From positions 1-64,000 of the forward strand of contig WQWN01000004.1 in assembly GCA_009785325.1 (NCBI GenBank): a stretch of 64,000 nucleotides of DNA. The letters are read 5' to 3'. Under the pieces are notes generated by a model. The model had not been told where the DNA came from, did no database searches, and saw only the letters and a list, made by a program, of their open reading frames with translations. Position 1 is the first letter of the stretch; each line of letters starts with the position of its first letter. The stretch is from Candidatus Saccharimonadota bacterium. Lineage in GTDB: Bacteria > Patescibacteriota > Saccharimonadia > Saccharimonadales > Saccharimonadaceae. The translations under genes were made by a program, and so were the position numbers. This document shows, piece after piece, positions 1 to 64,000 of this stretch.

Positions 1-639
1 CAGGATATACCTGCGTACATAACCAGCTCCCAGAATCTTGTTGATCTAGCCGAAAGAGTCTATTTCAACCCTATATCGCGGGTACTACTTCGGGATCATT
101 CTTCATTTGGAAGACGTATAGAAAGATACCAGGAAGCTATACTAGTATTGGAGTTTTACTCAACTCGCAGCATCGTACCTAATAGTTTCCGCGACGCATC
201 TCGCCGCCCACTAGTGCATGGCACGATGATACCGCGACTATTGTACGAAGCAGCAAACGAGCTTGGGTTCACGGGTATCTCGACAGTATACAACGACGCC
301 ATAGAAGCATACAGTCTACAACTATCCGCTTCTGTACGCGCCCATAACGAGATTTTAGGGTTAACTCTATCCACAGTCAGAACTATCAGTATTAGATATC
401 TGATTGAAGGTGGAGTAGGAACTCAGATTCCATTTCACACCCCAACATGGGACAATAAGCGTCCAATCTCTTTCGCGTGGACGGCAGAGAGATTTCATTT
501 CTCTGACAGTTCAGCTGTGGTTTTTACAGGATCAGAATGGATCTTAACCCAGCAACAGATCGACGAAATAATCGCAATTATGACTGAGGTCAGAGAAGAA
601 CTGGACGCCCTCGTAAAAGAAAATCCACCCAGAGACTAG
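1..639 (+). CDS. Unknown protein, 5' end outside window
   Basis: The frame starting at base 1 is open without a stop to TAG at 637-639, so at least 212 codons are coding and the real start lies left of the window. The internal TTG at 148 has no ribosome binding site and is not a convincing start. The protein is soluble in appearance, has no obvious membrane segment, and ends in an acidic helix (EVREELDALVKE). I do not recognise the family. A strong terminator follows directly, so this is the last gene of its transcript. Coding direction is + like the following eno, but eno has its own promoter. Confidence 0.6.
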   Translation, partial: QDIPAYITSSQNLVDLAERVYFNPISRVLLRDHSSFGRRIERYQEAILVLEFYSTRSIVPNSFRDASRRPLVHGTMIPRLLYEAANELGFTGISTVYNDAIEAYSLQLSASVRAHNEILGLTLSTVRTISIRYLIEGGVGTQIPFHTPTWDNKRPISFAWTAERFHFSDSSAVVFTGSEWILTQQQIDEIIAIMTEVREELDALVKENPPRD

Positions 640-665
640 GATTCAAACTCATCTACGAACCCCAG

Positions 666-696
666 CAGGCTACTCCATAGTAGCCTGTTTTTCTTT
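666..696 (+). terminator. Intrinsic terminator
   Basis: A perfect 9-bp stem (CAGGCTACT / AGTAGCCTG) with a 4-base loop is followed by TTTTTCTTT. It ends the transcript of the gene that runs in from the left. The T tract runs into the -35 box of the eno promoter. Confidence 0.9.
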
Positions 697-724
697 GTCA
701 AAACCCACTATAAACCTGTATAAT
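695..724 (+). promoter_or_regulatory. eno promoter, leaderless
   Basis: TTGTCA at 695-700 and TATAAT at 719-724 are separated by 18 bases. Only 7 bases lie between the -10 box and the ATG at 732, so transcription should begin at or next to the start codon and the mRNA would have no ribosome binding site. Confidence 0.8.
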
Positions 725-731
725 CATAACC

Positions 732-2105
732 ATGAACAACGAATTTAGCATCTCAAACATCAAATCACGACAAATAATCGACTCTCGCGGCAACCCCACT
801 ATCGAAACAGACGTCATCCTCGCAGGTGGTGGCATCGGTCGCGCCGCAGTTCCGTCTGGCGCCTCCACTGGCTCTGGCGAAGCCCTCGAACTCCGCGACA
901 AAGACGAAACAAAATACGGCGGCAAAGGCGTCCTAAAAGCCGTCGAAAACGTCAACACTACCATCCGCTCCGCCCTCCTCGGCCGCGACGCTACTGACCA
1001 AAACGCCATCGACCAATTTATGATTAATCTCGACGCCACCGAAAACAAATCCGCTCTTGGAGCTAACGCCATCCTCTCTGTTTCTCTAGCAGTCGCAAAA
1101 GCCGCTGCTCATCAAAAAGCCACTCCGCTTTTTCGTTATTTCGCCATACTCGCCGAAAACGAAAACCTCAACCTCCCAATACCTATGATCAACGTCATCA
1201 ACGGTGGTGAACACGGTGGCTGGGCAACCGACCCACAAGAATACATGATCATTCCAAAAGGTGCCGAAACTATCCAAGACGCCGTTCGCATGGGCGCTGA
1301 AGTATTTCACGCTCTTGGCAAAATTCTCAAAGAGCGCGGCTATCCCACCACTGTCGGTGACGAAGGCGGCTACGCCCCACCAGTCCAAAACGGCAACGAA
1401 GAGCCATTTGAACTAATCCAGCTTGCCACCGAAAAAGCCGGCTACAAATTTGGCGAAGACATAGTTCTCTCCTCCGACGTCGCCGCTAGCGAATTCTACA
1501 ACCCCGAAACCAGCATCTACACCCTGAAGCGCGACAACGTCACTCGTACCAGCGACGACATGATTAACTGGTATAAATACCTCATCGACAAATACCCAAT
1601 CGTCTCCATCGAAGACGGACTCGCTGAATCAGATTGGGCGGGCTGGCAAAATCTCACTACTCAAACAGGTAAAGTCCTCATCACTCCAGAACTTCAAGAA
1701 GCTCACGAAAAAGACCCCGAAAACAACCCTCTCCCACAACCCGCCTCCCCTCTCAATCACCTACAAATCGTCGGCGACGACCTCCTCGTCACAAACCCAA
1801 AGCTCCTACAAAAAGCTATCGACGAAAAATCCTGCAATTCTATTTTGATCAAAGTCAACCAAATCGGTACTCTCACCGAAACCATCCAGGCTGTCAACCT
1901 CGCTAAAAGCAACGGATTTACTGCTGTCATCTCTCACCGTTCTGGCGAAACCGAAGACACCACTATCGCCCACCTCGCCGTCGGCCTCGGAGCAGGGCAG
2001 ATCAAAACTGGCTCTATGTCACGCTCCGACCGTATCGCGAAATACAACGAACTTCTCCGTATCTCCGAAATCGCTCCAGAACTCCCCCTAGCTAAGCCGT
2101 TTTAG
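732..2105 (+). CDS. eno: Enolase
   Basis: Converts 2-phosphoglycerate to phosphoenolpyruvate in glycolysis; cytoplasmic. The 457 residues cover the whole family. Visible motifs are the N-terminal SRGNPTIETDV, the Mg-binding stretch around VSIEDGLAESDW, the catalytic lysine in LIKVNQIGTLTE and the loop SHRSGETEDTTIA. The conserved active-site stretch normally NGGAHADN reads NGGEHGGWATDPQEYM, and there is a short acidic and proline-rich insertion near residue 330 (KDPENNPLPQPASP); both are unlike common enolases, but the catalytic set is present. The ATG at 732 is fixed by the -10 box 7 bases upstream. Its stop overlaps the stop of ligA, which converges from the other strand. Confidence 0.97.
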   Translation: MNNEFSISNIKSRQIIDSRGNPTIETDVILAGGGIGRAAVPSGASTGSGEALELRDKDETKYGGKGVLKAVENVNTTIRSALLGRDATDQNAIDQFMINLDATENKSALGANAILSVSLAVAKAAAHQKATPLFRYFAILAENENLNLPIPMINVINGGEHGGWATDPQEYMIIPKGAETIQDAVRMGAEVFHALGKILKERGYPTTVGDEGGYAPPVQNGNEEPFELIQLATEKAGYKFGEDIVLSSDVAASEFYNPETSIYTLKRDNVTRTSDDMINWYKYLIDKYPIVSIEDGLAESDWAGWQNLTTQTGKVLITPELQEAHEKDPENNPLPQPASPLNHLQIVGDDLLVTNPKLLQKAIDEKSCNSILIKVNQIGTLTETIQAVNLAKSNGFTAVISHRSGETEDTTIAHLAVGLGAGQIKTGSMSRSDRIAKYNELLRISEIAPELPLAKPF

Positions 2106-4120
2106 ACCCTAATCATCTCCAAAAACTCCGCCTCACTAATCACCTGTGTTCCATATTTCTCCGCCTTCGCCCGCTTACTCGCTCCCACACCACCTCCAGC
2201 CACCAAATAATCCGTATCTTTCACTACACTCTTCTGAAAAACACCCCCCAGTCCTCGGATCTTCTCCGCCGCTTCATCACGCCCCATCGACTCCAGTGTC
2301 CCCGTCACGACGAAGCTTTTCCCCGCCAACTTCCCCGAACTTCGATCTTCATAAACAGGCTTCACCCCTGCCTCACTCAGCAGCTTATCCACTAGCTTCG
2401 CATTATCTTCATCCGCAAACCACGCCAAAATCGATTCCGCCACCACTTTCCCTACACCATCTACTCCCTCCAAATCAGACAATCCCGCCTCCGCCAGCTT
2501 CTCAAAACTCCCAAAAACCCTCGCCAGATCTTCCGCCGTTTGCGCTCCCACGTGTCGTATCCCTAGCGCCGCGATAAACTTCCCGAGCTCCGGCTGCCGC
2601 CGTGCCTGCACCGCCTCCACCAAATTCCGCGCACTCACCTCCCCAAACCTCTCCAGTGCCGCCACATCCTCAACTTTCAGCAAATATAAATCCGCAATAT
2701 CTTTCACTAGTCCCGCCTCCACTAGCGCCACCACATTCTTCTCACCCAGTCCTTCGATATTCATCGCCCCGCGACTCGCATAATACTCCAGTGACTTCTT
2801 CAAAATCAAATCCCCACTCGCCCCCTTCACTCGATAAACTACATCTCCATCCGCCCTCTCAAATTCCAACTCAGGATACTGCTCACTGAGAGCCGTCTCG
2901 TAACTAAACTCCTCCGCCCCAGCAGGCCTAAGTTCCACCAAAACCCTCTCCACCTGCGGAATTATATCCCCCGCCTTATAGATCACCACTGTATCTCCCA
3001 CTCGCACATCCAGTCGCGCAATCTCATCCGCGTTATGTAAACTCGCATGTTTCACCGTCGTCCCCGCCAACTTTACAGGATCAAACACTGCCACTGGCGT
3101 CGCCGCTCCAGTCCGCCCGATCGAAATCACAATATCTTTCACTACTGTCGCCGTCTCCTCTGCCGCAAACTTAAACGCTACCGCCCCTCTCGGCGCCTTC
3201 CCCACCACACCCAACTTCTTAAACACCTCTCTATTATTTACTTTCACCACCGCCCCGTCCGTCCCAAAAGCCAAGCCATCCCGCACTCCCTCCAGTTCCT
3301 TCACATACTCTACCACTTCTTCGATACTCTTCAGTACCTTCCGCTTCCCGCTCGTCTCAAACCCCATTTCCTCCAGCGCTCCCACTCTACTATCCACACT
3401 CTTCGCCTCCACTTCGTCCCAGACAAATTCATCGTACGCCAAAAACCTCAACTTCCTTCCTTTTACCACTCCCGCATCCAGTTGTCTTATCGTCCCCGCC
3501 GCCAAATTCCTCGGATTCGCAAACTCTTTCTCTTCCAACTCTCGCTGCTTCACATTCAATTCCTCGAAGTCCATCTTCGAAATCACAATCTCCCCCCTCA
3601 CTTCCAACCTATCCACACCCTTCCCTTTGAGTTCACGCGGCACATTCTCAATCTCCATCACATTCTCCGTCACATCCTCACCTATCTTCCCGTCACCTCT
3701 CGTCACCGCCCGCACCAACTTTCCACCCTCATAAATCAACGCACACGCCAGTCCGTCCATCTTAATGTCACACAGGTATCCATCATACTCCTCCTCCGAC
3801 ACCAACTTCGCTATCCTATCTCGCCACGCCAACAACTCTCCCTCATCAAAAACATCACTTAAACTCATCATCGGCACTGCATGCTTCACTTTCGCGAACT
3901 TCTCCGACGCTCGCCCCGCCACTTTCTGCGTTGGACTGTCCACCGTCACCAGTTCAGGCCATTCCTCCTCCAGGTCCGCCAATTCCCGCTTCAACACATC
4001 CGCCGCCGCTTCACTCATCGTCGATTCATCAAGTACGTGATACTTATACCGATATTCCTCTATCAGTTTCCTGAGATTCTCTACCCGCTCGACTACATCA
4101 CGCGGGGCTCGACCCGTCAT
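2102..4120 (-). CDS. ligA: NAD-dependent DNA ligase LigA, zinc finger lost
   Basis: Seals nicks in replication and repair using NAD+. The 672 residues carry the adenylation domain with the nucleotidyl lysine in KMDG (K120), then TRGDGKIGEDVT, the OB fold, helix-hairpin-helix repeats (about 450-575) and a C-terminal BRCT domain (about 595-672, with VVTGTLESMGRDEA). Where other LigA proteins have four zinc-binding cysteines just before the NIEGLG motif there are none: the stretch reads ALSEQYPEL and ASGDLILKK. Only two cysteines occur in the whole protein, both near the active site. The start lies 23 bases inside the preceding membrane-protein gene, suggesting translational coupling with it. 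Confidence 0.95.
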   Translation of the reverse strand: MTGRAPRDVVERVENLRKLIEEYRYKYHVLDESTMSEAAADVLKRELADLEEEWPELVTVDSPTQKVAGRASEKFAKVKHAVPMMSLSDVFDEGELLAWRDRIAKLVSEEEYDGYLCDIKMDGLACALIYEGGKLVRAVTRGDGKIGEDVTENVMEIENVPRELKGKGVDRLEVRGEIVISKMDFEELNVKQRELEEKEFANPRNLAAGTIRQLDAGVVKGRKLRFLAYDEFVWDEVEAKSVDSRVGALEEMGFETSGKRKVLKSIEEVVEYVKELEGVRDGLAFGTDGAVVKVNNREVFKKLGVVGKAPRGAVAFKFAAEETATVVKDIVISIGRTGAATPVAVFDPVKLAGTTVKHASLHNADEIARLDVRVGDTVVIYKAGDIIPQVERVLVELRPAGAEEFSYETALSEQYPELEFERADGDVVYRVKGASGDLILKKSLEYYASRGAMNIEGLGEKNVVALVEAGLVKDIADLYLLKVEDVAALERFGEVSARNLVEAVQARRQPELGKFIAALGIRHVGAQTAEDLARVFGSFEKLAEAGLSDLEGVDGVGKVVAESILAWFADEDNAKLVDKLLSEAGVKPVYEDRSSGKLAGKSFVVTGTLESMGRDEAAEKIRGLGGVFQKSVVKDTDYLVAGGGVGASKRAKAEKYGTQVISEAEFLEMIRV

Positions 4121-5270
4121 CGATCAACTTTCTGTACATCATGTACATATATGTCGCCATAAAAATCACACTGATCGCCGTCATAAATATCAACGCCACA
4201 GGCACGATCGGCCACCCCCACATGAAATCCACCACCCCCTTAATCCAGCTATCAAACATAATTATCGGGATCATAATCACCGCCCACATCAGCGCCATCA
4301 TAATCAGTCCAAAAAACGTCCTAAGGATAACTCGCAGACGCCGCCCGATCACCAAATCTCCCGCAATCTTCACTGCTTCCAACGGATACATTCCAGGTAT
4401 AGTCACCGTTATCAGAGCCAAAATCGTCCCCGTAATCAAATATAGAGAAATCAACACCAAAACTCCCGCAAAGACCCAGAAAAGCACTCCGTAAAACGGC
4501 TCACTCAAAAAGTCTGTCGCCACCGCCGCTGAATACGCGATAAATGCTACTAGCGCAGGAATCGCCTGAATAAACAACATTACTAACACCAGAGCTGTCG
4601 AGATAATCGGCGCAAACGCATTATATAGTCCATCTCGCATCCGTACTTTATTCCCCGCCATGATATTCCGCAACAACCACACCGTCGCCAGCCACATCAT
4701 CAGAAAAATAATCGCACCAAAAACCTGCTGTACTTCACTCGGAGAAGTATTCAGTCCACCGGTCGTCGCTGTCGAGATTAGCAAAAGCCCCGCCCGTCCA
4801 ATCTGTCCAAAATCCCCGCCCATCACACTCTCTGTCGTTTCATCTAACGCATCCGCCAGACTCGCATACATATCCTGACTCATCATCCCTACCAGTAGAA
4901 TATTCAAAATCCCCAGCACTAAAATCAACACCCCAAACAATTTCTTATTTCGCCCGATCATCCCAAACACACTACCTGTAAACGCAAAATACCCCGGCAT
5001 TTTCATCGACCGCTCATAATCCCTCTTGTCTGTCTTTCTGAAACTTCGATGCGGTCGCCGCGCCCGATATTTCTGTGCACGCATCGCAATATACAACCCG
5101 ATTCTCTTAAAAAACCGCCCCACTACAAACAAAACTCTCAGTGGTAAGCTTTTTTTCGCAACTTTTTCGCTATCACTAGTTTTTTTACCACCCTTCCCTC
5201 TAGTTGACTTTTTCACAACACCCACACTCTTCTTTTCAGTTCCTCCCGCCTTCACACTCCGCCTCGTCAT
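4098..5270 (-). CDS. Multi-pass membrane protein, unknown
   Basis: 390 residues with a very basic cytoplasmic N-terminus (Lys-rich, about 1-90) followed by about six or seven hydrophobic segments, including FGVLILVLGILNILLVG near 115 and a cluster of long ones from 190 to the C-terminus. I do not recognise the family. Its ATG overlaps the TGA of htpX by one base, with AAGGGGAG as ribosome binding site inside the end of htpX, and ligA starts within its 3' end, so it is part of the lemA-htpX transcript. The link with HtpX may mean a role in membrane quality control, but that is inferred from position only. Confidence 0.8.
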   Translation of the reverse strand: MTRRSVKAGGTEKKSVGVVKKSTRGKGGKKTSDSEKVAKKSLPLRVLFVVGRFFKRIGLYIAMRAQKYRARRPHRSFRKTDKRDYERSMKMPGYFAFTGSVFGMIGRNKKLFGVLILVLGILNILLVGMMSQDMYASLADALDETTESVMGGDFGQIGRAGLLLISTATTGGLNTSPSEVQQVFGAIIFLMMWLATVWLLRNIMAGNKVRMRDGLYNAFAPIISTALVLVMLFIQAIPALVAFIAYSAAVATDFLSEPFYGVLFWVFAGVLVLISLYLITGTILALITVTIPGMYPLEAVKIAGDLVIGRRLRVILRTFFGLIMMALMWAVIMIPIIMFDSWIKGVVDFMWGWPIVPVALIFMTAISVIFMATYMYMMYRKLIDDGSSPA

Positions 5271-6154
5271 CAGAATCTCCCCTTCATTTCCGCTAATCGC
5301 TCAATCCTCTGTTCAATCGGCGGATGCGTACTAAACAACCCACTCACAAACCCTTTCTTCAGCGGGCTACTAATAAACATCGCTTCCGTCGCCGAATTCT
5401 GTTGTTTCATCGGCTTCCCGTAGCTCTGTAATTTCGCCAGCGCCGACTTCATCCCTTCAGGATATCTCGTCATCATCGCCGCCGAAGCATCCGCCAGATA
5501 CTCCCTCCGCCGACTCACCGCCATCTGCACCATCATCGCAAAAATCGGCGACAAAATCATCACCGCCAACCCAATCACAATCAAAATCGCCCCGCCGTTC
5601 CCATTCCCACTCCGCCGATTCCCCCCTCCCATCAACATCCTTCCCACCATCCAGCTCAACATTCCCACCAAACACGTCAACCCAAACACAACCATACTCA
5701 CCCGGATATCATAATTCTTCACATGTGCCATCTCATGCGCCATCACCGCCCTCAGCTCCTCATCATCCATAATATCCAAAAGTCCCGTCGTCGCCCCTAC
5801 CTTCGCACTTTCTGGATTTTTCCCCATTGCAAAAGCATTCGGCGCCGGATCATTAATCACACAAACTTCCGGCATCGGCAGCCCCTCAGAAATCGCCAAA
5901 TTCTCCACAATATTATACAACCGCGGATTATCATTCCGATCAATCACCCGCGCTCCCGTCATCGCCATCATCACCCTAGTCGCCACAAAATACTGCACCA
6001 ACGCATACACGCTCGAAGCCACCAACACCCCCACCGCAATCCACCAATCTTCAAACACCCAAGCTACCAAAGCCCCAATCCCCCCAATTATCACCACAAA
6101 GAGAAACATCACCAATACAGTATTTCTCTTATTCGCCGCTATCGCACTATACAT
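5270..6154 (-). CDS. htpX: HtpX-like membrane zinc protease (M48)
   Basis: Membrane metalloprotease that degrades damaged membrane proteins. The 294 residues show two N-terminal membrane helices (about 12-60), the zinc-binding HEMAH motif at 140-144, two further helices at about 155-215, and the third-ligand region RREYLADASAAMMT near 217. The HtpX signature NAFAMGKNPESAKV is present. It lies in the order lemA - small ORF - htpX, a pairing of LemA and HtpX seen in many bacteria. The start has an AGGAAG/AAAAGG element inside the preceding 35-codon ORF, which overlaps it by 8 bases. Confidence 0.95.
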   Translation of the reverse strand: MYSAIAANKRNTVLVMFLFVVIIGGIGALVAWVFEDWWIAVGVLVASSVYALVQYFVATRVMMAMTGARVIDRNDNPRLYNIVENLAISEGLPMPEVCVINDPAPNAFAMGKNPESAKVGATTGLLDIMDDEELRAVMAHEMAHVKNYDIRVSMVVFGLTCLVGMLSWMVGRMLMGGGNRRSGNGNGGAILIVIGLAVMILSPIFAMMVQMAVSRRREYLADASAAMMTRYPEGMKSALAKLQSYGKPMKQQNSATEAMFISSPLKKGFVSGLFSTHPPIEQRIERLAEMKGRF

Positions 6155-6254
6155 TCTGCCTTTTCTTCCTCATACCCGCCACAGCCAGCCTCATCATCCA
6201 TATCACTAGCGCCGCAGTCACCATCCCTTCAAAAAAACAACGCCACTCCATCAT
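6147..6254 (-). CDS. Small membrane ORF between lemA and htpX
   Basis: A 35-codon ORF fills the otherwise empty gap between lemA and htpX. It starts ATG-ATG six bases after the lemA stop and its TAG overlaps the htpX start by 8 bases. The peptide has one hydrophobic helix (MVTAALVIWMMRLAVAG) followed by a basic tail (MRKKRQN), as expected for a tiny type of membrane protein with its C-terminus inside. Translation could be coupled to lemA; the G5 run before the ATG is a weak ribosome binding site. I do not know its function, and it could simply be a spacer carrying the htpX ribosome binding site. Confidence 0.45.
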   Translation of the reverse strand: MMEWRCFFEGMVTAALVIWMMRLAVAGMRKKRQNV

Positions 6255-6260
6255 AACCCC

Positions 6261-6824
6261 CTAAAACTTCACCTTCGGAGCTTCTTCCAGCTTCGCCCGA
6301 TCCTCCACCTCAAAGAATTCTTTCTCCGTAAATCCCAGCTTCTTCGCAAACACATTACTAGGAAACACCTTAATTTTCACATTCAAATCCCTCACCCCCG
6401 CATTATAAAACCGCCGTGCCGCCTGCAATTTATTCTCACTATCCTGCAACTTATTCTGCAGGTCTACGAAATTCTCACTAGCCCTTAGTTGTGGATACCC
6501 CTCCGCCACCGCAAACAACCTCCCCATCGCCTGCGTCATTTCTCCCTGTGCCGCCGCAGCTGCCTTCACATCATTCCCAGCACCCATCATCCCACTCCGC
6601 GCCTTCGTCACCTCCTCAAAAACCCCCTTCTCATGCGCCGCATATCCCTTCACCGACTCGATCACATTCGGTATCAAATCCGCCCGAAACTTCAATTGCA
6701 CCGTGATATCACTCCACGCCTCATTCACTCGCTCATTCAGCCTTACTAGCCCATTATAAGTCACCCAAAGTACCAACAAAATCAAAACCACCACCCCGAT
6801 CGCTATCCAAATCCCAATATGCAT
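6261..6824 (-). CDS. lemA: LemA family protein
   Basis: 187 residues: an N-terminal transmembrane helix (IGIWIAIGVVVLILLVLWV) then the LemA helical domain with LNERVNEAWSDI, RADLIPNVIESVKGYA and a C-terminal FNAGVRDLN-like motif (RRFYNAGVRDLNVKI). LemA proteins are membrane-anchored four-helix proteins of unclear function that often sit next to HtpX-type proteases. The ATG has AAGGAG at a good distance, and a TGGTATAAT extended -10 box lies about 25 bases upstream on the minus strand (6850-6855), so this is the first gene of the lemA-htpX-4098-ligA operon. Confidence 0.95.
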   Translation of the reverse strand: MHIGIWIAIGVVVLILLVLWVTYNGLVRLNERVNEAWSDITVQLKFRADLIPNVIESVKGYAAHEKGVFEEVTKARSGMMGAGNDVKAAAAAQGEMTQAMGRLFAVAEGYPQLRASENFVDLQNKLQDSENKLQAARRFYNAGVRDLNVKIKVFPSNVFAKKLGFTEKEFFEVEDRAKLEEAPKVKF

Positions 6825-6895
6825 ATCTTCTCCTTAATTTTATACCCCAATTATACCACAGCCACCTCCTCCGCATACACCCAAATACCTCAACC

Positions 6896-6924
6896 TTGCA
6901 TATACAGCCGTATTATGATATAAT
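6896..6924 (+). promoter_or_regulatory. Promoter with TGN-extended -10
   Basis: TTGCAT at 6896-6901, a 17-base spacer and TATAAT at 6919-6924, preceded by TGA. Transcription would start near 6931, giving an 80-base leader with the ribosome binding site AAGGAGG at 6998-7004, 7 bases before the ATG at 7012. Confidence 0.8.
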
Positions 6925-7011
6925 CTCATTATCGACCTTATGAGCTCGCGTAACTTTACACCTTTGATACGACCCTATTTTCCTAAAATCCCAAACTAAG
7001 GAGGCCAACAT

Positions 7012-7431
7012 ATGCCATTTGCAAAACCCCCAGCTCAATCAGACCAACTCTTAAGACTTGCAGAAAACTATCACCACCTCAAGCTAGACAGCGTGAGATG
7101 GCGCAAGTACCACTCCAAACTCACGCAAAAGTTCCATTTCAACAAGTTTGACACCGTCGAACTTCTCACGAGCCAAATTGGTCCACTGCTCAAAAATATC
7201 GGCGACAGCAGAGAGACACCTATTGTTTTACCCGAATTCACTCTGTCAGTCACTGCTATTGATCCAAATGCCTCACTCACAGATAAGCTCACTATTTGCT
7301 TTCGTAGCTCAAAACTACCTCAGCAAATCATGGAAGTAAGCAAGATTAACGGACAAGACACTGAGCTTATTACTTTTGCGCCGGACATAGATGCACATAT
7401 CAGCCTCGATAGCGGCAAAACAACAGAGTAG
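7012..7431 (+). CDS. Unknown 139-residue protein
   Basis: No membrane segment or signal peptide is visible. The N-terminal third is rich in charged and aromatic residues (NYHHLKLDSVRWRKYHSKL) and the rest alternates in a way that suggests beta structure (VLPEFTLSVTAIDP). I do not recognise the family. The start is set by a perfect AAGGAGG. The following gene starts 3 bases after the stop, so the two form one transcript from the promoter at 6896. Codon use is less C-biased than in the neighbouring + strand genes. Confidence 0.7.
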   Translation: MPFAKPPAQSDQLLRLAENYHHLKLDSVRWRKYHSKLTQKFHFNKFDTVELLTSQIGPLLKNIGDSRETPIVLPEFTLSVTAIDPNASLTDKLTICFRSSKLPQQIMEVSKINGQDTELITFAPDIDAHISLDSGKTTE

Positions 7432-7434
7432 ATC

Positions 7435-7920
7435 ATGACTTTCAGTATCGACTCTACAAGTCTACCTGGCTCAAAACCTTCAACCAGTATTCGCCACAGC
7501 CTTGCTTGGCATAACGGTTCTGCACTACTTATGCCATCATCCGTACAGCAAGTCGGATTTATCTACTTAGCTGTTCAAGAACTGCTCCATAATCGCCCTG
7601 AAATTCTTACTGAAACCACTCGCGAAATCCCCCCTTCAAACAAGCCCTTATCCAAAACTAAGCAAAAACGCTTAGAGCGTAACGGCGTTCAGCAGAACAA
7701 GGTTAAGTTAGTTCGCGTCATCCGACCCAAACCAGGAGTATCGCTCACCCCAAAACCTAAGCGCGAATTCACTCGCCATAATGGCAGTTGGGGTGTTCTC
7801 GGTCACTGGCGCACCCTCAAATCAGGTAAAAAGATTTGGGTCAGACCTTATCGAAAAGGCCCTGAGCGCGATAACCCTAACGCGTTCAAGCCTAAAACGT
7901 ATCAATCTAAAACCGATTAA
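7435..7920 (+). CDS. Unknown basic protein with HWR...WVRPY motif
   Basis: 161 residues, strongly basic in the second half (KTKQKRLERNGVQQNKVKLVR). The C-terminal stretch GHWRTLKSGKKIWVRPYRKG resembles a short motif that I recall from hypothetical proteins of phages and mobile elements, but I cannot name a family or confirm this. The start is 3 bases after the stop of the preceding gene with no separate promoter, so the pair is co-transcribed. A terminator follows at once. A nucleic-acid-binding role is possible from the charge alone. Confidence 0.65.
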   Translation: MTFSIDSTSLPGSKPSTSIRHSLAWHNGSALLMPSSVQQVGFIYLAVQELLHNRPEILTETTREIPPSNKPLSKTKQKRLERNGVQQNKVKLVRVIRPKPGVSLTPKPKREFTRHNGSWGVLGHWRTLKSGKKIWVRPYRKGPERDNPNAFKPKTYQSKTD

Positions 7921-7941
7921 TATATCGGTAGTACCAGACCA

Positions 7942-7975
7942 AAAACCGACGCCTAAAAACGTCGGTTTTACTTTT
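7942..7975 (+). terminator. Intrinsic terminator
   Basis: AAAACCGACG and CGTCGGTTTT form a perfect 10-bp stem around an 8-base loop, followed by ACTTTT. It ends the two-gene transcript from 7012. Confidence 0.85.
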
Positions 7976-7990
7976 CCTAATATAATCTCA

Positions 7991-8067
7991 TGGTCGGGAC
8001 GGCGAGATTCGAACTCACGACCCCACGACCCCCAGCCGTGTGCGCTACCAGACTGCGCCACGCCCCG
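7991..8067 (-). tRNA. tRNA-Pro (anticodon GGG)
   Basis: 77 bases including an encoded CCA. The acceptor arm CGGGGCG pairs with CGTCCCG, the anticodon loop is CTGGGGG and the T loop is the usual TTCGAAT. A TAGAAT box about 13 bases upstream on the minus strand is the likely promoter. Confidence 0.95.
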
Positions 8068-8147
8068 ACACTACTACAATTCTAACCTATCTAACCCCGA
8101 AAACAAAAGAAAAGACCGCACATTTATTCGTACGACCTTTAACTCAA

Positions 8148-8747
8148 CTACCCCCAACTAAAGTCATCGCAAAGATCCTTCTCCGCGACAAGAGCAGGTA
8201 TATTTTGCAAGATAGCATCCGCCAGCAGCGCAATAGAATCCACATGAAATAGCGACTCGTATTCATCACGGATAGAACAGACGAAAGACGCTCTTGCGAG
8301 GTCTACCTTCGTACCACCACACAAATGATCCTGAAGTATCCGCCGCATCACAGGTCGATTCGCCGCACCGAGCAACACCAAACGATCAAAAAATCCTCCA
8401 GTCCTTACCCCTTTAACTAAATGTTTTCTCTGTATCACCCAACCCCTAGACACTATTTCGCGTAGCGTACTGTCTTCCTCGTACTCACACGCCGACAATA
8501 TACAGCCTCCTGTAGGTTCGTTCAGACAGACAACCACATAGCTCTTCTCATCGTTTTCTACAATGAGCGCAGATTTTATACTCCAGAAGCAAGTCACTGT
8601 ACCTGGACCGTCTGCATAATTAACACGAATATCCACCGCGTCACCTTCTAAGAACTTGTACTCTCTTACGCCATTCATCCTTGACATACGTTGATATGTC
8701 GCCCGCAAAAGCTCCGCAGACCTAAGACCACAAAATTTTTTCGGCAT
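8148..8747 (-). CDS. Unknown 199-residue protein
   Basis: A soluble, mixed alpha/beta protein with five to seven cysteines and no membrane segment. I do not recognise it. A longer frame begins with GTG at 8774, but GAGGAGGGG lies within that stretch and 4 bases before the ATG at 8747, so translation should start there (MPKKFCGLRS). A TATAAT box near 8811 on the minus strand gives a leader of roughly 60 bases. It is a single-gene unit, convergent with nothing and divergent from the trmH-type gene. Confidence 0.65.
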   Translation of the reverse strand: MPKKFCGLRSAELLRATYQRMSRMNGVREYKFLEGDAVDIRVNYADGPGTVTCFWSIKSALIVENDEKSYVVVCLNEPTGGCILSACEYEEDSTLREIVSRGWVIQRKHLVKGVRTGGFFDRLVLLGAANRPVMRRILQDHLCGGTKVDLARASFVCSIRDEYESLFHVDSIALLADAILQNIPALVAEKDLCDDFSWG

Positions 8748-8870
8748 ACTACCCCTCCTCGTAAAAGTTCTCACCTAGTCACACCAGATGTGCCGCAGAT
8801 TATATCATAAATTCCACGTATTAGCCACTACTCCATAGCAACCTCAAAATCCATGCTAAAATACCTTTAT

Positions 8871-9605
8871 ATGCAACACTCCGAAAAACTCAAATCTTAC
8901 AAAAAAGAATTCGACTACTCTTACGCAATCGGCGTCTTTCCCACCCTAGAGATACTCAAATCCTCGCCTCATCTCGTCAAAAAAATCCTAATCAGCTCCA
9001 AATCCACCCCAGAAATCATCAACCAACTCCTCACCCACACAACCCCTTCAAATATCCCAATCGAAACCAACGACAAATTCCTCACCCGTTTCGGCGGCGA
9101 CAACATTCACACTCTAGCCGCCTTCGAAAAGCCAACTCAACAGCTCTCCCCTAATAAACCTCACATACTTCTAGTAAACCCTTCCGACATGGGTAATCTC
9201 GGCTCTATCATCCGCTCCATGCTAGGCTTCAACTTCCAAGACCTCGCCATTATCACTCCTGCCGCCGACGTCTTCCACCCAAAAGTCGTCCGCAGCTCCA
9301 TGGGTGCCATCTTCAAATCCCGCATCCAACATCTCCCAAGCATCCACGATTACATCAAAAAATACCCTACCCACACCAGATACAACTTTATCTTAGACGA
9401 AAACTCTCAAAAACTCTCCCTCCTCACTCCCACACTCCCCTACACCCTAGTATTCGGCAACGAAGGCACAGGTCTCCAGCCCCAAGACCTCCAAAACGGC
9501 ACCCCTATCTTCATAGAACAATCCCCCGAAATCGACAGTCTAAACCTAGCTATCTCCACTAGTATCGCCATGCACCACCTCTACACAAAACAAAAAACCT
9601 CCTAG
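8871..9605 (+). CDS. SpoU/TrmH family RNA 2'-O-methyltransferase
   Basis: Methylates a ribose 2'-OH in tRNA or rRNA with S-adenosylmethionine. The 244 residues hold the N-terminal substrate-binding region and the SPOUT knot: NPSDMGNLGSIIRS (motif 1, near 105), FGNEGTGL (motif 2) and LNLAISTSIAMHHLY (motif 3). The target RNA cannot be told from sequence. An upstream in-frame ATG exists at 8853, but the TAAAAT box at 8857-8862 lies inside that stretch and 8 bases before the ATG at 8871, so I take 8871 as a leaderless start. Confidence 0.88.
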   Translation: MQHSEKLKSYKKEFDYSYAIGVFPTLEILKSSPHLVKKILISSKSTPEIINQLLTHTTPSNIPIETNDKFLTRFGGDNIHTLAAFEKPTQQLSPNKPHILLVNPSDMGNLGSIIRSMLGFNFQDLAIITPAADVFHPKVVRSSMGAIFKSRIQHLPSIHDYIKKYPTHTRYNFILDENSQKLSLLTPTLPYTLVFGNEGTGLQPQDLQNGTPIFIEQSPEIDSLNLAISTSIAMHHLYTKQKTS

Positions 9606-9631
9606 GGAGATTTTACAAGTTCGAATTCACA

Positions 9632-9709
9632 TGGGGTGACTGATGGGTCTTGAACCCACGACCTTCGGAACCACAACCCGACGCTCTAACCAGCTGAGCT
9701 ACAGTCACC
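9632..9709 (-). tRNA. tRNA-His (anticodon GTG)
   Basis: 78 bases with encoded CCA and the extra G at position -1 paired with C73, as expected for tRNA-His. The anticodon loop is TTGTGGT and the T loop TTCAAGA. Confidence 0.95.
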
Positions 9710-9750
9710 ATATTATTAAACCCCTATCCATCATCCCCTTCGGACAAACT

Positions 9751-9825
9751 TGGTGCGGGCGGAGAGAATCGAACTCTCATCACATGCTTGGAAGGCACGC
9801 ATATTAGCCTTTATACGACGCCCGC
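9751..9825 (-). tRNA. tRNA-Gly (anticodon TCC)
   Basis: 75 bases with encoded CCA; stem CGTGC, loop CTTCCAA, stem GCATG; T loop TTCGATT. A TAGAAT box lies about 8 bases upstream on the minus strand. This is the ordinary of the two glycine tRNAs in the window. Confidence 0.95.
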
Positions 9826-9881
9826 ATTCCCCCATTCTACTCCATCCTACTTCAGAAATCTACCCCTCAACCCCCACTATT

Positions 9882-10502
9882 TTAACCACCTATCAACCCC
9901 ATATTTGTCCCTTCTCGCACCCCCACACATATCGCCGTCCACGCTAATAGCACCACTACCACCAACTTAAAATACCTCCTCTTAGCCACCTTCTCATACA
10001 TCCCCTCCATCTTCGGACCTAACCATTTCACTACAAGTACCGCCAACACCCCCCACGCTACCGACGACAGTACACTAATCCGTCCCTGAAAGTTCAACGG
10101 AGTCCGATATACCCAGTACATATACCCCGTCAACCACTCCATCAAGTAACTCACCACTAACTCAAAGATCGTCATCGCCACCACACCTCCCAGCCAAAAA
10201 ACCTGCCATGTTTTTCCTAAAATACGCCCCATCCACATCAAAATCACCCCGCCAATCCCATACATCACCAAAATAGGCATTCCCCACACCATCCCACCTT
10301 CCGTCACAAAGATCAATCCTCGTACCATCAATTCCTGATCTGTCACTACGATCGCTACCGTCTCAAAAATCCACCCCGCTACCCCAAAAACCAGAAATAA
10401 AAAACTCCATTTCCACCAATCCACACTCCCTAACCCCGCCAAGACCCCAACAACCTTTCTCTCTCGCCCCTTTACCACGACACCTTTGTCGCTTTTTGAC
10501 AT
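9882..10502 (-). CDS. Putative ABC-transporter-type membrane protein (PF06541-like)
   Basis: 206 residues with about six membrane helices. The pattern FGVAGWIFETVA, RGLIF, GIGGV, then FELVVSYLMEWLTG and NFQGRISVLSSVAWG matches the family labelled putative ABC-transporter type IV (CmpB-like) in Firmicutes, whose function is not established. The N-terminus is short, basic and cytoplasmic (MSKSDKGVVVKGRERK). No ATPase partner is encoded nearby. The ATG is preceded by AAGGAGAAAG. It stands alone between the tRNA genes. Confidence 0.75.
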   Translation of the reverse strand: MSKSDKGVVVKGRERKVVGVLAGLGSVDWWKWSFLFLVFGVAGWIFETVAIVVTDQELMVRGLIFVTEGGMVWGMPILVMYGIGGVILMWMGRILGKTWQVFWLGGVVAMTIFELVVSYLMEWLTGYMYWVYRTPLNFQGRISVLSSVAWGVLAVLVVKWLGPKMEGMYEKVAKRRYFKLVVVVLLAWTAICVGVREGTNMGLIGG

Positions 10503-10577
10503 ACTTTCTCCTTAAAATCAATACACCCGACAGAGTGTAAATCTACAACTCCATTATATCACCCCGTCAATTTCTGG

Positions 10578-10606
10578 TTGAAAAATCTCCCCGTCTCTGA
10601 TATATT
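10578..10606 (+). promoter_or_regulatory. tRNA-Lys promoter
   Basis: TTGAAA at 10578-10583, 17-base spacer and TATATT at 10601-10606 with a TGA extension; the tRNA begins 10 bases further on. Confidence 0.75.
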
Positions 10607-10616
10607 ACATCACCAT

Positions 10617-10693
10617 GGGCCAGTAGCTCAGCTGGTTAGAGCGTCTGCCTCTTAAGCAGAATGTCGTGGGTTCAAGTCCCACCTGGCCCTCCA
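10617..10693 (+). tRNA. tRNA-Lys (anticodon CTT)
   Basis: 77 bases with encoded CCA. Acceptor GGGCCAG pairs with CTGGCCC; anticodon loop CTCTTAA; D loop has the usual GG and the T loop is TTCAAGT. Confidence 0.95.
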
Positions 10694-10704
10694 TAGTCTG
10701 CACT

Positions 10705-10733
10705 AAAAGAACCTTTACTGGTTCTTTTTTATT
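10705..10733. terminator. Terminator shared by tRNA-Lys and folC
   Basis: AAAAGAACC, a 6-base loop and GGTTCTTTTTT form a hairpin with T tracts on both strands. It serves the tRNA from the left and overlaps the last codons of folC on the minus strand. Confidence 0.8.
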
Positions 10734-11977
10734 TCCAAAAACACCGGCCTCACTTCACTCACCAAATAAAACGACCCTGTCACCACCACTATATCCACCT
10801 CTGTTCTCTCCACCATCAAGTCCACCGCCTTCATTGCCCCCTTCACCACCAAAACCTCCTCAAACCCCACTCTCCGCGCCATCTCTTCCACCGACTCTTT
10901 CACAAGCCCGTTCACACCCTTATCCCGCCAACTCGTCAATATCACCCCTCCACAAATCCCCCTAGCTGCCTCTATATTTTCCTTTAAGTTTTTCTTATTC
11001 TTCAGCGCAAACACCATCCCCACCCTTTTCCCATTAAACTTCTCCTTCATATACTCCGCCAGCACACCTAGTTTTTGCGGGTTATGCGCCCCATCTAACA
11101 CCACCACCTTCCCTTTATATTCAAATTCCTCCACTCGCGCTGGTATTTGTATTTCAAGCACCTCCGCAACTCGCTCTCCACTCAGCTCACCAACTCCATC
11201 TCTCTTTAAAATAAACTCCACCCCAGTCAGCGCCAAACTAGCATTCCTAGACTGAAACCCCGGTAACCCCACAAATCTCCTATCCTCCGCCACACTCAAC
11301 TTCGCCCCCACCTTTTCCGCTCCTCTTCGCACTGCACCCATCACCTCATCACTCTGCCTGTGCATAAAAATCTCACTCCCCGCACACATCGTCCCCGCCT
11401 CTTGCTCCGTTATCTCCTCGATCGTCTCCCCTAAAATCTCCATATGGTCAAACCCGATATCCGCCACTAAACAAACCTTCCCTTCCACCCGTGCCACATT
11501 TGTGCAGTCCCAAGTCCCCCCAATCCCCGCCTCTACAACCAAATAATCCAGCTCCAACTTCGCTCCTATCCAATAAAAAAATCCCATGAAAAACTCAAAA
11601 TGAGACCCTTCCACCTTCGCCTCCTTCACTACCCCTAGAAACTCCCTCATCAACTTCACATACTCCCCATACCCCAAAACCTCCCCATCCACCATCGCCC
11701 GCTCTCGCACATCAACCACATGCGGACTCACTGTCAGCCCCACTCTCATCCCTGCCGTCCGCAAAAACCCCGCTGCATAATACGCCGTAGAAGTCTTCCC
11801 GCTAGTCCCCGACACATGGATCACCTTCACCTTCTCATGCGGCCTCCCTACCCCCTCCATAAACTCCTCCATCCGCCGCAATTTATTCTCCTCATACACA
11901 AAAACTGACACCCCCGCCACATATTCATACACCTCCTCTATCACTCCCTCAAATTCTTCTCGCATCACTTCGTCCAT
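10715..11977 (-). CDS. folC: Folylpolyglutamate/dihydrofolate synthase family
   Basis: A Mur-ligase-type enzyme that adds glutamate to folates (or to dihydropteroate). The 420 residues have the ATP loop VSGTSGKTSTAYY (about 55), the central ligase domain with VEAGIGGTWDCTNV and DIGFDHMEILGETIEEI, and the C-terminal domain with VLDGAHNPQKLG. These are FolC signatures rather than those of the peptidoglycan ligases. The start is leaderless: TGGTAGAAT on the minus strand ends 6 bases before the ATG. No other folate genes except glyA are near, so the cell probably salvages folate; this last point is inference. Confidence 0.92.
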   Translation of the reverse strand: MDEVMREEFEGVIEEVYEYVAGVSVFVYEENKLRRMEEFMEGVGRPHEKVKVIHVSGTSGKTSTAYYAAGFLRTAGMRVGLTVSPHVVDVRERAMVDGEVLGYGEYVKLMREFLGVVKEAKVEGSHFEFFMGFFYWIGAKLELDYLVVEAGIGGTWDCTNVARVEGKVCLVADIGFDHMEILGETIEEITEQEAGTMCAGSEIFMHRQSDEVMGAVRRGAEKVGAKLSVAEDRRFVGLPGFQSRNASLALTGVEFILKRDGVGELSGERVAEVLEIQIPARVEEFEYKGKVVVLDGAHNPQKLGVLAEYMKEKFNGKRVGMVFALKNKKNLKENIEAARGICGGVILTSWRDKGVNGLVKESVEEMARRVGFEEVLVVKGAMKAVDLMVERTEVDIVVVTGSFYLVSEVRPVFLEIKKNQ

Positions 11978-12036
11978 TTCCGTATTCTACCACAGGTAAG
12001 TAGCTTCTTTTATCAGAACCAATTCAACCCCAAAGC

Positions 12037-13374
12037 CTACTTATCACTCGGTAGCGGGAATCTCAACGAAAACTCTTTCACCTCCGCCCGCAACTTCTTC
12101 AACTCGGCATCATCTTCTCGCGCATCAATCGCTGCCTTAATCCACTGTGCGACCTTCACCATATCCCCCTCTTTCAGTCCTCGTGTCGTTATCCCCGGTG
12201 TACCTAGTCGAATTCCACTTGGTCTAAACGGCGGCAATTCATCATCCGGCACTGAATTCTTATTCAACGACAAACCAATCTCATCAATCGCAACCTCCGC
12301 CTCCGCCCCATTCACTCCAAAACTCTTCATCACATCCGCCAAAATCAGATGATTATCTGTCCCGCCAGAAATCAACACAAATCCCAACTTTTGCATCTCA
12401 TCCGCCAGCCTCTTCGCATTCTTCACCACCTGCTTCGCATATTCACGAAATTCCGGTCTGAGCGCCTCCCCAAAAGCCACCGCCTTCGCCGCAATCACAT
12501 GCATGAGCGGCCCACCTTGCGTCCCAGGGAACACACTCCGATCGATCAGCGTCGGTAGATTCTCCAACGTCTTCTCCGGCTTCCTCATCGGATTCCCCAC
12601 CACACCCTTCGTCAAAATCAACCCACCTCTCGGCCCACGCAACGTCTTATGTGTTGTCGTGGTTACAACATCAAATCCATAGTCAAACGGATTCGGATGC
12701 ATTCCACCCACGATCAGTCCCGCCACATGCGCCATGTCCGCCATCAACATACACCCCTCCACCTTCCGTCCTATCTCCGCCATTCGCTTAAAATTAGGAA
12801 TCCTCGAATACGCCGAATATCCCACGATCAAAATCTTCGGCTGCTCCTTCAGCGCCACCGCCTCCAGCTCATCATAATCGATCTCCCCCGTCGTGATATC
12901 TTTCTGCCCATACCGCACAAAATTATAGACCTTCGCCGCCTGCGTCACTGGCGCCCCATGCGTCAAATGACCACCATGCCCCAGATCCATTCCGAGGATC
13001 GTATCCCCTTCCTCACACCACGCATTATAAACCGCCATATTCGCCTGCGCCCCCGAGTGTGGCTGCACATTCGCATGATCCGCCCCGAACAGTCTACACG
13101 CCCGCGCAATCGCCAGCCGCTCCACCCGGTTCGTATTCACTTGTCCGCCATAATATCTCCTGTCCGCCAAAACCTCCTCCGCCAACTTTTCATCCCCATA
13201 CTCCGTCAGCCCCTCAAAACTCGGATATCCTTCCGAATACTTATTCGTAAACACGCTTCCTGTCGCCGCCATCACATCCGCCGTCACATAATTCTCACTC
13301 GGAATCAACTCCAGTCCTTCCCTCTGTCTCTGCAGCTCTTCCTCAATCAATTTCCCCACAAATTCGTCAACCAT
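12037..13374 (-). CDS. glyA: Serine hydroxymethyltransferase
   Basis: Interconverts serine and glycine with tetrahydrofolate, supplying one-carbon units; PLP enzyme. The 445 residues contain LELIPSENY, NKYSEGYP, NVQPHSGAQAN, DMAHVAGLI and the PLP lysine in TTTTHKTLRGPRGG. The start has AGGAG at a good distance, and a TGGTAAAAT extended -10 (13451-13456) about 75 bases upstream suggests a leader of about 70 bases. It stands beside folC, which acts on the same cofactor, but the two have separate promoters. Confidence 0.97.
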   Translation of the reverse strand: MVDEFVGKLIEEELQRQREGLELIPSENYVTADVMAATGSVFTNKYSEGYPSFEGLTEYGDEKLAEEVLADRRYYGGQVNTNRVERLAIARACRLFGADHANVQPHSGAQANMAVYNAWCEEGDTILGMDLGHGGHLTHGAPVTQAAKVYNFVRYGQKDITTGEIDYDELEAVALKEQPKILIVGYSAYSRIPNFKRMAEIGRKVEGCMLMADMAHVAGLIVGGMHPNPFDYGFDVVTTTTHKTLRGPRGGLILTKGVVGNPMRKPEKTLENLPTLIDRSVFPGTQGGPLMHVIAAKAVAFGEALRPEFREYAKQVVKNAKRLADEMQKLGFVLISGGTDNHLILADVMKSFGVNGAEAEVAIDEIGLSLNKNSVPDDELPPFRPSGIRLGTPGITTRGLKEGDMVKVAQWIKAAIDAREDDAELKKLRAEVKEFSLRFPLPSDK

Positions 13375-13463
13375 CTCAAACTCTCCTGCTTAAATAATTT
13401 CCCTAGCCAGTCGACGAAAATTAAACCATACCTCGCTCCTCGTTTCACCCATTTTACCACAAA

Positions 13464-13493
13464 TAAAAAACCGCCATCCACTAGGACGACGGT
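13464..13493 (-). terminator. Terminator of the sigma4/alpha-CTD gene
   Basis: On the minus strand a fully paired 10-bp stem (ACCGTCGTCC / GGATGGCGGT, with two G-T pairs) and 4-base loop are followed by TTTTTTATTT. Confidence 0.85.
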
Positions 13494-13508
13494 CACCACA
13501 AATCATAC

Positions 13509-14129
13509 TTACTCTTCCCTTTTGAGATCCAGACCATATTCATGAAGCTTACTCACGACTTCTTCCATACTCTTGCGCCCTAAATTGCGCACTCGCATCA
13601 TCTCATCTTCTGTCATGTCCGCTATAGCCCCTAACGTGTCTTTCCTGGCTCTCTTCATGCAGTTATAGGTCCTTATGGTCAGATCTAAATCTTCGATCAC
13701 TACAAATCTTGCAGGGTTTCGGTCTGTTAACGCACTGTCTTTGACATAAAAACTCTCTACTGTCTTTGCCAGTCTTCTCAACATCTCCATCACTACAACC
13801 CCAGCTTTTCCGACATCTTCTTCGTCAAAAGAAAACCCCGGCACCAACGCCTTCAGTTCATCATACATCCCCCTCAAAATTTCAGGTATACGCTCCGCCC
13901 CCTTCAGGTCCGCCGTCAGCCTCTCTGCTGCGACCCTGTGTTCCTCTAGTAGTCCTCTCAGCTCTCGCCTTGTCGCATAGAGTAGCTTTATCCGCCTTGC
14001 TCGCGAAGGGTGTCGCAGCTTCCTCATTGCCTTTTCGATAATCTGTCTTGGTCGCTCTCTTTGCGTTCCAAATTCAACTCCAATCTCTTCGAGCGTCATA
14101 GGCGGCTTCCCGTCCAGTCCCAGCCTCAT
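13509..14129 (-). CDS. Sigma-70 region 4 fused to RNA polymerase alpha-CTD
   Basis: 206 residues from the ATG. Residues 11-42 match sigma-70 region 4.2 (TLEEIGVEFG then RKLRHPSR), with a proline in the recognition helix where rpoD has Val or Ile (RERPRQI). A helical middle part (45-140) I do not recognise. Residues 144-203 match the alpha C-terminal domain, keeping the DNA-contacting pattern IRTYNCMKRA and RNLGRKSMEE. No sigma region 2 is present, so it is not a complete sigma factor; it may be a transcription regulator that binds promoters or UP elements. Homology to region 4.1 (DLPEIFRILQTLTPREEEAVR) continues in frame upstream of the ATG to a TAG at 14202-14204, so the true N-terminus is uncertain: re-initiation at 14129 (GAAGAGG upstream), a non-ATG start, or a +1 shift from the ORF at 14286. 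Confidence 0.8.
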   Translation of the reverse strand: MRLGLDGKPPMTLEEIGVEFGTQRERPRQIIEKAMRKLRHPSRARRIKLLYATRRELRGLLEEHRVAAERLTADLKGAERIPEILRGMYDELKALVPGFSFDEEDVGKAGVVVMEMLRRLAKTVESFYVKDSALTDRNPARFVVIEDLDLTIRTYNCMKRARKDTLGAIADMTEDEMMRVRNLGRKSMEEVVSKLHEYGLDLKREE

Positions 14130-14145
14130 CCGTACAGCCTCTTCT

Positions 14146-14286
14146 TCACGCGGAGTCAGTGTCTGTAGTATCCGGAAAATCTCCGGTAGGTCCTTCCGGG
14201 TCTATTTCTCTTCCTGGTTTCTCCCCATAAACCTCTGCATAGAAATTTTGCGTCGGCGTAAATCCATTGTCAAACTTACCCGCCAT
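14146..14286 (-). CDS. 46-codon upstream ORF, perhaps 5' part of the sigma4 gene
   Basis: A well-initiated ORF (GGGAGG 8 bases before the ATG at 14286) encoding MAGKFDNGFTPTQNF and an acidic, Gly/Pro/Asp-rich tail, ending at TGA 14146-14148. It overlaps by 56 bases the +1 frame in which sigma region 4.1 is encoded. It carries the transcript's only good ribosome binding site. It may be a leader peptide coupled to the downstream ATG, or the true N-terminus joined by a +1 shift (a TTTC sequence offers a Phe codon slip), or the product of a sequencing error. I cannot decide between these. Confidence 0.55.
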   Translation of the reverse strand: MAGKFDNGFTPTQNFYAEVYGEKPGREIDPEGPTGDFPDTTDTDSA

Positions 14287-14357
14287 ACATAAATCCTCCC
14301 TGTTCGTAAGTATTTTGTATATGTACACTCCAAACTCTTCCAGTCCAAAGAATCCAC

Positions 14358-14386
14358 ATTATATCATACTATCTGCCACTTGTCCA
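14358..14386 (-). promoter_or_regulatory. Promoter of the sigma4/alpha-CTD transcript
   Basis: On the minus strand TGGACA (14381-14386), 17 bases, and TATAAT (14358-14363) preceded by TGA. The leader to the ATG at 14286 is about 65 bases. It is divergent from the murA promoter, about 30 bases away. Confidence 0.8.
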
Positions 14387-14414
14387 CATATGCATCTTTT
14401 TCAGCCAAAAACCC

Positions 14415-14444
14415 TTGCCAATTCAATACCATCCATGATATAAT
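14415..14444 (+). promoter_or_regulatory. murA promoter, leaderless
   Basis: TTGCCA at 14415-14420, an 18-base spacer and TATAAT at 14439-14444 with TGA extension. The ATG at 14454 is 9 bases after the -10 box, so there is essentially no leader. Confidence 0.8.
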
Positions 14445-14453
14445 TCCCGCATT

Positions 14454-15992
14454 ATGACAAAAACTATTGAATATCGTATCGAAATCGGCAAACTAATCAG
14501 CAAAGCTCGCACAGACAAAGGCCTCACTCAGACAGAGCTCGCCGAAAAACTCGGTACTTCTCAGTCTGCCATTAATCGCATCGAAAAAGGCAAACAAAAC
14601 ATCTCTCTCGACATGGTCGGTCGCATCAGCGACGTCCTCAACTCCAATATTTTGTCTGTCAACACCGATGGCTCACTCAATTTTCGCATCAACGGCGGCA
14701 AAGAACTTTCAGGCACGATAGAAGTCAACACTAGTAAAAACGCCGCGGTAGGCCTCCTCTGCGCCAGCCTCCTTAACTCCGGCAAAACTACCCTAAAGCA
14801 CCTCGCACGTATCGAAGAAGTCTTCCGCATCATCGAAGTCCTCAACTCCATCGGCGTCAAAACTCGCTGGATCAACAACGGCAAAGATCTCGAAATTATA
14901 CCTCCACGTGAATTAAACCTCAAGTCTCTCGACCTCGAGGCTGCTCGTCGCACTCGTTCCGTCATCATGCTCATGGGACCACTCCTCCACATATTCGACA
15001 ACTTCCGCCTTCCTTACGCAGGTGGCTGTAACCTCGGCGAACGCACCGTCGAGCCTCACTTAAAAGCCCTTGAGCCTTTCGGTCTCCACGTCGACTCCAA
15101 ATCCACCAGCGGCTTCTATAAAGCCACTGTTAAAACCATCGATAACACCGACAAAACTATCACCCTCATCGAGCGCGGCGACACCGTCACCGAAAACGCC
15201 CTCATGGCCGCCGCCCGCTTCCCAGGCCGCACTATCATCCGCAACGCCTCCACTAACTACATGGTCCAAGACGTCATGTTCTATCTCGAAAAACTCGGCG
15301 TCAAAATCGAAACAAATGGCACCACTCTCACCGTCCACGGTCAGTCAAAAATCAACAAAACCATCGAATACTCCCCCAGCGAAGACCCTATCGAAGCCAT
15401 GAGTTTCATCGCTGCAGGTATCGTCACTAAATCCGAAATTACAGTCGCACGCGCCCCAATCGAGTTCCTCGCCATCGAACTCGAAACTCTCAAACTCATG
15501 AACCAAAAATTCACCCTCTCCGACGAATATCTCGCCGACAACGACCGTACACGCCTCGTCGACATCACTTTCCATAAATCCGACCTCATCGCCCCACCCG
15601 ACAAAATCCACCCCATGCCATTTCCCGGCCTCAACATCGACTGCCTCCCCTTCTTCGCTGTCATCGCCGCCACCGCAAAAGGCCGCACACTCATCCACGA
15701 CTGGGTCTACGAAAACCGCGCTATCTACCTCACCGAGCTCAGTAAACTCAACGGCAAAGTCACCATGGTCGACGCTCACCGTATCTACATCGAGGGTCCC
15801 ACAAACTGGCGTCCAGCTGATCTCGTCACTCCACCCGCACTCCGTCCCGCCGTCGTCATCCTCCTCGCCATGCTCGCAGCCCCTGGCACTTCCATCCTCC
15901 GCCACATCTACTCTATCAACCGCGGCTACGAAGACTTTGCTAAACGCCTCTCCTCTCTCGGTGCCGATATCGAAACTCTCACAGGTCTCTAG
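14454..15992 (+). CDS. murA: UDP-GlcNAc enolpyruvyl transferase with N-terminal XRE HTH
   Basis: First committed step of peptidoglycan synthesis, transferring enolpyruvate from PEP to UDP-GlcNAc. Residues about 8-68 are a helix-turn-helix of the XRE/Cro type (ISKARTDKGLTQTELAEKLG, then SQSAINRIEKGKQNIS). Residues about 75-512 are MurA: the KNAA motif (SKNAAVGLL), the loop with the nucleophilic cysteine GGCNLGER (fosfomycin-target Cys kept) and LNIDCLPFF for the catalytic Asp. At 512 residues it is about 90 longer than a usual MurA, matching the added domain. No frameshift or start exists between the parts, and the leaderless start fixes the full-length form. The HTH could let the enzyme sense substrate and control transcription, perhaps of its own gene or the divergent sigma4 gene; that is inference. 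Confidence 0.93.
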   Translation: MTKTIEYRIEIGKLISKARTDKGLTQTELAEKLGTSQSAINRIEKGKQNISLDMVGRISDVLNSNILSVNTDGSLNFRINGGKELSGTIEVNTSKNAAVGLLCASLLNSGKTTLKHLARIEEVFRIIEVLNSIGVKTRWINNGKDLEIIPPRELNLKSLDLEAARRTRSVIMLMGPLLHIFDNFRLPYAGGCNLGERTVEPHLKALEPFGLHVDSKSTSGFYKATVKTIDNTDKTITLIERGDTVTENALMAAARFPGRTIIRNASTNYMVQDVMFYLEKLGVKIETNGTTLTVHGQSKINKTIEYSPSEDPIEAMSFIAAGIVTKSEITVARAPIEFLAIELETLKLMNQKFTLSDEYLADNDRTRLVDITFHKSDLIAPPDKIHPMPFPGLNIDCLPFFAVIAATAKGRTLIHDWVYENRAIYLTELSKLNGKVTMVDAHRIYIEGPTNWRPADLVTPPALRPAVVILLAMLAAPGTSILRHIYSINRGYEDFAKRLSSLGADIETLTGL

Positions 15993-16003
15993 ACCAATAA
16001 ACC

Positions 16004-16032
16004 AAAAGAGCGCCCCATCGAGCGCTCTTTTT
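16004..16032. terminator. Bidirectional terminator
   Basis: AAAAGAGCGC, 8-base loop, GCGCTCTTTTT. It ends murA on the + strand and the surface protein gene on the minus strand. Confidence 0.9.
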
Positions 16033-16049
16033 CATAGTTCCTGAGAGAG

Positions 16050-17573
16050 CTAAATCAAGCTCACACTAGTCACTACATCATCAGTCATAGTGATGCGGAT
16101 CACTGCATCATTCAATGTAACTACTACTACATACGAACCTTCATCACTAACATTCGTCAACATCAGTCTCAGAGCCGCCAGAATATCCGTCGGCGTAACA
16201 ACATCGTCTAACGCATTAATCGCATCCAGAGCAACTGTCACGACAACATACTGCGTACCTGTCACTACGTCACCACCAGCTAGGACATCATCGCCATCAA
16301 CTTCTAGCGCCGTACCATTATCCATTACTACTGTCGTATCTTCGTCCATTACTACTTCAGCATCTGACTCTACATTCACGCCGACAGCGCCAACTACGTC
16401 AGACTCTACATTCACGCCACTCATCGCTACATTCGCACCACTACTCACATAGACCACACTACCAGCACCACCATCAGCCACAAGTCCAGTTGTAGGATCA
16501 TTTACGACGATATTAATATTATTCAACGCCACATCAAACGCGCCAGCAATCATCAGCCCGAAATCAATCGAAAACTCACCACCCTCGACAATCACATCTC
16601 GTCCCACATCCACCGCCGCAGTGCCATCAGACATATTATTTACAAGTCTCACTACTGGATTATTGTCGTCATCACCAACAGCCGCCGCAAATTCCATTGC
16701 CCCACCGACTAGCGCTTCAAACCCTGGTGCGGTATATCTATATGTCACTCCTAGTCTAGACATATCATTAAATTCAACTACTACACCTGTCTGATATAGA
16801 ATCTCTACACCCATCGCGCCTGCACCATCTCTCACTAAAACCCTATCAGCCGCAGGAATCACTCCACCAACTCCCATCGCACTCGCCAGAGTAAAATTAA
16901 AGCTCGCGATCGTAAATTGTTTCGACTCTACCAACACGACCGTACCTGCTTCATTTCTAGCAATCACCTCCACATGATATGTACCTGCACCACCTGCGAG
17001 AATCACATCACTCAATGCAAGCGTAGTAATATTCCCACATACCTCAGATACTACCGTATTTTCAAGCGTCACTGTCACGCACGATTCCATTCCCGGAGCC
17101 ACTTGCCAACTCAGTCCGAAATCACCACCCATACCCAAATTCAAATTCGGAGCAACAGGAGCAACTACAACAGGAATACTTGGTCGCGCCACTACAGGCA
17201 TCACCATCCATCCACCGCCAACAGCCACGTCCTCTTCTTCCTCTTCCTCTGACTCTACAGCGTTCCTCACCCAGCTTGCTACTAGTGTAATGTCTTCTGT
17301 TATCTCACTCTCGAAGTTAAAAACTTCTTCGCCCAAGTACCAACTCACGAATTCAAATCCTTCGCGTGTTGGGTCCGTTGGTTCTTCTGCCTGCTCCCCA
17401 CGCCTCACTTCTTGCTCTTCTACAGCAGTTCCACCATTACTGTCAAAAGTCACTGTATGTATTCTGTTTCGGCCAAAAATCAACCAAAACCCGACAAGCA
17501 AAATCGCAAGTAGCACTATCACTACAGCTATCGGTTTTTTCGACTTGCCTTCGTTGATGTCTTCTTTAGACAT
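16050..17573 (-). CDS. Membrane-anchored surface protein with InlB B-repeat
   Basis: 507 residues. An N-terminal transmembrane anchor (IAVVIVLLAILLVGFWLIFG, about 15-34) is followed by one Listeria-Bacteroides (InlB B-type) repeat, about 38-98: VTFDSNGGTAV ... GFEFVSWYLGEEVFNF ... TLVASW. Then come an acidic Glu run and a long, low-complexity beta-rich region (Val, Gly, Asp) that I do not recognise. Such proteins are exported and often adhesins. AAGGAGG lies before the ATG. For an episymbiont this is a candidate host-contact protein, by inference only. Confidence 0.8.
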   Translation of the reverse strand: MSKEDINEGKSKKPIAVVIVLLAILLVGFWLIFGRNRIHTVTFDSNGGTAVEEQEVRRGEQAEEPTDPTREGFEFVSWYLGEEVFNFESEITEDITLVASWVRNAVESEEEEEEDVAVGGGWMVMPVVARPSIPVVVAPVAPNLNLGMGGDFGLSWQVAPGMESCVTVTLENTVVSEVCGNITTLALSDVILAGGAGTYHVEVIARNEAGTVVLVESKQFTIASFNFTLASAMGVGGVIPAADRVLVRDGAGAMGVEILYQTGVVVEFNDMSRLGVTYRYTAPGFEALVGGAMEFAAAVGDDDNNPVVRLVNNMSDGTAAVDVGRDVIVEGGEFSIDFGLMIAGAFDVALNNINIVVNDPTTGLVADGGAGSVVYVSSGANVAMSGVNVESDVVGAVGVNVESDAEVVMDEDTTVVMDNGTALEVDGDDVLAGGDVVTGTQYVVVTVALDAINALDDVVTPTDILAALRLMLTNVSDEGSYVVVVTLNDAVIRITMTDDVVTSVSLI

Positions 17574-17764
17574 ACCGCGTTTACCTCCTTAATTTAATAC
17601 ATTAACAATACCACATTTTCGCCAAACTATACAATAGCGTTTCCGTAAAAAATATGCCATAAGCACAATTCCGTCTCTGAAAAAACCTTTCCGTCACTCA
17701 CCTACCCCTTCACTAGCCTTTACGGAAATATATTTAAGCACTAGCACGATACCGCATAAAGTGT

Positions 17765-17789
17765 TACAATTTTCACATCACTTAAAGGA
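17765..17789 (+). promoter_or_regulatory. -10 box and ribosome binding site for the 17799 gene
   Basis: TGTTACAAT (extended -10, box 17765-17770) and AAAGGA at 17784-17789, 9 bases before the ATG. I see no good -35 box. Confidence 0.55.
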
Positions 17790-17798
17790 CTCCAAAAC

Positions 17799-18254
17799 AT
17801 GAACGAAAACCCATTTGATTTTAGCTTAGCACCCCCGCCAGCCACATCTACTACAAATACTTGCACCTGCCCCAACTGCGGCTTTTCTTTCACTCCACCC
17901 TCCGCACCAGACTCCGCCGACACACCCACCCTCGTCATTACTCACACCCCTCTCCACACTACTTTCGACAGCCCCACACCACTCCCCACTACCAATACCT
18001 ACCCCCTCACCGAAAACCAAACTATCGACCTAATCAAGTTCAAAATCCAAGTCACAAAAATCGAGCCTAGCGCCATCTCGTTCCTCATCACCGACAACCA
18101 AAACATTATCAGCGACGATCGTACCGTCGACCACCGCAAACCCACATCCGCAATCCGCCTTTTCAATACTCGACCTTTCGATCTCCGCCTAGATTCGCCC
18201 AGCGACATCGAGTCATGGACTTTTATTGTTCAGCAGAACTCCGGTCTAGTATAA
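17799..18254 (+). CDS. Unknown protein with one CPNC motif
   Basis: 151 residues. A Pro/Thr-rich N-terminal part contains a single zinc-ribbon-like half (CTCPNCGFSF, near 24-32); the C-terminal part (about 70-151) looks like a compact beta domain (IDLIKFKIQVTKIEPSAISFLI). No membrane segment is visible. I do not recognise it. The stop codon overlaps the -10 box of the next gene. Confidence 0.65.
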   Translation: MNENPFDFSLAPPPATSTTNTCTCPNCGFSFTPPSAPDSADTPTLVITHTPLHTTFDSPTPLPTTNTYPLTENQTIDLIKFKIQVTKIEPSAISFLITDNQNIISDDRTVDHRKPTSAIRLFNTRPFDLRLDSPSDIESWTFIVQQNSGLV

Positions 18255-18262
18255 TTTAATCT

Positions 18263-18694
18263 ATGAAACGAACCATCGCCATTATCGCGACTACCACAGC
18301 ATGTTTCGTTGGGTTATTTATTCTCGTCACTACAAGCACCCCCGACATCTACCCTGAACCAGAACCTCTCACTCATCAAACCATCCCCCCCGAACACGCC
18401 CACTACCTCATGTCTACCCTCGACCATTTCACCCTCTTAGATGTCCGCACTAGTACGGAATTCGCCGAACTCCACATCCCAGGCGCCACTCTCATCCCTT
18501 ACAGCAAACTCGAGAGCCGCATCACTGAACTCCCCACCGACCTCGACACCCCTATCTTTATCTATTGCAACAGCGGCAATCGCAGCCACTACGCCGCCCA
18601 GTTTCTCACCACTCTCGGCTACAAAAACGTCTATGATTTCGGTGGTATTATCGACTGGCCCTTCGAAACCGCCTCACTCCTTGCACTACACTAA
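18263..18694 (+). CDS. Membrane-anchored rhodanese-domain protein
   Basis: 143 residues: an N-terminal signal or anchor helix (IAIIATTTACFVGLFILV) then one rhodanese domain with LLDVRTSTEFAELHIPGA and the active loop CNSGNRS (catalytic Cys, loop of seven), followed by AAQFLTTLGYKNVYDFGG. Such single-domain forms transfer sulfane sulfur or act in thiol chemistry outside the membrane. TATAAT at 18250-18255 ends 7 bases before the ATG and overlaps the stop of the previous gene, giving a leaderless start despite the gap of only 8 bases. Confidence 0.9.
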   Translation: MKRTIAIIATTTACFVGLFILVTTSTPDIYPEPEPLTHQTIPPEHAHYLMSTLDHFTLLDVRTSTEFAELHIPGATLIPYSKLESRITELPTDLDTPIFIYCNSGNRSHYAAQFLTTLGYKNVYDFGGIIDWPFETASLLALH

Positions 18695-18699
18695 ACAAA

Positions 18700-18724
18700 A
18701 CATCTCCAGAAAGAGGTGTTTTAA
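18700..18724 (+). terminator. Intrinsic terminator
   Basis: ACATCTC, 6-base loop, GAGGTGT (one G-T pair) and TTTT. It ends the rhodanese transcript. Confidence 0.7.
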
Positions 18725-18732
18725 TTATCTCA

Positions 18733-18806
18733 TGGAGGCGCGTATGGGAATTGCACCCATCTACAAGGTTTTGCAGACCTCTGCGTAACTTCTCCGCCAA
18801 CGCGCC
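18733..18806 (-). tRNA. tRNA-Cys (anticodon GCA), altered elbow
   Basis: 74 bases with encoded CCA. Acceptor, anticodon (loop CTGCAAA) and T stems pair fully. The T loop is TGCAATT, so the near-universal U55 is G, and the D loop reads AGAAGTTA where tRNA-Cys normally has GG at 18-19. The promoter is TGGTAGAAT with the box at 18815-18820 on the minus strand. Confidence 0.9.
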
Positions 18807-18859
18807 GTACCTCCATTCTACCACCAAACCCCCATTCCGCTCAAATTCTATCAACTACC

Positions 18860-18888
18860 TTGCTTTACGTATCACTTTCCCATATAAT
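18860..18888 (+). promoter_or_regulatory. Promoter of the tRNA-Gly/tRNA-Phe pair
   Basis: TTGCTT at 18860-18865, 17 bases, TATAAT at 18883-18888; the first tRNA begins 10 bases later. Confidence 0.75.
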
Positions 18889-18898
18889 TTTACTTGAC

Positions 18899-18974
18899 GC
18901 GGGTGTAGCTCAGTTGTTAGAGCGCTTCCTTGCCATGGAAGAGGCCCAGAGTTAGAGTCTCTGTACCCGCACCA
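18899..18974 (+). tRNA. tRNA-Gly (anticodon GCC), U19-A56 elbow
   Basis: 76 bases with encoded CCA; all stems pair (anticodon stem CTTCC/GGAAG, loop TTGCCAT). The D loop is AGTTGTTA instead of AGTTGGTA and the T loop is TTAGAGT instead of TTCRANT. Together these replace the usual tertiary pair G19-C56 by U19-A56. Confidence 0.9.
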
Positions 18975-18987
18975 TACGTACTTTGTC

Positions 18988-19063
18988 GGCTCTTTAGCTC
19001 AGTTGGTAGAGCAGAGGCCTGAAGAGCCTTGTGTCCCCAGTTCAAGTCTGGGAGGAGCCACCA
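18988..19063 (+). tRNA. tRNA-Phe (anticodon GAA)
   Basis: 76 bases with encoded CCA; anticodon loop CTGAAGA, D loop AGTTGGTA and T loop TTCAAGT are all standard. Co-transcribed with the tRNA-Gly 13 bases upstream. Confidence 0.95.
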
Positions 19064-19084
19064 GAATTTATCTCAAATAAAAAA

Positions 19085-19105
19085 CGAGTTCAGCTCGCTT
19101 TTTTA
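19085..19105 (+). terminator. Terminator of the tRNA pair
   Basis: CGAG, 5-base loop, CTCG and CTTTTTT. Short stem but long T tract. Confidence 0.65.
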
Positions 19106-19245
19106 TTGCTCGAACTAAAATACTTAAACTGTTCAGATAATAGTTTTTCTTGTCTTGTTTTTTGTTCTGTGTTAACGTTTAAGATAAGAGTGTAACCAAA
19201 AAATTAAATCATCTGAGTCTGCGAGAGAAAGATCTAGTGTTTCTC

Positions 19246-20850
19246 ATGCGAATTAAATCTCAAATCCTAGTTAAGCTACCATTTATGATTACTATAGTGG
19301 TAATTGTAGGATTATCAATACAGACATCGGTCCTACATCTAGTTAATTCAAGCTATATAGCCACAGCTTTATCTATCCATTCTATTGCCGCTGATCATGG
19401 CTCAACTACTGGTGGAAATACAGTTACTATTACTGGGGATTTTGGAGCTTCGATTGGCCCGCAGATTACAACTAGTGTTCAGCACTCTCTAGCCTTAGAT
19501 AGTAATGGACAGATTTGGGCTTGGGGAGGTAATTATTCTGGACAACTTGGTGACGGTACAAACACTAACAGTAGCACACCTATTACTATAAGTACTTCTG
19601 GTACACTACTAGATATAACCCCTACACGAATAACTGCTGGCACTGGTCGTTCATTCGTATTAGATCACGACGGGAAGATTCATTCATGGGGGTGGAACAT
19701 TGCTGGTGAACTTGGTAATGGCACGTGGGATGATAGTAACGTTCCAGCTGTAGTAGATATGACCGGAGTACTTTATGGTAGGAATATTTTGGAAGTGGCA
19801 GCTGGCTGGCATCATTCTCTAGCCTTAGATAGTGAAGGGAATATATTTGCATGGGGAGCAAACGGAAGGGGTCAACTAGGTAGCGGTACTTTAGGTGGCG
19901 GTAGTAATGTTCCGGTTGCCGTGGATATGACGGGAATGCTTGCTGACAGAAACATTATTCAAGTAGCGGCTGGCAATAATCATTCTCTAGCCCTAGATAG
20001 TGAAGGGAATATATTTGCATGGGGAATCGGTATTAATGGCCAGCTTGGTGATGGAGCAGCTACAGATAGTGGCGTTCCTGTTGTCGTAGATACTTCCGGG
20101 GTGCTTGCTGGTAGAAAAATTATACAGATATCAGCTGGCGGTAGCCATTCTCTAGCTCTAGATAGCGAAGGGAGTATTTTCGCATGGGGAGGTAATTGGG
20201 ATGGGCAGCTTGGTAATGGAACAAATACTACTAGTAATGTTCCAGTTATTGTGGATACTTCCGGAGTGCTTGCTGGTAGAAATATCGTACAAGTAGTAGC
20301 GGCTACTAGCGGCGGTAATCATTCTCTTGCTTTAGATGATAAAGGGAACATATTCGCATGGGGGCATAACGTTAACGGCCAGCTTGGTGATGGTATGGTT
20401 AATGCTTGGGGCTGGCCTTTTCCATACAGTAACACTCCAGTTGCTGTAGATATGACAGGTGTACTTGCTGGTAGTAGTGTTACTCAGATAGCCGCTAGCC
20501 AAAGTCACTCTCTCGCTTTAGACAGTAAAGGTAATGTGTTTTCATGGGGAGGTAATTGGAGTGGACAGCTAGGTAACGGGACAACTACTGGCAGTAACAT
20601 TCCTCTCTTCGTCATGAATCTAGGAGTTCCCACCAACCCCATCCAATCCGTAACTCTAGGTGGTCTCTACTGCACAAACATTCAGATCATTAATCCAAAT
20701 ACAATCACATGTATAGTACCAGCTCATCCAGCAGGAACAGTAGACGTGGTAGTTAATACACTACATGGATCAGCTACTCTATATCAAGGATATACTTATA
20801 TAGATATTCCTGATGTGCCGAATACGGGGCATTTGCGCAAAGAAGATTAG
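19246..20850 (+). CDS. Secreted RCC1-propeller/TIG surface protein (first copy)
   Basis: 534 residues. An N-terminal signal or anchor segment (LVKLPFMITIVVIVGLSIQT) is followed by the first half of an IPT/TIG domain (GGNTVTITGDFG), then seven RCC1 repeats of about 55 residues with HSLALDSEGNIFAWG and GQLGNGT, then the second half of a TIG domain (TITCIVPAHPAGTVDVVV) and a C-terminal VPNTGHLRKED. A GTG at 19237 is in frame, but the paralogue at 59214 aligns from MR, so I use the ATG at 19246; its ribosome binding site is weak (GAGAAAG). Composition is G-rich and T-rich on the + strand (20 G, 12 C in 20041-20100), unlike other + strand genes. The role is unknown; it is probably an exposed binding protein. 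Confidence 0.88.
   Translation: MRIKSQILVKLPFMITIVVIVGLSIQTSVLHLVNSSYIATALSIHSIAADHGSTTGGNTVTITGDFGASIGPQITTSVQHSLALDSNGQIWAWGGNYSGQLGDGTNTNSSTPITISTSGTLLDITPTRITAGTGRSFVLDHDGKIHSWGWNIAGELGNGTWDDSNVPAVVDMTGVLYGRNILEVAAGWHHSLALDSEGNIFAWGANGRGQLGSGTLGGGSNVPVAVDMTGMLADRNIIQVAAGNNHSLALDSEGNIFAWGIGINGQLGDGAATDSGVPVVVDTSGVLAGRKIIQISAGGSHSLALDSEGSIFAWGGNWDGQLGNGTNTTSNVPVIVDTSGVLAGRNIVQVVAATSGGNHSLALDDKGNIFAWGHNVNGQLGDGMVNAWGWPFPYSNTPVAVDMTGVLAGSSVTQIAASQSHSLALDSKGNVFSWGGNWSGQLGNGTTTGSNIPLFVMNLGVPTNPIQSVTLGGLYCTNIQIINPNTITCIVPAHPAGTVDVVVNTLHGSATLYQGYTYIDIPDVPNTGHLRKED
19813..20025 (+). repeat. Near-identical RCC1 repeat units
   Basis: The 45 bases at 19813-19857 recur at 19981-20025 with one difference. 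They encode HSLALDSEGNIFAWG in consecutive blades. Confidence 0.85.
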
Positions 20851-20956
20851 AGCTATTTAACTATAGCAAATCCAAGTAACCATTTAAGCAAGGCGTAATC
20901 AGCATGTTGAACTTAAAAGAACCCAAAACAGACTCCCTTAATAACCTACTCTGACC

Positions 20957-20983
20957 GAATAAAAAATGACCCTGAAAAGGGTC
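20957..20983 (-). terminator. Terminator of tRNA-Leu
   Basis: On the minus strand GACCCT, TTTC loop, AGGGTC and ATTTTTTATT. It probably also limits read-through from the RCC1 gene, which has no clear terminator of its own. Confidence 0.8.
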
Positions 20984-20994
20984 TAAGTTCATCC

Positions 20995-21081
20995 TGGTGC
21001 GCAAGAGAGGACTTGAACCTCCACAGCCTTTCGGCCACTACCACCTCAAGGTAGCGTGTATACCAATTTCACCACTTGCGC
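20995..21081 (-). tRNA. tRNA-Leu (anticodon GAG)
   Basis: 87 bases with encoded CCA and a long variable arm (GTGGCCGAAAGGCTG). Anticodon loop TTGAGGT, T loop TTCAAGT. TGGTAGAAT about 30 bases upstream gives a short 5' leader with a GTCGC/GCGAC hairpin. Confidence 0.93.
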
Positions 21082-21181
21082 ATAAAAGCGTCGCAACCAT
21101 AGCGACACCCACAATTCTACCACATTCTCCCCCAGCTCCACCACCCCCGAAAACCACATATCCACCCAAAATACCAACTCC

Positions 21182-22969
21182 CTACGGCGTCCGATGCACC
21201 GTCCCTCGACTCGCTCCCCAGTAAATCACATCACTAAATCTATCCAGCCCCGTCACCATCCGCACATCCTCTGAAAAAATTCTCACGTCTCGATTATGAA
21301 AATATGTAATCCCCGTCTGAAACAATCCGATCGCTGGCACATCTTCATTCCATCGCACCAAAAACCCTTCACGTTTCACCCGTCGCATAGCCGGATCGAG
21401 CATCGCTCGCGCACTCACGAGCAGATCATCAGCCACTAAACTCGAATACTCCGACAAATTCATCCCCGCCGCCCCTCTCTGCGACGAATGATAATACACA
21501 AAACCATCAGGATCCATCCCCATCTCAATTTCATAAACCAAGATATCATAACTTCGCGCCATCACCACATCCTGCAAAAAATCCTGCCCGCTCATTCCGC
21601 CACCAGAATCAATCTCCCCAATCAAAACATCCACCGCAAACCCTATCGACAGAAGCTGTCTCTCCATCTCTCGCACCACTCTCTCAAAGTTCTCGTTCAT
21701 AATCGTCGCGATCCTCAGCCTCACTTGTACTCCGTAATCATCCACGACTCGCCCTTCTCGTATCTCCAGCCCCGCCGCTTCTATCAGTTCCTTCGCTCGC
21801 TCCAAGTTATGCTCGCCCCGAAATTCTGGCAACTCGAAATCTACCTGCCCCTCCAAAATCGGCCAGTCAAGTGGCAATACCCCTACCAGATCACTCCGAA
21901 TCAATTCCATATCCAGTCCATATCTCACCGCTCGCCGTACCCGCGCGTCACTCAGTGTATCACTCCGATTATTCAAAAAAGCAAATACTCCACTATTCGT
22001 CATTGCCTGTCTCACATGAATTCTATTCGACCGTACATCCTCCTCGTCCCACAACGTCAATTCCGCTGTCCCACTCACTCTCGCCGAATTCACCGCTGCC
22101 AAAATCCCCTCCCTCGTCTCAAAAGCATGCACCAAAAACCTATCCAGCCTCGCCCGCCCCCCATGATAGTATTCATTCGCCGTCAGATGTACGATCCGCT
22201 CACTCTCGCGCCCCACTGTCTGAATCATCCCGAAATTAAATGGCCCAGTCCCAACTGGGTTCACTCCAAAACTATGCTCACGCAAATGCTCAATCTCCAC
22301 ATCACCGAGAATATGCTTCGGAATCACCGCAAAAGTCAACAACTCCTCAAACGCCGCATACACCGACGGTAATCGAAACCTCACCGTATATTCATCTATC
22401 TGCTCCACTTCCACATCACGCCATCGCCCATGCAACAGCGACCGACTCCGCGGATCCTGAATCACTTCCAGCGTAAACACCACGTCCTCCGCCGACAACT
22501 TCTCACCATCATGCCACCGTATCCCTTGTCTCAGCTCCACATCATAAACCAGTCCTTCTTCAGAAATCGTCACACTCCGCGCCAAATCCATCTTGATATT
22601 TCCGCTCGTATCATGTCTAAATAACCCCGAAAAAACCAACCTTGCCACCACTAACTCCGAATTAGTCGTCGCATAAATCGGATTCAAATTACTGATCCGC
22701 CCCAGCGTCGCCTCCACAAACGTCCCGCCCCGCCCAAAAGCCACTGTCTCATGCGCCGCCCGATACCAAACAAACTGCAGTCCCGCCAGTCCAATCAAAA
22801 CCGCCATCATCAAAACCCACCCGATAATCTGCCGCCTCACTCTATGTGCATTATCTAATCGCCCCCACAGTACTTGCTTCAAATGCCCAACAGACTTCGT
22901 CGTAATTCGATCCGCCTTCTTTGCCAGATTTTTTAGCGTCAACCCACTCTTTTTGACCAATTTACTCAC
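21182..22969 (-). CDS. ABC peptide-binding protein (SBP family 5), membrane anchored
   Basis: 595 residues. A basic N-terminus (about 1-45) precedes one transmembrane helix (IIGWVLMMAVLIGLAGLQFVW) instead of a lipoprotein signal. The rest is a family 5 solute-binding domain: RISNLNPIYATTNSE, LSAEDVVFTLE, VGTGPF and the typical ARVRRAVRYGLDMELI. It should bind oligopeptides outside the cell. No permease or ATPase gene is adjacent, so the partner is elsewhere or absent. The start is GTG with AAAGG, 11 bases after the secG stop, so it is co-transcribed with secG. Confidence 0.9.
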   Translation of the reverse strand: MSKLVKKSGLTLKNLAKKADRITTKSVGHLKQVLWGRLDNAHRVRRQIIGWVLMMAVLIGLAGLQFVWYRAAHETVAFGRGGTFVEATLGRISNLNPIYATTNSELVVARLVFSGLFRHDTSGNIKMDLARSVTISEEGLVYDVELRQGIRWHDGEKLSAEDVVFTLEVIQDPRSRSLLHGRWRDVEVEQIDEYTVRFRLPSVYAAFEELLTFAVIPKHILGDVEIEHLREHSFGVNPVGTGPFNFGMIQTVGRESERIVHLTANEYYHGGRARLDRFLVHAFETREGILAAVNSARVSGTAELTLWDEEDVRSNRIHVRQAMTNSGVFAFLNNRSDTLSDARVRRAVRYGLDMELIRSDLVGVLPLDWPILEGQVDFELPEFRGEHNLERAKELIEAAGLEIREGRVVDDYGVQVRLRIATIMNENFERVVREMERQLLSIGFAVDVLIGEIDSGGGMSGQDFLQDVVMARSYDILVYEIEMGMDPDGFVYYHSSQRGAAGMNLSEYSSLVADDLLVSARAMLDPAMRRVKREGFLVRWNEDVPAIGLFQTGITYFHNRDVRIFSEDVRMVTGLDRFSDVIYWGASRGTVHRTP

Positions 22970-22980
22970 TTCGCCTTTCG

Positions 22981-23214
22981 TTAGCTAACTGTCGGCAGAA
23001 ATAGCCCGACCAAAATCGACAACACAAACACCACCGCCATCACCAATGTCACCTCAAATAAACTCTTATCTAGTCCTCGCCGCGTCGTATATAACTCCCC
23101 GGAACTCCCAAACCCAGCCCCCAGCGACGCTCCTCGCTGTTGCAACAAAATCAATATCACCATCAACACCGCCGACGCTACTGTCACCACCTGTAATACG
23201 CTACTTATTTCCAT
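22981..23214 (-). CDS. secG: Preprotein translocase subunit SecG
   Basis: 77 residues with two membrane helices around the conserved loop ILLQQRGASLGAGFGSSGEL and TTRRGLDKSLF. SecG assists SecYE in protein export. A longer frame starts at 23250, but TATAAT at 23222-23227 on the minus strand lies 7 bases before the ATG at 23214, which I therefore take as a leaderless start. The peptide-binding protein gene follows in the same transcript. Confidence 0.92.
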   Translation of the reverse strand: MEISSVLQVVTVASAVLMVILILLQQRGASLGAGFGSSGELYTTRRGLDKSLFEVTLVMAVVFVLSILVGLFLPTVS

Positions 23215-23617
23215 ATCGTCTATTATACGACTGTTGCGCCGAGTTGACAAGGTAATTCACTATCACCATTACAATTCCCGCCACAACCGCCGCCCAAAAC
23301 CCCATCGAAATCCCAGGGATCAGCAAAATCGTAAACCACACCATCAACCCATTCACGATCAAAACAAACAACCCCATCGTCAACAAAATCATCGGCAAAG
23401 CAAAAAGCGTCAGAATCGGCTTTATCACTGCATTCACCATCGAAAACACCAATGCTGCAATCACATACGCCAAAAACCCCGCTTCACCCCGATATCCCAG
23501 CCACCCCACACATACCCAGAGTCCCGCCGTCGTCAGCCCCCACCTAATCAAAAACAGCACAAATCGCCGTACTTTAGCTTCCCGCTCCCTATCTATCACT
23601 TCATATCTCTTTTGCAT
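23201..23617 (-). CDS. Four-helix membrane protein, holin superfamily IV-like (PF04020)
   Basis: 138 residues with four hydrophobic helices and the family pattern AALVFSMVNAVIKPILTLFALPMILLT (in parts) and VNGLMVWFTILLIPG. The family is named after a mycobacterial phage holin but is common on chromosomes with unknown function. Longer frames start at 23653 and 23623; the TGATATACT box (23625-23630) puts a leaderless start at the ATG 7 bases on. Its promoter lies within the 3' end of uvrC, and its own 3' end overlaps the secG start by 14 bases. Confidence 0.85.
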   Translation of the reverse strand: MQKRYEVIDREREAKVRRFVLFLIRWGLTTAGLWVCVGWLGYRGEAGFLAYVIAALVFSMVNAVIKPILTLFALPMILLTMGLFVLIVNGLMVWFTILLIPGISMGFWAAVVAGIVMVIVNYLVNSAQQSYNRRYGNK

Positions 23618-23636
23618 CCGCATCAGTATATCACGC

Positions 23637-25169
23637 TTACGCCCCTGCGTCACTCTCCCCCACCGCCTCCTTCACTCTCCGCGCCTTATCTTTCCCGATA
23701 ATCCCCGCCAACTCTTCCTCGCTCGCCGCCCGGATTTTCTCCACACTCCCCACCCTCCTCTTCAAAACCGCCCGAGTCTTCGGCCCCACACCATCAATCC
23801 CATCCAGCGCACTCCCCACTTGCCTCTTTTTCCTTAGTAGCGTATGATAACTCACCGCAAACCTATGCGCCTCATCTCGTACTCTCTGTACTAGTCCCAC
23901 TACATCCGCATAACTCCCACTCATTCCTACCAAATTCTTCCCATGCCCATCCCGCTTCTTCCCACCATGCAAATTCACAACTGTAAACCTCCCATCTCTC
24001 ACCCCCTCCATACTCAATCTCACCCCACTTCCATCACATACTACTAGCTCATCCGCTCGCTTCATCACCCCCACCACAGACACATCCACCTCCAGTTCTC
24101 GCATCACCTCCACTGCCGCCCCGAGCTGCCCCTTACCACCATCTACCAACACCAGATCAGGCTTCCCCCACTTCTCATTCCTCACCGCAAACCTCCGCTT
24201 CAACACCTCACGCATATTCCCTACATCGTCATTCCCGCCACCCACCTTGAACTTCCGATAATCCGCCCTAGACGACACCCCATTCTTAAATACCACCATC
24301 GCACCCACCACATTCGCCCCACCCATATGCGACACATCATACCCCTCTATCCTCACAGGTATCTCTGCCAGCCCAAACAACTCCTTCAACTCCACCAGCG
24401 CTCGATCTTTACTAATATCCAAAAACTCCCGATCCCCAAAAACCACCTGCGTCTGTAAAGCTTTCATACTCATCCACTGCTTCCGCACCGCAGCTGCCTT
24501 TTCATATTCCAACTTCTCCGCCAATTCCCGCATCTCCCTCTCCAACTCCTTCACTAACGCCACCCGTTCCCCTTTTATGTACCGTACTAACTTCCGCAAA
24601 CTCTCCCGATACTCTCCCTCCGTCATCTTCCCCGTCTCCAGCCCAGGCGTCAGTCCCATATGGTAATTCAAATCCAACTTCCCATCCTTAAACGGCTTCT
24701 CATAAAACGGATAAACTCGCCTCAAATACCTCAGTGCCTTCCGAATCGGCCCACTCCCCAAATAAGGCCCAAAATAACTCGCCCCATCATCCAGCGGATT
24801 CCGCGTCAATGTCACTGTCGGCACCACGTCCTTCATCCCGATCCGTACATACGTACACGACTTATCATCTCGGAGTAATATATTCCATCTCGGCATATAT
24901 CTCTTCACCATCTCTCCCTCGAGAAACAACGCGTCCACTTCCGTCTCCACTTCCACCCAATCCACAGTCGCAATCTCCCCCACCAGCACCCGCGTCTTTA
25001 CATCCATCCCTTCCTGTTTCCGAAAATAAGACCGCACCCGATTCTTCAAATTCGCCGCCTTCCCTACATAGATCACCTCACCCGTCGCATCTTTATGGAA
25101 ATAAACCCCAGGCCTCCCAGGCAACTCCTTCAACTTCTTCTGCAGCACATCAGACACATTCATCTTCAT
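23637..25169 (-). CDS. uvrC: Excinuclease ABC subunit UvrC
   Basis: Makes the two incisions in nucleotide excision repair. 510 residues, about 100 fewer than typical. In order: GIY-YIG nuclease (GVYFHKDATGEVIYVGKA), UVR motif (ELAEKLEYEKAAAVRKQW), the second nuclease domain (EGYDVSHMGG, then LVLVDGGKGQLG) and a C-terminal helix-hairpin-helix (LDGIDGVGPKTRAVLKR). The shortening falls in the region between the first nuclease and the UVR motif, where a cysteine cluster is often found. The start is leaderless: TATACT 25176-25181 is 6 bases before the ATG. uvrA and uvrD are in this window but not adjacent. Confidence 0.96.
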   Translation of the reverse strand: MKMNVSDVLQKKLKELPGRPGVYFHKDATGEVIYVGKAANLKNRVRSYFRKQEGMDVKTRVLVGEIATVDWVEVETEVDALFLEGEMVKRYMPRWNILLRDDKSCTYVRIGMKDVVPTVTLTRNPLDDGASYFGPYLGSGPIRKALRYLRRVYPFYEKPFKDGKLDLNYHMGLTPGLETGKMTEGEYRESLRKLVRYIKGERVALVKELEREMRELAEKLEYEKAAAVRKQWMSMKALQTQVVFGDREFLDISKDRALVELKELFGLAEIPVRIEGYDVSHMGGANVVGAMVVFKNGVSSRADYRKFKVGGGNDDVGNMREVLKRRFAVRNEKWGKPDLVLVDGGKGQLGAAVEVMRELEVDVSVVGVMKRADELVVCDGSGVRLSMEGVRDGRFTVVNLHGGKKRDGHGKNLVGMSGSYADVVGLVQRVRDEAHRFAVSYHTLLRKKRQVGSALDGIDGVGPKTRAVLKRRVGSVEKIRAASEEELAGIIGKDKARRVKEAVGESDAGA

Positions 25170-25190
25170 AGCTTCAGTATATCACCCAAC

Positions 25191-25220
25191 CAAAACGAGA
25201 GAAGTACTTCACTCCTCTCG
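25191..25220 (-). terminator. Terminator of the DUF4352-like gene
   Basis: On the minus strand CGAGAG ... CTCTCG encloses an inner GAAG/CTTC pairing and is followed by TTTT. Confidence 0.65.
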
Positions 25221-25242
25221 CCCGAATCTAAAATCTAACCGG

Positions 25243-26100
25243 CTACCGATTCAACGGAACAACCACCCTCATCACATCCCACTCACCGCCGTCACTATCT
25301 GTTCCCGCTGCACGCTCAAACACCAACTCTATATCACCACGAAGCCGCCCATCCGCCTCAAAGAAGAGCCACCCAGTCGACGTATTTCCTCTCGACACCG
25401 ACCACGGAAATTCCGCTATGTCATTTTCTTCTATATAATCCTCAAAACCCCACGCTCCCCTCATTGCATCACCGCCATTTACCGTCACTGATAGGCTCGA
25501 AGAGCTAAAACTCCCCCCGATCCAGAACTCCGTGTTATTTATCACTTCTACTTCTACTGCAATCCCACTTCGACTATCGTTTGGATTCCACCCAAACTCA
25601 TCATCCTCATCAAAATCCAGTGGTACATTCAGCTTCACTCGCCGGATTATAATAGTATGTCCCATCGCCTCGTCTTCAATTGTGTAATTAATATCTCGTT
25701 CCTGAAAACCTCCCTGCGAAACATCTCTATCTGCATTTTCACTCGACCCATTACCCCTATCTCTATCACGCCCGCCCTCATCTGAATCACTACCCCTAGT
25801 CAGCAGAAAAATCCCAGCTCCCAACAACACTATAGCCGCCACCACGATCCCTATTATCATAGGTGTTTTATTTCCACCACCTCCAGTCGGCTGCCCGGGC
25901 ATTCCTGTTGGCATTGGCGCCTGCATCGGTTGTCCTTGTGGCGGTGTCCCCATCATTCCACCAACTTGTGGCTGCTGCATTGGTTGCATATTCCCCATCA
26001 TCCCACCAGTCTGCGACTGCATCGGTTGGGTTGGTTGCACACCTCCCGATATCCCGTCCTGCTGTGGCGCTTGTCCCATTTGACCGTTTTCGTTATTCAT
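25243..26100 (-). CDS. Membrane-anchored DUF4352-like protein with Gln/Met/Pro-rich N-terminus
   Basis: 285 residues. A cytoplasmic, low-complexity Gln/Gly/Met/Pro region (about 1-78) comes first, then a transmembrane helix (MIIGIVVAAIVLLGAGIFLL), an acidic linker, and an external beta domain (about 135-285) with the pattern GIAVEVEVINNTEFWIGG and STGWLFFEADG, as in DUF4352-type domains. The protein at 56046 has the same plan, so the two are probably paralogues. Start chosen by GAGGAG. Function unknown. Confidence 0.7.
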   Translation of the reverse strand: MNNENGQMGQAPQQDGISGGVQPTQPMQSQTGGMMGNMQPMQQPQVGGMMGTPPQGQPMQAPMPTGMPGQPTGGGGNKTPMIIGIVVAAIVLLGAGIFLLTRGSDSDEGGRDRDRGNGSSENADRDVSQGGFQERDINYTIEDEAMGHTIIIRRVKLNVPLDFDEDDEFGWNPNDSRSGIAVEVEVINNTEFWIGGSFSSSSLSVTVNGGDAMRGAWGFEDYIEENDIAEFPWSVSRGNTSTGWLFFEADGRLRGDIELVFERAAGTDSDGGEWDVMRVVVPLNR

Positions 26101-26131
26101 CCTACACTCCTCTTACTTAATTACAATTGTA

Positions 26132-28129
26132 TCATTTCTTCTTCAGCGCCTCTGTATTCGCCGCCAATCTCTCCCTAAATGCATCTCGCGCCGCCTGCAC
26201 ATTCTCCTCACGCCCCACCCACGTTTCCACCGCTGGATCTTGCAATGCCCTAGCAAAAGAAAACGCTACTAGCCACGGGAACGGACCTTCATTTGTCACT
26301 GCCTGTAAGTTATCTGTCGACTGCGTCACGCTTTGTCCACCACTCAAAAACACTACCCCCGCCAAACTTTCAGGTACCTGCGCTCGCAAAACTTCCGCCG
26401 TTGCGCGTCCCACTTCTTCAGGAGTCGACTGCACCTCATGCCTCTTACCCGCCAACACCATATTACATTTCAAAACCGCCCCCTCCAGATCTACTCCCAT
26501 CAATTCCATCTCACTAAATAGCGCAAAAAGCACTCGACTCGTCGCCTCTTTACATTGCTCGATCGTATAATCCCCATCATAAACAATCTCTGGCTCCACA
26601 ATCGGCACAATCCCCGCCTCTTGACAGTCCAACGCATACCGACTCAGCGCCTGCACATTCGCCGCAATCGCCGCATCACTTGGCGTCCCTTCACCGATCT
26701 CAAACGCTGCCCTCCACTTCGCAAACCTACAGCCCATCTCATAGTATTCCTTTAGTCGCACCTTCAACTCGTCCAGCCCTAGAGTCACTTTTTCTCCACC
26801 CAGCCCAGGCAGATCTTCCAACCCTTTATCTACCTTAATCCCCGGAATCACACCTCTCCCCGTCAAAAATTCCACAAAATTCCGCCCATCATCCGCTTTC
26901 TGTCTCGCCGTCTCGTCAAACAAAATCACCCCATTCACAAACTCTTCCAGCCCGTCAGTCGTAAAGAAAATATTCCGATAATTTCGCCGATTCTCCTCCG
27001 TATCCTCAATCCCTCGCTCCGCAAACTTCTTCGCAATCGATCCTCCGCTCTCATCCGCCGCCAAAATCCCCTTTCCCTCCCGCATCAATCTCTTTGCGAT
27101 AGTTCGAATACTTTCCTCTTCGACACCCACTTCGCACACTTCCTCAGAAGACCCAGTCGTCCCCTCATCCGCTCCATTTATCATCGATCCGTGTATCTCA
27201 TTACTCTCCATAATTTCTACCTCGTACTCCTTGTCTTTAATTTCTTCATTCAACACACTCAAACTCGCCGCCGCATTTAGCGTACTCATCTCCACGCTAT
27301 ATTTCGCCAGCAGCAAACACTCTCGCATACTCTTTCCTAGCATCTTCGCCCCTAAAAATCCTGCCGCAATTGTCGATTTCGTCGTAAGTGACGTATGCAA
27401 CCCATCCTTCTCTCCAATACTCCAGTCCAACCTCAGCACTTCTCCTCCACTCGATACATAAATATTTTTCCCATCCATCACCACCACCGCCTCCGCCCCA
27501 AGTCCTCGCATCTGCTCCAACAACTTCTTCACTTTCTCATAATTATCATTCACTCTGAGATCACTCATTGCCACGAAAAGCACCTCCGCCCTCGCCCCAA
27601 ACTTCCGTGCAAAATCCCGATAAACCAACCAATCTTTATTCACCCACATCGCCAGTCGTACACCATCATTCTCCGTCAAGTACCCCGCCAAATCCCCCTT
27701 CTCCACTTCATTCAAAATACAGGTACGATCTACATACAACACCTCCGGCGTCTCTTCTGGTCGCACCCACACCGTATCATACACATTCGACGGCGCAAAC
27801 ACCGCTGTATTATCATCTTTGCATAGAATATATCGATACACACTGTATGGATTCGTCACGATATCCATATTCATGAATTCATCAAATACGATCTCCGCCC
27901 CACTCACCTCAGGCACCAGCCCAAACCGATTCAAAACATCCGCACTCACCGCCGCCCCTCCAAACACGCTCGACCGCCTGAAATACCTGTGATATTTATT
28001 ATTAAACGGCAGATCCAACCACCACGTCCCCTTCTCATCCTGATGCGTCCGATTCCACCGCTCATCGAGCTTCAAATACACATCTTTTGTTATGTCGCCT
28101 ACTAGATATATTTTTTTATTCCCACTCAT
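26132..28129 (-). CDS. Degenerate PfkB-like kinase fused to class I fructose-bisphosphate aldolase
   Basis: 665 residues, one continuous frame. Residues about 1-310 have the ribokinase/PfkB fold (SVFGGAAVSADVLNRFG; AEAVVVMDG), but the catalytic DTTGAGD motif reads TSLTTKSTIAAGFL, so the base Asp and the anion hole are lost. A 35-residue acidic linker follows. Residues about 345-665 are a class I (Schiff-base) aldolase: GILAADESGGSIAKKF, KVDKGLEDLPG, FAKWRAAFEIG, VEPEIVYDG, the lysine in LKCNMVLAGK, and FLSGGQSVTQS. The aldolase should split fructose 1,6-bisphosphate. The kinase part may be regulatory or structural. GGAG lies before the ATG. Confidence 0.9.
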   Translation of the reverse strand: MSGNKKIYLVGDITKDVYLKLDERWNRTHQDEKGTWWLDLPFNNKYHRYFRRSSVFGGAAVSADVLNRFGLVPEVSGAEIVFDEFMNMDIVTNPYSVYRYILCKDDNTAVFAPSNVYDTVWVRPEETPEVLYVDRTCILNEVEKGDLAGYLTENDGVRLAMWVNKDWLVYRDFARKFGARAEVLFVAMSDLRVNDNYEKVKKLLEQMRGLGAEAVVVMDGKNIYVSSGGEVLRLDWSIGEKDGLHTSLTTKSTIAAGFLGAKMLGKSMRECLLLAKYSVEMSTLNAAASLSVLNEEIKDKEYEVEIMESNEIHGSMINGADEGTTGSSEEVCEVGVEEESIRTIAKRLMREGKGILAADESGGSIAKKFAERGIEDTEENRRNYRNIFFTTDGLEEFVNGVILFDETARQKADDGRNFVEFLTGRGVIPGIKVDKGLEDLPGLGGEKVTLGLDELKVRLKEYYEMGCRFAKWRAAFEIGEGTPSDAAIAANVQALSRYALDCQEAGIVPIVEPEIVYDGDYTIEQCKEATSRVLFALFSEMELMGVDLEGAVLKCNMVLAGKRHEVQSTPEEVGRATAEVLRAQVPESLAGVVFLSGGQSVTQSTDNLQAVTNEGPFPWLVAFSFARALQDPAVETWVGREENVQAARDAFRERLAANTEALKKK

Positions 28130-28249
28130 GCTTTCTCCAGTTTACCACCATTGCCATCCCACGCCAACCCATATATAATTACCAGAAGTAATGTAGCTCC
28201 CGCCACCACTTACAACTTAAACAACAATTTAACCTAACCTCAATTTACG

Positions 28250-30040
28250 ATGTCAAAACCAACCAAATCCACCATCAAACGTACTCTTCATTATTTTTGG
28301 CGCGAACTCATGCGACACAAATCGCTCACTTTTCTTGCCGCACTTCTCACTATTCTCGCTACTATCGCATTTTCTATCCTCACTCCTTTCCTTATGGCTA
28401 CCATCATCGATCACCTCTCAGACGGCAACATCCCAGACCTCGAACTCATCCCTCAAGTACTTCCCTACGGCATCGCCATCATCGTATCCACTGTCCTCAA
28501 CGGGCTCGTCATTCAGCGCATCCGCATCTGGGCGCTCTGGAAGATGGAACTAAAAGCCGTCTACAACCTACACTGTAGTACTTTTACTACCCTCACCGAT
28601 CACTCCATGAAGTTCCACGATAACCGCTTTTCCGGCTCTTTAGTTTCCCAGACTAATAAATTCGCCAGTGCCTTTGAGCGCATCGTCGACGTCACGATCT
28701 TTGACATGCTTCCTATGTTCTTCACTTTTACTCTTTCTTTCATTGTTCTCAGCTTCACTGCCCCATTTTTCGTCCTTCCACTCATCGGACTCGTCATCAT
28801 TTATATGATTATTGCCTTCATTGCTTTTCGTATCATTGACCCATACAACTCTGCTGCCGCTGAAGCCGAAAACAAACAATCCGGCCAACTCGCCGATTCG
28901 CTCAGTAATATCCTTACGGTTAAATCTTATGGCCGCGAATCTCACGAACGCCGCCGCTTTGCAAATGTTAGTCGCGCCTCATTCGATGCAAACTATCGCC
29001 TCCTCCGCGTCTCCACTATCCGCGACTTCCTTTTCGGTATCATCATCACCGCTATCTCCGTTCTTATCGTTATCTTCCTTATTTACGGCCGTCTCTGGTT
29101 TGGTATTAGTATCGGCACACTTATTCTCATAACTACATATTCTCTCCAGATTTGCAGTCAGCTCTGGATTATCAACCACATCCTCCGCCAATTCAACCGC
29201 TCCCTCGGTGATGCTCATGAGATGACTCTCATTCTCGACTCTGCTCAATCCGTCACCGACAAGCCAAAAGCCCCAGTACTCAAAGTCAAAAAGGGCCATG
29301 TCAAAATCAATCAAATCACTTTCACTCACTCCGAAAATAAAGACGCCATCTTCCATGACTTCTCCCTCGATATTCAGCCAGGTGAACGCATCGGTCTTGT
29401 TGGTCGCTCCGGTTCCGGCAAAACCACCCTCACCAAACTCCTCCTCCGCTTCGCCGATGTCCAAAATGGTGAAATCACCATCGACAACCAAAACATCTCT
29501 GCCGTCACCCAAGTATCTCTCCGCGAATCAATCGCTTACGTCCCTCAGGAAGCCACTCTCTTTCACCGCACTCTCCGCGAGAATATCGCCTACGCAAAAC
29601 CCGACGCCACCGAAAAACAAGTTATCCATGCTGCCAAACTCGCCAATGCCTGGGAGTTTATAGAAACCCTTCCTAAAGGTCTAGACACTCTTACTGGCGA
29701 ACGCGGCGTCAAACTCTCCGGCGGCCAACGCCAACGCATCGCCATCGCCCGCGCCATCCTCAAAGACGCCCCCATCCTCGTCCTCGACGAAGCCACCTCC
29801 GCCCTCGACTCCGAGTCTGAAAAACTCATCCAAGACGCCCTCACTCGCCTCATGAAAAACCGCACCAGTATCGTCATCGCCCACCGCCTCTCCACTGTCG
29901 CCAGCCTCGACCGTATCATCGTTCTAAAAGACGGTCAGATCTCCGAATCAGGCCCTCACGCCGACCTCGTCGAGTCAAACGGCGAATATGCCAAACTCTG
30001 GCATCGCCAAGCAGGCGCCATGCTCGATTTTGACAACTAG
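28250..30040 (+). CDS. ABC exporter, permease-ATPase half transporter
   Basis: 596 residues: six membrane helices (about 1-320), then the ATPase with Walker A GRSGSGKTTL, Q loop, signature LSGGQRQRIAIARAIL, Walker B LVLDEATSALDSE and the H loop IAHRLST. It belongs to the MsbA/MdlB-like group that exports lipids, peptides or drugs as a dimer; the substrate is not evident and no partner half gene is adjacent, so it probably forms a homodimer. No ribosome binding site or nearby -10 box is visible before the ATG; a TATAAT about 70 bases upstream could be the promoter. Codons are strongly C-ending like the host + strand. Confidence 0.93.
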   Translation: MSKPTKSTIKRTLHYFWRELMRHKSLTFLAALLTILATIAFSILTPFLMATIIDHLSDGNIPDLELIPQVLPYGIAIIVSTVLNGLVIQRIRIWALWKMELKAVYNLHCSTFTTLTDHSMKFHDNRFSGSLVSQTNKFASAFERIVDVTIFDMLPMFFTFTLSFIVLSFTAPFFVLPLIGLVIIYMIIAFIAFRIIDPYNSAAAEAENKQSGQLADSLSNILTVKSYGRESHERRRFANVSRASFDANYRLLRVSTIRDFLFGIIITAISVLIVIFLIYGRLWFGISIGTLILITTYSLQICSQLWIINHILRQFNRSLGDAHEMTLILDSAQSVTDKPKAPVLKVKKGHVKINQITFTHSENKDAIFHDFSLDIQPGERIGLVGRSGSGKTTLTKLLLRFADVQNGEITIDNQNISAVTQVSLRESIAYVPQEATLFHRTLRENIAYAKPDATEKQVIHAAKLANAWEFIETLPKGLDTLTGERGVKLSGGQRQRIAIARAILKDAPILVLDEATSALDSESEKLIQDALTRLMKNRTSIVIAHRLSTVASLDRIIVLKDGQISESGPHADLVESNGEYAKLWHRQAGAMLDFDN

Positions 30041-30086
30041 CACTCCTGCCAGAAACAGCCTGCACACTCTTTTATTCCGCTTCTGC

Positions 30087-30092
30087 TATAAT
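30087..30092 (+). promoter_or_regulatory. Extended -10 of the leaderless DUF3592-like gene
   Basis: TGCTATAAT with the box ending 8 bases before the ATG at 30101. No clear -35 box. Confidence 0.6.
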
Positions 30093-30100
30093 ATAGTCAC

Positions 30101-31012
30101 ATGCACAAAATTCGCCTCAACAACATCTACAAACAACTGGCCTTCCCCATCCTGTTTGCCGTCATCGGCGCGCTCGGCCTAATCGCCGTAACAATCGGCC
30201 TAGTTATAAACCCAGCAATCGAACGCTCCCGCATGGACTCACGCACCACCGCCACCGACATATATTGGCGCATGCACAACCGAGACGGCGACATTACCTA
30301 CACGCCTATCTTCACATATATTGTTGACGGTCAGGAGTTTACATGCACCGCCAATTCCTCCTTTGGATTCCGCGACCCGACCATCAGCCGCACAGTTCAC
30401 TATTCCTCAGTAAACCCTTCAGTCTGCTTCCTAGATGCCACTTTTCCATGGTGGATACATATACTAGCCTTCTCTGGACCTCTTATATTTCTAGGGATAT
30501 TCGCCTTCCAGGCTCTCCCTGTATCACGCCAACTCAAAAACATCCGCCACCTTGAGCGCCACGGCCAACTCATCCGCAACCTCACCTATACTACCGTCGA
30601 CTCCAACATCGCAAGAGACCAGCACGGAATCGATAGAATACCGCGCATCTCTGTCACTTACACACTCCCAAACGGAACTACTATCAACCCCATTAGCGGA
30701 CCCTATTTCGGAGGCATTACCCATCCCACTGTCGACCTCGTTATCGACCCAAATAATCTCAGCTGTTTTCATATCGACTTCAACATCGAATCAACTTCCT
30801 CAAACATAATTGACGCAGGTGGCCAGCCACAAACCCCTCACTTCTCACCACCTCCAATTCCAGAGATGCAACCCCTCCAGAACCAACCACCAAACCCTAC
30901 CTCACCTCCCTTCCCAGTTCAAAACCAAAACCCTCCTCAGCCTTTTCCCGCCCCTCCAAATCAACCTCAAAACCTCCAACCTTTCCCTCACCACCAAAAC
31001 GAGCGCCCCTAG
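30101..31012 (+). CDS. DUF3592-like membrane protein with Pro-rich tail
   Basis: 303 residues: two membrane helices (about 12-40 and 118-140) flank an external DUF3592-like domain (YTPIFTYIVDGQEFTC, then VHYSSVNPSVCF). A second soluble domain of similar type follows (PRISVTYTLPNGTTINPISG), and the last 65 residues are a Pro/Gln/Asn-rich tail. Function unknown. The start is leaderless. The tail ends in a hairpin region shared with the convergent L25 gene. Confidence 0.75.
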   Translation: MHKIRLNNIYKQLAFPILFAVIGALGLIAVTIGLVINPAIERSRMDSRTTATDIYWRMHNRDGDITYTPIFTYIVDGQEFTCTANSSFGFRDPTISRTVHYSSVNPSVCFLDATFPWWIHILAFSGPLIFLGIFAFQALPVSRQLKNIRHLERHGQLIRNLTYTTVDSNIARDQHGIDRIPRISVTYTLPNGTTINPISGPYFGGITHPTVDLVIDPNNLSCFHIDFNIESTSSNIIDAGGQPQTPHFSPPPIPEMQPLQNQPPNPTSPPFPVQNQNPPQPFPAPPNQPQNLQPFPHHQNERP

Positions 31013-31018
31013 GAGCGC
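30998..31018. terminator. Hairpin between convergent genes
   Basis: CGAGCGC and GCGCTCG around an 8-base loop; on the minus strand it is followed by TTTT, so it more likely ends the L25 transcript. The T tract is poor on the + strand. Confidence 0.6.
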
Positions 31019-31041
31019 TCGCCTTAAATCTTACTTACAGA

Positions 31042-31731
31042 TTACTCAGCTTTTTCTTCAGCCGCACCACCTTTATCGGATGGCACTTCCACCGCTGCGC
31101 CATCGCCCGCCACAGCCGCTTCTTCAGCCGCCTTCGCATCTTCGGCTTCCTGTTGTGCTGCTTCAGCTGCCGCATCGTAAACATTCGCCACTACCTGTTC
31201 CATATCTAGCTCAGGATCTGCGAACTTCACACCCGCAGGCAACACGATATCACCTATAGTGATTTGACTCTCGATATCTTTCAGCATCTCACCCGACACC
31301 ACCAGCGCCTCTGGCAGATCCGCCGGTTTCGCCTTCACTTCTATCTCGTGCGTCACCTGCAATACGTTCAGCTTCGCCTGTTCAGCAGGGGTATTTCCTA
31401 GACCTTCGATCTCAATCGGCGTCGTCGCAGTAATAACTTCATCCGCACTCACCGCCTGAAATTCTACATTGATAATCGTCCTACGCACAGGATCCATATC
31501 TACGTTCTTCACAATCGCTAACTGCTTTTTTCCAGCGATCATTAGGCTAATCGGCGAGTGATATCCCACCTCTCTCAACGCTTTCTCTGTCGTATTATAA
31601 TCCGACTGCACCAAAATCGGCTCACTCTGCCCTCCATAAACCACGCCAGGAATCAAATCCTGCGCTCGTAATCGCGCTACCTTCTTGCCACTTATCTCGC
31701 GCTTGTCGACATTTAGCTCACTTTTGCTCAT
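31042..31731 (-). CDS. rplY: Ribosomal protein L25, CTC type
   Basis: Binds 5S rRNA in the large subunit. 229 residues: N-terminal L25 domain (about 1-90, with DLIPGVVYGG), the TL5/CTC beta domain (about 95-185) and an Ala/Glu-rich acidic tail (about 186-229). A GTG frame begins at 31746, but GAGGAG lies 4 bases before the ATG at 31731, which I use. TGGTAAAAT (31815-31820) on the minus strand is the probable promoter, with a leader of about 80 bases. Confidence 0.93.
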   Translation of the reverse strand: MSKSELNVDKREISGKKVARLRAQDLIPGVVYGGQSEPILVQSDYNTTEKALREVGYHSPISLMIAGKKQLAIVKNVDMDPVRRTIINVEFQAVSADEVITATTPIEIEGLGNTPAEQAKLNVLQVTHEIEVKAKPADLPEALVVSGEMLKDIESQITIGDIVLPAGVKFADPELDMEQVVANVYDAAAEAAQQEAEDAKAAEEAAVAGDGAAVEVPSDKGGAAEEKAE

Positions 31732-31870
31732 ACTTCTCCTCTTCACATTAATATCGAGGAAACCTTTGAGACCAAAGCAAGCCCATAAGACCCTCTTTTA
31801 CGAATATATCCCTCATTTTACCACCCCCACTCACCACTGTCAATCGCCCCCACATCAAAACTCACAAGCA

Positions 31871-31899
31871 TTGACATTTTCACCTCTGTATGATACAAT
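31871..31899 (+). promoter_or_regulatory. Strong promoter of the 32002 gene
   Basis: Consensus TTGACA at 31871-31876, 17 bases, TACAAT at 31894-31899 with TGA extension. This is the best -35 box in the window. Confidence 0.9.
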
Positions 31900-31940
31900 A
31901 GAGAAACGTACATTAAAAGTTTTAGCAAAGCAACATGACA

Positions 31941-31995
31941 CCCACAACACTGGATAACCAGTGGGAGCCAAAAGGCTCTTTTCTATTAAAGGAGG
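31941..31995 (+). promoter_or_regulatory. Leader with two hairpins, attenuator-like
   Basis: In the 97-base leader a bulged hairpin (CCCA...CTGG ATAA CCAG TGGG, 31941-31964) is followed by a terminator-like one (GAGCC AAAA GGCTC TTTTCT, 31965-31984), then AAAGGAGG at 31988-31995 and the ATG at 32002. The two stems abut at GGG/GAG, so they could compete. A regulated terminator is possible. Confidence 0.5.
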
Positions 31996-32001
31996 TTCGT
32001 C

Positions 32002-32355
32002 ATGCAATCTTACCTACACATATTCCTCACAACACCCAACTCCTCTCTACAAGCGTTCGCCGCAATTCTCGCCCCACTATTACTCTTTGGAGTATTAGTA
32101 TTTCTGATGTGGCTACAAGAGCACGAAGACCGCCACTCCTGGCTCCAACCTATAACATTCATACTAATTATAGTCATAGTCACGTTCGGCGTCACTGGTA
32201 CTGGAGTTCTCCTCAAAAACACCTTCGGCATACTGGGGGCAGCATTCATAATCATCGCCTACATAGTCGCCTACGTAAAACTAGGAGACAAAGTCTCCGA
32301 TATGCTCCGCTCCATCGTCAGAAAAGTCAGATCCGTAAAAACACCGTCCATCTAA
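32002..32355 (+). CDS. Small three-helix membrane protein
   Basis: 117 residues with three hydrophobic helices (AAILAPLLLFGVLVFLMWL; FILIIVIVTFGVTGTGVLL; GILGAAFIIIAYIVAYV) and a basic C-terminus (RSIVRKVRSVK). I do not recognise it. It has the strongest ribosome binding site (AAAGGAGG) and promoter in the window, so it may be highly made, subject to the leader. An overlapping frame from 31935 encodes nothing protein-like. Confidence 0.75.
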   Translation: MQSYLHIFLTTPNSSLQAFAAILAPLLLFGVLVFLMWLQEHEDRHSWLQPITFILIIVIVTFGVTGTGVLLKNTFGILGAAFIIIAYIVAYVKLGDKVSDMLRSIVRKVRSVKTPSI

Positions 32356-32376
32356 ATCGCTAAAACTCACAACACC

Positions 32377-32400
32377 AGCCGGCACTCAGTGTCGGCTTTC
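32377..32400 (+). terminator. Intrinsic terminator
   Basis: AGCCGGCAC, TCA loop, GTGTCGGCT (one G-T pair) and TTTC. Confidence 0.7.
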
Positions 32401-32486
32401 CCATTTCTCGACTCTACTAAACCCCACTTCACTAGACACTCCCACACCTACCCTGCTACCATCAAACCAACAACTAGGAGAACCAA

Positions 32487-33200
32487 ATGACATACGAACC
32501 AAACACTCACGAAACCCAAGCCGCCATCCTCCGAGCTCTCCTTTTCACTCCCACCGCCACCTTCTCCGACCTCCAAAAATCCACCGACCTCACATCAGAC
32601 CATTTCAACTTCCATATCAAAAAACTCCTCACCCACAGCTTCATCGAAAAATCCTCAAACAAATACCAACTCACCGCAAAAGGCAAAGAATACGCCAACC
32701 GCATGGACACTGACGCAAACAGAATCGAAAAACAACCCAAACTCGGTGTCCTCCTCTGCCTCGAGCGCAAAAACAAAAAAGGCGAGAAAGAATTCCTCCT
32801 CCAACAACGCCTCAAACAACCCTACTACGGCTTCTGGGGTCGCTTCGGCGGTAAAGTCCAGTGGGGCGAGAGCTTCGAAGACTGCGCCAAGCGCGAACTC
32901 CTAGAAGAAACTGGTCTCACTGCCGATTTCAAATTCCGCTCCATCTATCGCAAGCGCGACTTTAACAAATCCACAGGCGAACTCCTCGAAGACAAACTTT
33001 TCATCGTCATGCACGCCGACTCCCACACCGGCACCCTCATCGAAGATTTCGAAGGCGGCCATAACGAATGGCTCACCGAATCACAGCTCGCAAAAAAAGA
33101 AAAACTCTTCGTCGGCACCGAAGATTTCATCAAAGCCCTAAACGACAAATCCCTCACCTACTTCCCTCAAGACTCCCACTACGACCCCACCGACTACTAA
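32487..33200 (+). CDS. Nudix hydrolase with N-terminal winged helix
   Basis: 237 residues. Residues about 8-72 look like a winged helix (LRALLFTPTATFSDLQKSTD, then a recognition helix and YQLTAKGKEYA). Residues about 85-225 are a Nudix domain with a full box: GKVQWGESFED followed by KRELLEETGL (G, E and REUXEE positions kept). It hydrolyses nucleoside diphosphate derivatives; the region resembles 8-oxo-dGTPase-type members. The order wHTH-Nudix is the reverse of NrtR. AGGAG precedes the ATG by 6 bases. Confidence 0.9.
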   Translation: MTYEPNTHETQAAILRALLFTPTATFSDLQKSTDLTSDHFNFHIKKLLTHSFIEKSSNKYQLTAKGKEYANRMDTDANRIEKQPKLGVLLCLERKNKKGEKEFLLQQRLKQPYYGFWGRFGGKVQWGESFEDCAKRELLEETGLTADFKFRSIYRKRDFNKSTGELLEDKLFIVMHADSHTGTLIEDFEGGHNEWLTESQLAKKEKLFVGTEDFIKALNDKSLTYFPQDSHYDPTDY

Positions 33201-33206
33201 GCCGAC

Positions 33207-33641
33207 TCAGCAGCGCGAAACCTCACTCAGACCTATTGACCTTAAGTAATCTACACACTCCTGCCCTCCACTACCGACCGCCCGATTCAACTCCTGCATC
33301 TCTTCTTCTGTCAGTGTAATTTCTCTCACTACAGTCCAGGGCTCAGACTCTGCATCTACAGCAGACCCAAACGAAGTCGCATCAATACAGGTCTCCCCGG
33401 TCGCTCTGTCTACCCAGACTCTCCAAGATGCACTCGAACCAATACCCAGGTCGGATCCAGTCACTACATATTCCATCCCGTTTTTTCTTTCACATCCCTC
33501 TCCCTGCCTATACTCACCCGAAGAAAACTTTATAAAGCCAACCCTAAATAGTACATATACAGTCACCCCCGAAACCACCACTAACGCAGCAACTACACAG
33601 AGTATAGTTTTCAGTCTATTTTTTCTCGCTTTTCCACTCAT
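33207..33641 (-). CDS. Membrane-anchored exported protein, unknown
   Basis: 144 residues: basic start, one transmembrane helix (TILCVVAALVVVSGVTVYVLF), then an external domain with four cysteines, likely two disulfides. No family recognised. TAGTAT on the minus strand ends 6 bases before the ATG, which suggests a leaderless start although this -10 box is weaker than others. Confidence 0.65.
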   Translation of the reverse strand: MSGKARKNRLKTILCVVAALVVVSGVTVYVLFRVGFIKFSSGEYRQGEGCERKNGMEYVVTGSDLGIGSSASWRVWVDRATGETCIDATSFGSAVDAESEPWTVVREITLTEEEMQELNRAVGSGGQECVDYLRSIGLSEVSRC

Positions 33642-33699
33642 TACTCAATACTACCTCAAACATTACCGCAAAACAACCTCAGCCCACTCCCCCCTGCTC

Positions 33700-36573
33700 C
33701 TACAACACCCCCTTCAAATACTTCCCCGTAAAACTCTTCATACTTTTCGCCACCACCTCGGGCGTTCCCTCCGCCACAACCATCCCGCCACCAGCACCAC
33801 CTTCAGGCCCCATGTCGATCAAATAATCCGCACACTTGATCACATTCATATTATGCTCAATTATCACCATCGAATTCCCGCCCTCTACTAGCCGATTCAA
33901 AATCAACATCAACCGCTTCACATCGTCCGTGTGTAATCCCGTCGTCGGCTCATCCAAAATATATAGCGTTCGCCCCGTACTCCTCCGACTCAGCTCCGTC
34001 GCCAGCTTTATCCTCTGCGCCTCACCACCAGAAAACGTCGTCGCAGGCTGCCCCAGTCGAATATACCCCAGCCCCACTTCTTCCAGCGTCTTCAGCTTCC
34101 CAGAAATCACACTCACATTCTCAAAAAACCGCCCCGCCTCACTAATCGTCATCTTCAGCACATCCGCAATCGTCTTCCCACGATATTTTATCTCCAGCGC
34201 CTCACGATTATACCTCTTCCCCGAGCATTCATCACACGTCACATACACATCTGGTAGAAAATGCATCTCGATCTTAATCACCCCATCCCCCTGGCAATGC
34301 TCGCACCTCCCACCTTTCACATTAAAACTAAACCTCCCAGCCTTATATCCTCGCACATTCGCCTCTGGTAAACTCGCAAATAACTCACGAATCGGCGTAA
34401 AAATCCCCGTATAAGTCGCAGGATTACTCCTCGGCGTCCGCCCAATCGCCGCCTGATCAATCACCACCACCTTATCGATCTGCTCAATTCCTTCAATTCT
34501 CTCATGCACACCCGCCACCGCCTGCGCTCGATGCAGCCGAGCTGACAGTTCCTGCGCCAAAATATCATTCACCAACGTCGATTTACCCGACCCAGAAACC
34601 CCAGTCACACACGTCATCACACCCAGCGGAAAGCTCACATCTACATTCTTCAGGTTATTCTCCCGCGCTCCCACCACCTTCAACACCCTCCCAGCATCCA
34701 CCTTTCGCCGTTTCTTCGGCACCGCAATCTTCTCCTTCCCACTCAAATACCTCCCCGTCACCGACTCCGCATTCTTCGCCACCTCTTCTGGCGTCCCACA
34801 CGCCACTATTTGCCCACCACTCTCCCCCGCCCCAGGACCGATGTCGATCAAATAGTCACTCTGCAAAATCGTATCCTCATCATGTTCCACCACCAACACC
34901 GTATTCTTCAAATCCCTTAGATGTTTCAGCGTCTTAATTAGCCGATCATTATCTCTCTGATGCAGCCCGATCGACGGCTCATCTAGTACATACAAAACCC
35001 CTTGCAGCCCCGACCCAATTTGCGTTGCCAGTCGTATCCTCTGCGCCTCACCGCCAGACAAAGTATTCGCCGCCCGCCCTAGCTCCAAATACCCCAGCCC
35101 CACATCATTCATAAACCCAACTCTCTCACGGATCTCTTTCAAAATCGGCCGCGCAATCACCTCCTCCGTCTCCGTCAGCTTCAGATCATCATCCAGCATC
35201 TTGCATACCGACTCCACATCCAGCCCACACATATCCATGATATTCAGCCCATGCACCGTCACCGCCAGTACCACAGGCTTCAGTCTCAACCCCGAGCAAG
35301 TATGACATTTCCGCTCCCGCATAAACCTCTCAATATCTTTCCGCATAAACTCCGACTCCGTCTCCCGATGCCGCCGCTCCAAATTCGGTATCACTCCTTC
35401 ATAAGTCGATTCGTAAGTACTCCCATCCCCCCACTTCGGATGACTCCCCCCGATCGAGATCCTGTATTTCTCCTCTCCAGTCCCATACAGCACCATCTGA
35501 ATCTGCTCTTCCATCAACTCACTCACAGGAACTTGCAAACTAAACCCGTGCCGATCCGCCACCTCTTTCAACTTCTTCATCCACCACGAGTCAACATTTA
35601 TTCGATTAAACGGCCGTATCGCCCCTTCAGAAATCGTCAAATTCGGATTCAGCACCAATTCAGGATCCACTTCCAGTCTAATCCCCAGCCCCGTACAGGT
35701 CGCGCACGCCCCTTGCGGCGCATTAAAACTAAACAATCTCGGCTCCAGTTCAGGAATCACTTCATCAGGATGATCCATGCACGCATACCTCTGCGAATAC
35801 GTCAGTACTTCATCCCCCGCATTTCCCTTAACGCCCAGCGCCACGCCCGCATCCTTCACTACCAACACTTCCACGATCCCATTCGCCATTTCCAGCGCTT
35901 GCTCCACCGACTGACTCACCCTCGACTCTATCGCCTCGCTCATCACTAGTCGATCCACTACGATCTCGATCGTATGTTTCTTCTGCTTCTCCAGTTCTGG
36001 CCATTCATCCAGCGCATAAATAATTCCATCCACTCTCGCCCTCGCAAAACCTTTCGCCACATATTGTTCAGGCAAGTGCAAAAACTCTCCTTTTTTCATC
36101 TGCACGATCGGCGCGAGAATCATCATCTTCGTCCCTGTCGGCAGCTTCATCACCTCGTCGATGATATCCTGCGCAGTCCTTCTACTTACAGGTGCATGAC
36201 AAACAGGACAGTGCGGCACCCCGATCCTCGCAAAAAGCAACCTCAAATAATCATAAACTTCCGTCACCGTTGCCACAGTCGACCGCGGATTCCGGCTCGT
36301 CGACTTCTGGTCGATTGAAATCGCAGGTGACAACCCAGTAATCTGATCTACCGCAGGCTTATCCATAATCCCGAGAAACTGCCGCGCATACGACGACAGC
36401 GATTCCACATACCGCCTCTGCCCCTCCGCATAAATTGTATCAAATGCCAAACTCGACTTCCCCGACCCGCTCAGCCCCGTGATAATCACGAGCTTATCCC
36501 GCGGAATGTCAACATCCACCCCCTTCAGGTTATGCTCTCTCGCCCCCCGTACTCGTATCACATTCTCATCCAT
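33700..36573 (-). CDS. uvrA: Excinuclease ABC subunit UvrA
   Basis: Damage-recognition ATPase of nucleotide excision repair. 957 residues with two ABC modules: Walker A GLSGSGKSSL and GVSGSGKSTL, signatures LSGGEAQRI and FSGGEAQRI, and Walker B sites LYVLDEPSIGL and LYILDEPTTGL. Zinc-binding cysteine pairs are intact (CATC/CHTC and CEHC/CDEC). TATAAT lies 13 bases before the ATG, giving a leader of about 6 bases. Confidence 0.97.
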   Translation of the reverse strand: MDENVIRVRGAREHNLKGVDVDIPRDKLVIITGLSGSGKSSLAFDTIYAEGQRRYVESLSSYARQFLGIMDKPAVDQITGLSPAISIDQKSTSRNPRSTVATVTEVYDYLRLLFARIGVPHCPVCHAPVSRRTAQDIIDEVMKLPTGTKMMILAPIVQMKKGEFLHLPEQYVAKGFARARVDGIIYALDEWPELEKQKKHTIEIVVDRLVMSEAIESRVSQSVEQALEMANGIVEVLVVKDAGVALGVKGNAGDEVLTYSQRYACMDHPDEVIPELEPRLFSFNAPQGACATCTGLGIRLEVDPELVLNPNLTISEGAIRPFNRINVDSWWMKKLKEVADRHGFSLQVPVSELMEEQIQMVLYGTGEEKYRISIGGSHPKWGDGSTYESTYEGVIPNLERRHRETESEFMRKDIERFMRERKCHTCSGLRLKPVVLAVTVHGLNIMDMCGLDVESVCKMLDDDLKLTETEEVIARPILKEIRERVGFMNDVGLGYLELGRAANTLSGGEAQRIRLATQIGSGLQGVLYVLDEPSIGLHQRDNDRLIKTLKHLRDLKNTVLVVEHDEDTILQSDYLIDIGPGAGESGGQIVACGTPEEVAKNAESVTGRYLSGKEKIAVPKKRRKVDAGRVLKVVGARENNLKNVDVSFPLGVMTCVTGVSGSGKSTLVNDILAQELSARLHRAQAVAGVHERIEGIEQIDKVVVIDQAAIGRTPRSNPATYTGIFTPIRELFASLPEANVRGYKAGRFSFNVKGGRCEHCQGDGVIKIEMHFLPDVYVTCDECSGKRYNREALEIKYRGKTIADVLKMTISEAGRFFENVSVISGKLKTLEEVGLGYIRLGQPATTFSGGEAQRIKLATELSRRSTGRTLYILDEPTTGLHTDDVKRLMLILNRLVEGGNSMVIIEHNMNVIKCADYLIDMGPEGGAGGGMVVAEGTPEVVAKSMKSFTGKYLKGVL

Positions 36574-36630
36574 AAACTAGTCACGCATTATACACGTTTC
36601 CATCTGTTATGTCCACCATACAGTAGTACG

Positions 36631-36999
36631 CTACCCTTTCGGATTCTTTTTTGCCCCACTCTTCCGTCTTAGGTAAAAAACTACTAAAATACTTCCTGTC
36701 GCCAAAACCGCCAACCCGACCCAGAAAACCACTATCACCCAATCGCCTGCCTCTATATTCGCTCGTATTCCAGCAGACAAACCGCTCTTTATCGACTCTC
36801 GCTCACATACACCACAGCTACCTCCGCCAACCTTAATCGGCTCGTCATCGATAGACGTCCAGTATCCTGTATCCATTGGCAAAAACCCTACATTTCTATA
36901 CCCATCTGGACAAGGCACGCAATCTAACGCACCTACTACGCCGATACTGCCAAAAACCAACCCGCACGCCACCACTACAGCTCCTAATAAAATCTTCAC
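36631..36999 (-). CDS. Exported two-helix protein with external cysteines
   Basis: 122 residues from GTG at 36999, chosen because AGGAGG lies 4 bases upstream; a longer GTG frame from 37029 has no such site. A signal-like helix (ILLGAVVVACGLVFGSIGVV) is followed by an external part with CVPC and CGVC, then a C-terminal transmembrane helix (VIVVFWVGLAVLATGSILVVF) and a basic tail (RRKSGAKKNPKG). This layout resembles cell-wall or membrane-anchored small surface proteins. It begins 16 bases after the sbcB stop and shares its transcript. Confidence 0.7.
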   Translation of the reverse strand: MKILLGAVVVACGLVFGSIGVVGALDCVPCPDGYRNVGFLPMDTGYWTSIDDEPIKVGGGSCGVCERESIKSGLSAGIRANIEAGDWVIVVFWVGLAVLATGSILVVFYLRRKSGAKKNPKG

Positions 37000-37015
37000 T
37001 ATACCTCCTATCTTA

Positions 37016-38464
37016 TTAATAATCCTCACCTACTACATTCTCGCACCACAGTTGCAACTCCTGCACCAAAAACTGCTTCTCATGTCCATCTACACTCCCC
37101 GCCAACTTCTCCAACTCCGCCGCAAAACCAGGCAGTCGCTCCCGTATCTGCCCCTCGCGCCACGTCTCCCACGCAATCATCTCATCACTACTCAGCGTCT
37201 TCGGGAAATTTCGCCCCTTATATCTCAACAACAACTCCGGCAACCTCTCGTCCGCAAATTCAGGATGAAAATCCGCCAATTCTCTTTCGCTAGCATTCCG
37301 CACCGCCTCCACTTTTCGTCGATCACCATCACCGAGAAAACCATCATACAGCCGTTCCTCCGCGTATCCTTTCGACTCGAACTCCCCACCCCGCTCCTCA
37401 AACAACTCCCGCACTACCTCCGCAAACTCAGGATGCGCCAACAACTTCTTCCTATTCTCCCGCACCACCCCCACACTCAGACCAATCCTCTCCCATCCAT
37501 CCCCACTCTCCAAAACCCCCAGCGGCGCCACCGCAGGACACCGCCCATAATTCATCTCCTTCACCACACTCCTCGGCGGCAACTTCTCATCCCTCTCGTC
37601 CTTCTCCTTCCACTCAAACAAAAACTTCTTCAGCTCCGCCCTCTTCATCCCCACTAGTCCCTCACACGAATGCCGCAGATCCCACACCACCACATTTCCA
37701 TTTCTCCCCGCCGTCAGCGGAAAAGCCACCGTCGCCTTCTCAAACTCCCCCTCATACCTCCCACTCACATACACAAACTCCCGCTTCTCATCCAGATTTA
37801 CCAACTTCTTCACCTCATTTTTATCACGCATCTTCAGCAAATACCCAAACAACTCCGGCTGCCTCTCCTTCACTAGCCGCGCCACATCCATCAGCGCCTC
37901 CACATCACTCATCGCATCATGCGCTTTCGCATGCCCGATCCCATTCAGTTTCGTAATCAATTCTAGTTTATTCGTCGCCACTTCCACCTCTTCCCTATTC
38001 TCTAAAACCTTCTTCCCCACTGGCCACTTAATCCCATCAGGTCTGAGCGCCCGTGTCATCCTCACTACATCCAACAAGTCCCACCGACTCCGCCCATCCT
38101 TCCACGCCCACTCATACGGATCAAAAAAATTCCGCCAAAACAAACATCTCATAAATTCATCATCAAACCGCACATTATTATATCCCACCGCACACGTCCC
38201 CTCCGTAAACACCTCCTCATACAGATATCGCGCCAACTCCACCTCCTTCAACCCATCCGCCTGCGTCATCTGTGGCGTAATTCCCGTCACTATCACTGCA
38301 TACGGACTCGGCAACACATCATCTCCCAGCTTCACCATCAAATTCACCGGCTCTCCCACAGGCTTCAAATCCAAATCCGTCCTCTGCCCCGCAAACTGCA
38401 TAATCCTATCCCGTCGCGCATCCAGCCCGCTCGTCTCCAGATCATAAAAAAAGAAGGTCTTCAC
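37016..38464 (-). CDS. sbcB: Exodeoxyribonuclease I
   Basis: 3'-5' single-strand exonuclease used in repair and recombination. 482 residues with the DEDDh sites FYDLETSG, YNNVRFDDEF and HDAMSDVEAL, and the ExoI-specific SRWDLLDVVRMTRALRPDG. The C-terminal ExoI region (SH3-like and helical) is also present. Similarity to the gammaproteobacterial enzyme is marked throughout. The start is GTG; TGATATAAT ends 6 bases before it, so it is leaderless. The promoter lies about 20 bases past the terminator of the upstream gene. Confidence 0.95.
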   Translation of the reverse strand: MKTFFFYDLETSGLDARRDRIMQFAGQRTDLDLKPVGEPVNLMVKLGDDVLPSPYAVIVTGITPQMTQADGLKEVELARYLYEEVFTEGTCAVGYNNVRFDDEFMRCLFWRNFFDPYEWAWKDGRSRWDLLDVVRMTRALRPDGIKWPVGKKVLENREEVEVATNKLELITKLNGIGHAKAHDAMSDVEALMDVARLVKERQPELFGYLLKMRDKNEVKKLVNLDEKREFVYVSGRYEGEFEKATVAFPLTAGRNGNVVVWDLRHSCEGLVGMKRAELKKFLFEWKEKDERDEKLPPRSVVKEMNYGRCPAVAPLGVLESGDGWERIGLSVGVVRENRKKLLAHPEFAEVVRELFEERGGEFESKGYAEERLYDGFLGDGDRRKVEAVRNASERELADFHPEFADERLPELLLRYKGRNFPKTLSSDEMIAWETWREGQIRERLPGFAAELEKLAGSVDGHEKQFLVQELQLWCENVVGEDY

Positions 38465-38483
38465 CTCTCGATTATATCACGTC

Positions 38484-38517
38484 AAAAAACTAGCCCGCAC
38501 ATATTGCGCGGGCTTTT
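38484..38517 (-). terminator. Terminator of the 38525 gene
   Basis: AGCCCGC and GCGGGCT form a 7-bp stem; the minus strand continues AGTTTTTT. The T tract overlaps the region upstream of the sbcB promoter. Confidence 0.8.
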
Positions 38518-38524
38518 GGCGGAA

Positions 38525-39136
38525 TTAGGGTCTTACTACATTCTCCATATGGATATAATTTGACGATATCCATATCAGTCCATCAGGACTCCTATTGATA
38601 TTCCTTGGGAGTAAATCCAATGTCCTCTCACAGAGGTCATCTAATTTAAATCCGATAAACGGACCATTCCAAGGATCTGCACGATTTATAAAAACCTCGC
38701 AGACAAATATCAAATGCCCGTCATTATCGCGATCTATCATTCTCCCATAGGAAGTGTTAGCTCGCAGGACATTTAGCCTCATGCCACCACCCGGGACGTA
38801 GTGGCGGAAACTATACGTCGACGCCAACGGCAACGATCGTATATTTGGTCTTCCAGGCAATATAAACAGCATACCACCTTCGACCACCCATACTTCTGTA
38901 TGCGACTCTACGGCTGTTCTTTCGGCGACTCGCCATGGACGATTGGCGTGATATTCACTTATCAGCAATATCGCCAACGCCACAACAAACACAATAGTAA
39001 CCACGGTCGCTATCGGATGTTTCTTAATAGCAATCGCCAAGCCATTTTTTTGACGCCGCACAGGTACAGACTTCTTTCTTGTAGTCTGTGTATGAGTGCC
39101 GGAACGTTTACCTCCGCTATGAGGTGTCTTTGGCAT
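38525..39136 (-). CDS. Membrane-anchored exported protein, unknown
   Basis: 203 residues: a Lys/Arg/Thr-rich cytoplasmic start (about 1-38), one transmembrane helix (TVVTIVFVVALAILLISEY) and an external domain of about 145 residues with two cysteines. I do not recognise it. AGGAGG lies before the ATG. The promoter is at 39285-39313, leaving a leader of about 145 bases. Confidence 0.7.
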   Translation of the reverse strand: MPKTPHSGGKRSGTHTQTTRKKSVPVRRQKNGLAIAIKKHPIATVVTIVFVVALAILLISEYHANRPWRVAERTAVESHTEVWVVEGGMLFILPGRPNIRSLPLASTYSFRHYVPGGGMRLNVLRANTSYGRMIDRDNDGHLIFVCEVFINRADPWNGPFIGFKLDDLCERTLDLLPRNINRSPDGLIWISSNYIHMENVVRP

Positions 39137-39280
39137 TCTCAGCCCCTCCTTTTTGTTTTAGATTTTCCGCCACTCCACCGACCATACCAAATGACCAGCG
39201 CAGCAGCAGAAAACCTCATTTAAAGAAGCAGGCTTCTGACCTAATTCCTAAAATACATGGATTAATTTCTCAACCCATAC
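39137..39280 (-). promoter_or_regulatory. Long 5' leader, content not recognised
   Basis: About 145 bases between the promoter and the ATG of the 38525 gene. No ORF of note and no known riboswitch was recognised. An AGAAGCCTGCTTCT self-complementary stretch near 39220-39235 could form a small hairpin. Confidence 0.35.
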
Positions 39281-39284
39281 ACCA

Positions 39285-39313
39285 ACTATACCACAAACAC
39301 TTTAAAAAGTCAA
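39285..39313 (-). promoter_or_regulatory. Promoter of the 38525 gene
   Basis: On the minus strand TTGACT (39308-39313), 17 bases, TATAGT (39285-39290), with TGG just before the -10 box. Confidence 0.75.
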
Positions 39314-39330
39314 TTTAGCAACTCCGAATT

Positions 39331-40635
39331 CTACTCAAACAGCGTCATCTCACCCCGACCAATCTCCACCCGACTCGTCGCCTCACCCCCCAGTCTCAGG
39401 ATCTCATTCGTAATCCCCATTTTCTTCATAATATCCCTTAGGCGATTTTCTCCATGCACATCCCCAAACTTCGTCCGCAGTGCAAATCTCTCAATCTTCT
39501 TCCCTTTCACCACAAACCGCCGATTCTCACCCTTGCCTACCACCTGCACCGCCCAGAAATCCTCACCCGCTTCCTCAGTCAACTGAATCACCTCAAACTC
39601 CACAGGCACCTCTCGCGGCAGCTCGCTCAGCCTCTGCGCCTCCTCTTCACGATACTTCTTCACCTCACTCCTCAACTCCCTCAACACCTCCATCAACCCC
39701 ATCTTCGCCGCTGCGCTAATCGCGAAAATCTTCACATCATTCCCCGCCACCTCTAGCACCGACGCCATCTGCATCTTCACAATCTCTTCATCGAGACCTT
39801 CGCATTTATTCAACACTACCACTTCTGGTCGATCCGCCAGCTTCGCACTATATTTCGTCAATTCCTCCCTGATAATCCGATAGTTCTCCCCTGCATCCTC
39901 CGCATAAGCATCGATCACATGCAAAAGCACCGCCGTCCGCTCCACGTGACGCAAAAACGCCTGCCCCAGCCCCTTCCCTTCGCTCGCTCCCTCGATCAGC
40001 CCAGGTATATCCGCGATCAGAACATCATCTCCATCCACCGTCGCCACCCCGAGATTCGGCGTCAGAGTCGTAAACGCATAATTCGCAATCTCAGGCCTCG
40101 CCGCACTCACTACAGAGAGAAAAGTCGACTTCCCTGCATTTGGAAACCCTACCAGTCCCACATCCGCCAACAGCTTCAATTCTAGATCCGCCTCATATTC
40201 CTCACCCGGCTCACCCACTTCCGCCACTCTCGGCGCCTGCCGCGTAGAACTTTTGAAGTGTGCATTCCCAAACCCCCCTTTTCCACCCGCTGCCACCACT
40301 GCCTCTTGCTCATCCTCCGCCAAATCCACCACCACTTCACCATCCTTTTTCACCACTGTTCCCACCGGCACCTCAACAATCAAATCTTCACCACTCCGCC
40401 CTGCCATATTTCGCTTTTTGCCATTCGCCCCAGGCTTCGCCTCCAGTTTCGGTTGATACCGAAAATCCAGCAAAGTATTCACATTCTTCGTCGCCCTAAA
40501 AATCACATCTCCACCCCTGCCTCCGTCGCCACCATCCGGACCGCCCTTATCTACATAAATTTCTTTCCTAAAACTCACCGCCCCATCACCGCCCTTACCT
40601 GCCTTCACGCTAACTTTTGCTGTATCTATAAACAT
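39331..40635 (-). CDS. obg: GTPase Obg
   Basis: Essential GTPase in large-subunit assembly. 434 residues: glycine-rich Obg fold (about 1-158, with GGPDGGDGGRGGDV), G domain (GFPNAGKST, DIPGLIEGAS, NKCE) and a C-terminal OCT domain (about 350-420). The start is leaderless: TGGTAGAAT ends 6 bases before the ATG. Confidence 0.97.
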   Translation of the reverse strand: MFIDTAKVSVKAGKGGDGAVSFRKEIYVDKGGPDGGDGGRGGDVIFRATKNVNTLLDFRYQPKLEAKPGANGKKRNMAGRSGEDLIVEVPVGTVVKKDGEVVVDLAEDEQEAVVAAGGKGGFGNAHFKSSTRQAPRVAEVGEPGEEYEADLELKLLADVGLVGFPNAGKSTFLSVVSAARPEIANYAFTTLTPNLGVATVDGDDVLIADIPGLIEGASEGKGLGQAFLRHVERTAVLLHVIDAYAEDAGENYRIIREELTKYSAKLADRPEVVVLNKCEGLDEEIVKMQMASVLEVAGNDVKIFAISAAAKMGLMEVLRELRSEVKKYREEEAQRLSELPREVPVEFEVIQLTEEAGEDFWAVQVVGKGENRRFVVKGKKIERFALRTKFGDVHGENRLRDIMKKMGITNEILRLGGEATSRVEIGRGEMTLFE

Positions 40636-40681
40636 ACCCTTATTCTACCACCTCCCCTCCAAAAAATCGCCCCAATCAGCC

Positions 40682-40707
40682 AAAAAGGGGCTCTACTCGA
40701 ACCCCTT
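40682..40707 (-). terminator. Terminator of the LysM/CHAP gene
   Basis: On the minus strand AAGGGG, 11-base loop, CCCCTT running into TTTTT. Confidence 0.7.
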
Positions 40708-40740
40708 CCCTTAGTCTCAATAAATTTGTCTCGCTAGATC

Positions 40741-41904
40741 CTAATGGATGAAGTTATATCGCGTAGCTTCGTCCCAGGTCATGATACGTTCGTTCACAAC
40801 ATTGAACCCCATCGCGTTCATTTCCGTCATAATCACCATACCATCCCGTATATCTCGCACAATCAATACATGTCCCGCCCATCCCGCAGAAGTCTGCGCG
40901 ATCGCACCTACAGCAGGGGTTCTATTCACCAAAAATCCATGCGCCGCAAGAGATGTATGCCAAACATTCGCATTGCCTAGTGCAACCGACGGTAGCGGTC
41001 GCCCCATCGCGTGTCGCGCTTCCCATACATACCACGTACAGTTCCCCCAGAAGTTCCTGTTTCCAGGAGTTGTCGATCGTGTATTTACATACAGAAATCT
41101 TGCAGACCCAACACCACTCGCCCAAGAGCCACTCGGTACCCATGGTCGCACTACTGGCGGCGGAGCTGGCGGCTCCCACTCTGGTCGCTCTCGTTCTGGC
41201 AGTATACCATTTGGCAGCAAAATCCTTTGTCCTACCGTAATACCATCCAGCTCTAGATCGTTAAAAATCGTAATACTTGCAACATCTGCCTGATATCTAT
41301 ATGCGATTGATTCCAGCGTGTCACCTTCTGCCACCGTATAAACTACTCCGTCCACCGAGGGCACCAAAATCTCATACCCTACCCTCAGACCATAATTATC
41401 TCTAAATCCGTTCGCCCACCTCAAAGTTTGTGCTGTCACCCTATTCGTTTCAGCAATTCCGACAAGTGTTTCACCTTCCTGAACTAGATGCACTCCGATT
41501 CCTCGCGACATCCCACTTGTATCAATCACTCGCGGCTTCGTAATCACCGCCACATTCGTCTGTGCCGTCTCAAACTGAATTGCCAGCGAAACAGACACGT
41601 TCGCTGTATTCGCTGCTACCGGTAATCTTGCTGCCTCGGCTAATTCTGCCACAATACTTGCTTCAACTAATTGATCTACCGAAGGCACTGCGTCAGATCG
41701 CCCGATCCCTCGCATCACCGACGCACCATCACCCATATCAGCGTTACTACGCGACCCCACCACCATCAACATTAAAACCGCAGAAAAAATCATTACATAC
41801 GCAAAGAGTGCTTTTGTCCGAATCAGACGCCGCCCCTTTTTCAAATTTTTCTTACCCAGCACCTTCCGCCTCAAATTTTCGTTTGTTGCATGAGACTTAC
41901 TCAT
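40741..41904 (-). CDS. Exported LysM-CHAP peptidoglycan hydrolase
   Basis: 387 residues. A basic start and transmembrane or signal helix (ALFAYVMIFSAVLMLMVV) are followed by two LysM repeats (HLVQEGETLVGIAE; YTVAEGDTLESIAYRYQ), a Pro-rich linker and a C-terminal CHAP domain with the catalytic NCTWYVWEAR cysteine and the GHVLIV histidine. It should cleave peptide bonds in the cell wall. The start is uncertain: an in-frame ATG at 41943 adds 13 residues. I prefer 41904 because a TAGTAT box ends 10 bases before it and no ribosome binding site precedes either ATG. A better -10 (TGGTAGAAT, 42134-42139) further up would give a 220-base leader. Confidence 0.88.
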   Translation of the reverse strand: MSKSHATNENLRRKVLGKKNLKKGRRLIRTKALFAYVMIFSAVLMLMVVGSRSNADMGDGASVMRGIGRSDAVPSVDQLVEASIVAELAEAARLPVAANTANVSVSLAIQFETAQTNVAVITKPRVIDTSGMSRGIGVHLVQEGETLVGIAETNRVTAQTLRWANGFRDNYGLRVGYEILVPSVDGVVYTVAEGDTLESIAYRYQADVASITIFNDLELDGITVGQRILLPNGILPERERPEWEPPAPPPVVRPWVPSGSWASGVGSARFLYVNTRSTTPGNRNFWGNCTWYVWEARHAMGRPLPSVALGNANVWHTSLAAHGFLVNRTPAVGAIAQTSAGWAGHVLIVRDIRDGMVIMTEMNAMGFNVVNERIMTWDEATRYNFIH

Positions 41905-41943
41905 ACTATTTCCGATACTAATTACAATTCTCCTGTCCGACAT

Positions 41944-42139
41944 TACTGCCAGACACTACCTTCATCCGAGTTACCTCAGATCACAAGATGCCGATCAAAT
42001 CAACTTATATTTCTATCGCTGAATCGTTTTTATTTTATTAAATTTGCATCTCTAGGTAGGCACCATCATCACCAAGAACCGCCACCCTTCAGCCACAACC
42101 GCTAACGGCCTCGTGTTATAACGTGCTATCGCTATTCTA
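41944..42139 (-). promoter_or_regulatory. Upstream region of the hydrolase gene, possible long leader
   Basis: About 200 bases without a credible ORF. On the minus strand it begins with TGGTAGAAT (box 42134-42139), followed by short self-complementary stretches such as CACGTTATAACACG. I looked for a ydaO-type (c-di-AMP) element because these precede wall hydrolases and did not find its conserved sequence. Confidence 0.4.
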
Positions 42140-42205
42140 CCACCCCCACCCCCAAAAAGTCAACTTACCGCCGCCTACAAATCAGCGCAGCGACCATACT
42201 TACCT

Positions 42206-43321
42206 CTACCATATCTCGAAACAAAGCACTCTACAATACTGCTGCGTCAGCCATTCATGCTCCGCAAGAGTTCTACTAAATCTCGTAATTCCATCATCAC
42301 CAGCCACAAAAAACAGATAATCTCCCTCCGCTGGGTCTGCTAGAGCCAACAACACCCTTAGTCCCGGCATCGCAATCGGCCCAGGCATCAGTCCTGCATG
42401 AATTCTCGTATTATACGGACTATCCAGATGAATATCCCACGGCACCCCCATCATATTCGCTACATACTTAAATGTCGGATCCGCCCCGAGCGGCATCCCA
42501 ACTGCTAGCCTTGTCAAAAATACCTGTGCCACCTGCCTCGCTTCATCCCAATCCGCCACTTCTTTCTGGATCACCGACGCCAAAATCAACGCCTCATGAA
42601 TATTCATCTCATACTCCAGTCCAAACCTCTCACCCACCGCCCTAAACCTCGCCACTAAATCATTCTCCTCAATCACTTGATATAGCTCATCCAGCGCCCG
42701 CCGCACGATCATCTCCGCACTCGCCCCCACTACAAACTGATACGTCTCTCCGAAGATATACCCCTCCAAACTCGCCCCCACCACAAATTCTTCCATCTCC
42801 GCCCCTGCCCCCACAGGTCTATATCTCAGCACAGGATGATCACTCACAGCGTTAAAAGCTGCATCAATCTCCGCGTCACTAAACCCATGCCCCGCCAACA
42901 CCTCTCTCACATCCATGATTGTACTACCAGGTATAAAAGTCACTTCAAAAGTATCTGCTCGCGTCGCCTCACTTAGTCTTTCTATAATCTCACTCACCGA
43001 CCAGCTCGGACTCAATTCGTGTCGCCCCGCCTGTATACTCACTCTCTCCGAATTTAGTCGCGCATACACCACAAACACTCTATCGTTTCGGATCAACTCC
43101 GCATCCCTAAGTCTCCGCGCTATCGCCGCTGTCGACTCGCCACTCGGAATATCTATCGCCACCAGAGACTCATTATCTCGATCCACTGGTCTCAATCCCA
43201 TCCGATAAAACACAAAAGCACTCACTCCCGCCACCACAATCAACCCCGCTAGCACTACCACCGCCCATTTTATAAACCCAATCGCCCCCATCCCCACTTT
43301 TTCTACACCTTTCACAATCAT
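42206..43321 (-). CDS. mltG: Endolytic transglycosylase MltG
   Basis: Cuts nascent glycan strands and sets their length. 371 residues: transmembrane helix (IKWAVVVLAGLIVVAGVSAFVFY), a LysM-like subdomain, then the YceG domain with LEGYIFGETYQF, the catalytic glutamate in ASVIQKEV, PLGADPTFKY and IHAGLMPGPIAMPG. The ATG overlaps the stop of ruvX by four bases (ATGA). It is the last gene of the ftsA operon. Confidence 0.95.
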   Translation of the reverse strand: MIVKGVEKVGMGAIGFIKWAVVVLAGLIVVAGVSAFVFYRMGLRPVDRDNESLVAIDIPSGESTAAIARRLRDAELIRNDRVFVVYARLNSERVSIQAGRHELSPSWSVSEIIERLSEATRADTFEVTFIPGSTIMDVREVLAGHGFSDAEIDAAFNAVSDHPVLRYRPVGAGAEMEEFVVGASLEGYIFGETYQFVVGASAEMIVRRALDELYQVIEENDLVARFRAVGERFGLEYEMNIHEALILASVIQKEVADWDEARQVAQVFLTRLAVGMPLGADPTFKYVANMMGVPWDIHLDSPYNTRIHAGLMPGPIAMPGLRVLLALADPAEGDYLFFVAGDDGITRFSRTLAEHEWLTQQYCRVLCFEIW

Positions 43322-43725
43322 CTCCTTACCTCCAAATAATCTTGTAATATCAACGCCGCCGCCCGCGCATCCACATCACCTTTTTCGTACGCTCGCCCCT
43401 CTTCCTTTAACAACTTCTCTGCCAAAACACTCGTCAGCGATTCATCCTGAAACTCTACCGCCACAAATTCCCGCACCTTCTCCGCAAATCCCTCTACAAC
43501 TCGCGTCTGCGCTGTCACCTCTCCACTCTGATTTCGCGGCCGCCCGATTACTACCAACTCCGCACCATTCTCTTCCACTATTCCCCGAATCTTTCTTAAC
43601 TCTTCTCCGTCCACCTCAACAAATCCCCACTCCACCGCAATTTTCACGCCACCACTCGCTATCGCCACCCCGATCCTCCTCTCTCCCACATCCAGCGCCA
43701 CTACACCACTACTCACGCGCTTCAA
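43318..43725 (-). CDS. ruvX: YqgF/RuvX RNase H-fold nuclease
   Basis: 135 residues with the RNase H-fold motifs ALDVGERRIGVA, VIGRPRNQSG and DARAAALILQDYL. The family acts as a putative Holliday junction resolvase and in maturation of the 16S rRNA 5' end. Its start lies 17 bases inside the end of the preceding gene and its stop overlaps mltG, so translation is coupled through the operon. The pairing of YqgF with MltG (YceG) is widespread in bacteria. Confidence 0.92.
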   Translation of the reverse strand: MKRVSSGVVALDVGERRIGVAIASGGVKIAVEWGFVEVDGEELRKIRGIVEENGAELVVIGRPRNQSGEVTAQTRVVEGFAEKVREFVAVEFQDESLTSVLAEKLLKEEGRAYEKGDVDARAAALILQDYLEVRR

Positions 43726-45337
43726 ACCTCACATGAATCCGCGCATCGTTATTTGGAACCACTCTCACCCAGAAAAACGAGAACTCAACATCCACTTCAC
43801 GTACTCCCTCGATCGCTTCCAATCTCCGCTGCACTTCTCCAAACCTCTCACCACGCGCCGCATCCCGCACATATTCTTCACTAATATCTGGGCCGATCTC
43901 CGCCACAGTCCTCATACGACATGAACTCCGCCCACTCACAATCTGACAATTCGTCAAAAACACTCGATCCATACCCAGATCATACACTCTCTGACCTTCC
44001 ATTTCTTCAATTTCATCCTCAACTCTACTCGTAATTAACTCCTCCACCTGTCGCCGGCTCACCCCGTAAGCCACATGAACTGTCTCCGCCGTCAGTGTCG
44101 CCCTACCTTCTACTTCTTCACCTAGCTCTGGACTCACCACAGGATCCCGAACATCTCTCGACAAGCTCGTCTCAATCGGCAAATAACTCCTCCTGAAACT
44201 CTCAAATAATTCTTCCCTCGCCGTCGCTTCATTCACCCCCATCAACATCCCACGCGCCCGCTCGAAGTCTTCCTGTGTCACTACCGTAATAGCCCGCCTT
44301 GTTCCACCACTCATCGCAGACCCTCTCGCAGTAAACCCAGATACCGGCGGAGTAAATGCCGTCGCTGCGATATTATACTCATCACCAATATCAATAGCTT
44401 GCACATTTACTACTACTGGGTCTGGCATTGTCCATTCGTTACCGACCGCCGGCGGAATCGCTGCCGGGATAGTCGCTGTGCTTGTCGTCACAAAAGCCTG
44501 CCCTGCCGCTGTCTGAAACATCGCTCCAACAGGAACTATAATCGGCGCCGTACCACCCATATTTCTCTCGAGTGTCAATGTTCCAGTCGCTCTTTCACCC
44601 ACATACCGACTCCCCGTAGCCTCGAACTCCACCTCCTCCGTCTTCACCAATTCAAATCTCCGCATCAACAGAACACCCTCATCCACATCCACTTCACTCT
44701 CATTCCGCACCAGAGTCACGACTTCTTCAAAGTCCACATTTGAAGTCCTCGTCCCCACCACCACAGTAGCACTTGGCGCAAACACAAACGCCCACACCAA
44801 TACCCCGATCAACATTACTGCCGCCGCACCCGCGATGATCAATTTCTTCCTAAACTTCCCAAAATCAGGTATTTTTTTAGCTTTTTTCTTTTTTTCCTTA
44901 TTTGGCTCATCGTCCTCTAGTGATACTTTATCTATCACCTCATCCCGCGCTTTCTCATCTTCGTCCACCACCTTCTTCCCCGCAAATTCCCCGATCGAGA
45001 TCTTCTCCCCATCAATCACTTCCGCATCCGCCCTCAGATCGTCTTTCATTTCTTCAGCCAGTGCTGGTATCTCAGGTCTACTTTGAAGCGTCTTTGCGAT
45101 CGGAATCTGCGCCACGGCTGCAAGCGGCTCCAGCGCAGGGTTATTACTGATTATCACCACACGCTTCTTCATCGTTTTTGCCGTCCGCGCCAAAAGTTTC
45201 AAATTCACCACACTCTGCAACATTCCGATCCGCTTCGGCGGTATTAGCGCCACGATCGCTTCCTTACTCACCTTCACCTTGCTCACCACATCCGTGATGT
45301 CATCTTCTACGTCTATATAAACTACGTCTTTCTGCAT
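43709..45337 (-). CDS. CPR-type membrane protein with baseplate-J-like external region
   Basis: 542 residues. Residues 1-95 form a cytoplasmic alpha/beta domain (VYIDVEDDITDVVSKV; IVALIPPKRIGMLQSVVNLK) that I recall from CPR genomes without a function. A charged linker and one transmembrane helix follow (IIAGAAAVMLIGVLVWAFVFA, about 168-188), then a beta-rich external region: GERATGTLTLERN, VPVGAMFQTAAGQAFVTT and GDEYNIAA resemble the baseplate J-like family. It starts one base after the ftsA stop, so it may connect the FtsA-type ATPase to the envelope; that is inferred. Confidence 0.75.
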   Translation of the reverse strand: MQKDVVYIDVEDDITDVVSKVKVSKEAIVALIPPKRIGMLQSVVNLKLLARTAKTMKKRVVIISNNPALEPLAAVAQIPIAKTLQSRPEIPALAEEMKDDLRADAEVIDGEKISIGEFAGKKVVDEDEKARDEVIDKVSLEDDEPNKEKKKKAKKIPDFGKFRKKLIIAGAAAVMLIGVLVWAFVFAPSATVVVGTRTSNVDFEEVVTLVRNESEVDVDEGVLLMRRFELVKTEEVEFEATGSRYVGERATGTLTLERNMGGTAPIIVPVGAMFQTAAGQAFVTTSTATIPAAIPPAVGNEWTMPDPVVVNVQAIDIGDEYNIAATAFTPPVSGFTARGSAMSGGTRRAITVVTQEDFERARGMLMGVNEATAREELFESFRRSYLPIETSLSRDVRDPVVSPELGEEVEGRATLTAETVHVAYGVSRRQVEELITSRVEDEIEEMEGQRVYDLGMDRVFLTNCQIVSGRSSCRMRTVAEIGPDISEEYVRDAARGERFGEVQRRLEAIEGVREVDVEFSFFWVRVVPNNDARIHVRFEARE

Positions 45338-45338
45338 T

Positions 45339-46601
45339 TTACGCCCTCAGCATATTACTTATTTTTTCTACCAGACTACCCGAATCTCCAATACTCATCA
45401 TCGTATCAAAACCGACTCTCAGAAGACCCATCGCCGTAATAAATGTATGATTCAACTCTACTTTTGTCGTATTCCTAATCCCCACCACATCATCCAGACT
45501 AATTAACTGCACTTTTGGTCGATGAGTAAACGGCAATTCTTTCCACCAGTCCGTGTCAAGTAGTGCGTCTTGTAGTGCCGTCAGACTCGCCCCACCACCA
45601 CAAAGCAAAATCTTACCAGGCAAGTGATCTACTCCTGTAAACTCCTCCAGCGCCAGCGCCACACCACCCATCCATACTCCCAGCGTCCGCTCCACTGCTT
45701 TCTCCGCCGCTTCACGTTTCTCGCCGCTCAACTCATCCTCATCTAGTCCTAGTTTTATCTTCTCCGCTACTTCATAACTCACACTCATCCCCGCCGCAAT
45801 CTGTCTCGTAAAACTCCGTCCTCCGATCCCAAACATCTTCGTCCCCTCAACTCCCCCATCATCAATCACTGCAATATCCGTAGTCCCACCTCCCACATCC
45901 GCCAAAATCGCTGTGAAGTTACTCGACACATCATTTCCGATCACACTACGACTCACTGCAAAAGGCTCAGCCGCCACTGCCAAAAGATCCAACGCCAACT
46001 TATCACAGACCCTCTCAATCGCCCCGATATGCACCATCGGCGCATACGCCGTATAAATCTGCACCGCCACATCCTTCCCTTGAAACCCAATCGGATTACT
46101 TACCTTATATCCATCAATATGAATCCCCACCAACGCCGCATTAACCAGCTTAACTTCCACTTCCGCATTGCCCGTCTCAATCGCCACTTGCTTCTGTGCC
46201 TTTTCTTGCGCCCGCTCCTGTACTTTCTCAATAATAAATTCCATCTCGTCTTCATCGAGCGGCTTATTCGGCTGTGGCCTCCTGTATCGAATTGTCGACG
46301 TCGTACCTTTCACCAGCTCCCCTGCAATCCCCACGATCACTCGCTTCGCCTGCATTTCAGCCTGCGCCTCCGCTTCCGCCAACGCCTCCTCACAGTTCCT
46401 CACCACACTATCTATATCCGCGATCGCTCCCGAGTGCATATCACCTATATCTTGATGCTTCCGCCCCACTCCCACGATCTCCAACTCTTCACCATTTACT
46501 CGCGCCACCAATACCTTCACAAACTCTGTCCCTATGTCGAGCGCCGTAATAAACTCACCCGCAGCAGCCTTCTTGTCTTTCTTCGGTAATCTAAATGCCA
46601 T
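45339..46601 (-). CDS. ftsA: FtsA-type actin-like ATPase
   Basis: 420 residues: FITALDIGTEFVKVLV (phosphate 1), the SHS2/1C insert (about 85-165), ILADVGGGTTDIAVI (phosphate 2), and LCGGGASL for the adenosine site. The C-terminus ends in a short amphipathic helix (GSLVEKISNMLRA), as in the membrane-targeting tail of FtsA. A PilM relation is possible but the tail and context favour FtsA. The ATG at 46613 overlaps the TATAAT box (46612-46617), so it cannot be used from that promoter; the ATG at 46601 (MAFRLPKK), 10 bases after the box, is the likely start. Confidence 0.9.
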   Translation of the reverse strand: MAFRLPKKDKKAAAGEFITALDIGTEFVKVLVARVNGEELEIVGVGRKHQDIGDMHSGAIADIDSVVRNCEEALAEAEAQAEMQAKRVIVGIAGELVKGTTSTIRYRRPQPNKPLDEDEMEFIIEKVQERAQEKAQKQVAIETGNAEVEVKLVNAALVGIHIDGYKVSNPIGFQGKDVAVQIYTAYAPMVHIGAIERVCDKLALDLLAVAAEPFAVSRSVIGNDVSSNFTAILADVGGGTTDIAVIDDGGVEGTKMFGIGGRSFTRQIAAGMSVSYEVAEKIKLGLDEDELSGEKREAAEKAVERTLGVWMGGVALALEEFTGVDHLPGKILLCGGGASLTALQDALLDTDWWKELPFTHRPKVQLISLDDVVGIRNTTKVELNHTFITAMGLLRVGFDTMMSIGDSGSLVEKISNMLRA

Positions 46602-46652
46602 ACTACCGCCCATTATATCACTGTTCTCTCACCTGATAAAGCCTATGCTTTA

Positions 46653-47159
46653 CTATCTCCACTCCCTAAAGAATTCCAAAATCGGCTCCACCCCACTAGT
46701 ATCACCTAGAACTCCCGCCGTCACCCCACCACTTATAAACTGCAAATTCGGCACTCCTGTCACTCCTAGTCTACTCAAAACAGTCACTCGATCTTCTTCA
46801 TCAAGAGTTGCATCAGTATCAAAATAAATCACCGTATCTTCCATCCCCATCTCTCGTATCGCTCCGATCAAATGCGGTGTAAACATCTGACAAAACGGAC
46901 AAGTATCTCGCCCCGTATAAATAAATCCCGTCCACCCACTTTCTAATTTATCCAAAATCTCCCGTGAACTCAATCTCACCAACATATAAAACTCGTCCCC
47001 TTCCACACCCTCACCACTACCAACAGCCACCTGTCCACTCTCACTATTTCTATCACCAACTTCTTCTTCCACATCCCTACTCATCCACACAAACAGTCCC
47101 ACCGCAGCAACCACCAAAACTCCCACCACAATTACCGATACTAAATTCTTACTCTTCAT
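46653..47159 (-). CDS. Membrane-anchored thioredoxin-like protein
   Basis: 168 residues: transmembrane anchor (LVSVIVVGVLVVAAVGLFVWM), acidic linker and a thioredoxin-fold domain with the active site TCPFC, and the cis-proline region TGVPNLQF. It should act as a thiol-disulfide enzyme outside the membrane. AAAGGAG precedes the ATG, 12 bases after the alaS stop, so it is expressed with alaS. Confidence 0.88.
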   Translation of the reverse strand: MKSKNLVSVIVVGVLVVAAVGLFVWMSRDVEEEVGDRNSESGQVAVGSGEGVEGDEFYMLVRLSSREILDKLESGWTGFIYTGRDTCPFCQMFTPHLIGAIREMGMEDTVIYFDTDATLDEEDRVTVLSRLGVTGVPNLQFISGGVTAGVLGDTSGVEPILEFFREWR

Positions 47160-47171
47160 CGTCTCGCTCCT

Positions 47172-49073
47172 TTACTTTAAAATTCCCTTAATCCGCCTCA
47201 CACCCGCACTACTCGCCTCTTGTTTTGCAATCTTAAATTTCACACCTCCTTCACCGAGCACTCCTGTCCGCTCCACATGCGGCCCACCACACACTTCATT
47301 ACTCACCACTCCATCACCCTCACCTACAGTATACACCGTTACAGTCTCACCATACTTATCCCTGAACGACCCATGCGCACCCATCTCACCCAGCGCCACC
47401 TCTGTCTCAAACTCCCCAAAACTAATCGGCAAATCAGCTTCGATCCATCCATTCACTAGCCCTTCAATCGCCAAAACTTGCTCCTCTGTCAGTTTTTCAT
47501 CCCAGCTAAAATCAAACCTCATCCGCTCCGCCGTGATATTACTACCTCTCTGCTCCACTCCCGCGTCCAGCACTTCACACATCGCCGCCAACACCAAATG
47601 CGCCACCGTATGATACTTCAACGTCATCTCGCCACCATCCTCCAGCCCACCTTTAAACATCCCTTTCGTCGCCGTCCGACTCGTCTCCCGTTGCTTTTCT
47701 AGTGCCATTTCAAACTCTTCCCGCCACCTATCACTCAGCTTCGCCCCCAGCTTCTCCATCATCTCCACCGCTAATTCTAATGGAAATCCATAAGTATCCT
47801 GCAGCTTAAATAGATCCGCACCATCAACCAAATCCTCCACCGTTAGAGTATTCACTGCCAACTTCTCTGCCTCCCTCAGTCCTCTCCCCAACGTCTTCCG
47901 AAAAGCCTCCTCCTCCTTCACTAGAACCGCCAAAATCTCCGCCTCACCCTCCGTCACCTCCTTTAATACTCTACGATAAATCTCACATACCACAGGCACC
48001 ATCTGCTCCATCAGCCCCTCTTCAATTCCCAGATCCAACGCCTTCGCTACCGCCCGCCGCACCAGCCGCCGCATCACATACCCCTGCTCTTTATTGCTTG
48101 GCACCAGCCCCTGCGCCGCCAACCACACCGCCCCCTTCATATGATCCGCAATTACTCGCATACTCACCACATTCCCCTCATATTTCCGTCCGCTCATCTC
48201 TTCCAACTTCTCGATTACAGGCGTAAACAAACTTGTTTTAAACACATCTGCCTCTCCAATTGCCGCCGCCGCGATCCTCTCCAGTCCTCCACCGAAGTCC
48301 ACATTCTTCGCCTTTAGCGGCTCAAAACTCCCATCCTCCTTACGACGATACTCCATAAACACCTGATTCCCGATCTCAATAAACCGCCCCGAATCACTCG
48401 CAGGATGCGCCTTTCCGTAACTCGCGTCATGATTCTCTTCTCCAAAATCATAAAACACTTCCGAATCAGGTCCACACGGATCCCCAATTGGCGTCGTCTT
48501 AATCCCACCTCCTCGACTCCACCAATTCTCCTTGTCGTTGTAGTAAAAAATCCGTTCCCCCTCTTTCATTCCTCGCTCATCACCCACATCAGCCGACCCG
48601 ATCTCCGCCACTCCACTACTCACCCCCGCCTCCTCAAAAATCTCCTTCCAAATCTCCGCCGCTTCCGTATCTTTCGGAATCTCATTCTCTTCATCCCCGA
48701 TAAAACACGTCACATAAATTCTCTCAGGATCCAGTCCTACCTCCACCGTCAAAAACTCCCAAAACCACCGAATCTGCTCCTTCTTAAAATAATCCCCTAG
48801 CGACCAATTCCCGAGCATCTCAAAACACGTCGTATGCCGATTATCTCCTACGTCTTCGATATCTTGCGCCCTCAAACACGGTTGCGAATCCGTCAGTCTC
48901 GTCCCATCAGGATGCGCCTTCCCCAGCAAATACGGCAACAACATCTGCATTCCGCTCCCCGTAAAAAGCGTCGTCGGATCATCTTTCGGCACCAGCCCCG
49001 CCGGCTCCAGCACCGCATGCCCCCTCTCCTCCATAAACTTCAGATATTTCTCACGGATCTCATTTGCATTCAT
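47172..49073 (-). CDS. alaS: Alanyl-tRNA synthetase, short form lacking C-Ala
   Basis: 633 residues; typical bacterial AlaRS is about 870. The catalytic domain (about 1-240), tRNA-recognition helices and editing domain are present, the last with HTVAH and CGGPHV (canonical HTATH and CGGTHV). The protein ends just after the editing domain (SSAGVRRIKG), so the oligomerising, tRNA-elbow-binding C-Ala/DHHA1 domain is missing. A natural stop follows and the next gene begins 12 bases on, so this is not a break. The start is leaderless: TGGTAGAAT ends 6 bases before the ATG. Confidence 0.95.
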   Translation of the reverse strand: MNANEIREKYLKFMEERGHAVLEPAGLVPKDDPTTLFTGSGMQMLLPYLLGKAHPDGTRLTDSQPCLRAQDIEDVGDNRHTTCFEMLGNWSLGDYFKKEQIRWFWEFLTVEVGLDPERIYVTCFIGDEENEIPKDTEAAEIWKEIFEEAGVSSGVAEIGSADVGDERGMKEGERIFYYNDKENWWSRGGGIKTTPIGDPCGPDSEVFYDFGEENHDASYGKAHPASDSGRFIEIGNQVFMEYRRKEDGSFEPLKAKNVDFGGGLERIAAAAIGEADVFKTSLFTPVIEKLEEMSGRKYEGNVVSMRVIADHMKGAVWLAAQGLVPSNKEQGYVMRRLVRRAVAKALDLGIEEGLMEQMVPVVCEIYRRVLKEVTEGEAEILAVLVKEEEAFRKTLGRGLREAEKLAVNTLTVEDLVDGADLFKLQDTYGFPLELAVEMMEKLGAKLSDRWREEFEMALEKQRETSRTATKGMFKGGLEDGGEMTLKYHTVAHLVLAAMCEVLDAGVEQRGSNITAERMRFDFSWDEKLTEEQVLAIEGLVNGWIEADLPISFGEFETEVALGEMGAHGSFRDKYGETVTVYTVGEGDGVVSNEVCGGPHVERTGVLGEGGVKFKIAKQEASSAGVRRIKGILK

Positions 49074-49105
49074 CCTACAATTCTACCACGAGCCTCTCCC
49101 TCCAC

Positions 49106-49138
49106 AAAAGAAAAGCCGCGAGATATCACTCCCGCGGC
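49106..49138 (-). terminator. Terminator of the 49185 gene
   Basis: On the minus strand GCCGCG ... CGCGGC with a 12-base loop, then TTTTCTTTT. It lies upstream of the alaS promoter. Confidence 0.8.
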
Positions 49139-49184
49139 CAGCACTGCCCTAATCGACAGTACTCATTCCTACTTAGTATTATTT

Positions 49185-49508
49185 CTACTTCCTAGCCGCA
49201 GACTCCTCTGTTAAATGTGGCTCCACGAGCTCCTTCTTTACTGCATAGACTTTCCACGTTACCACACGACTGCTATTTTCCTGCCCAAATAACTGCCGCG
49301 CAGCCTCATCCGCATGCCCTATTCTCACCACAACTCGCTCCGTACTCTGCGCGCCCTTTTTCATTAGATCTACAACCGCGACGCTCCACTCTCCGTCGCC
49401 AGCCCCTTCTTCCGAAACGATTTCTCCACTTCTTAATTCCGCATGTGCGAGAATAAGCCTCCCACGTTTTTCCAATACAGGAACAACGTCCAGTTTGAAA
49501 TAATACAC
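49185..49508 (-). CDS. Unknown 107-residue protein
   Basis: A small soluble protein beginning MYYFKLDVVPVLEKRGRL, with alternating beta pattern and one helix (HADEAARQLFGQ). I do not recognise it. Two GTG codons are possible; AAGGAGG at 49517-49523 lies 8 bases before the GTG at 49508 and overlaps the one at 49517, so I use 49508. Confidence 0.65.
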   Translation of the reverse strand: MYYFKLDVVPVLEKRGRLILAHAELRSGEIVSEEGAGDGEWSVAVVDLMKKGAQSTERVVVRIGHADEAARQLFGQENSSRVVTWKVYAVKKELVEPHLTEESAARK

Positions 49509-49593
49509 CCTTTCCACCTCCTTAATTTACTAAAATCCTACGATCTTCTCCACCCATCATACCAGTCGCCGCACTCCCCGCCAACCAAAAGCA

Positions 49594-50931
49594 CTACGCC
49601 ACAATCCCCCCACCCAAACAAACCTCTCCATCATAAAAAACCACCGACTGCCCCGCCGTAATGGCCCGCTGCTCCTCATCGAATTTCACCACCGCTCCTC
49701 GATCATTCTCCTTCAAACTCGCCACCGCCAACTTCGCCTGATGCCTCACCCTAACTAAAACCTTGTCACGTGAGACCTGGCTCAGTTCAGCGCACTCTAA
49801 ATCTTCCGAGTAAACTCCGTTGATTGACGGAGGAAATGTCTTTAGCTTTTCCGCAGTCAGAATTGAGTTTTCTTCGCGATGATTTACGTGCGCCAAACTG
49901 AGTAAGTCTCCAGTATTTATAGCAGGATTTATCCAGTGAACATTCGTAAGCTGCACTTCCTTCCGCCAAAGCCCTCTCTCATTCAAATCCCTCGATACCC
50001 ACACCACATTTTCCTCCATATCTTTCCCTGTTACATAGTAAGGCAATCCACCCCCCAGCCCCAGTCCATGCCTCTGCCCGATGGTATAAAAAATCGCCCC
50101 ATCATGCTCCCCCACCACTTCACCCGTCTTCACATCTCGCACTTCTCCGAACTTTTTCTCCACATACTCACTCAAAAACTCCCGAATCCCCACATTCCCC
50201 ACAAAACAAACCCCCATCGACTCCTTCCGCCCCGCCGTCGCCAGTCCACGACTCTTCGCCATCTCCCTCACCTCACTCTTCATCATCCCCCCCAGCGGGA
50301 AAATCGTCTTCACCAAAACTTCCCCACTCACCCGATACAGGAAATAAGTCTGATCCTTCTTCTCGTCAATTGCCCGCAGCAGCAGAGACTTGCGCACCTC
50401 ATCTGATCCAGTACACTCTAAATTCTCCGAATAAGCTCCGTTGATTGACGGAGGAAATGTCTTTAGCTTTTCCGCAGTCAGAACTGAGTTTTTTTCGCGA
50501 GGATTTACGTATACTGGATCGGATGAGTTACTAGCAGACTCTCGCAGCGTCCTAGCATAATGCCCCGTCGCCACAAAATCTGCCCCCTTCTCCATCGCCA
50601 GCCTCCAAAAAACCCCAAACTTCACCTCTTGATTACACATCACATCCGGATTCGGCGTCCTCCCTGCCCGATACTCTTCCACCATATATTCCACCACCTT
50701 CTCCCGATATTCCTCCTCAAAATCCCACATCTCAAAGTCAATTCCGAGTTGCACCGCCACTCTCTTCGCATCCGCCATATCCTCCCGCCAAGGACACTTC
50801 ATCCCCGGCAGATCCCGCGACCAATTCTTCATATAAACCCCTGTCACATCATACCCCTGCTCCACCAAAAGAGCCGCCGCCACACTCGAATCCACCCCAC
50901 CGCTCATCCCCACAAACACCTTCCTAGCCAC
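49594..50931 (-). CDS. mnmA: tRNA 2-thiouridylase MnmA with two inserted repeats
   Basis: Thiolates U34 of tRNA for Lys, Glu and Gln. 445 residues from GTG at 50931 against about 360 for the family. Present are the ATP loop GMSGGVDSSVAA, NPDVMCNQEVKFG with the first catalytic Cys, ATGHYAR, KDQTYFLYRV, and VCFVGNVG with the second Cys. The excess is two similar inserts sharing LTAEKLKTFPPSING: one between GHYAR and LLRAIDEKKDQ, one in the C-terminal barrel between DLLS and VLVRVRHQ. Both lie in loops. The GTG overlaps the stop of the DUF218 gene (TAGTG). An in-frame ATG at 50970 would add 13 residues. The cysteine desulfurase two genes upstream probably supplies sulfur. Confidence 0.93.
   Translation of the reverse strand: MARKVFVGMSGGVDSSVAAALLVEQGYDVTGVYMKNWSRDLPGMKCPWREDMADAKRVAVQLGIDFEMWDFEEEYREKVVEYMVEEYRAGRTPNPDVMCNQEVKFGVFWRLAMEKGADFVATGHYARTLRESASNSSDPVYVNPREKNSVLTAEKLKTFPPSINGAYSENLECTGSDEVRKSLLLRAIDEKKDQTYFLYRVSGEVLVKTIFPLGGMMKSEVREMAKSRGLATAGRKESMGVCFVGNVGIREFLSEYVEKKFGEVRDVKTGEVVGEHDGAIFYTIGQRHGLGLGGGLPYYVTGKDMEENVVWVSRDLNERGLWRKEVQLTNVHWINPAINTGDLLSLAHVNHREENSILTAEKLKTFPPSINGVYSEDLECAELSQVSRDKVLVRVRHQAKLAVASLKENDRGAVVKFDEEQRAITAGQSVVFYDGEVCLGGGIVA
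49781..49902. repeat. In-frame palindromic insert, copy A (in mnmA)
   Basis: Core of 92 bases (49796-49887) flanked by arms 49781-49795 and 49888-49902 that pair over 15 positions in the mRNA, two as G-U. The core contains a small perfect hairpin CTCCGT TGATTG ACGGAG. Confidence 0.85.
50398..50527. repeat. In-frame palindromic insert, copy B (in mnmA)
   Basis: Core of 92 bases (50417-50508), identical to copy A at 85 of 92 positions. The arms (50398-50416 and 50509-50527) pair over 19 positions with one A-C mismatch and one G-U, yet their sequence differs from the arms of copy A. Confidence 0.85.
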
Positions 50932-51605
50932 TACCGCCCCCTCAAATGGAATACTCCAATACCCGCCCACTCCCTCATCGACAAGTATATCCCCTCAGGC
51001 GACATCCACCACCAAAACCCGAACCCATCCTCACCTCCTTCAAGTGCCATATAATTCAAAATATCCACATCATTCCCCAGCATCTGCCGGAATTTCAAAT
51101 AAGCCCGCCTCTGATGGTAAGCACTCGTCACCAGCACGATACTCTCATACTCCCGCTCCTGCACGATCCTCGCCACAAACTCCGCGTTCTCGCTCGTATT
51201 CTCACTCCACTCCTCAACCAAAATTTTCTCCTCCGGCACCCCTAGCGACATCGCGATATCTCTCATCACCGCCGCATTACTCGGACCAGCCTTATCTGCT
51301 GCCGCCCCCGCCATGATCACCGTATCTACTATCCCGAGATTATAAACCTCAACTCCACCTCTCACTCGTGCCGCCGTATCCCCACCCGAAATCACCACTA
51401 CCGCATCTCTTCTCTCGTTCACACACCCAGCTATTCCATACACACAACCCGCAACCTCTCGCCCACCTACAGTCAAAAAATTCGCCGATAAAACCGCTAC
51501 CCCGATCCATACCCCCACTGCGACCACAATTCCCCACCATAGTAAATTTCGCCTCTTCGGACGCCTCTCTACTTCTATCTCCTCTTCCTTTTTCTGCCTA
51601 CCCAT
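50931..51605 (-). CDS. DUF218/YdcF-like envelope protein
   Basis: 224 residues: basic start, one transmembrane helix (LWWGIVVAVGVWIGVAVLSA), then a DUF218 domain with VVVISGGDTAARVRGGVEVY, SENTSENAEFVARIV and LVTSAYHQRRAYL. Family members (SanA, ElyC, YdcF) are linked to envelope integrity. GGAGG lies 4 bases before the ATG at 51605, which overlaps the end of the cysteine desulfurase gene; mnmA overlaps its stop. It is thus tightly coupled between two sulfur-transfer genes. Confidence 0.85.
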   Translation of the reverse strand: MGRQKKEEEIEVERRPKRRNLLWWGIVVAVGVWIGVAVLSANFLTVGGREVAGCVYGIAGCVNERRDAVVVISGGDTAARVRGGVEVYNLGIVDTVIMAGAAADKAGPSNAAVMRDIAMSLGVPEEKILVEEWSENTSENAEFVARIVQEREYESIVLVTSAYHQRRAYLKFRQMLGNDVDILNYMALEGGEDGFGFWWWMSPEGIYLSMREWAGIGVFHLRGR

Positions 51606-52737
51606 TCCGCCTCCGTTCCGCCTCAATCGCCTCGACGATTAATTCCCCTGCTCGCCTCACATTCTCCTCTGTATTCAACCGCCCCAGAGTCAATCTCAAA
51701 CTCCCCGCTATTTCTTCATCCGTCAGTCCTAGCGCCCCCAGCGCCAAACTCTTCCCGCCCTTATTTGCTGCACACGCCGCCCCTGTCGCCACCATCACTC
51801 CTTTATTATCCAGCGCAAAAAGTACCCTCTCCGCATCCACACCAGACACCACCATCGAAACAAAATTCACCAGCTGCTTCTTCTCGTTCCCTAAAAACCT
51901 CGCTCCTTCAACCTCTTCCATCTTCCCTCGCAAAATCCTCCTCAACCCCTCTAGTCTCTTTCTTTCGCCCGCCATCTTCGCATAAGCTTCCTTCGCCGCC
52001 TCCGCAAACCCAATCGTCCCTGCCACATTCTCTGTTCCACTCCGTAACCCTAGTTCTTGACCGCCACCCACCACAACAGGCGTCAGTCTCACCTCACTTC
52101 CCACATACAGCAACCCCATCTGTTTCGGTCCATACGCTTTTGCTGCATTCAGTGTCAACATATCCACCCCGAGCCTCGCCACGCCTACATCCACCAGCCC
52201 AAGTGCCTGACTCGCATCAGAATGTAGCCATATCGACCTCTTCTCGCCCTCTCGTAATCTCCTCACTCTCTCCTCTTTCACTACTCGCGAGATCTCCGTC
52301 ATCGGCTGTATAACTCCCATCTCTCCATTTGCCAGTGCCACACTCACCAGTTCCACCTCAGGCGACATCTTCCCCTTCAAATCCTCCACATCTAGAACTC
52401 CATCCTTGCCCACTTTCACCACTTCAAACTCGCCGCCTCTTTTCGCCGCCCCCATCACTGCCGCATGCTCAATCTCACTAATTAAAACTTTCCCAGCTAC
52501 CGCCGAAAATGCCAAATTAATCGACTCCGTAGCCCCCGCCGTCATCACGATCTCACTCCCCTTCGCTCCAATCACCCGCCCCAGCTCGCTTTTCGCCTCT
52601 TCATATTTTCTCTTCACCTCAACTGCCGGCAGATACGCTGCACTTGGATTATAAAAATCCACGGCAAAAAACGGCGTCATCGCCACAACCACTCTCTCAC
52701 TCATCGGTGTTGCCGCCGCATGGTCTAGATAAATCAT
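51598..52737 (-). CDS. Cysteine desulfurase (NifS/IscS family)
   Basis: Takes sulfur from cysteine for tRNA thiolation and Fe-S clusters. 379 residues beginning MIYLDHAAATPM; ATESINLA, HSDASQALG, the PLP lysine in LNAAKAYGPK and the catalytic loop ATGAACAAN. The residue before the PLP lysine, usually His (SHK), is Ala here. A frame from 52767 has no ribosome binding site and the family N-terminus supports 52737. Followed by DUF218 and mnmA in one operon. Confidence 0.92.
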   Translation of the reverse strand: MIYLDHAAATPMSERVVVAMTPFFAVDFYNPSAAYLPAVEVKRKYEEAKSELGRVIGAKGSEIVMTAGATESINLAFSAVAGKVLISEIEHAAVMGAAKRGGEFEVVKVGKDGVLDVEDLKGKMSPEVELVSVALANGEMGVIQPMTEISRVVKEERVRRLREGEKRSIWLHSDASQALGLVDVGVARLGVDMLTLNAAKAYGPKQMGLLYVGSEVRLTPVVVGGGQELGLRSGTENVAGTIGFAEAAKEAYAKMAGERKRLEGLRRILRGKMEEVEGARFLGNEKKQLVNFVSMVVSGVDAERVLFALDNKGVMVATGAACAANKGGKSLALGALGLTDEEIAGSLRLTLGRLNTEENVRRAGELIVEAIEAERRRNG

Positions 52738-52809
52738 TTCCACTAGCACTAGTGTAACAGATTTCACTCTCGTACTCTATTATTCACCATCAACCCACCA
52801 AGATAACTT

Positions 52810-53223
52810 CTATCGTCGATAAACCTGTTTCGACACCTGTTTCACATATTCCATTGTCGCTGCCCTAAAGTTCTCCAACTCCGCACCTTTTAACATCGAA
52901 TACTTCAGCCCAGGCAATACTTTCAAAACTCCCTTATCTGACACTTCGTATCGCACTGTACACTGTTGCATATCACCATTCTCATCAGTCCACTCCTCAT
53001 GCCAAATCCACGTATCCGGATCCAGGTTAAAGAACTCTCTCCTCCGCCCCTTCGGCACTGCACCAAAAATCGTCGCCCCTACTTTACTCTCTAGATTAAT
53101 CAGATCTCGCTCCGTGATCTTCTTTACAGGGAAAAAATCTTTTGCATAATCTTCATAATACAGATTATCATCCGACTCATCGTCTTGCGCTACAAAATCT
53201 AAAAATTTCTTCATCCACTTCAT
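52810..53223 (-). CDS. Unknown protein, operon partner of the 53226 gene
   Basis: 137 residues (MKWMKKFLDFVAQDDE) with an acidic N-terminal part and a compact beta-rich middle (TWIWHEEWTDENGDMQQCTVRYEV). It ends in a basic helix (MEYVKQVSKQVYRR). No family recognised. The ATG is 2 bases after the stop of the upstream gene, with GGAAGG as ribosome binding site. A GTG at 53241 would overlap that gene. Confidence 0.7.
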   Translation of the reverse strand: MKWMKKFLDFVAQDDESDDNLYYEDYAKDFFPVKKITERDLINLESKVGATIFGAVPKGRRREFFNLDPDTWIWHEEWTDENGDMQQCTVRYEVSDKGVLKVLPGLKYSMLKGAELENFRAATMEYVKQVSKQVYRR

Positions 53224-53225
53224 AC

Positions 53226-53594
53226 CTAGGCCGCCTTCCACTTATTTCGCACAATCGCGCTCATCTGTGTCGCTAGACTATCAATATCTGCATCTTCATC
53301 TGTCTCCACTAGCTTCCCTTGTCCAGACCCCGCACCCCCACTCATCGTCATTGCCTCTTCTCGCATTTGGCGCATTGCCTTACCTGCCTCCAAAATCCCC
53401 ATACATGCCAAATCTTCCGCCGTAGCTTCCGCAGTTTTCACCTTCAAATCAGCATAATTCGCCGCAAGTTCAGCAAAAGCCACTTCTCGCTGAACGCGCT
53501 GCGAATCAAGCCCATTTACACGGGATTCATTTCCTTGCCTTATATTTCGCTGTTCTGGTATGCGAAACACCTCGCTCGGTGCACTTTCTCGCAT
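53226..53594 (-). CDS. Unknown 122-residue protein
   Basis: Mostly helical and Ala/Glu/Gln-rich, with a glycine-rich break (SGGAGSGQGK, about 86-95) and a short C-terminal helix. No membrane segment. I do not recognise it. AGGAG lies 7 bases before the ATG. It forms a two-gene unit with the next gene, downstream of tatD. Confidence 0.7.
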   Translation of the reverse strand: MRESAPSEVFRIPEQRNIRQGNESRVNGLDSQRVQREVAFAELAANYADLKVKTAEATAEDLACMGILEAGKAMRQMREEAMTMSGGAGSGQGKLVETDEDADIDSLATQMSAIVRNKWKAA

Positions 53595-53611
53595 ATAATT
53601 TCTCCTATTAG

Positions 53612-54394
53612 TTAGATCTCAAACAGATCTTTCGCATTTTGCGTCGTGATCACCTCTATTGTATCTAAGGTTTTACTACGTCGCTTTGCGACCCACCTTG
53701 CTACCAAACTCACATAAGCTGGCTCGTTCATTTTACCACGATATGGAGCAGGCGTCAAGTATGGCGCATCTGTTTCGAGTAGTAATTTCTCGAGTGGGAT
53801 TCTATCATATGCTTCGAGCTGAGTTACGTCTTTCGTAAATGTAGCCAGCCCATTTACTCCTACATATAAGCCCCTCCTTAAAACCCCCTCCAAATTCTCC
53901 ACTCTATCTGAAAAACTATGCACAACCCCCCGTATTCCAGAGAATCCATCTATCACCGCAAAAAAATCCTCATACGCCTCCCTCACATGAAACACTATTG
54001 GCATTCTCAAATCACACGCCATTTGTAGTTGCGCTTCAAATAGCTCAATCTGCACTTTCCGATCACACGGCTTATAATGATAATCCAGTCCAATCTCACC
54101 AATCGCCACTACTTTTTTCCGCTCCGCCAGCTCCTTCAGTACCGCAATTCTCTCGTCTATCCCTACTAAACATTCCTCTGTACACCTCTCTCCATGCGGG
54201 TGCGTACCCACTGTCGCCCATACCCCTTCATGTTTCTCTGCAAATTTCACCGCAAGTTGAGAATCCTTCATCCCCGTCCCGATACATATCATTCTCCTCA
54301 CATTCGCTTCCCGCGCCCGCCTAAAGACCCCTTCTCGTTCTAGCGGGTAACTTTCATCATGTACATGACAGTGTGTATCTACCAACCCACTCAT
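53612..54394 (-). CDS. tatD: TatD family metal-dependent hydrolase
   Basis: 260 residues of the amidohydrolase barrel: DTHCHVHDE, GTHPHGE, AIGEIGLDYHY, PIVFHVREAYEDF, VVHSFSD and LLETDAPYLTP carry all metal ligands. TatD proteins are 3'-5' DNases or RNases. The start is 3 bases after the metG stop, an arrangement found in many bacteria. Confidence 0.95.
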   Translation of the reverse strand: MSGLVDTHCHVHDESYPLEREGVFRRAREANVRRMICIGTGMKDSQLAVKFAEKHEGVWATVGTHPHGERCTEECLVGIDERIAVLKELAERKKVVAIGEIGLDYHYKPCDRKVQIELFEAQLQMACDLRMPIVFHVREAYEDFFAVIDGFSGIRGVVHSFSDRVENLEGVLRRGLYVGVNGLATFTKDVTQLEAYDRIPLEKLLLETDAPYLTPAPYRGKMNEPAYVSLVARWVAKRRSKTLDTIEVITTQNAKDLFEI

Positions 54395-54397
54395 CTC

Positions 54398-55975
54398 TTA
54401 GGCGCCAGTATCTCCACTCATCTCAGTCGTCACACTCTCACCACCAACCTCAGGTGCTACAGTCACGCCTCCATCACTCACCCCATCCGCACGCACCATA
54501 CTCGGATCAGCTGTATGAATGTAGACTTTCTGAAATACCCCATCATCTGACAATTTCACCACACCCTCACCAAAAATCCCGCTAATTCGCTCCGCCGCAT
54601 CGGGTAGAAACGGCCTAAGCATCTCTGTCGCCTGCATAATCGTCCCCACTACATGCCCTAGCACCTCTTCTAGGTGTGCTTGCGGTTCCGGATCTGTACC
54701 TTCAGCTGCCGCCTTTGCGATCTTCCACGGCTTCACTCTCTCGATAAACCCATTCGCCCCAGCTATCAACGACCAAATTATATCCATTGCCTCCGAAAAA
54801 TTCATCTCACGCATCGCTTCGCGGAATTTATACATATCATGTTCCGGCTGCTGAATCTCTCCAATCACCCCTGACATATATTTATTTATCATCCCAGCCG
54901 TCCTCTGCACCAGATTCCCCAGATCATTCACCAGCTCATTATTGTACGCATTCTCAAACTTTTCCCAACTAAAATCCCCATCCGCATTCGTCGTCACATG
55001 TCGCGACAAATAATACCTAAAAGCGTCCAATCCATACTTATCAATAACCTCCATCGGATCAACCACATTCCCCACTGTTTTACTCATCTTATCTCCGCCT
55101 ACCGTGATATGCCCATGTGTCAAAAGTACTTTCGGCAGTTCCAGCCCCATCCCGAGAAGCATCGCAGGCCAAATCCCCGCATGAAACCTCAAAATATCTT
55201 TCCCTATCACCTGCACATCCGCCGGCCAATAATCCGCCCACTCCTGATCATCCGGATACCCCAGTACTGTCACATAGTTCGATAGTGCATCCATCCACAC
55301 ATACATCACTTGACTATCATCATCCGGCACCGGTATCCCCCAACTCAAACTCTTCTTTGGTCGTGACACACTCACATCTGGCATGCCTTTTTCCATCAAT
55401 GCCAAAAACTCCTTCTTGCGAAACTCTGGCAAAATCTTCATCCTGTCACTCTCTATCGCCTCTTTGATCTGGTCAGCAAATTCACTAACTTTCAGATAGT
55501 AGTTCTCTTCCGAAATCTTCTGATATTTCGCCTTATGATCCGGGCACACCATCTCATTTGACGCCGCCTCTTTATCAGTCACAAACCCTTCACACCCCTC
55601 ACAATACCAGCCTTCATAACTCCCCTGATAAATATACGGTTTCAACTGTCTCCAGATATATTGCGCGCGCGCCTTGTGCTTCGGATCTGTAGTTCTAATA
55701 AAATCTGTATAATTCACCTTCATTGCCGAAAGCAATTCTTTGAAATACCGACAATTCTGATCCGCAAACTCCTGTGGCGTCATCCCCGCCTCTTGCGCTT
55801 TCGCCGCAATCTTATTTCCGTGCTCATCAGTCCCTACTTGGAATCGCACCTCACCACCATTTTGCTTCTGATGCCTCACCCAAATATCGGCTAGTAGAAA
55901 GTCCAATACATGCCCAATGTGCGGCTTTCCATTTACATACGGTATCGCAGTTGCGATATATAATTTCTTTCCCAT
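54398..55975 (-). CDS. metG: Methionyl-tRNA synthetase
   Basis: 525 residues: HIGH motif (GKPHIGHVLDF), a zinc region CEGC with a second part VCPDH, KMSKT at the KMSKS site, and the anticodon-binding helical domain. There is no C-terminal tRNA-binding (OB) domain; the last 35 residues are a low-complexity Val/Gly/Thr tail. The start is leaderless: TAGAAT ends 7 bases before the ATG. tatD follows in the same operon. Confidence 0.96.
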   Translation of the reverse strand: MGKKLYIATAIPYVNGKPHIGHVLDFLLADIWVRHQKQNGGEVRFQVGTDEHGNKIAAKAQEAGMTPQEFADQNCRYFKELLSAMKVNYTDFIRTTDPKHKARAQYIWRQLKPYIYQGSYEGWYCEGCEGFVTDKEAASNEMVCPDHKAKYQKISEENYYLKVSEFADQIKEAIESDRMKILPEFRKKEFLALMEKGMPDVSVSRPKKSLSWGIPVPDDDSQVMYVWMDALSNYVTVLGYPDDQEWADYWPADVQVIGKDILRFHAGIWPAMLLGMGLELPKVLLTHGHITVGGDKMSKTVGNVVDPMEVIDKYGLDAFRYYLSRHVTTNADGDFSWEKFENAYNNELVNDLGNLVQRTAGMINKYMSGVIGEIQQPEHDMYKFREAMREMNFSEAMDIIWSLIAGANGFIERVKPWKIAKAAAEGTDPEPQAHLEEVLGHVVGTIMQATEMLRPFLPDAAERISGIFGEGVVKLSDDGVFQKVYIHTADPSMVRADGVSDGGVTVAPEVGGESVTTEMSGDTGA

Positions 55976-56045
55976 ACTCTTTATTCTACCTCACTATATC
56001 TCTAAAAACCACCTTAACTCTACACTGCTAATCCACTAACTCTGA

Positions 56046-56969
56046 CTAATCTTCGTCTTCGTCACCACTACCCACACCAGGCACCGACACACTACTACTG
56101 CCATTCCTAATCGCGATGTCAAAATTATTCTCAGGTATCACCCTATACTCTTCGCGCCCAGTATCATCTCGATGCACTACTTCACGCTCCGTTCGCATAT
56201 ATCGGAAAACTAACTCTTCTACGTCTGCGTCTATCACAAAGAATAGCCAGCCCCTCAGCGTATCTCCCCTGATCACATCTCGCATCATCTGTATACCTCT
56301 AGCTTCCTGTATCATCGCATTAAAAGGCGCTCTGTCTGACCTCGATACATCACCATCCGCCACTAGTACCAGACTATCTATCGCCAGTGTTGGAGCTACA
56401 AATGCCTCTTCACTCCTCATACGAATACCCGTAAATGGCGTTTCATTCCTAACTCGGACCTCCACCGCAACACCCATCGGATTCTGCATACCTACAGCTA
56501 CGCCATTATCATTCGCACCAGCATCAGAACCTACACGAATTCCCGTAATCATACCGACAACTTCAATCTCATAGCCCATTTCTACATCTCGAATTGTCTG
56601 TCCAATTGCAACACGCTCTGCACCTTCATTCTGATCCAAAATAAACTCCATACCCGTCAATTCTGGCACTTCAACAACAGGGCTACCATTCTCTTGGTCG
56701 CTATAATACGCACTAATCAAAAACCAAACCAAAACACCAACCACTAGCAGTACAACTGCACCAATTACAATCACTAAAGTTTTCTTCTTTTTACCTGTAT
56801 CTTCTTTTGTAAAAACTTGTTCCACACTTCCTATCGGCATCACTACATCTACATCGCCACCTAGAGCTTGTTCAGATACGTTCATCACATCGCTCTGTTC
56901 TGTCACTTCACTTCCCACTGGCACGCCCGCCGCCTGATCATTCGCTGCATTGTTCTCATCTGGATTCAT
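56046..56969 (-). CDS. Membrane-anchored DUF4352-like protein
   Basis: 307 residues: an acidic cytoplasmic region (about 1-60), a basic stop (GKKKKT), a transmembrane helix (LVIVIGAVVLLVVGVLVWFLI) and an external beta domain with GYEIEVVGMITGI, GVAVEVRVRNETPFTG and LRGWLFFVIDADVEELVFRY. The plan and the EVRV-NET and GWLFF patterns match the protein at 25243, so the two are likely paralogues. AGGAGA precedes the ATG. Function unknown. Confidence 0.72.
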   Translation of the reverse strand: MNPDENNAANDQAAGVPVGSEVTEQSDVMNVSEQALGGDVDVVMPIGSVEQVFTKEDTGKKKKTLVIVIGAVVLLVVGVLVWFLISAYYSDQENGSPVVEVPELTGMEFILDQNEGAERVAIGQTIRDVEMGYEIEVVGMITGIRVGSDAGANDNGVAVGMQNPMGVAVEVRVRNETPFTGIRMRSEEAFVAPTLAIDSLVLVADGDVSRSDRAPFNAMIQEARGIQMMRDVIRGDTLRGWLFFVIDADVEELVFRYMRTEREVVHRDDTGREEYRVIPENNFDIAIRNGSSSVSVPGVGSGDEDED

Positions 56970-57036
56970 CAGCTAATCTCTCCTAGTATTAGTTACTTGA
57001 ACCTAGTATAACGCACATGTTTATTTTTCACCACAC

Positions 57037-57813
57037 CTAATTCTTTTGTATATTCACCAAAATTCTCTTCCAATCTTCAATACTCAACGCCTCCGCCCTC
57101 AAATCCCCATCCACCCCAGACTTCGCTAACAATTCCTCCACTTCCTCCCGTTCTTTCCACATCCCCGCCATTAAATTCTTCACTAATTTCTTCCGCGGAC
57201 TCGAAAACCCCATCTTCACCAGCCGGAAAAACTCCTCCTCGCCCACATCCTCCACTAGACTTCTCTCATAAACCTCAAGTTTCACCACTTGCGAGTCCAC
57301 TTTCGGCGCCGGCGTAAACTTCTCCCGCCCCACCACCTCACCCAGGCTCACCTTCGCATAAACCTGCGCACTCACTCCTAGAATACTCAGATCCCCCGCC
57401 TTAGCTGCCAGCCTCTCCGCCACCTCTTTCTGCACTAAAAGCACCATCACTCGCGGCTTATTCTCCTCCGTCAAAAACTTCCGCACGATCTTACTCGTGA
57501 TATAGTACGGCACATTCGCCACCACCTTGTATCCTCTCGGCACATCTCTCAAATCAAACCCGATGATATCCGAATTCACCACTTCCAAATTCTTCCCCGG
57601 AAACTGCCCAGGCAACTTCTCCGCCAGCTCCTCATCAAACTCCACCGCAATCACCCGCCCAAAACACCTAAACAAAGCTGAAGTCAACGTCCCCAGCCCT
57701 GGTCCCACCTCCAAAACCACCTCATCATCTCCATCCGTCGCAAATTCCGCGATCCTCAGTAGCACCTCACGATTCTTCAACCAGTGCTGCCCCAACGACT
57801 TTTTATTCTTCAC
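57037..57813 (-). CDS. rsmA: 16S rRNA dimethyladenosine transferase RsmA (KsgA)
   Basis: Dimethylates two adjacent adenines near the 3' end of 16S rRNA. 258 residues: KKSLGQHWLKN, the SAM site VLEVGPGLGTLTSAL, the catalytic NVPYYITSKI and FTPAPKVDSQVV. The start is GTG directly after the stop of the preceding gene (TAAGTG), so translation is coupled. Confidence 0.96.
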   Translation of the reverse strand: MKNKKSLGQHWLKNREVLLRIAEFATDGDDEVVLEVGPGLGTLTSALFRCFGRVIAVEFDEELAEKLPGQFPGKNLEVVNSDIIGFDLRDVPRGYKVVANVPYYITSKIVRKFLTEENKPRVMVLLVQKEVAERLAAKAGDLSILGVSAQVYAKVSLGEVVGREKFTPAPKVDSQVVKLEVYERSLVEDVGEEEFFRLVKMGFSSPRKKLVKNLMAGMWKEREEVEELLAKSGVDGDLRAEALSIEDWKRILVNIQKN

Positions 57814-59025
57814 TTAGTACCACCCATGAACCAACCAAAAAGCATGCGCACACGGCCATCCCCGCCCGATCCCACTACACGAGACTCCCCAGAGGAATAT
57901 ACTTCCATCAAAATACCGCGCATTCACATAACTATGCATCGCCCTGAGCGCCGCCACTGGATCATTCCACGGCCCATAATGATCCCATCGTCCACATGGC
58001 AATTGCTGCCCCAGTCCACACGCTCCGCTCGACCGATTCACCGCATTCGGATTCCACGTACTCTCCCGATGCACAATGAAATCCACATACCACCAATACC
58101 TTTCCGGAATCCCACTCGCCACCAGCCAGTCATGTCGCGTCCCTGTCACATTCGACACCCTCGGCCGCGTCCCGATCACCTCTCTCTGAGTCACCGACTC
58201 TCTCACCACCACCGTCTCCACCACTACACGCCCCACCTCCACACCTCCATACATCTCCACCTCAAAAGTCACCATCCTACGTCCAGTCTCACCATAAACC
58301 TCCACTCGCCGATATCCAGCCTCTCGCCCATAATCCCGTATCTGTTCCACTCCGAACTCAATTTCCTCCTCGACCACCACCAGATTCACTCCATCTCGCC
58401 ACACCGCCAGTTCCATCCCCTCATAAATCAACTCATCTAAATCTCTCGACACAAAATCCGCATCAATCTCTCGCTCCGCCAAAAACTCCCCTACCGTCTC
58501 TGCTCGCGTCCTCAATTCCATCTCTGTTCCAAAAAAGTTCAGAGTAATCGCCCTCGACCTCAAAACCACCAATTCCATACTCGTACCCGTTTCCAGAAAA
58601 TCCCCAGTCCGCCTGAGTTCTAGCCCATCCTGTTCCAGCAATTCTACTCCCGCCTCTTCCGCGATCATCTCATTCGTCTGCGCCGCCGTCATCACCCGCA
58701 TCCGACTCATCCCGTCCACCACTACCATCGGTCGCGCCCGAAATATATTCACTCTGAAATCACTCGATATAATCTCCTCACCTAGCCCCGGCTCCACTAG
58801 ATCACCTGCATGAATTTCAATCTCCAAAAGTTCCAAAAGTTCCGCTACCGTTTCCACACTTGTCTGCACCACTCGCCTCTGCCCGCGATCATGAATCGCC
58901 ACCAACTTCACCCCGTCGCCTCGCTCTACACCGTCATCCGCCCGCGTCATCCCTACACTAAACAGTCCCAACATCAAAACCACTCCCAACACCGCTCCAG
59001 CAACTCTAAATAATTTTGTATTCAT
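57814..59025 (-). CDS. YabE/Rpf-like exported wall hydrolase (DUF348-G5-lysozyme-like)
   Basis: 403 residues. A signal or anchor helix (VAGAVLGVVLMLGLFSVGM) is followed by three DUF348-type repeats (about 45-210; VVQTSVETVAELLELL is the first), a G5 domain (about 240-300; VTFEVEMYGGVEVG) and a C-terminal lysozyme-like domain (about 315-403) with IVHRESTWNPNAVN, SSGACGLGQQLPCG and HSYVNARY. It is built like B. subtilis YabE and mycobacterial RpfB. The latter precede ksgA in their genomes, as here. TGATATAAT lies 13 bases before the ATG, giving a very short leader. Confidence 0.9.
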   Translation of the reverse strand: MNTKLFRVAGAVLGVVLMLGLFSVGMTRADDGVERGDGVKLVAIHDRGQRRVVQTSVETVAELLELLEIEIHAGDLVEPGLGEEIISSDFRVNIFRARPMVVVDGMSRMRVMTAAQTNEMIAEEAGVELLEQDGLELRRTGDFLETGTSMELVVLRSRAITLNFFGTEMELRTRAETVGEFLAEREIDADFVSRDLDELIYEGMELAVWRDGVNLVVVEEEIEFGVEQIRDYGREAGYRRVEVYGETGRRMVTFEVEMYGGVEVGRVVVETVVVRESVTQREVIGTRPRVSNVTGTRHDWLVASGIPERYWWYVDFIVHRESTWNPNAVNRSSGACGLGQQLPCGRWDHYGPWNDPVAALRAMHSYVNARYFDGSIFLWGVSCSGIGRGWPCAHAFWLVHGWY

Positions 59026-59084
59026 ACTCGCCCCTTCATTATATCAAATAATCTACTTATCCACATCCAACTCAAATCCCCCTA

Positions 59085-59117
59085 TTGACCCCCCCCCGAA
59101 GAGTGCTAATGTTTAAT
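59085..59117 (+). promoter_or_regulatory. Candidate promoter with C9 run in the spacer
   Basis: TTGACC at 59085-59090 runs into nine consecutive C (59089-59097). TAATGT (59107-59112) lies at 16 bases and TTTAAT (59112-59117) at 21 bases. The run length would set the spacing. This is the only candidate I see for the second RCC1 gene. Confidence 0.4.
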
Positions 59118-59213
59118 ACGTAGAGTGTGCGAGATTCGTTTCAATAAAAAAAGTTTCAATAATATGTGTTAGTTCCTCGTAGGTTTCGGGGAAAGAAGGA
59201 GGTATGTTTCGCC

Positions 59214-60836
59214 ATGCGAACAACAAACAAAATATCAACTAGGCTGCCATTCTTTGCTGCAATAGGAGTAATGGCAGTGTTTTCAATACAAGCAGTTATA
59301 TTGAATATGGTAAATCCAATCGAGACCGCTACAGCACTCTCGATCACATCGATTACTCCAAACATTGGATCAATAGACGGTGGAGAATTAGTCACTATTA
59401 CTGGGGACTTTGGGATACCTACTGATGTACCGTTGGATATAGTACAGATGGTAAGTGGAGACTTTCACACACTTATCCTGGATAGTAGTGGTCAGATTTT
59501 TGCTTGGGGAAGTAACGCTTTTGGTCAGCTCGGCAATGGCACCACTACAGCCAGCAACGTTCCAGTTGCAGTAGATATGAGTGGTGTGTTAGCTGGACGA
59601 GACATTATACAAATAGCGGCTGGAAGTAACCACTCTCTCGCTCTAGATAGTGAAGGACGGGTATTCGCGTGGGGAATGAATGTTTGGGGACAGCTCGGTA
59701 ACAGCACTGGCACTACTACAGCCAGTAATACGCCTGTTGCAGTAGATATGAGTGGCGCGCTACATGGAAGGAGTATTGTACAGATAGAGGCTGGCGAAAC
59801 GCATTCTCTCGCTTTGGATAGTGAAGGTCAGATCTTCGCGTGGGGAAATAACTGGGAGTTTCAACTTGGTATTTATCTATCCGACACATATACTACTCCA
59901 GTCGCAGTAGACACGACCGGGGTGTTAGCAGGTAGGACAATTGTACAGATAGTAGCTGGAGACAACCACACACTCGCTCTGGATAGTGAAGGTCAGATCT
60001 TCGCGTGGGGTATGAGTCTCGACGGTCAGATTGGGAGCGGCGAGACAACCAGTATGCTTACTCCAGTCGCAGTAGACACGACCGGGGTGTTAGCAGGTAG
60101 GACAATTGTACAAGTATTAGCTGATGGTAACCTTTCTTTTGCTATAGACGACACAGGAAATATGTTTGCATGGGGGACTAACTGGGCTGGTCAATTTGGT
60201 AATGGTGGCGATTTTCTTAATAGTAACGTCCCAGTAGAAGTAGACATAACTGGGGTTTTAGCCGGAAGAAATATAACACAGATAGCGATTAACGGTACTT
60301 ATGTACTTGCTCTAGATGACGCGGGAAATATGTTTGCATGGGGCGAGAACTGGGCTGGTCAATTTGGTAATGGTACGAATATTGACAGTGGAATTCCAGT
60401 CAAGACTGGAGCGTTAGCGGATAGAGCAATTACACAGATAATAATTGGATTCGGCTTCTCCAGCTCTTTCGCCCTCGACTCCGAAGGCAACCTCTTCGCA
60501 TGGGGAGATAACTCGTCTGGTCAATTCGGCAACGGCACTAATACAAGTAGTTTTGTTCCGGTCCATATTACCAACTTCGGACAAGGTTTAATAGATTCAC
60601 TTGATCTTTCTGTAACTATGGGTGGTAGTCCTTGTACTGATGTAAGAGTAATCAATCTAACCACAATAACTTGTACCACTCCAGCACATCCGGCAGGAGT
60701 AGTGGATGTTACTGTACGTACCCTACACGGATCAGTCACTCTATACCAGTCCTATACATTTGTAGATATACCAGAAGTACCTGATACTGGAGGACCTGGA
60801 GTGCCGAATACGGGGCATTTGAGAGTAGAAAACTAG
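59214..60836 (+). CDS. Secreted RCC1-propeller/TIG surface protein (second copy)
   Basis: 540 residues, same plan as the protein at 19246. Signal or anchor helix (LPFFAAIGVMAVFSIQAVIL), first half of a TIG domain (ITSITPNIGSIDGGE, VTITGDFG), seven RCC1 repeats, second half of the TIG domain (TITCTTPAHPAGVVDVTV) and a tail with VPDTGGPGVPNTGHLRVEN. A GTG frame from 59166 reads through the ribosome binding site; AAGGAGG at 59196-59202 selects the ATG at 59214. The seventh repeat (60461-60540) uses host-like C-ending codons while the others do not. Confidence 0.88.
   Translation: MRTTNKISTRLPFFAAIGVMAVFSIQAVILNMVNPIETATALSITSITPNIGSIDGGELVTITGDFGIPTDVPLDIVQMVSGDFHTLILDSSGQIFAWGSNAFGQLGNGTTTASNVPVAVDMSGVLAGRDIIQIAAGSNHSLALDSEGRVFAWGMNVWGQLGNSTGTTTASNTPVAVDMSGALHGRSIVQIEAGETHSLALDSEGQIFAWGNNWEFQLGIYLSDTYTTPVAVDTTGVLAGRTIVQIVAGDNHTLALDSEGQIFAWGMSLDGQIGSGETTSMLTPVAVDTTGVLAGRTIVQVLADGNLSFAIDDTGNMFAWGTNWAGQFGNGGDFLNSNVPVEVDITGVLAGRNITQIAINGTYVLALDDAGNMFAWGENWAGQFGNGTNIDSGIPVKTGALADRAITQIIIGFGFSSSFALDSEGNLFAWGDNSSGQFGNGTNTSSFVPVHITNFGQGLIDSLDLSVTMGGSPCTDVRVINLTTITCTTPAHPAGVVDVTVRTLHGSVTLYQSYTFVDIPEVPDTGGPGVPNTGHLRVEN
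59895..60112 (+). repeat. 53-base exact direct repeat in the RCC1 gene
   Basis: 59895-59947 and 60060-60112 are identical over 53 bases, 165 bases (55 codons) apart, which is exactly one propeller blade. Confidence 0.9.
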
Positions 60837-60871
60837 CTCCCACAAGTCAAAAAACAACAACCCAGACAAAC

Positions 60872-60897
60872 AAAAAGAGGCCAAAAGGCCTCTTTTT
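60872..60897. terminator. Bidirectional terminator
   Basis: A perfect 11-bp stem (AAAAAGAGGCC / GGCCTCTTTTT) with AAAA loop ends both the RCC1 gene and uvrD. Confidence 0.92.
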
Positions 60898-60911
60898 GCC
60901 AGTCCAACTGC

Positions 60912-63125
60912 TTACATCCTCTCCAACCGCGCATACTCCACATTCAGCTTCCGCGTCTTCCCATCCGCCAATTTCACAGTCACCGCCAGCCCATCCGCAT
61001 CCACAATCTCCCCCACTCCAAACGCCGACTTCACCCTATCCCCCACCTCAAACCCCACTTCATCATAAACCACATCGCTGAAATCCTCACTCGATTCCAG
61101 ACAGCCTTCATCGTCATCGTTTACTATTTTCGCGCTTGAGGTCGATGGAGACACCGAAGCAGCATACTTGTTGCTTCGCGTGGATCGCTCGAACCAAGCC
61201 GACGATAACGATAAGTGATTGCTGGAGTCTAGCCCCGGCACCGCCTCCTCCAGAAACCGACTCGCCATACTATAACTACGCTGCCCAAAAGTATACCGAC
61301 TCTGCGCCCAGCTCATCTTCAACTCTTCTCTCGCCCGCGTCATCCCTACATACGCCAGTCTCCGCTCCTCCTCTATATCCGCCCCGCCCGCCATCACCGC
61401 CCTCGAGTGTGGCAAAACCCCCTCTTCCATCCCCACCAGAAAAACCACCAGAAATTCCAGCCCCTTCGCCGCATGTAATGTCATCAATGTCACTCGATTC
61501 CCATCCGCCACCTCATCGCTACTACTCATCAGTGCCGCATCCGCCAGGAAATCTCCCAGCTCCGCATAAACCCCCGCCTCCGTCACTAAAACCCCCAGGT
61601 TCTCCACTCTATCCTCGCCCTGCGCCGTCCCGTCATCGATAAATTCCCGATACTTCACCCCCCTCAATAAATTCTCCACCACCATCGCCGTCGCCACACC
61701 CTCCTCCATCTGCCTCATCAGATCCCTCAACAATTCCCCCAACTCCACCAACTTCACCTTCGCCCGCCCCGCCACCTCGCTCTCACCCGCCGCCAGCAAA
61801 CACTCCACCAGATCCCCGCCTCTCCTCTGATAAAACTCCTCAAACCGCCCCACACTCACATCTCCCAGCCCTCTCGCCGGCACATTCACTATCCTCCTGA
61901 AACTCACAATATCATTCGGCTGCACCACCAGTCTCAAATACGCCATCACATCCTTAATCTCTTTTCGATCAAAAAACCTCTGCCCGCCTACCAGTTTATA
62001 CGGCACTTGCATCTGCAAGAAAATCCGCTCATACGCAAAACTTTGCGCATTCGTCCTATACAACACCGCTACATCACTATATTTCCGCCCCTCAGCCACC
62101 GCCTGTCCGATCTCTTGCCCCACCCAAGCCGCCTCCTGCATTTCATCACTCAAACACGTCACCACCACATCTTCGCCATCCGTCTTCTCCGTCCACAGCT
62201 CCTTTTCCGTCCTCTGTTCATTACACATAATCACCCTATGTGCCACATCCAAAATCTGCTTCGTACTTCTGTAATTTTGCTCCAGCTTAATCACTTTCGC
62301 CCCAGGAAAATCCCGCTCAAAGTTCAAAATATTCGTAAAATCCGCCCCTCTCCACGAGTAAATCGATTGCCAATCATCCCCTACTACACAGATATTTTTC
62401 GACTCATTCACCAGTAGCTTCACCAGCTGATATTGCACCGCATTCGTATCCTGATACTCATCCACGAGGATATGCTTAAATCTCCGCTGCCACCGCTCCC
62501 GCACCTCCGCATTCTCCTTAAACAAACACACCGCCTCCAGCAGCAGATCATCAAAATCCAACGCTCCCGCCTTTTTCCTCTCACTCTCATACCGCTTAAA
62601 AATCTTCGCCATATCCTTCTCCCGAGGATACCGCGCCATCGCCTCATACGCCTCCGCCGTGATAAAATCATTCTTCTCCTTCGAAATCACTCCACTCACC
62701 GTCTTCGGCTTGATTTGCTTATCATTCAACCCCAGATCTTTAATCGCCCTCCTCACCAGCGCCACCCGATCATCCTCATCATAAATCACAAAATTCTTAT
62801 CTAGCCCCGCCGCTTCCCACTCCATCCGAAGCAACTTCACACAAATCCCATGAAAAGTCCCCATAAAAGGCATAAATCCCCACGAATCTCTCGCCCCGAG
62901 TAGCTCCGCCAGCCTCCCCCTCATCTCCTTCGCCGCCTTATTCGTAAAAGTCACCGCCAAAATCTCTCCCGTCCCCACCCCATGATTCGCCACCAAATTC
63001 GCGATCCTATGCGTCAACGTCTTCGTCTTCCCACTCCCCGCCCCAGCGAGAATCAAAAGCGACCCCTCCAGCGTCTCCACCGCATCTTTCTGCTTCTCGT
63101 TCAGCCCCTCCCAAATTTCTTTCAT
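60912..63125 (-). CDS. pcrA: UvrD/PcrA helicase
   Basis: 3'-5' superfamily 1A DNA helicase of repair and replication. 737 residues: LAGAGSGKTKTL (Walker A), FTNKAAKEMRG, VDEYQDTNAVQ, VGDDWQSIYSWRGAD, LEQNYRST, VTLMTLHAAKGLEF and AYVGMTRAREEL. The C-terminal Tudor-like domain is present (DRVKSAFGVGEIVDADG). The linker before it (about 630-690) is long and Ser-rich and contains a DNA palindrome. A frame from 63158 exists, but TGTTATACT ends 6 bases before the ATG at 63125 (MKEIWEGLNEKQ), the leaderless start. Confidence 0.95.
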   Translation of the reverse strand: MKEIWEGLNEKQKDAVETLEGSLLILAGAGSGKTKTLTHRIANLVANHGVGTGEILAVTFTNKAAKEMRGRLAELLGARDSWGFMPFMGTFHGICVKLLRMEWEAAGLDKNFVIYDEDDRVALVRRAIKDLGLNDKQIKPKTVSGVISKEKNDFITAEAYEAMARYPREKDMAKIFKRYESERKKAGALDFDDLLLEAVCLFKENAEVRERWQRRFKHILVDEYQDTNAVQYQLVKLLVNESKNICVVGDDWQSIYSWRGADFTNILNFERDFPGAKVIKLEQNYRSTKQILDVAHRVIMCNEQRTEKELWTEKTDGEDVVVTCLSDEMQEAAWVGQEIGQAVAEGRKYSDVAVLYRTNAQSFAYERIFLQMQVPYKLVGGQRFFDRKEIKDVMAYLRLVVQPNDIVSFRRIVNVPARGLGDVSVGRFEEFYQRRGGDLVECLLAAGESEVAGRAKVKLVELGELLRDLMRQMEEGVATAMVVENLLRGVKYREFIDDGTAQGEDRVENLGVLVTEAGVYAELGDFLADAALMSSSDEVADGNRVTLMTLHAAKGLEFLVVFLVGMEEGVLPHSRAVMAGGADIEEERRLAYVGMTRAREELKMSWAQSRYTFGQRSYSMASRFLEEAVPGLDSSNHLSLSSAWFERSTRSNKYAASVSPSTSSAKIVNDDDEGCLESSEDFSDVVYDEVGFEVGDRVKSAFGVGEIVDADGLAVTVKLADGKTRKLNVEYARLERM
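61093..61229. repeat. Imperfect palindrome in the pcrA linker
   Basis: 27-base arms (61093-61119 and 61203-61229) match at 19 of 27 positions without gaps, and most remaining differences near the inner end are G-U in the mRNA. An inner hairpin CGAAGCAG/TTGCTTCG lies at 61155-61178. Confidence 0.55.
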
Positions 63126-63163
63126 CTCCCCAGTATAACACCTCACCACTTCCGCCACACACC

Positions 63164-63192
63164 TTGATATATCACTGTCAATATGATATAAT
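63164..63192 (+). promoter_or_regulatory. Promoter of the 63231 gene
   Basis: TTGATA at 63164-63169, 17 bases, TATAAT at 63187-63192 with TGA extension; AAAGGAG at 63215-63221 is 9 bases before the ATG. Confidence 0.85.
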
Positions 63193-63230
63193 CACCATCA
63201 TCCCACCGAAAGCGAAAGGAGTCCTTTATC

Positions 63231-63698
63231 ATGCGCAAAGAAGCCGAAATGGTCATCTTAAGACTAACTGTCTTACTCGACCCCAACACAGGCAAGCTCC
63301 CTGGCACTCCCAGTGAACTCGAAAAAACCAAGCTCAAAGCCCCCATCCCCTCTCCGACTTTTGACGCCCGCACCAGCAAATCACCCCAGACGCCCATAAC
63401 GACCACTCATATCTACAAAGACGGAAGTATCTTGATCGGATGCTTCACTGGCAACCAGCTATACTTTCACGTCATCAATCACCCCGCTGACAGAGACAAC
63501 CCCCACATAGTCAGCGACAAAAGCCACTCCGACTTAACCGTCTACTACACTCGCGCAGGAGACGGCACTGTCTCTTTCGCCTACGAGAGATCCCGAGAGA
63601 GCGAGCCAACACCCTACGCATCTAAATCCAACATTCCACTCTACGACGATCGCGTCTCCGACGCTTTCGAGCTTTTTGACAGTCACCATCTCGGCTAG
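63231..63698 (+). CDS. Unknown 155-residue protein
   Basis: A soluble protein with a Pro/Thr/Lys-rich middle (about 25-55) and a beta-rich C-terminal half (IYKDGSILIGCFTGNQLYFHV; LTVYYTRAGDGTVSFAYERS). I do not recognise it. It has its own promoter, a good ribosome binding site and a terminator, so it is a single-gene unit, organised like the 7012 unit. Confidence 0.7.
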   Translation: MRKEAEMVILRLTVLLDPNTGKLPGTPSELEKTKLKAPIPSPTFDARTSKSPQTPITTTHIYKDGSILIGCFTGNQLYFHVINHPADRDNPHIVSDKSHSDLTVYYTRAGDGTVSFAYERSRESEPTPYASKSNIPLYDDRVSDAFELFDSHHLG

Positions 63699-63710
63699 CG
63701 CACACAAAAA

Positions 63711-63750
63711 CCCGCACAACATTCACCGTGCGGGTTCTCTTCTTTTTTAT
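63711..63750. terminator. Terminator between convergent genes
   Basis: CCCGCAC, 10-base loop, GTGCGGG and TTCTCTTCTTTTTT on the + strand; AAAAA on the left serves the minus strand. Confidence 0.85.
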
Positions 63751-63759
63751 ACACCTACA

Positions 63760-64000
63760 TTACATTACAAAATACCAAACACCCACACCCAGCCCTACAC
63801 CCAGTGCAATCACCGCGAGAAACACCAATAACCACACCCAGCCACCACCTGTTTTCTTCTCTCTCACTACTGTCGTTTCAATCTCATCCGTCTCGTAAAT
63901 CGACCGCCCATTATCCAACTCATCCACTACGCTCGCCGCACTGAAATTCCCCTCCGTACTCTTCATTTCGTCCATCCCGTCCTTCGTCGGCGCTATCTCT
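63760..64000 (-). CDS. Small membrane protein, 5' end may lie outside window
   Basis: From the ATG at 63975 the product is 71 residues: an acidic, Thr/Ser-rich cytoplasmic part and one C-terminal transmembrane helix (WVWLLVFLAVIALGVGLGVGVWYFV). The frame stays open to the window edge (EIAPTKDG before the Met), so this may be the tail of a longer protein. GAAGGA before the ATG could be a ribosome binding site. I do not recognise it. Confidence 0.55.
   Translation of the reverse strand, partial: EIAPTKDGMDEMKSTEGNFSAASVVDELDNGRSIYETDEIETTVVREKKTGGGWVWLLVFLAVIALGVGLGVGVWYFVM

Follow-up and report, generated by a model that had tools for sequence, protein, structure and literature searches.

The window, a 64,000-nucleotide stretch comprising positions 1 to 64,000 of contig C4 in a 678-kb genome of seven contigs (76% complete), carries two paralogous genes in which a seven-repeat RCC1 propeller lies within a split TIG domain. 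Genome size and gene content indicate a lineage with very small genomes, most likely Saccharibacteria within Patescibacteria. Gene 1 (19246-20850, + strand) encodes a 534-residue protein that is predicted to be secreted or membrane tethered; its start codon is the ATG at 19246, and a GTG is present at 19237. The N-terminal segment (19246-19368, +) contains a hydrophobic helix at residues 10 to 32, visible in the alignment and helical in the AlphaFold2 model, followed by a conserved Ala before LSI. This Ala possibly marks a signal peptidase I site, where the protein would be cleaved, or the helix may be an uncleaved membrane anchor. The TIG N-half (strands A and B), LSIHSIAADHGSTTGGNTVTITGDF, occupies 19369-19443 (+), and the propeller of about 390 residues occupies 19462-20619 (+), where Pfam recognizes seven RCC1 repeats (PF00415, E value 1e-67). 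The TIG C-half (strands C to G, 20647-20793, +) runs from SVTLGG to YTYI, or SVTLGG...CIVPAHPAGTVDVVVNTLHGSATLYQGYTYI in outline, and matches profile positions 31 to 72 of 84 in PF01833. Models of the two TIG halves, derived from 17 intact TIG domains found in related genomes, score 19 bits on the N-half and 54 bits on the C-half. The tail, PNTGHLRKED, includes a PNTG motif (20818-20829, +) that resembles a sortase signal without a membrane segment.

Gene 2 (59214-60836, +) encodes a 540-residue paralogue with an identical split layout: a TIG N-half at 59337-59411 (+), a propeller of seven Pfam-recognized repeats at 59430-60580 (+), and a TIG C-half at 60609-60761 (+), on which the half-model scores 54 bits. 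In a whole-genome search, its two TIG pieces are complementary within the 84-position PF01833 profile, with positions 2 to 24 matched before the propeller (59340-59408) and positions 17 to 72 matched after it (60561-60728). Its PNTG motif lies at 60804-60815 (+), with a PDTG eight residues earlier. The earlier note had described a TIG domain divided around seven RCC1 repeats in the protein at 19246 and the same division in the one at 59214, and the profile matches bear out both descriptions.

tRNA genes flank gene 1, with Cys, Gly, and Phe tRNAs upstream (18733-19063) and a Leu tRNA downstream (20995-21081). A paralogue on contig C1 is likewise placed after a tRNA gene, and this adjacency may be due to chance. 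Close to gene 1 is a gene for another probable surface protein, which contains a Listeria-Bacteroides repeat domain (PF09479; 16050-17573, - strand). The window also encodes a MurA-like protein (14454-15992, +) whose N-terminal helix-turn-helix domain resembles antitoxins of the HipB type. The divergent neighbor of gene 2 (57814-59025, -) encodes a protein with an aggregation-promoting-factor C-terminal domain.

Predicted structure of the gene 1 protein

We modeled the gene 1 protein with AlphaFold2 from an alignment of four sequences that includes no intact TIG domain, and obtained a mean pLDDT of 79 and a pTM of 0.75. Most ten-residue blocks of the ring score near 90, and blocks in the TIG halves score about 59 to 77, a moderate confidence. 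The seven tandem repeats close into a ring, as in RCC1-like domains (RLDs), and Foldseek matched this ring to UVR8, HERC2, and RCC1. TIG strands are predicted at residues 43-48 and 59-65 before the ring and at residues 466-471, 477-483, 486-490, 499-505, and 508-514 after it. The propeller sits between strands B and C. Its TM-score to UVR8 is 0.93 (normalized to the target), and ring closure suits insertion into a loop, as suggested earlier. Going by the TIG fold, both halves would fold together into one sandwich. An AlphaFold2 model of a Bacteroidia split TIG domain with a Laminin-G-like head reached a pLDDT of 42.

Split TIG domains in related genomes

To survey the architecture, we applied the N-half and C-half models to loci from relatives, some of which had been picked for partial TIG matches. 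Among 201 N-to-C pairs, 131 are intact (gap of at most 45 residues) and 70 are split (195 to 524 residues), with none in between; the 70:131 ratio is not a population frequency, because the loci were partly chosen for partial TIG matches. The halves alternate N-C-N-C in 349 of 361 neighbor pairs, compared to a mean of 214 and a maximum of 241 in 2,000 label shuffles within open reading frames. With the full TIG model (82 positions), N fragments mostly end near position 30 and C fragments begin near positions 30 to 31, in the variable loop that joins strand B to strand C. As controls, we cut the model after strands A, E, and F and obtained three, five, and no separated pairs, respectively. A cut after strand C yields 59, which we read, from the total rather than pair by pair, as mostly the same events captured with a longer N model.

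A search for other proteins with the same split, as proposed in the earlier note, thus returned 70 split domains, which are drawn from 21 genomes: the one studied here, which is the only one sampled from its genus, 15 others of its family, and 5 further genomes. Four of the 21 come from elsewhere in the phylum and represent three further families (L176, L179, L180, and L181), and one is a Bacteroidia genome (contigs L082, L087, L091, and L093) with the same break and another head. Mis-binning of a patescibacterial sequence is made less likely by the type IX secretion sorting domain at the C-terminal end of the Bacteroidia protein on L091. Genomes that carry split TIG domains also carry many intact TIG repeats. 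Searches of viral contigs yielded no relatives, whether the query was the full-length protein or the C-half. An RCC1-repeat query of the same contigs found six loci for RCC1 proteins, phage-like or otherwise, and one of these loci was added to the structure alignment to deepen it.

Unrelated heads occupy the same TIG loop

BLASTP at a cutoff of 1e-4 links the 70 inserts into 11 separate groups. The largest groups are RCC1-type (31 inserts), the FTGTQYINTG type (10), and DUF2341 with Laminin-G (9), followed by other LamG/sialidase-like heads (5), ALK/LTK glycine-rich heads (5), FISUMP (3), and small groups. Recognizable domain families at this one break are RCC1, ALK_LTK_GRD or Gly_rich_2, FISUMP, and Laminin_G_3 with DUF2341. 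Different heads also occur within single proteins: L103 has three consecutive split TIG domains with Gly-rich, FISUMP, and RCC1 heads, and two kinds occur together in L117 and again in L102. Identity between frames that carry unrelated heads still reaches about 60%, for example between the window frame and one from Bacteroidia. TIG would seem to be a general socket into which surface heads can be swapped.

Conserved frames and divergent propellers within one genome

Nine complete proteins in the genome have the RCC1-in-TIG layout, and the alignment shows the split in all nine, which makes it more than a chance arrangement. A tenth gene, L039, is cut by a contig end and encodes the same TIG N-half followed by an ALK/LTK glycine-rich domain (PF12810).

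Across the nine paralogues, amino acid identity is 0.71 in each TIG half versus 0.58 in the blades of the propeller. At four-fold degenerate sites, the values are 0.55 and 0.56 for the two TIG halves and 0.37 for the blades, the latter being close to the saturated value of 0.30. For the pair formed by the gene at 19246 and the paralogue near 36 kb of contig C5, 29 of 33 four-fold sites are identical in the C-half and 52 of 137 in the best-matched blades (Fisher P = 1.5e-7). We considered misaligned blades as the cause of the low synonymous identity and rejected this explanation, as the best partner in any register still gives 0.37. Identities of the N-half and C-half are correlated among the nine paralogues (Mantel r = 0.50, P = 0.003), and they remain so when the propeller is allowed for (partial Mantel r = 0.45, P = 0.006); halves that form one unit would be expected to behave in this way. 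The longest exact DNA stretches shared between paralogues span 70 to 107 bases, and most of them are within a TIG half or directly adjacent to one; a 78-base stretch starts at residue 91, in the first blade. Either the frames have been homogenized by gene conversion or heads have been exchanged between frames, and gene conversion of the frame alone could produce the contrast between frame and head.

Variation within the propellers is concentrated at particular positions. Over 63 blades, the most variable are positions 2 and 3 of the AGxxHS loop and positions 19, 21, and 22 in WGxNxxGQLG. The variable pair of AGxxHS aligns with the WR of the UVR8 GWRHT motif, which lies at the UVR8 dimer interface. 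Such a pattern would be expected of a diversifying binding face, although loop positions vary in many proteins.

A shared promoter-like sequence with poly-C spacers

The pattern TTGAC-N13..18-TGCTAATGTTT occurs seven times in the genome; all seven copies precede a family member and point the same way as its gene, and the reversed control pattern has no match in the genome. An eighth member has this putative promoter with one mismatch, and gene 1 has a degenerate version with three mismatches (19150-19180, +). The spacer to TAATGT measures 16 to 18 bases. Upstream of gene 2, the promoter-like sequence TTGAC-N14-TGCTAATGTTT (59085-59114, +), a pattern found in the genome only upstream of the family, has a run of nine C's within its -35/-10 spacer (59089-59097, +). 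Three copies, those of gene 2 and two paralogues, have eight or nine C's in the spacer; no other C8 run in the genome has TGCTA closely behind it. The C9 run of gene 2 is the single run of at least eight C's or G's in the window, where base composition predicts about ten. The poly-C spacers resemble, and suggest, a phase-variable promoter.

Anchoring and the C-terminal tail

All nine paralogues stop a few residues after PNTGH or PNTGY (20818-20850 and 60804-60836 in the window), and the codons of the PNTG motif, CCGAATACGGG, are identical in most of them. The protein on L104 likewise stops directly after PNTGH or a close variant. None of the nine combines PNTG with a membrane segment and a positively charged tail, the full sortase signal that is present in the relatives on L115 and L117. 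Four sortases are encoded in the genome. The nine proteins may be anchored by the N-terminal helix, or they may be cleaved and released. The membrane-anchored stalk that the earlier note envisaged is not supported for the window proteins: the split TIG domain begins about ten residues past the N-terminal helix (residues 10 to 32), and the chain ends just past the TIG domain with the PNTGH tail and no C-terminal membrane segment. Tandem-TIG stalks are found in relatives.

A proposed socket model for the split TIG domain

We consider it probable that the TIG domain acts as a socket, with the propeller as a surface recognition head. Strands A and B would precede a large globular head held in the B-C loop, and strands C to G would follow it; in the window proteins, this head is a closed RCC1 propeller of seven blades, the two ends of which would be near each other. 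The N-terminal helix would send the protein through the membrane, the TIG halves would fold together as the base, and the propeller would point outward as the recognition surface. A fast-diverging head on a conserved frame would fit surface adhesins or receptors for contact with other cells. The heads would then be exposed at the surface and bind a partner there, and swappable recognition heads for surface contact are the likely function.

This role is suggested by the export-like N terminus together with the variable exposed face, and by the literature on a propeller pilin. Work on the cultured saccharibacterium TM7x shows that early interaction with the host, as well as competition, depends on PilX2, a pilin with an RCC1 propeller (PMC12206443). 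PilX2 of Nanosynbacter lyticus TM7x is described as a minor pilin with its propeller at the C terminus and no TIG frame mentioned (PMC12206443). It is a patescibacterial surface protein in which an N-terminal helix is combined with an RCC1 propeller of seven blades, a combination shared by the window proteins, which are putative surface proteins and have the propeller within a TIG frame. PilX2 has no predicted PilD signal (PMC12206443). In the window proteins, we saw by eye no G-FTLIE-type motif or globular pilin part, and searches of Pfam and NCBIfam gave no pilin match. Contact with a host is plausible by analogy with PilX2.

The same architecture could instead serve a role other than host contact, with heads that bind polysaccharide, DNA, or nutrients for the cell's own use or that form a protective coat. 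We hold this to be doubtful, though well worth weighing: heads in relatives include FISUMP and lectin-like Laminin-G domains, but the single RCC1-propeller surface protein tested in cultured Saccharibacteria acts in host association (PMC12206443).

Closure of the socket is a separate matter. The TIG halves might complete each other between neighboring molecules, by strand or domain swapping, and so build fibers or a surface coat in which the propellers are side decorations. The N-half is short, with two strands of moderate confidence, and nine co-promoted paralogues whose frames are nearly the same would suit one another as partners. We nevertheless find swapping unlikely, since tandem split TIG domains alternate N-C-N-C in one chain, for which closure within the chain is simplest, and since the ring ends are expected to lie close together, so that intrachain closure would cost little. 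It is very improbable that the halves are leftover flanks without a structural role, persisting as linkers after a propeller gene fell into a TIG gene: the moderate model confidence of the halves would allow it, but they are kept in every copy, are more conserved than the propeller, also across head types, and flank the insert at one place in 70 cases with no intermediate gap sizes.

Relation to known domains and broader meaning

Each part of the socket model has known counterparts. The window halves match the corresponding parts of the IPT/TIG profile (PF01833), as do tandem surface proteins with this domain, but PF01833 is one continuous 84-residue domain in Pfam, whereas this family holds 195 to 524 residues in the B-C loop. 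The window propeller shares seven repeats and a closed ring with RCC1, UVR8, and HERC2; it differs in being, presumably, exported and in being inserted in an immunoglobulin-like frame, whereas the solved RCC1-like members compared are eukaryotic and mostly intracellular. A Ran-like role is unlikely because of the export-like N-terminal helix. In the VWA-containing pilus adhesin RrgA, and in integrins, where the beta I domain sits in the hybrid domain, a ligand-binding domain is placed in a beta-sandwich loop and held out as a head. Each of those frames has one kind of head, in contrast to the split TIG domain, which carries at least four recognizable head families, in tandem and across phyla. 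The open-licence literature held nothing on TIG with Saccharibacteria or Patescibacteria, on TIG with insertions, or on RCC1 with TIG, and in these papers we found no earlier description of a TIG domain that serves as a socket and takes many unrelated heads at a single loop.

A broader reading, which we advance as possible and hold tentatively, is that the split TIG domain is a general recombining display socket. Homologous flanking frames would permit in-register swapping or duplication of heads, giving one ultra-small genome a co-promoted head repertoire in which some slippage-prone poly-C promoters could switch members on or off. Diversification of a repertoire by head exchange and phase variation becomes testable in this system.

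The architecture may bear on how Patescibacteria recognize and hold their host cells. The sequence signature of an N-half, a gap of about 200 to 500 residues, and a C-half would allow head repertoires to be listed for proteins in which domain annotation picks up no more than partial TIG matches. For protein engineering, the B-C loop offers a natural, repeatedly used insertion site. One locus among the relatives has an open frame of at least 5,691 residues (L116:2926-19998) that consists largely of alternating intact TIG and RCC1-split TIG domains. In L096, the C terminus that follows tandem split TIG domains has a weak, below-cutoff match to the C-terminal domain of the CPR Pam pilus pilin, and several long relatives end in similar-looking sequence.
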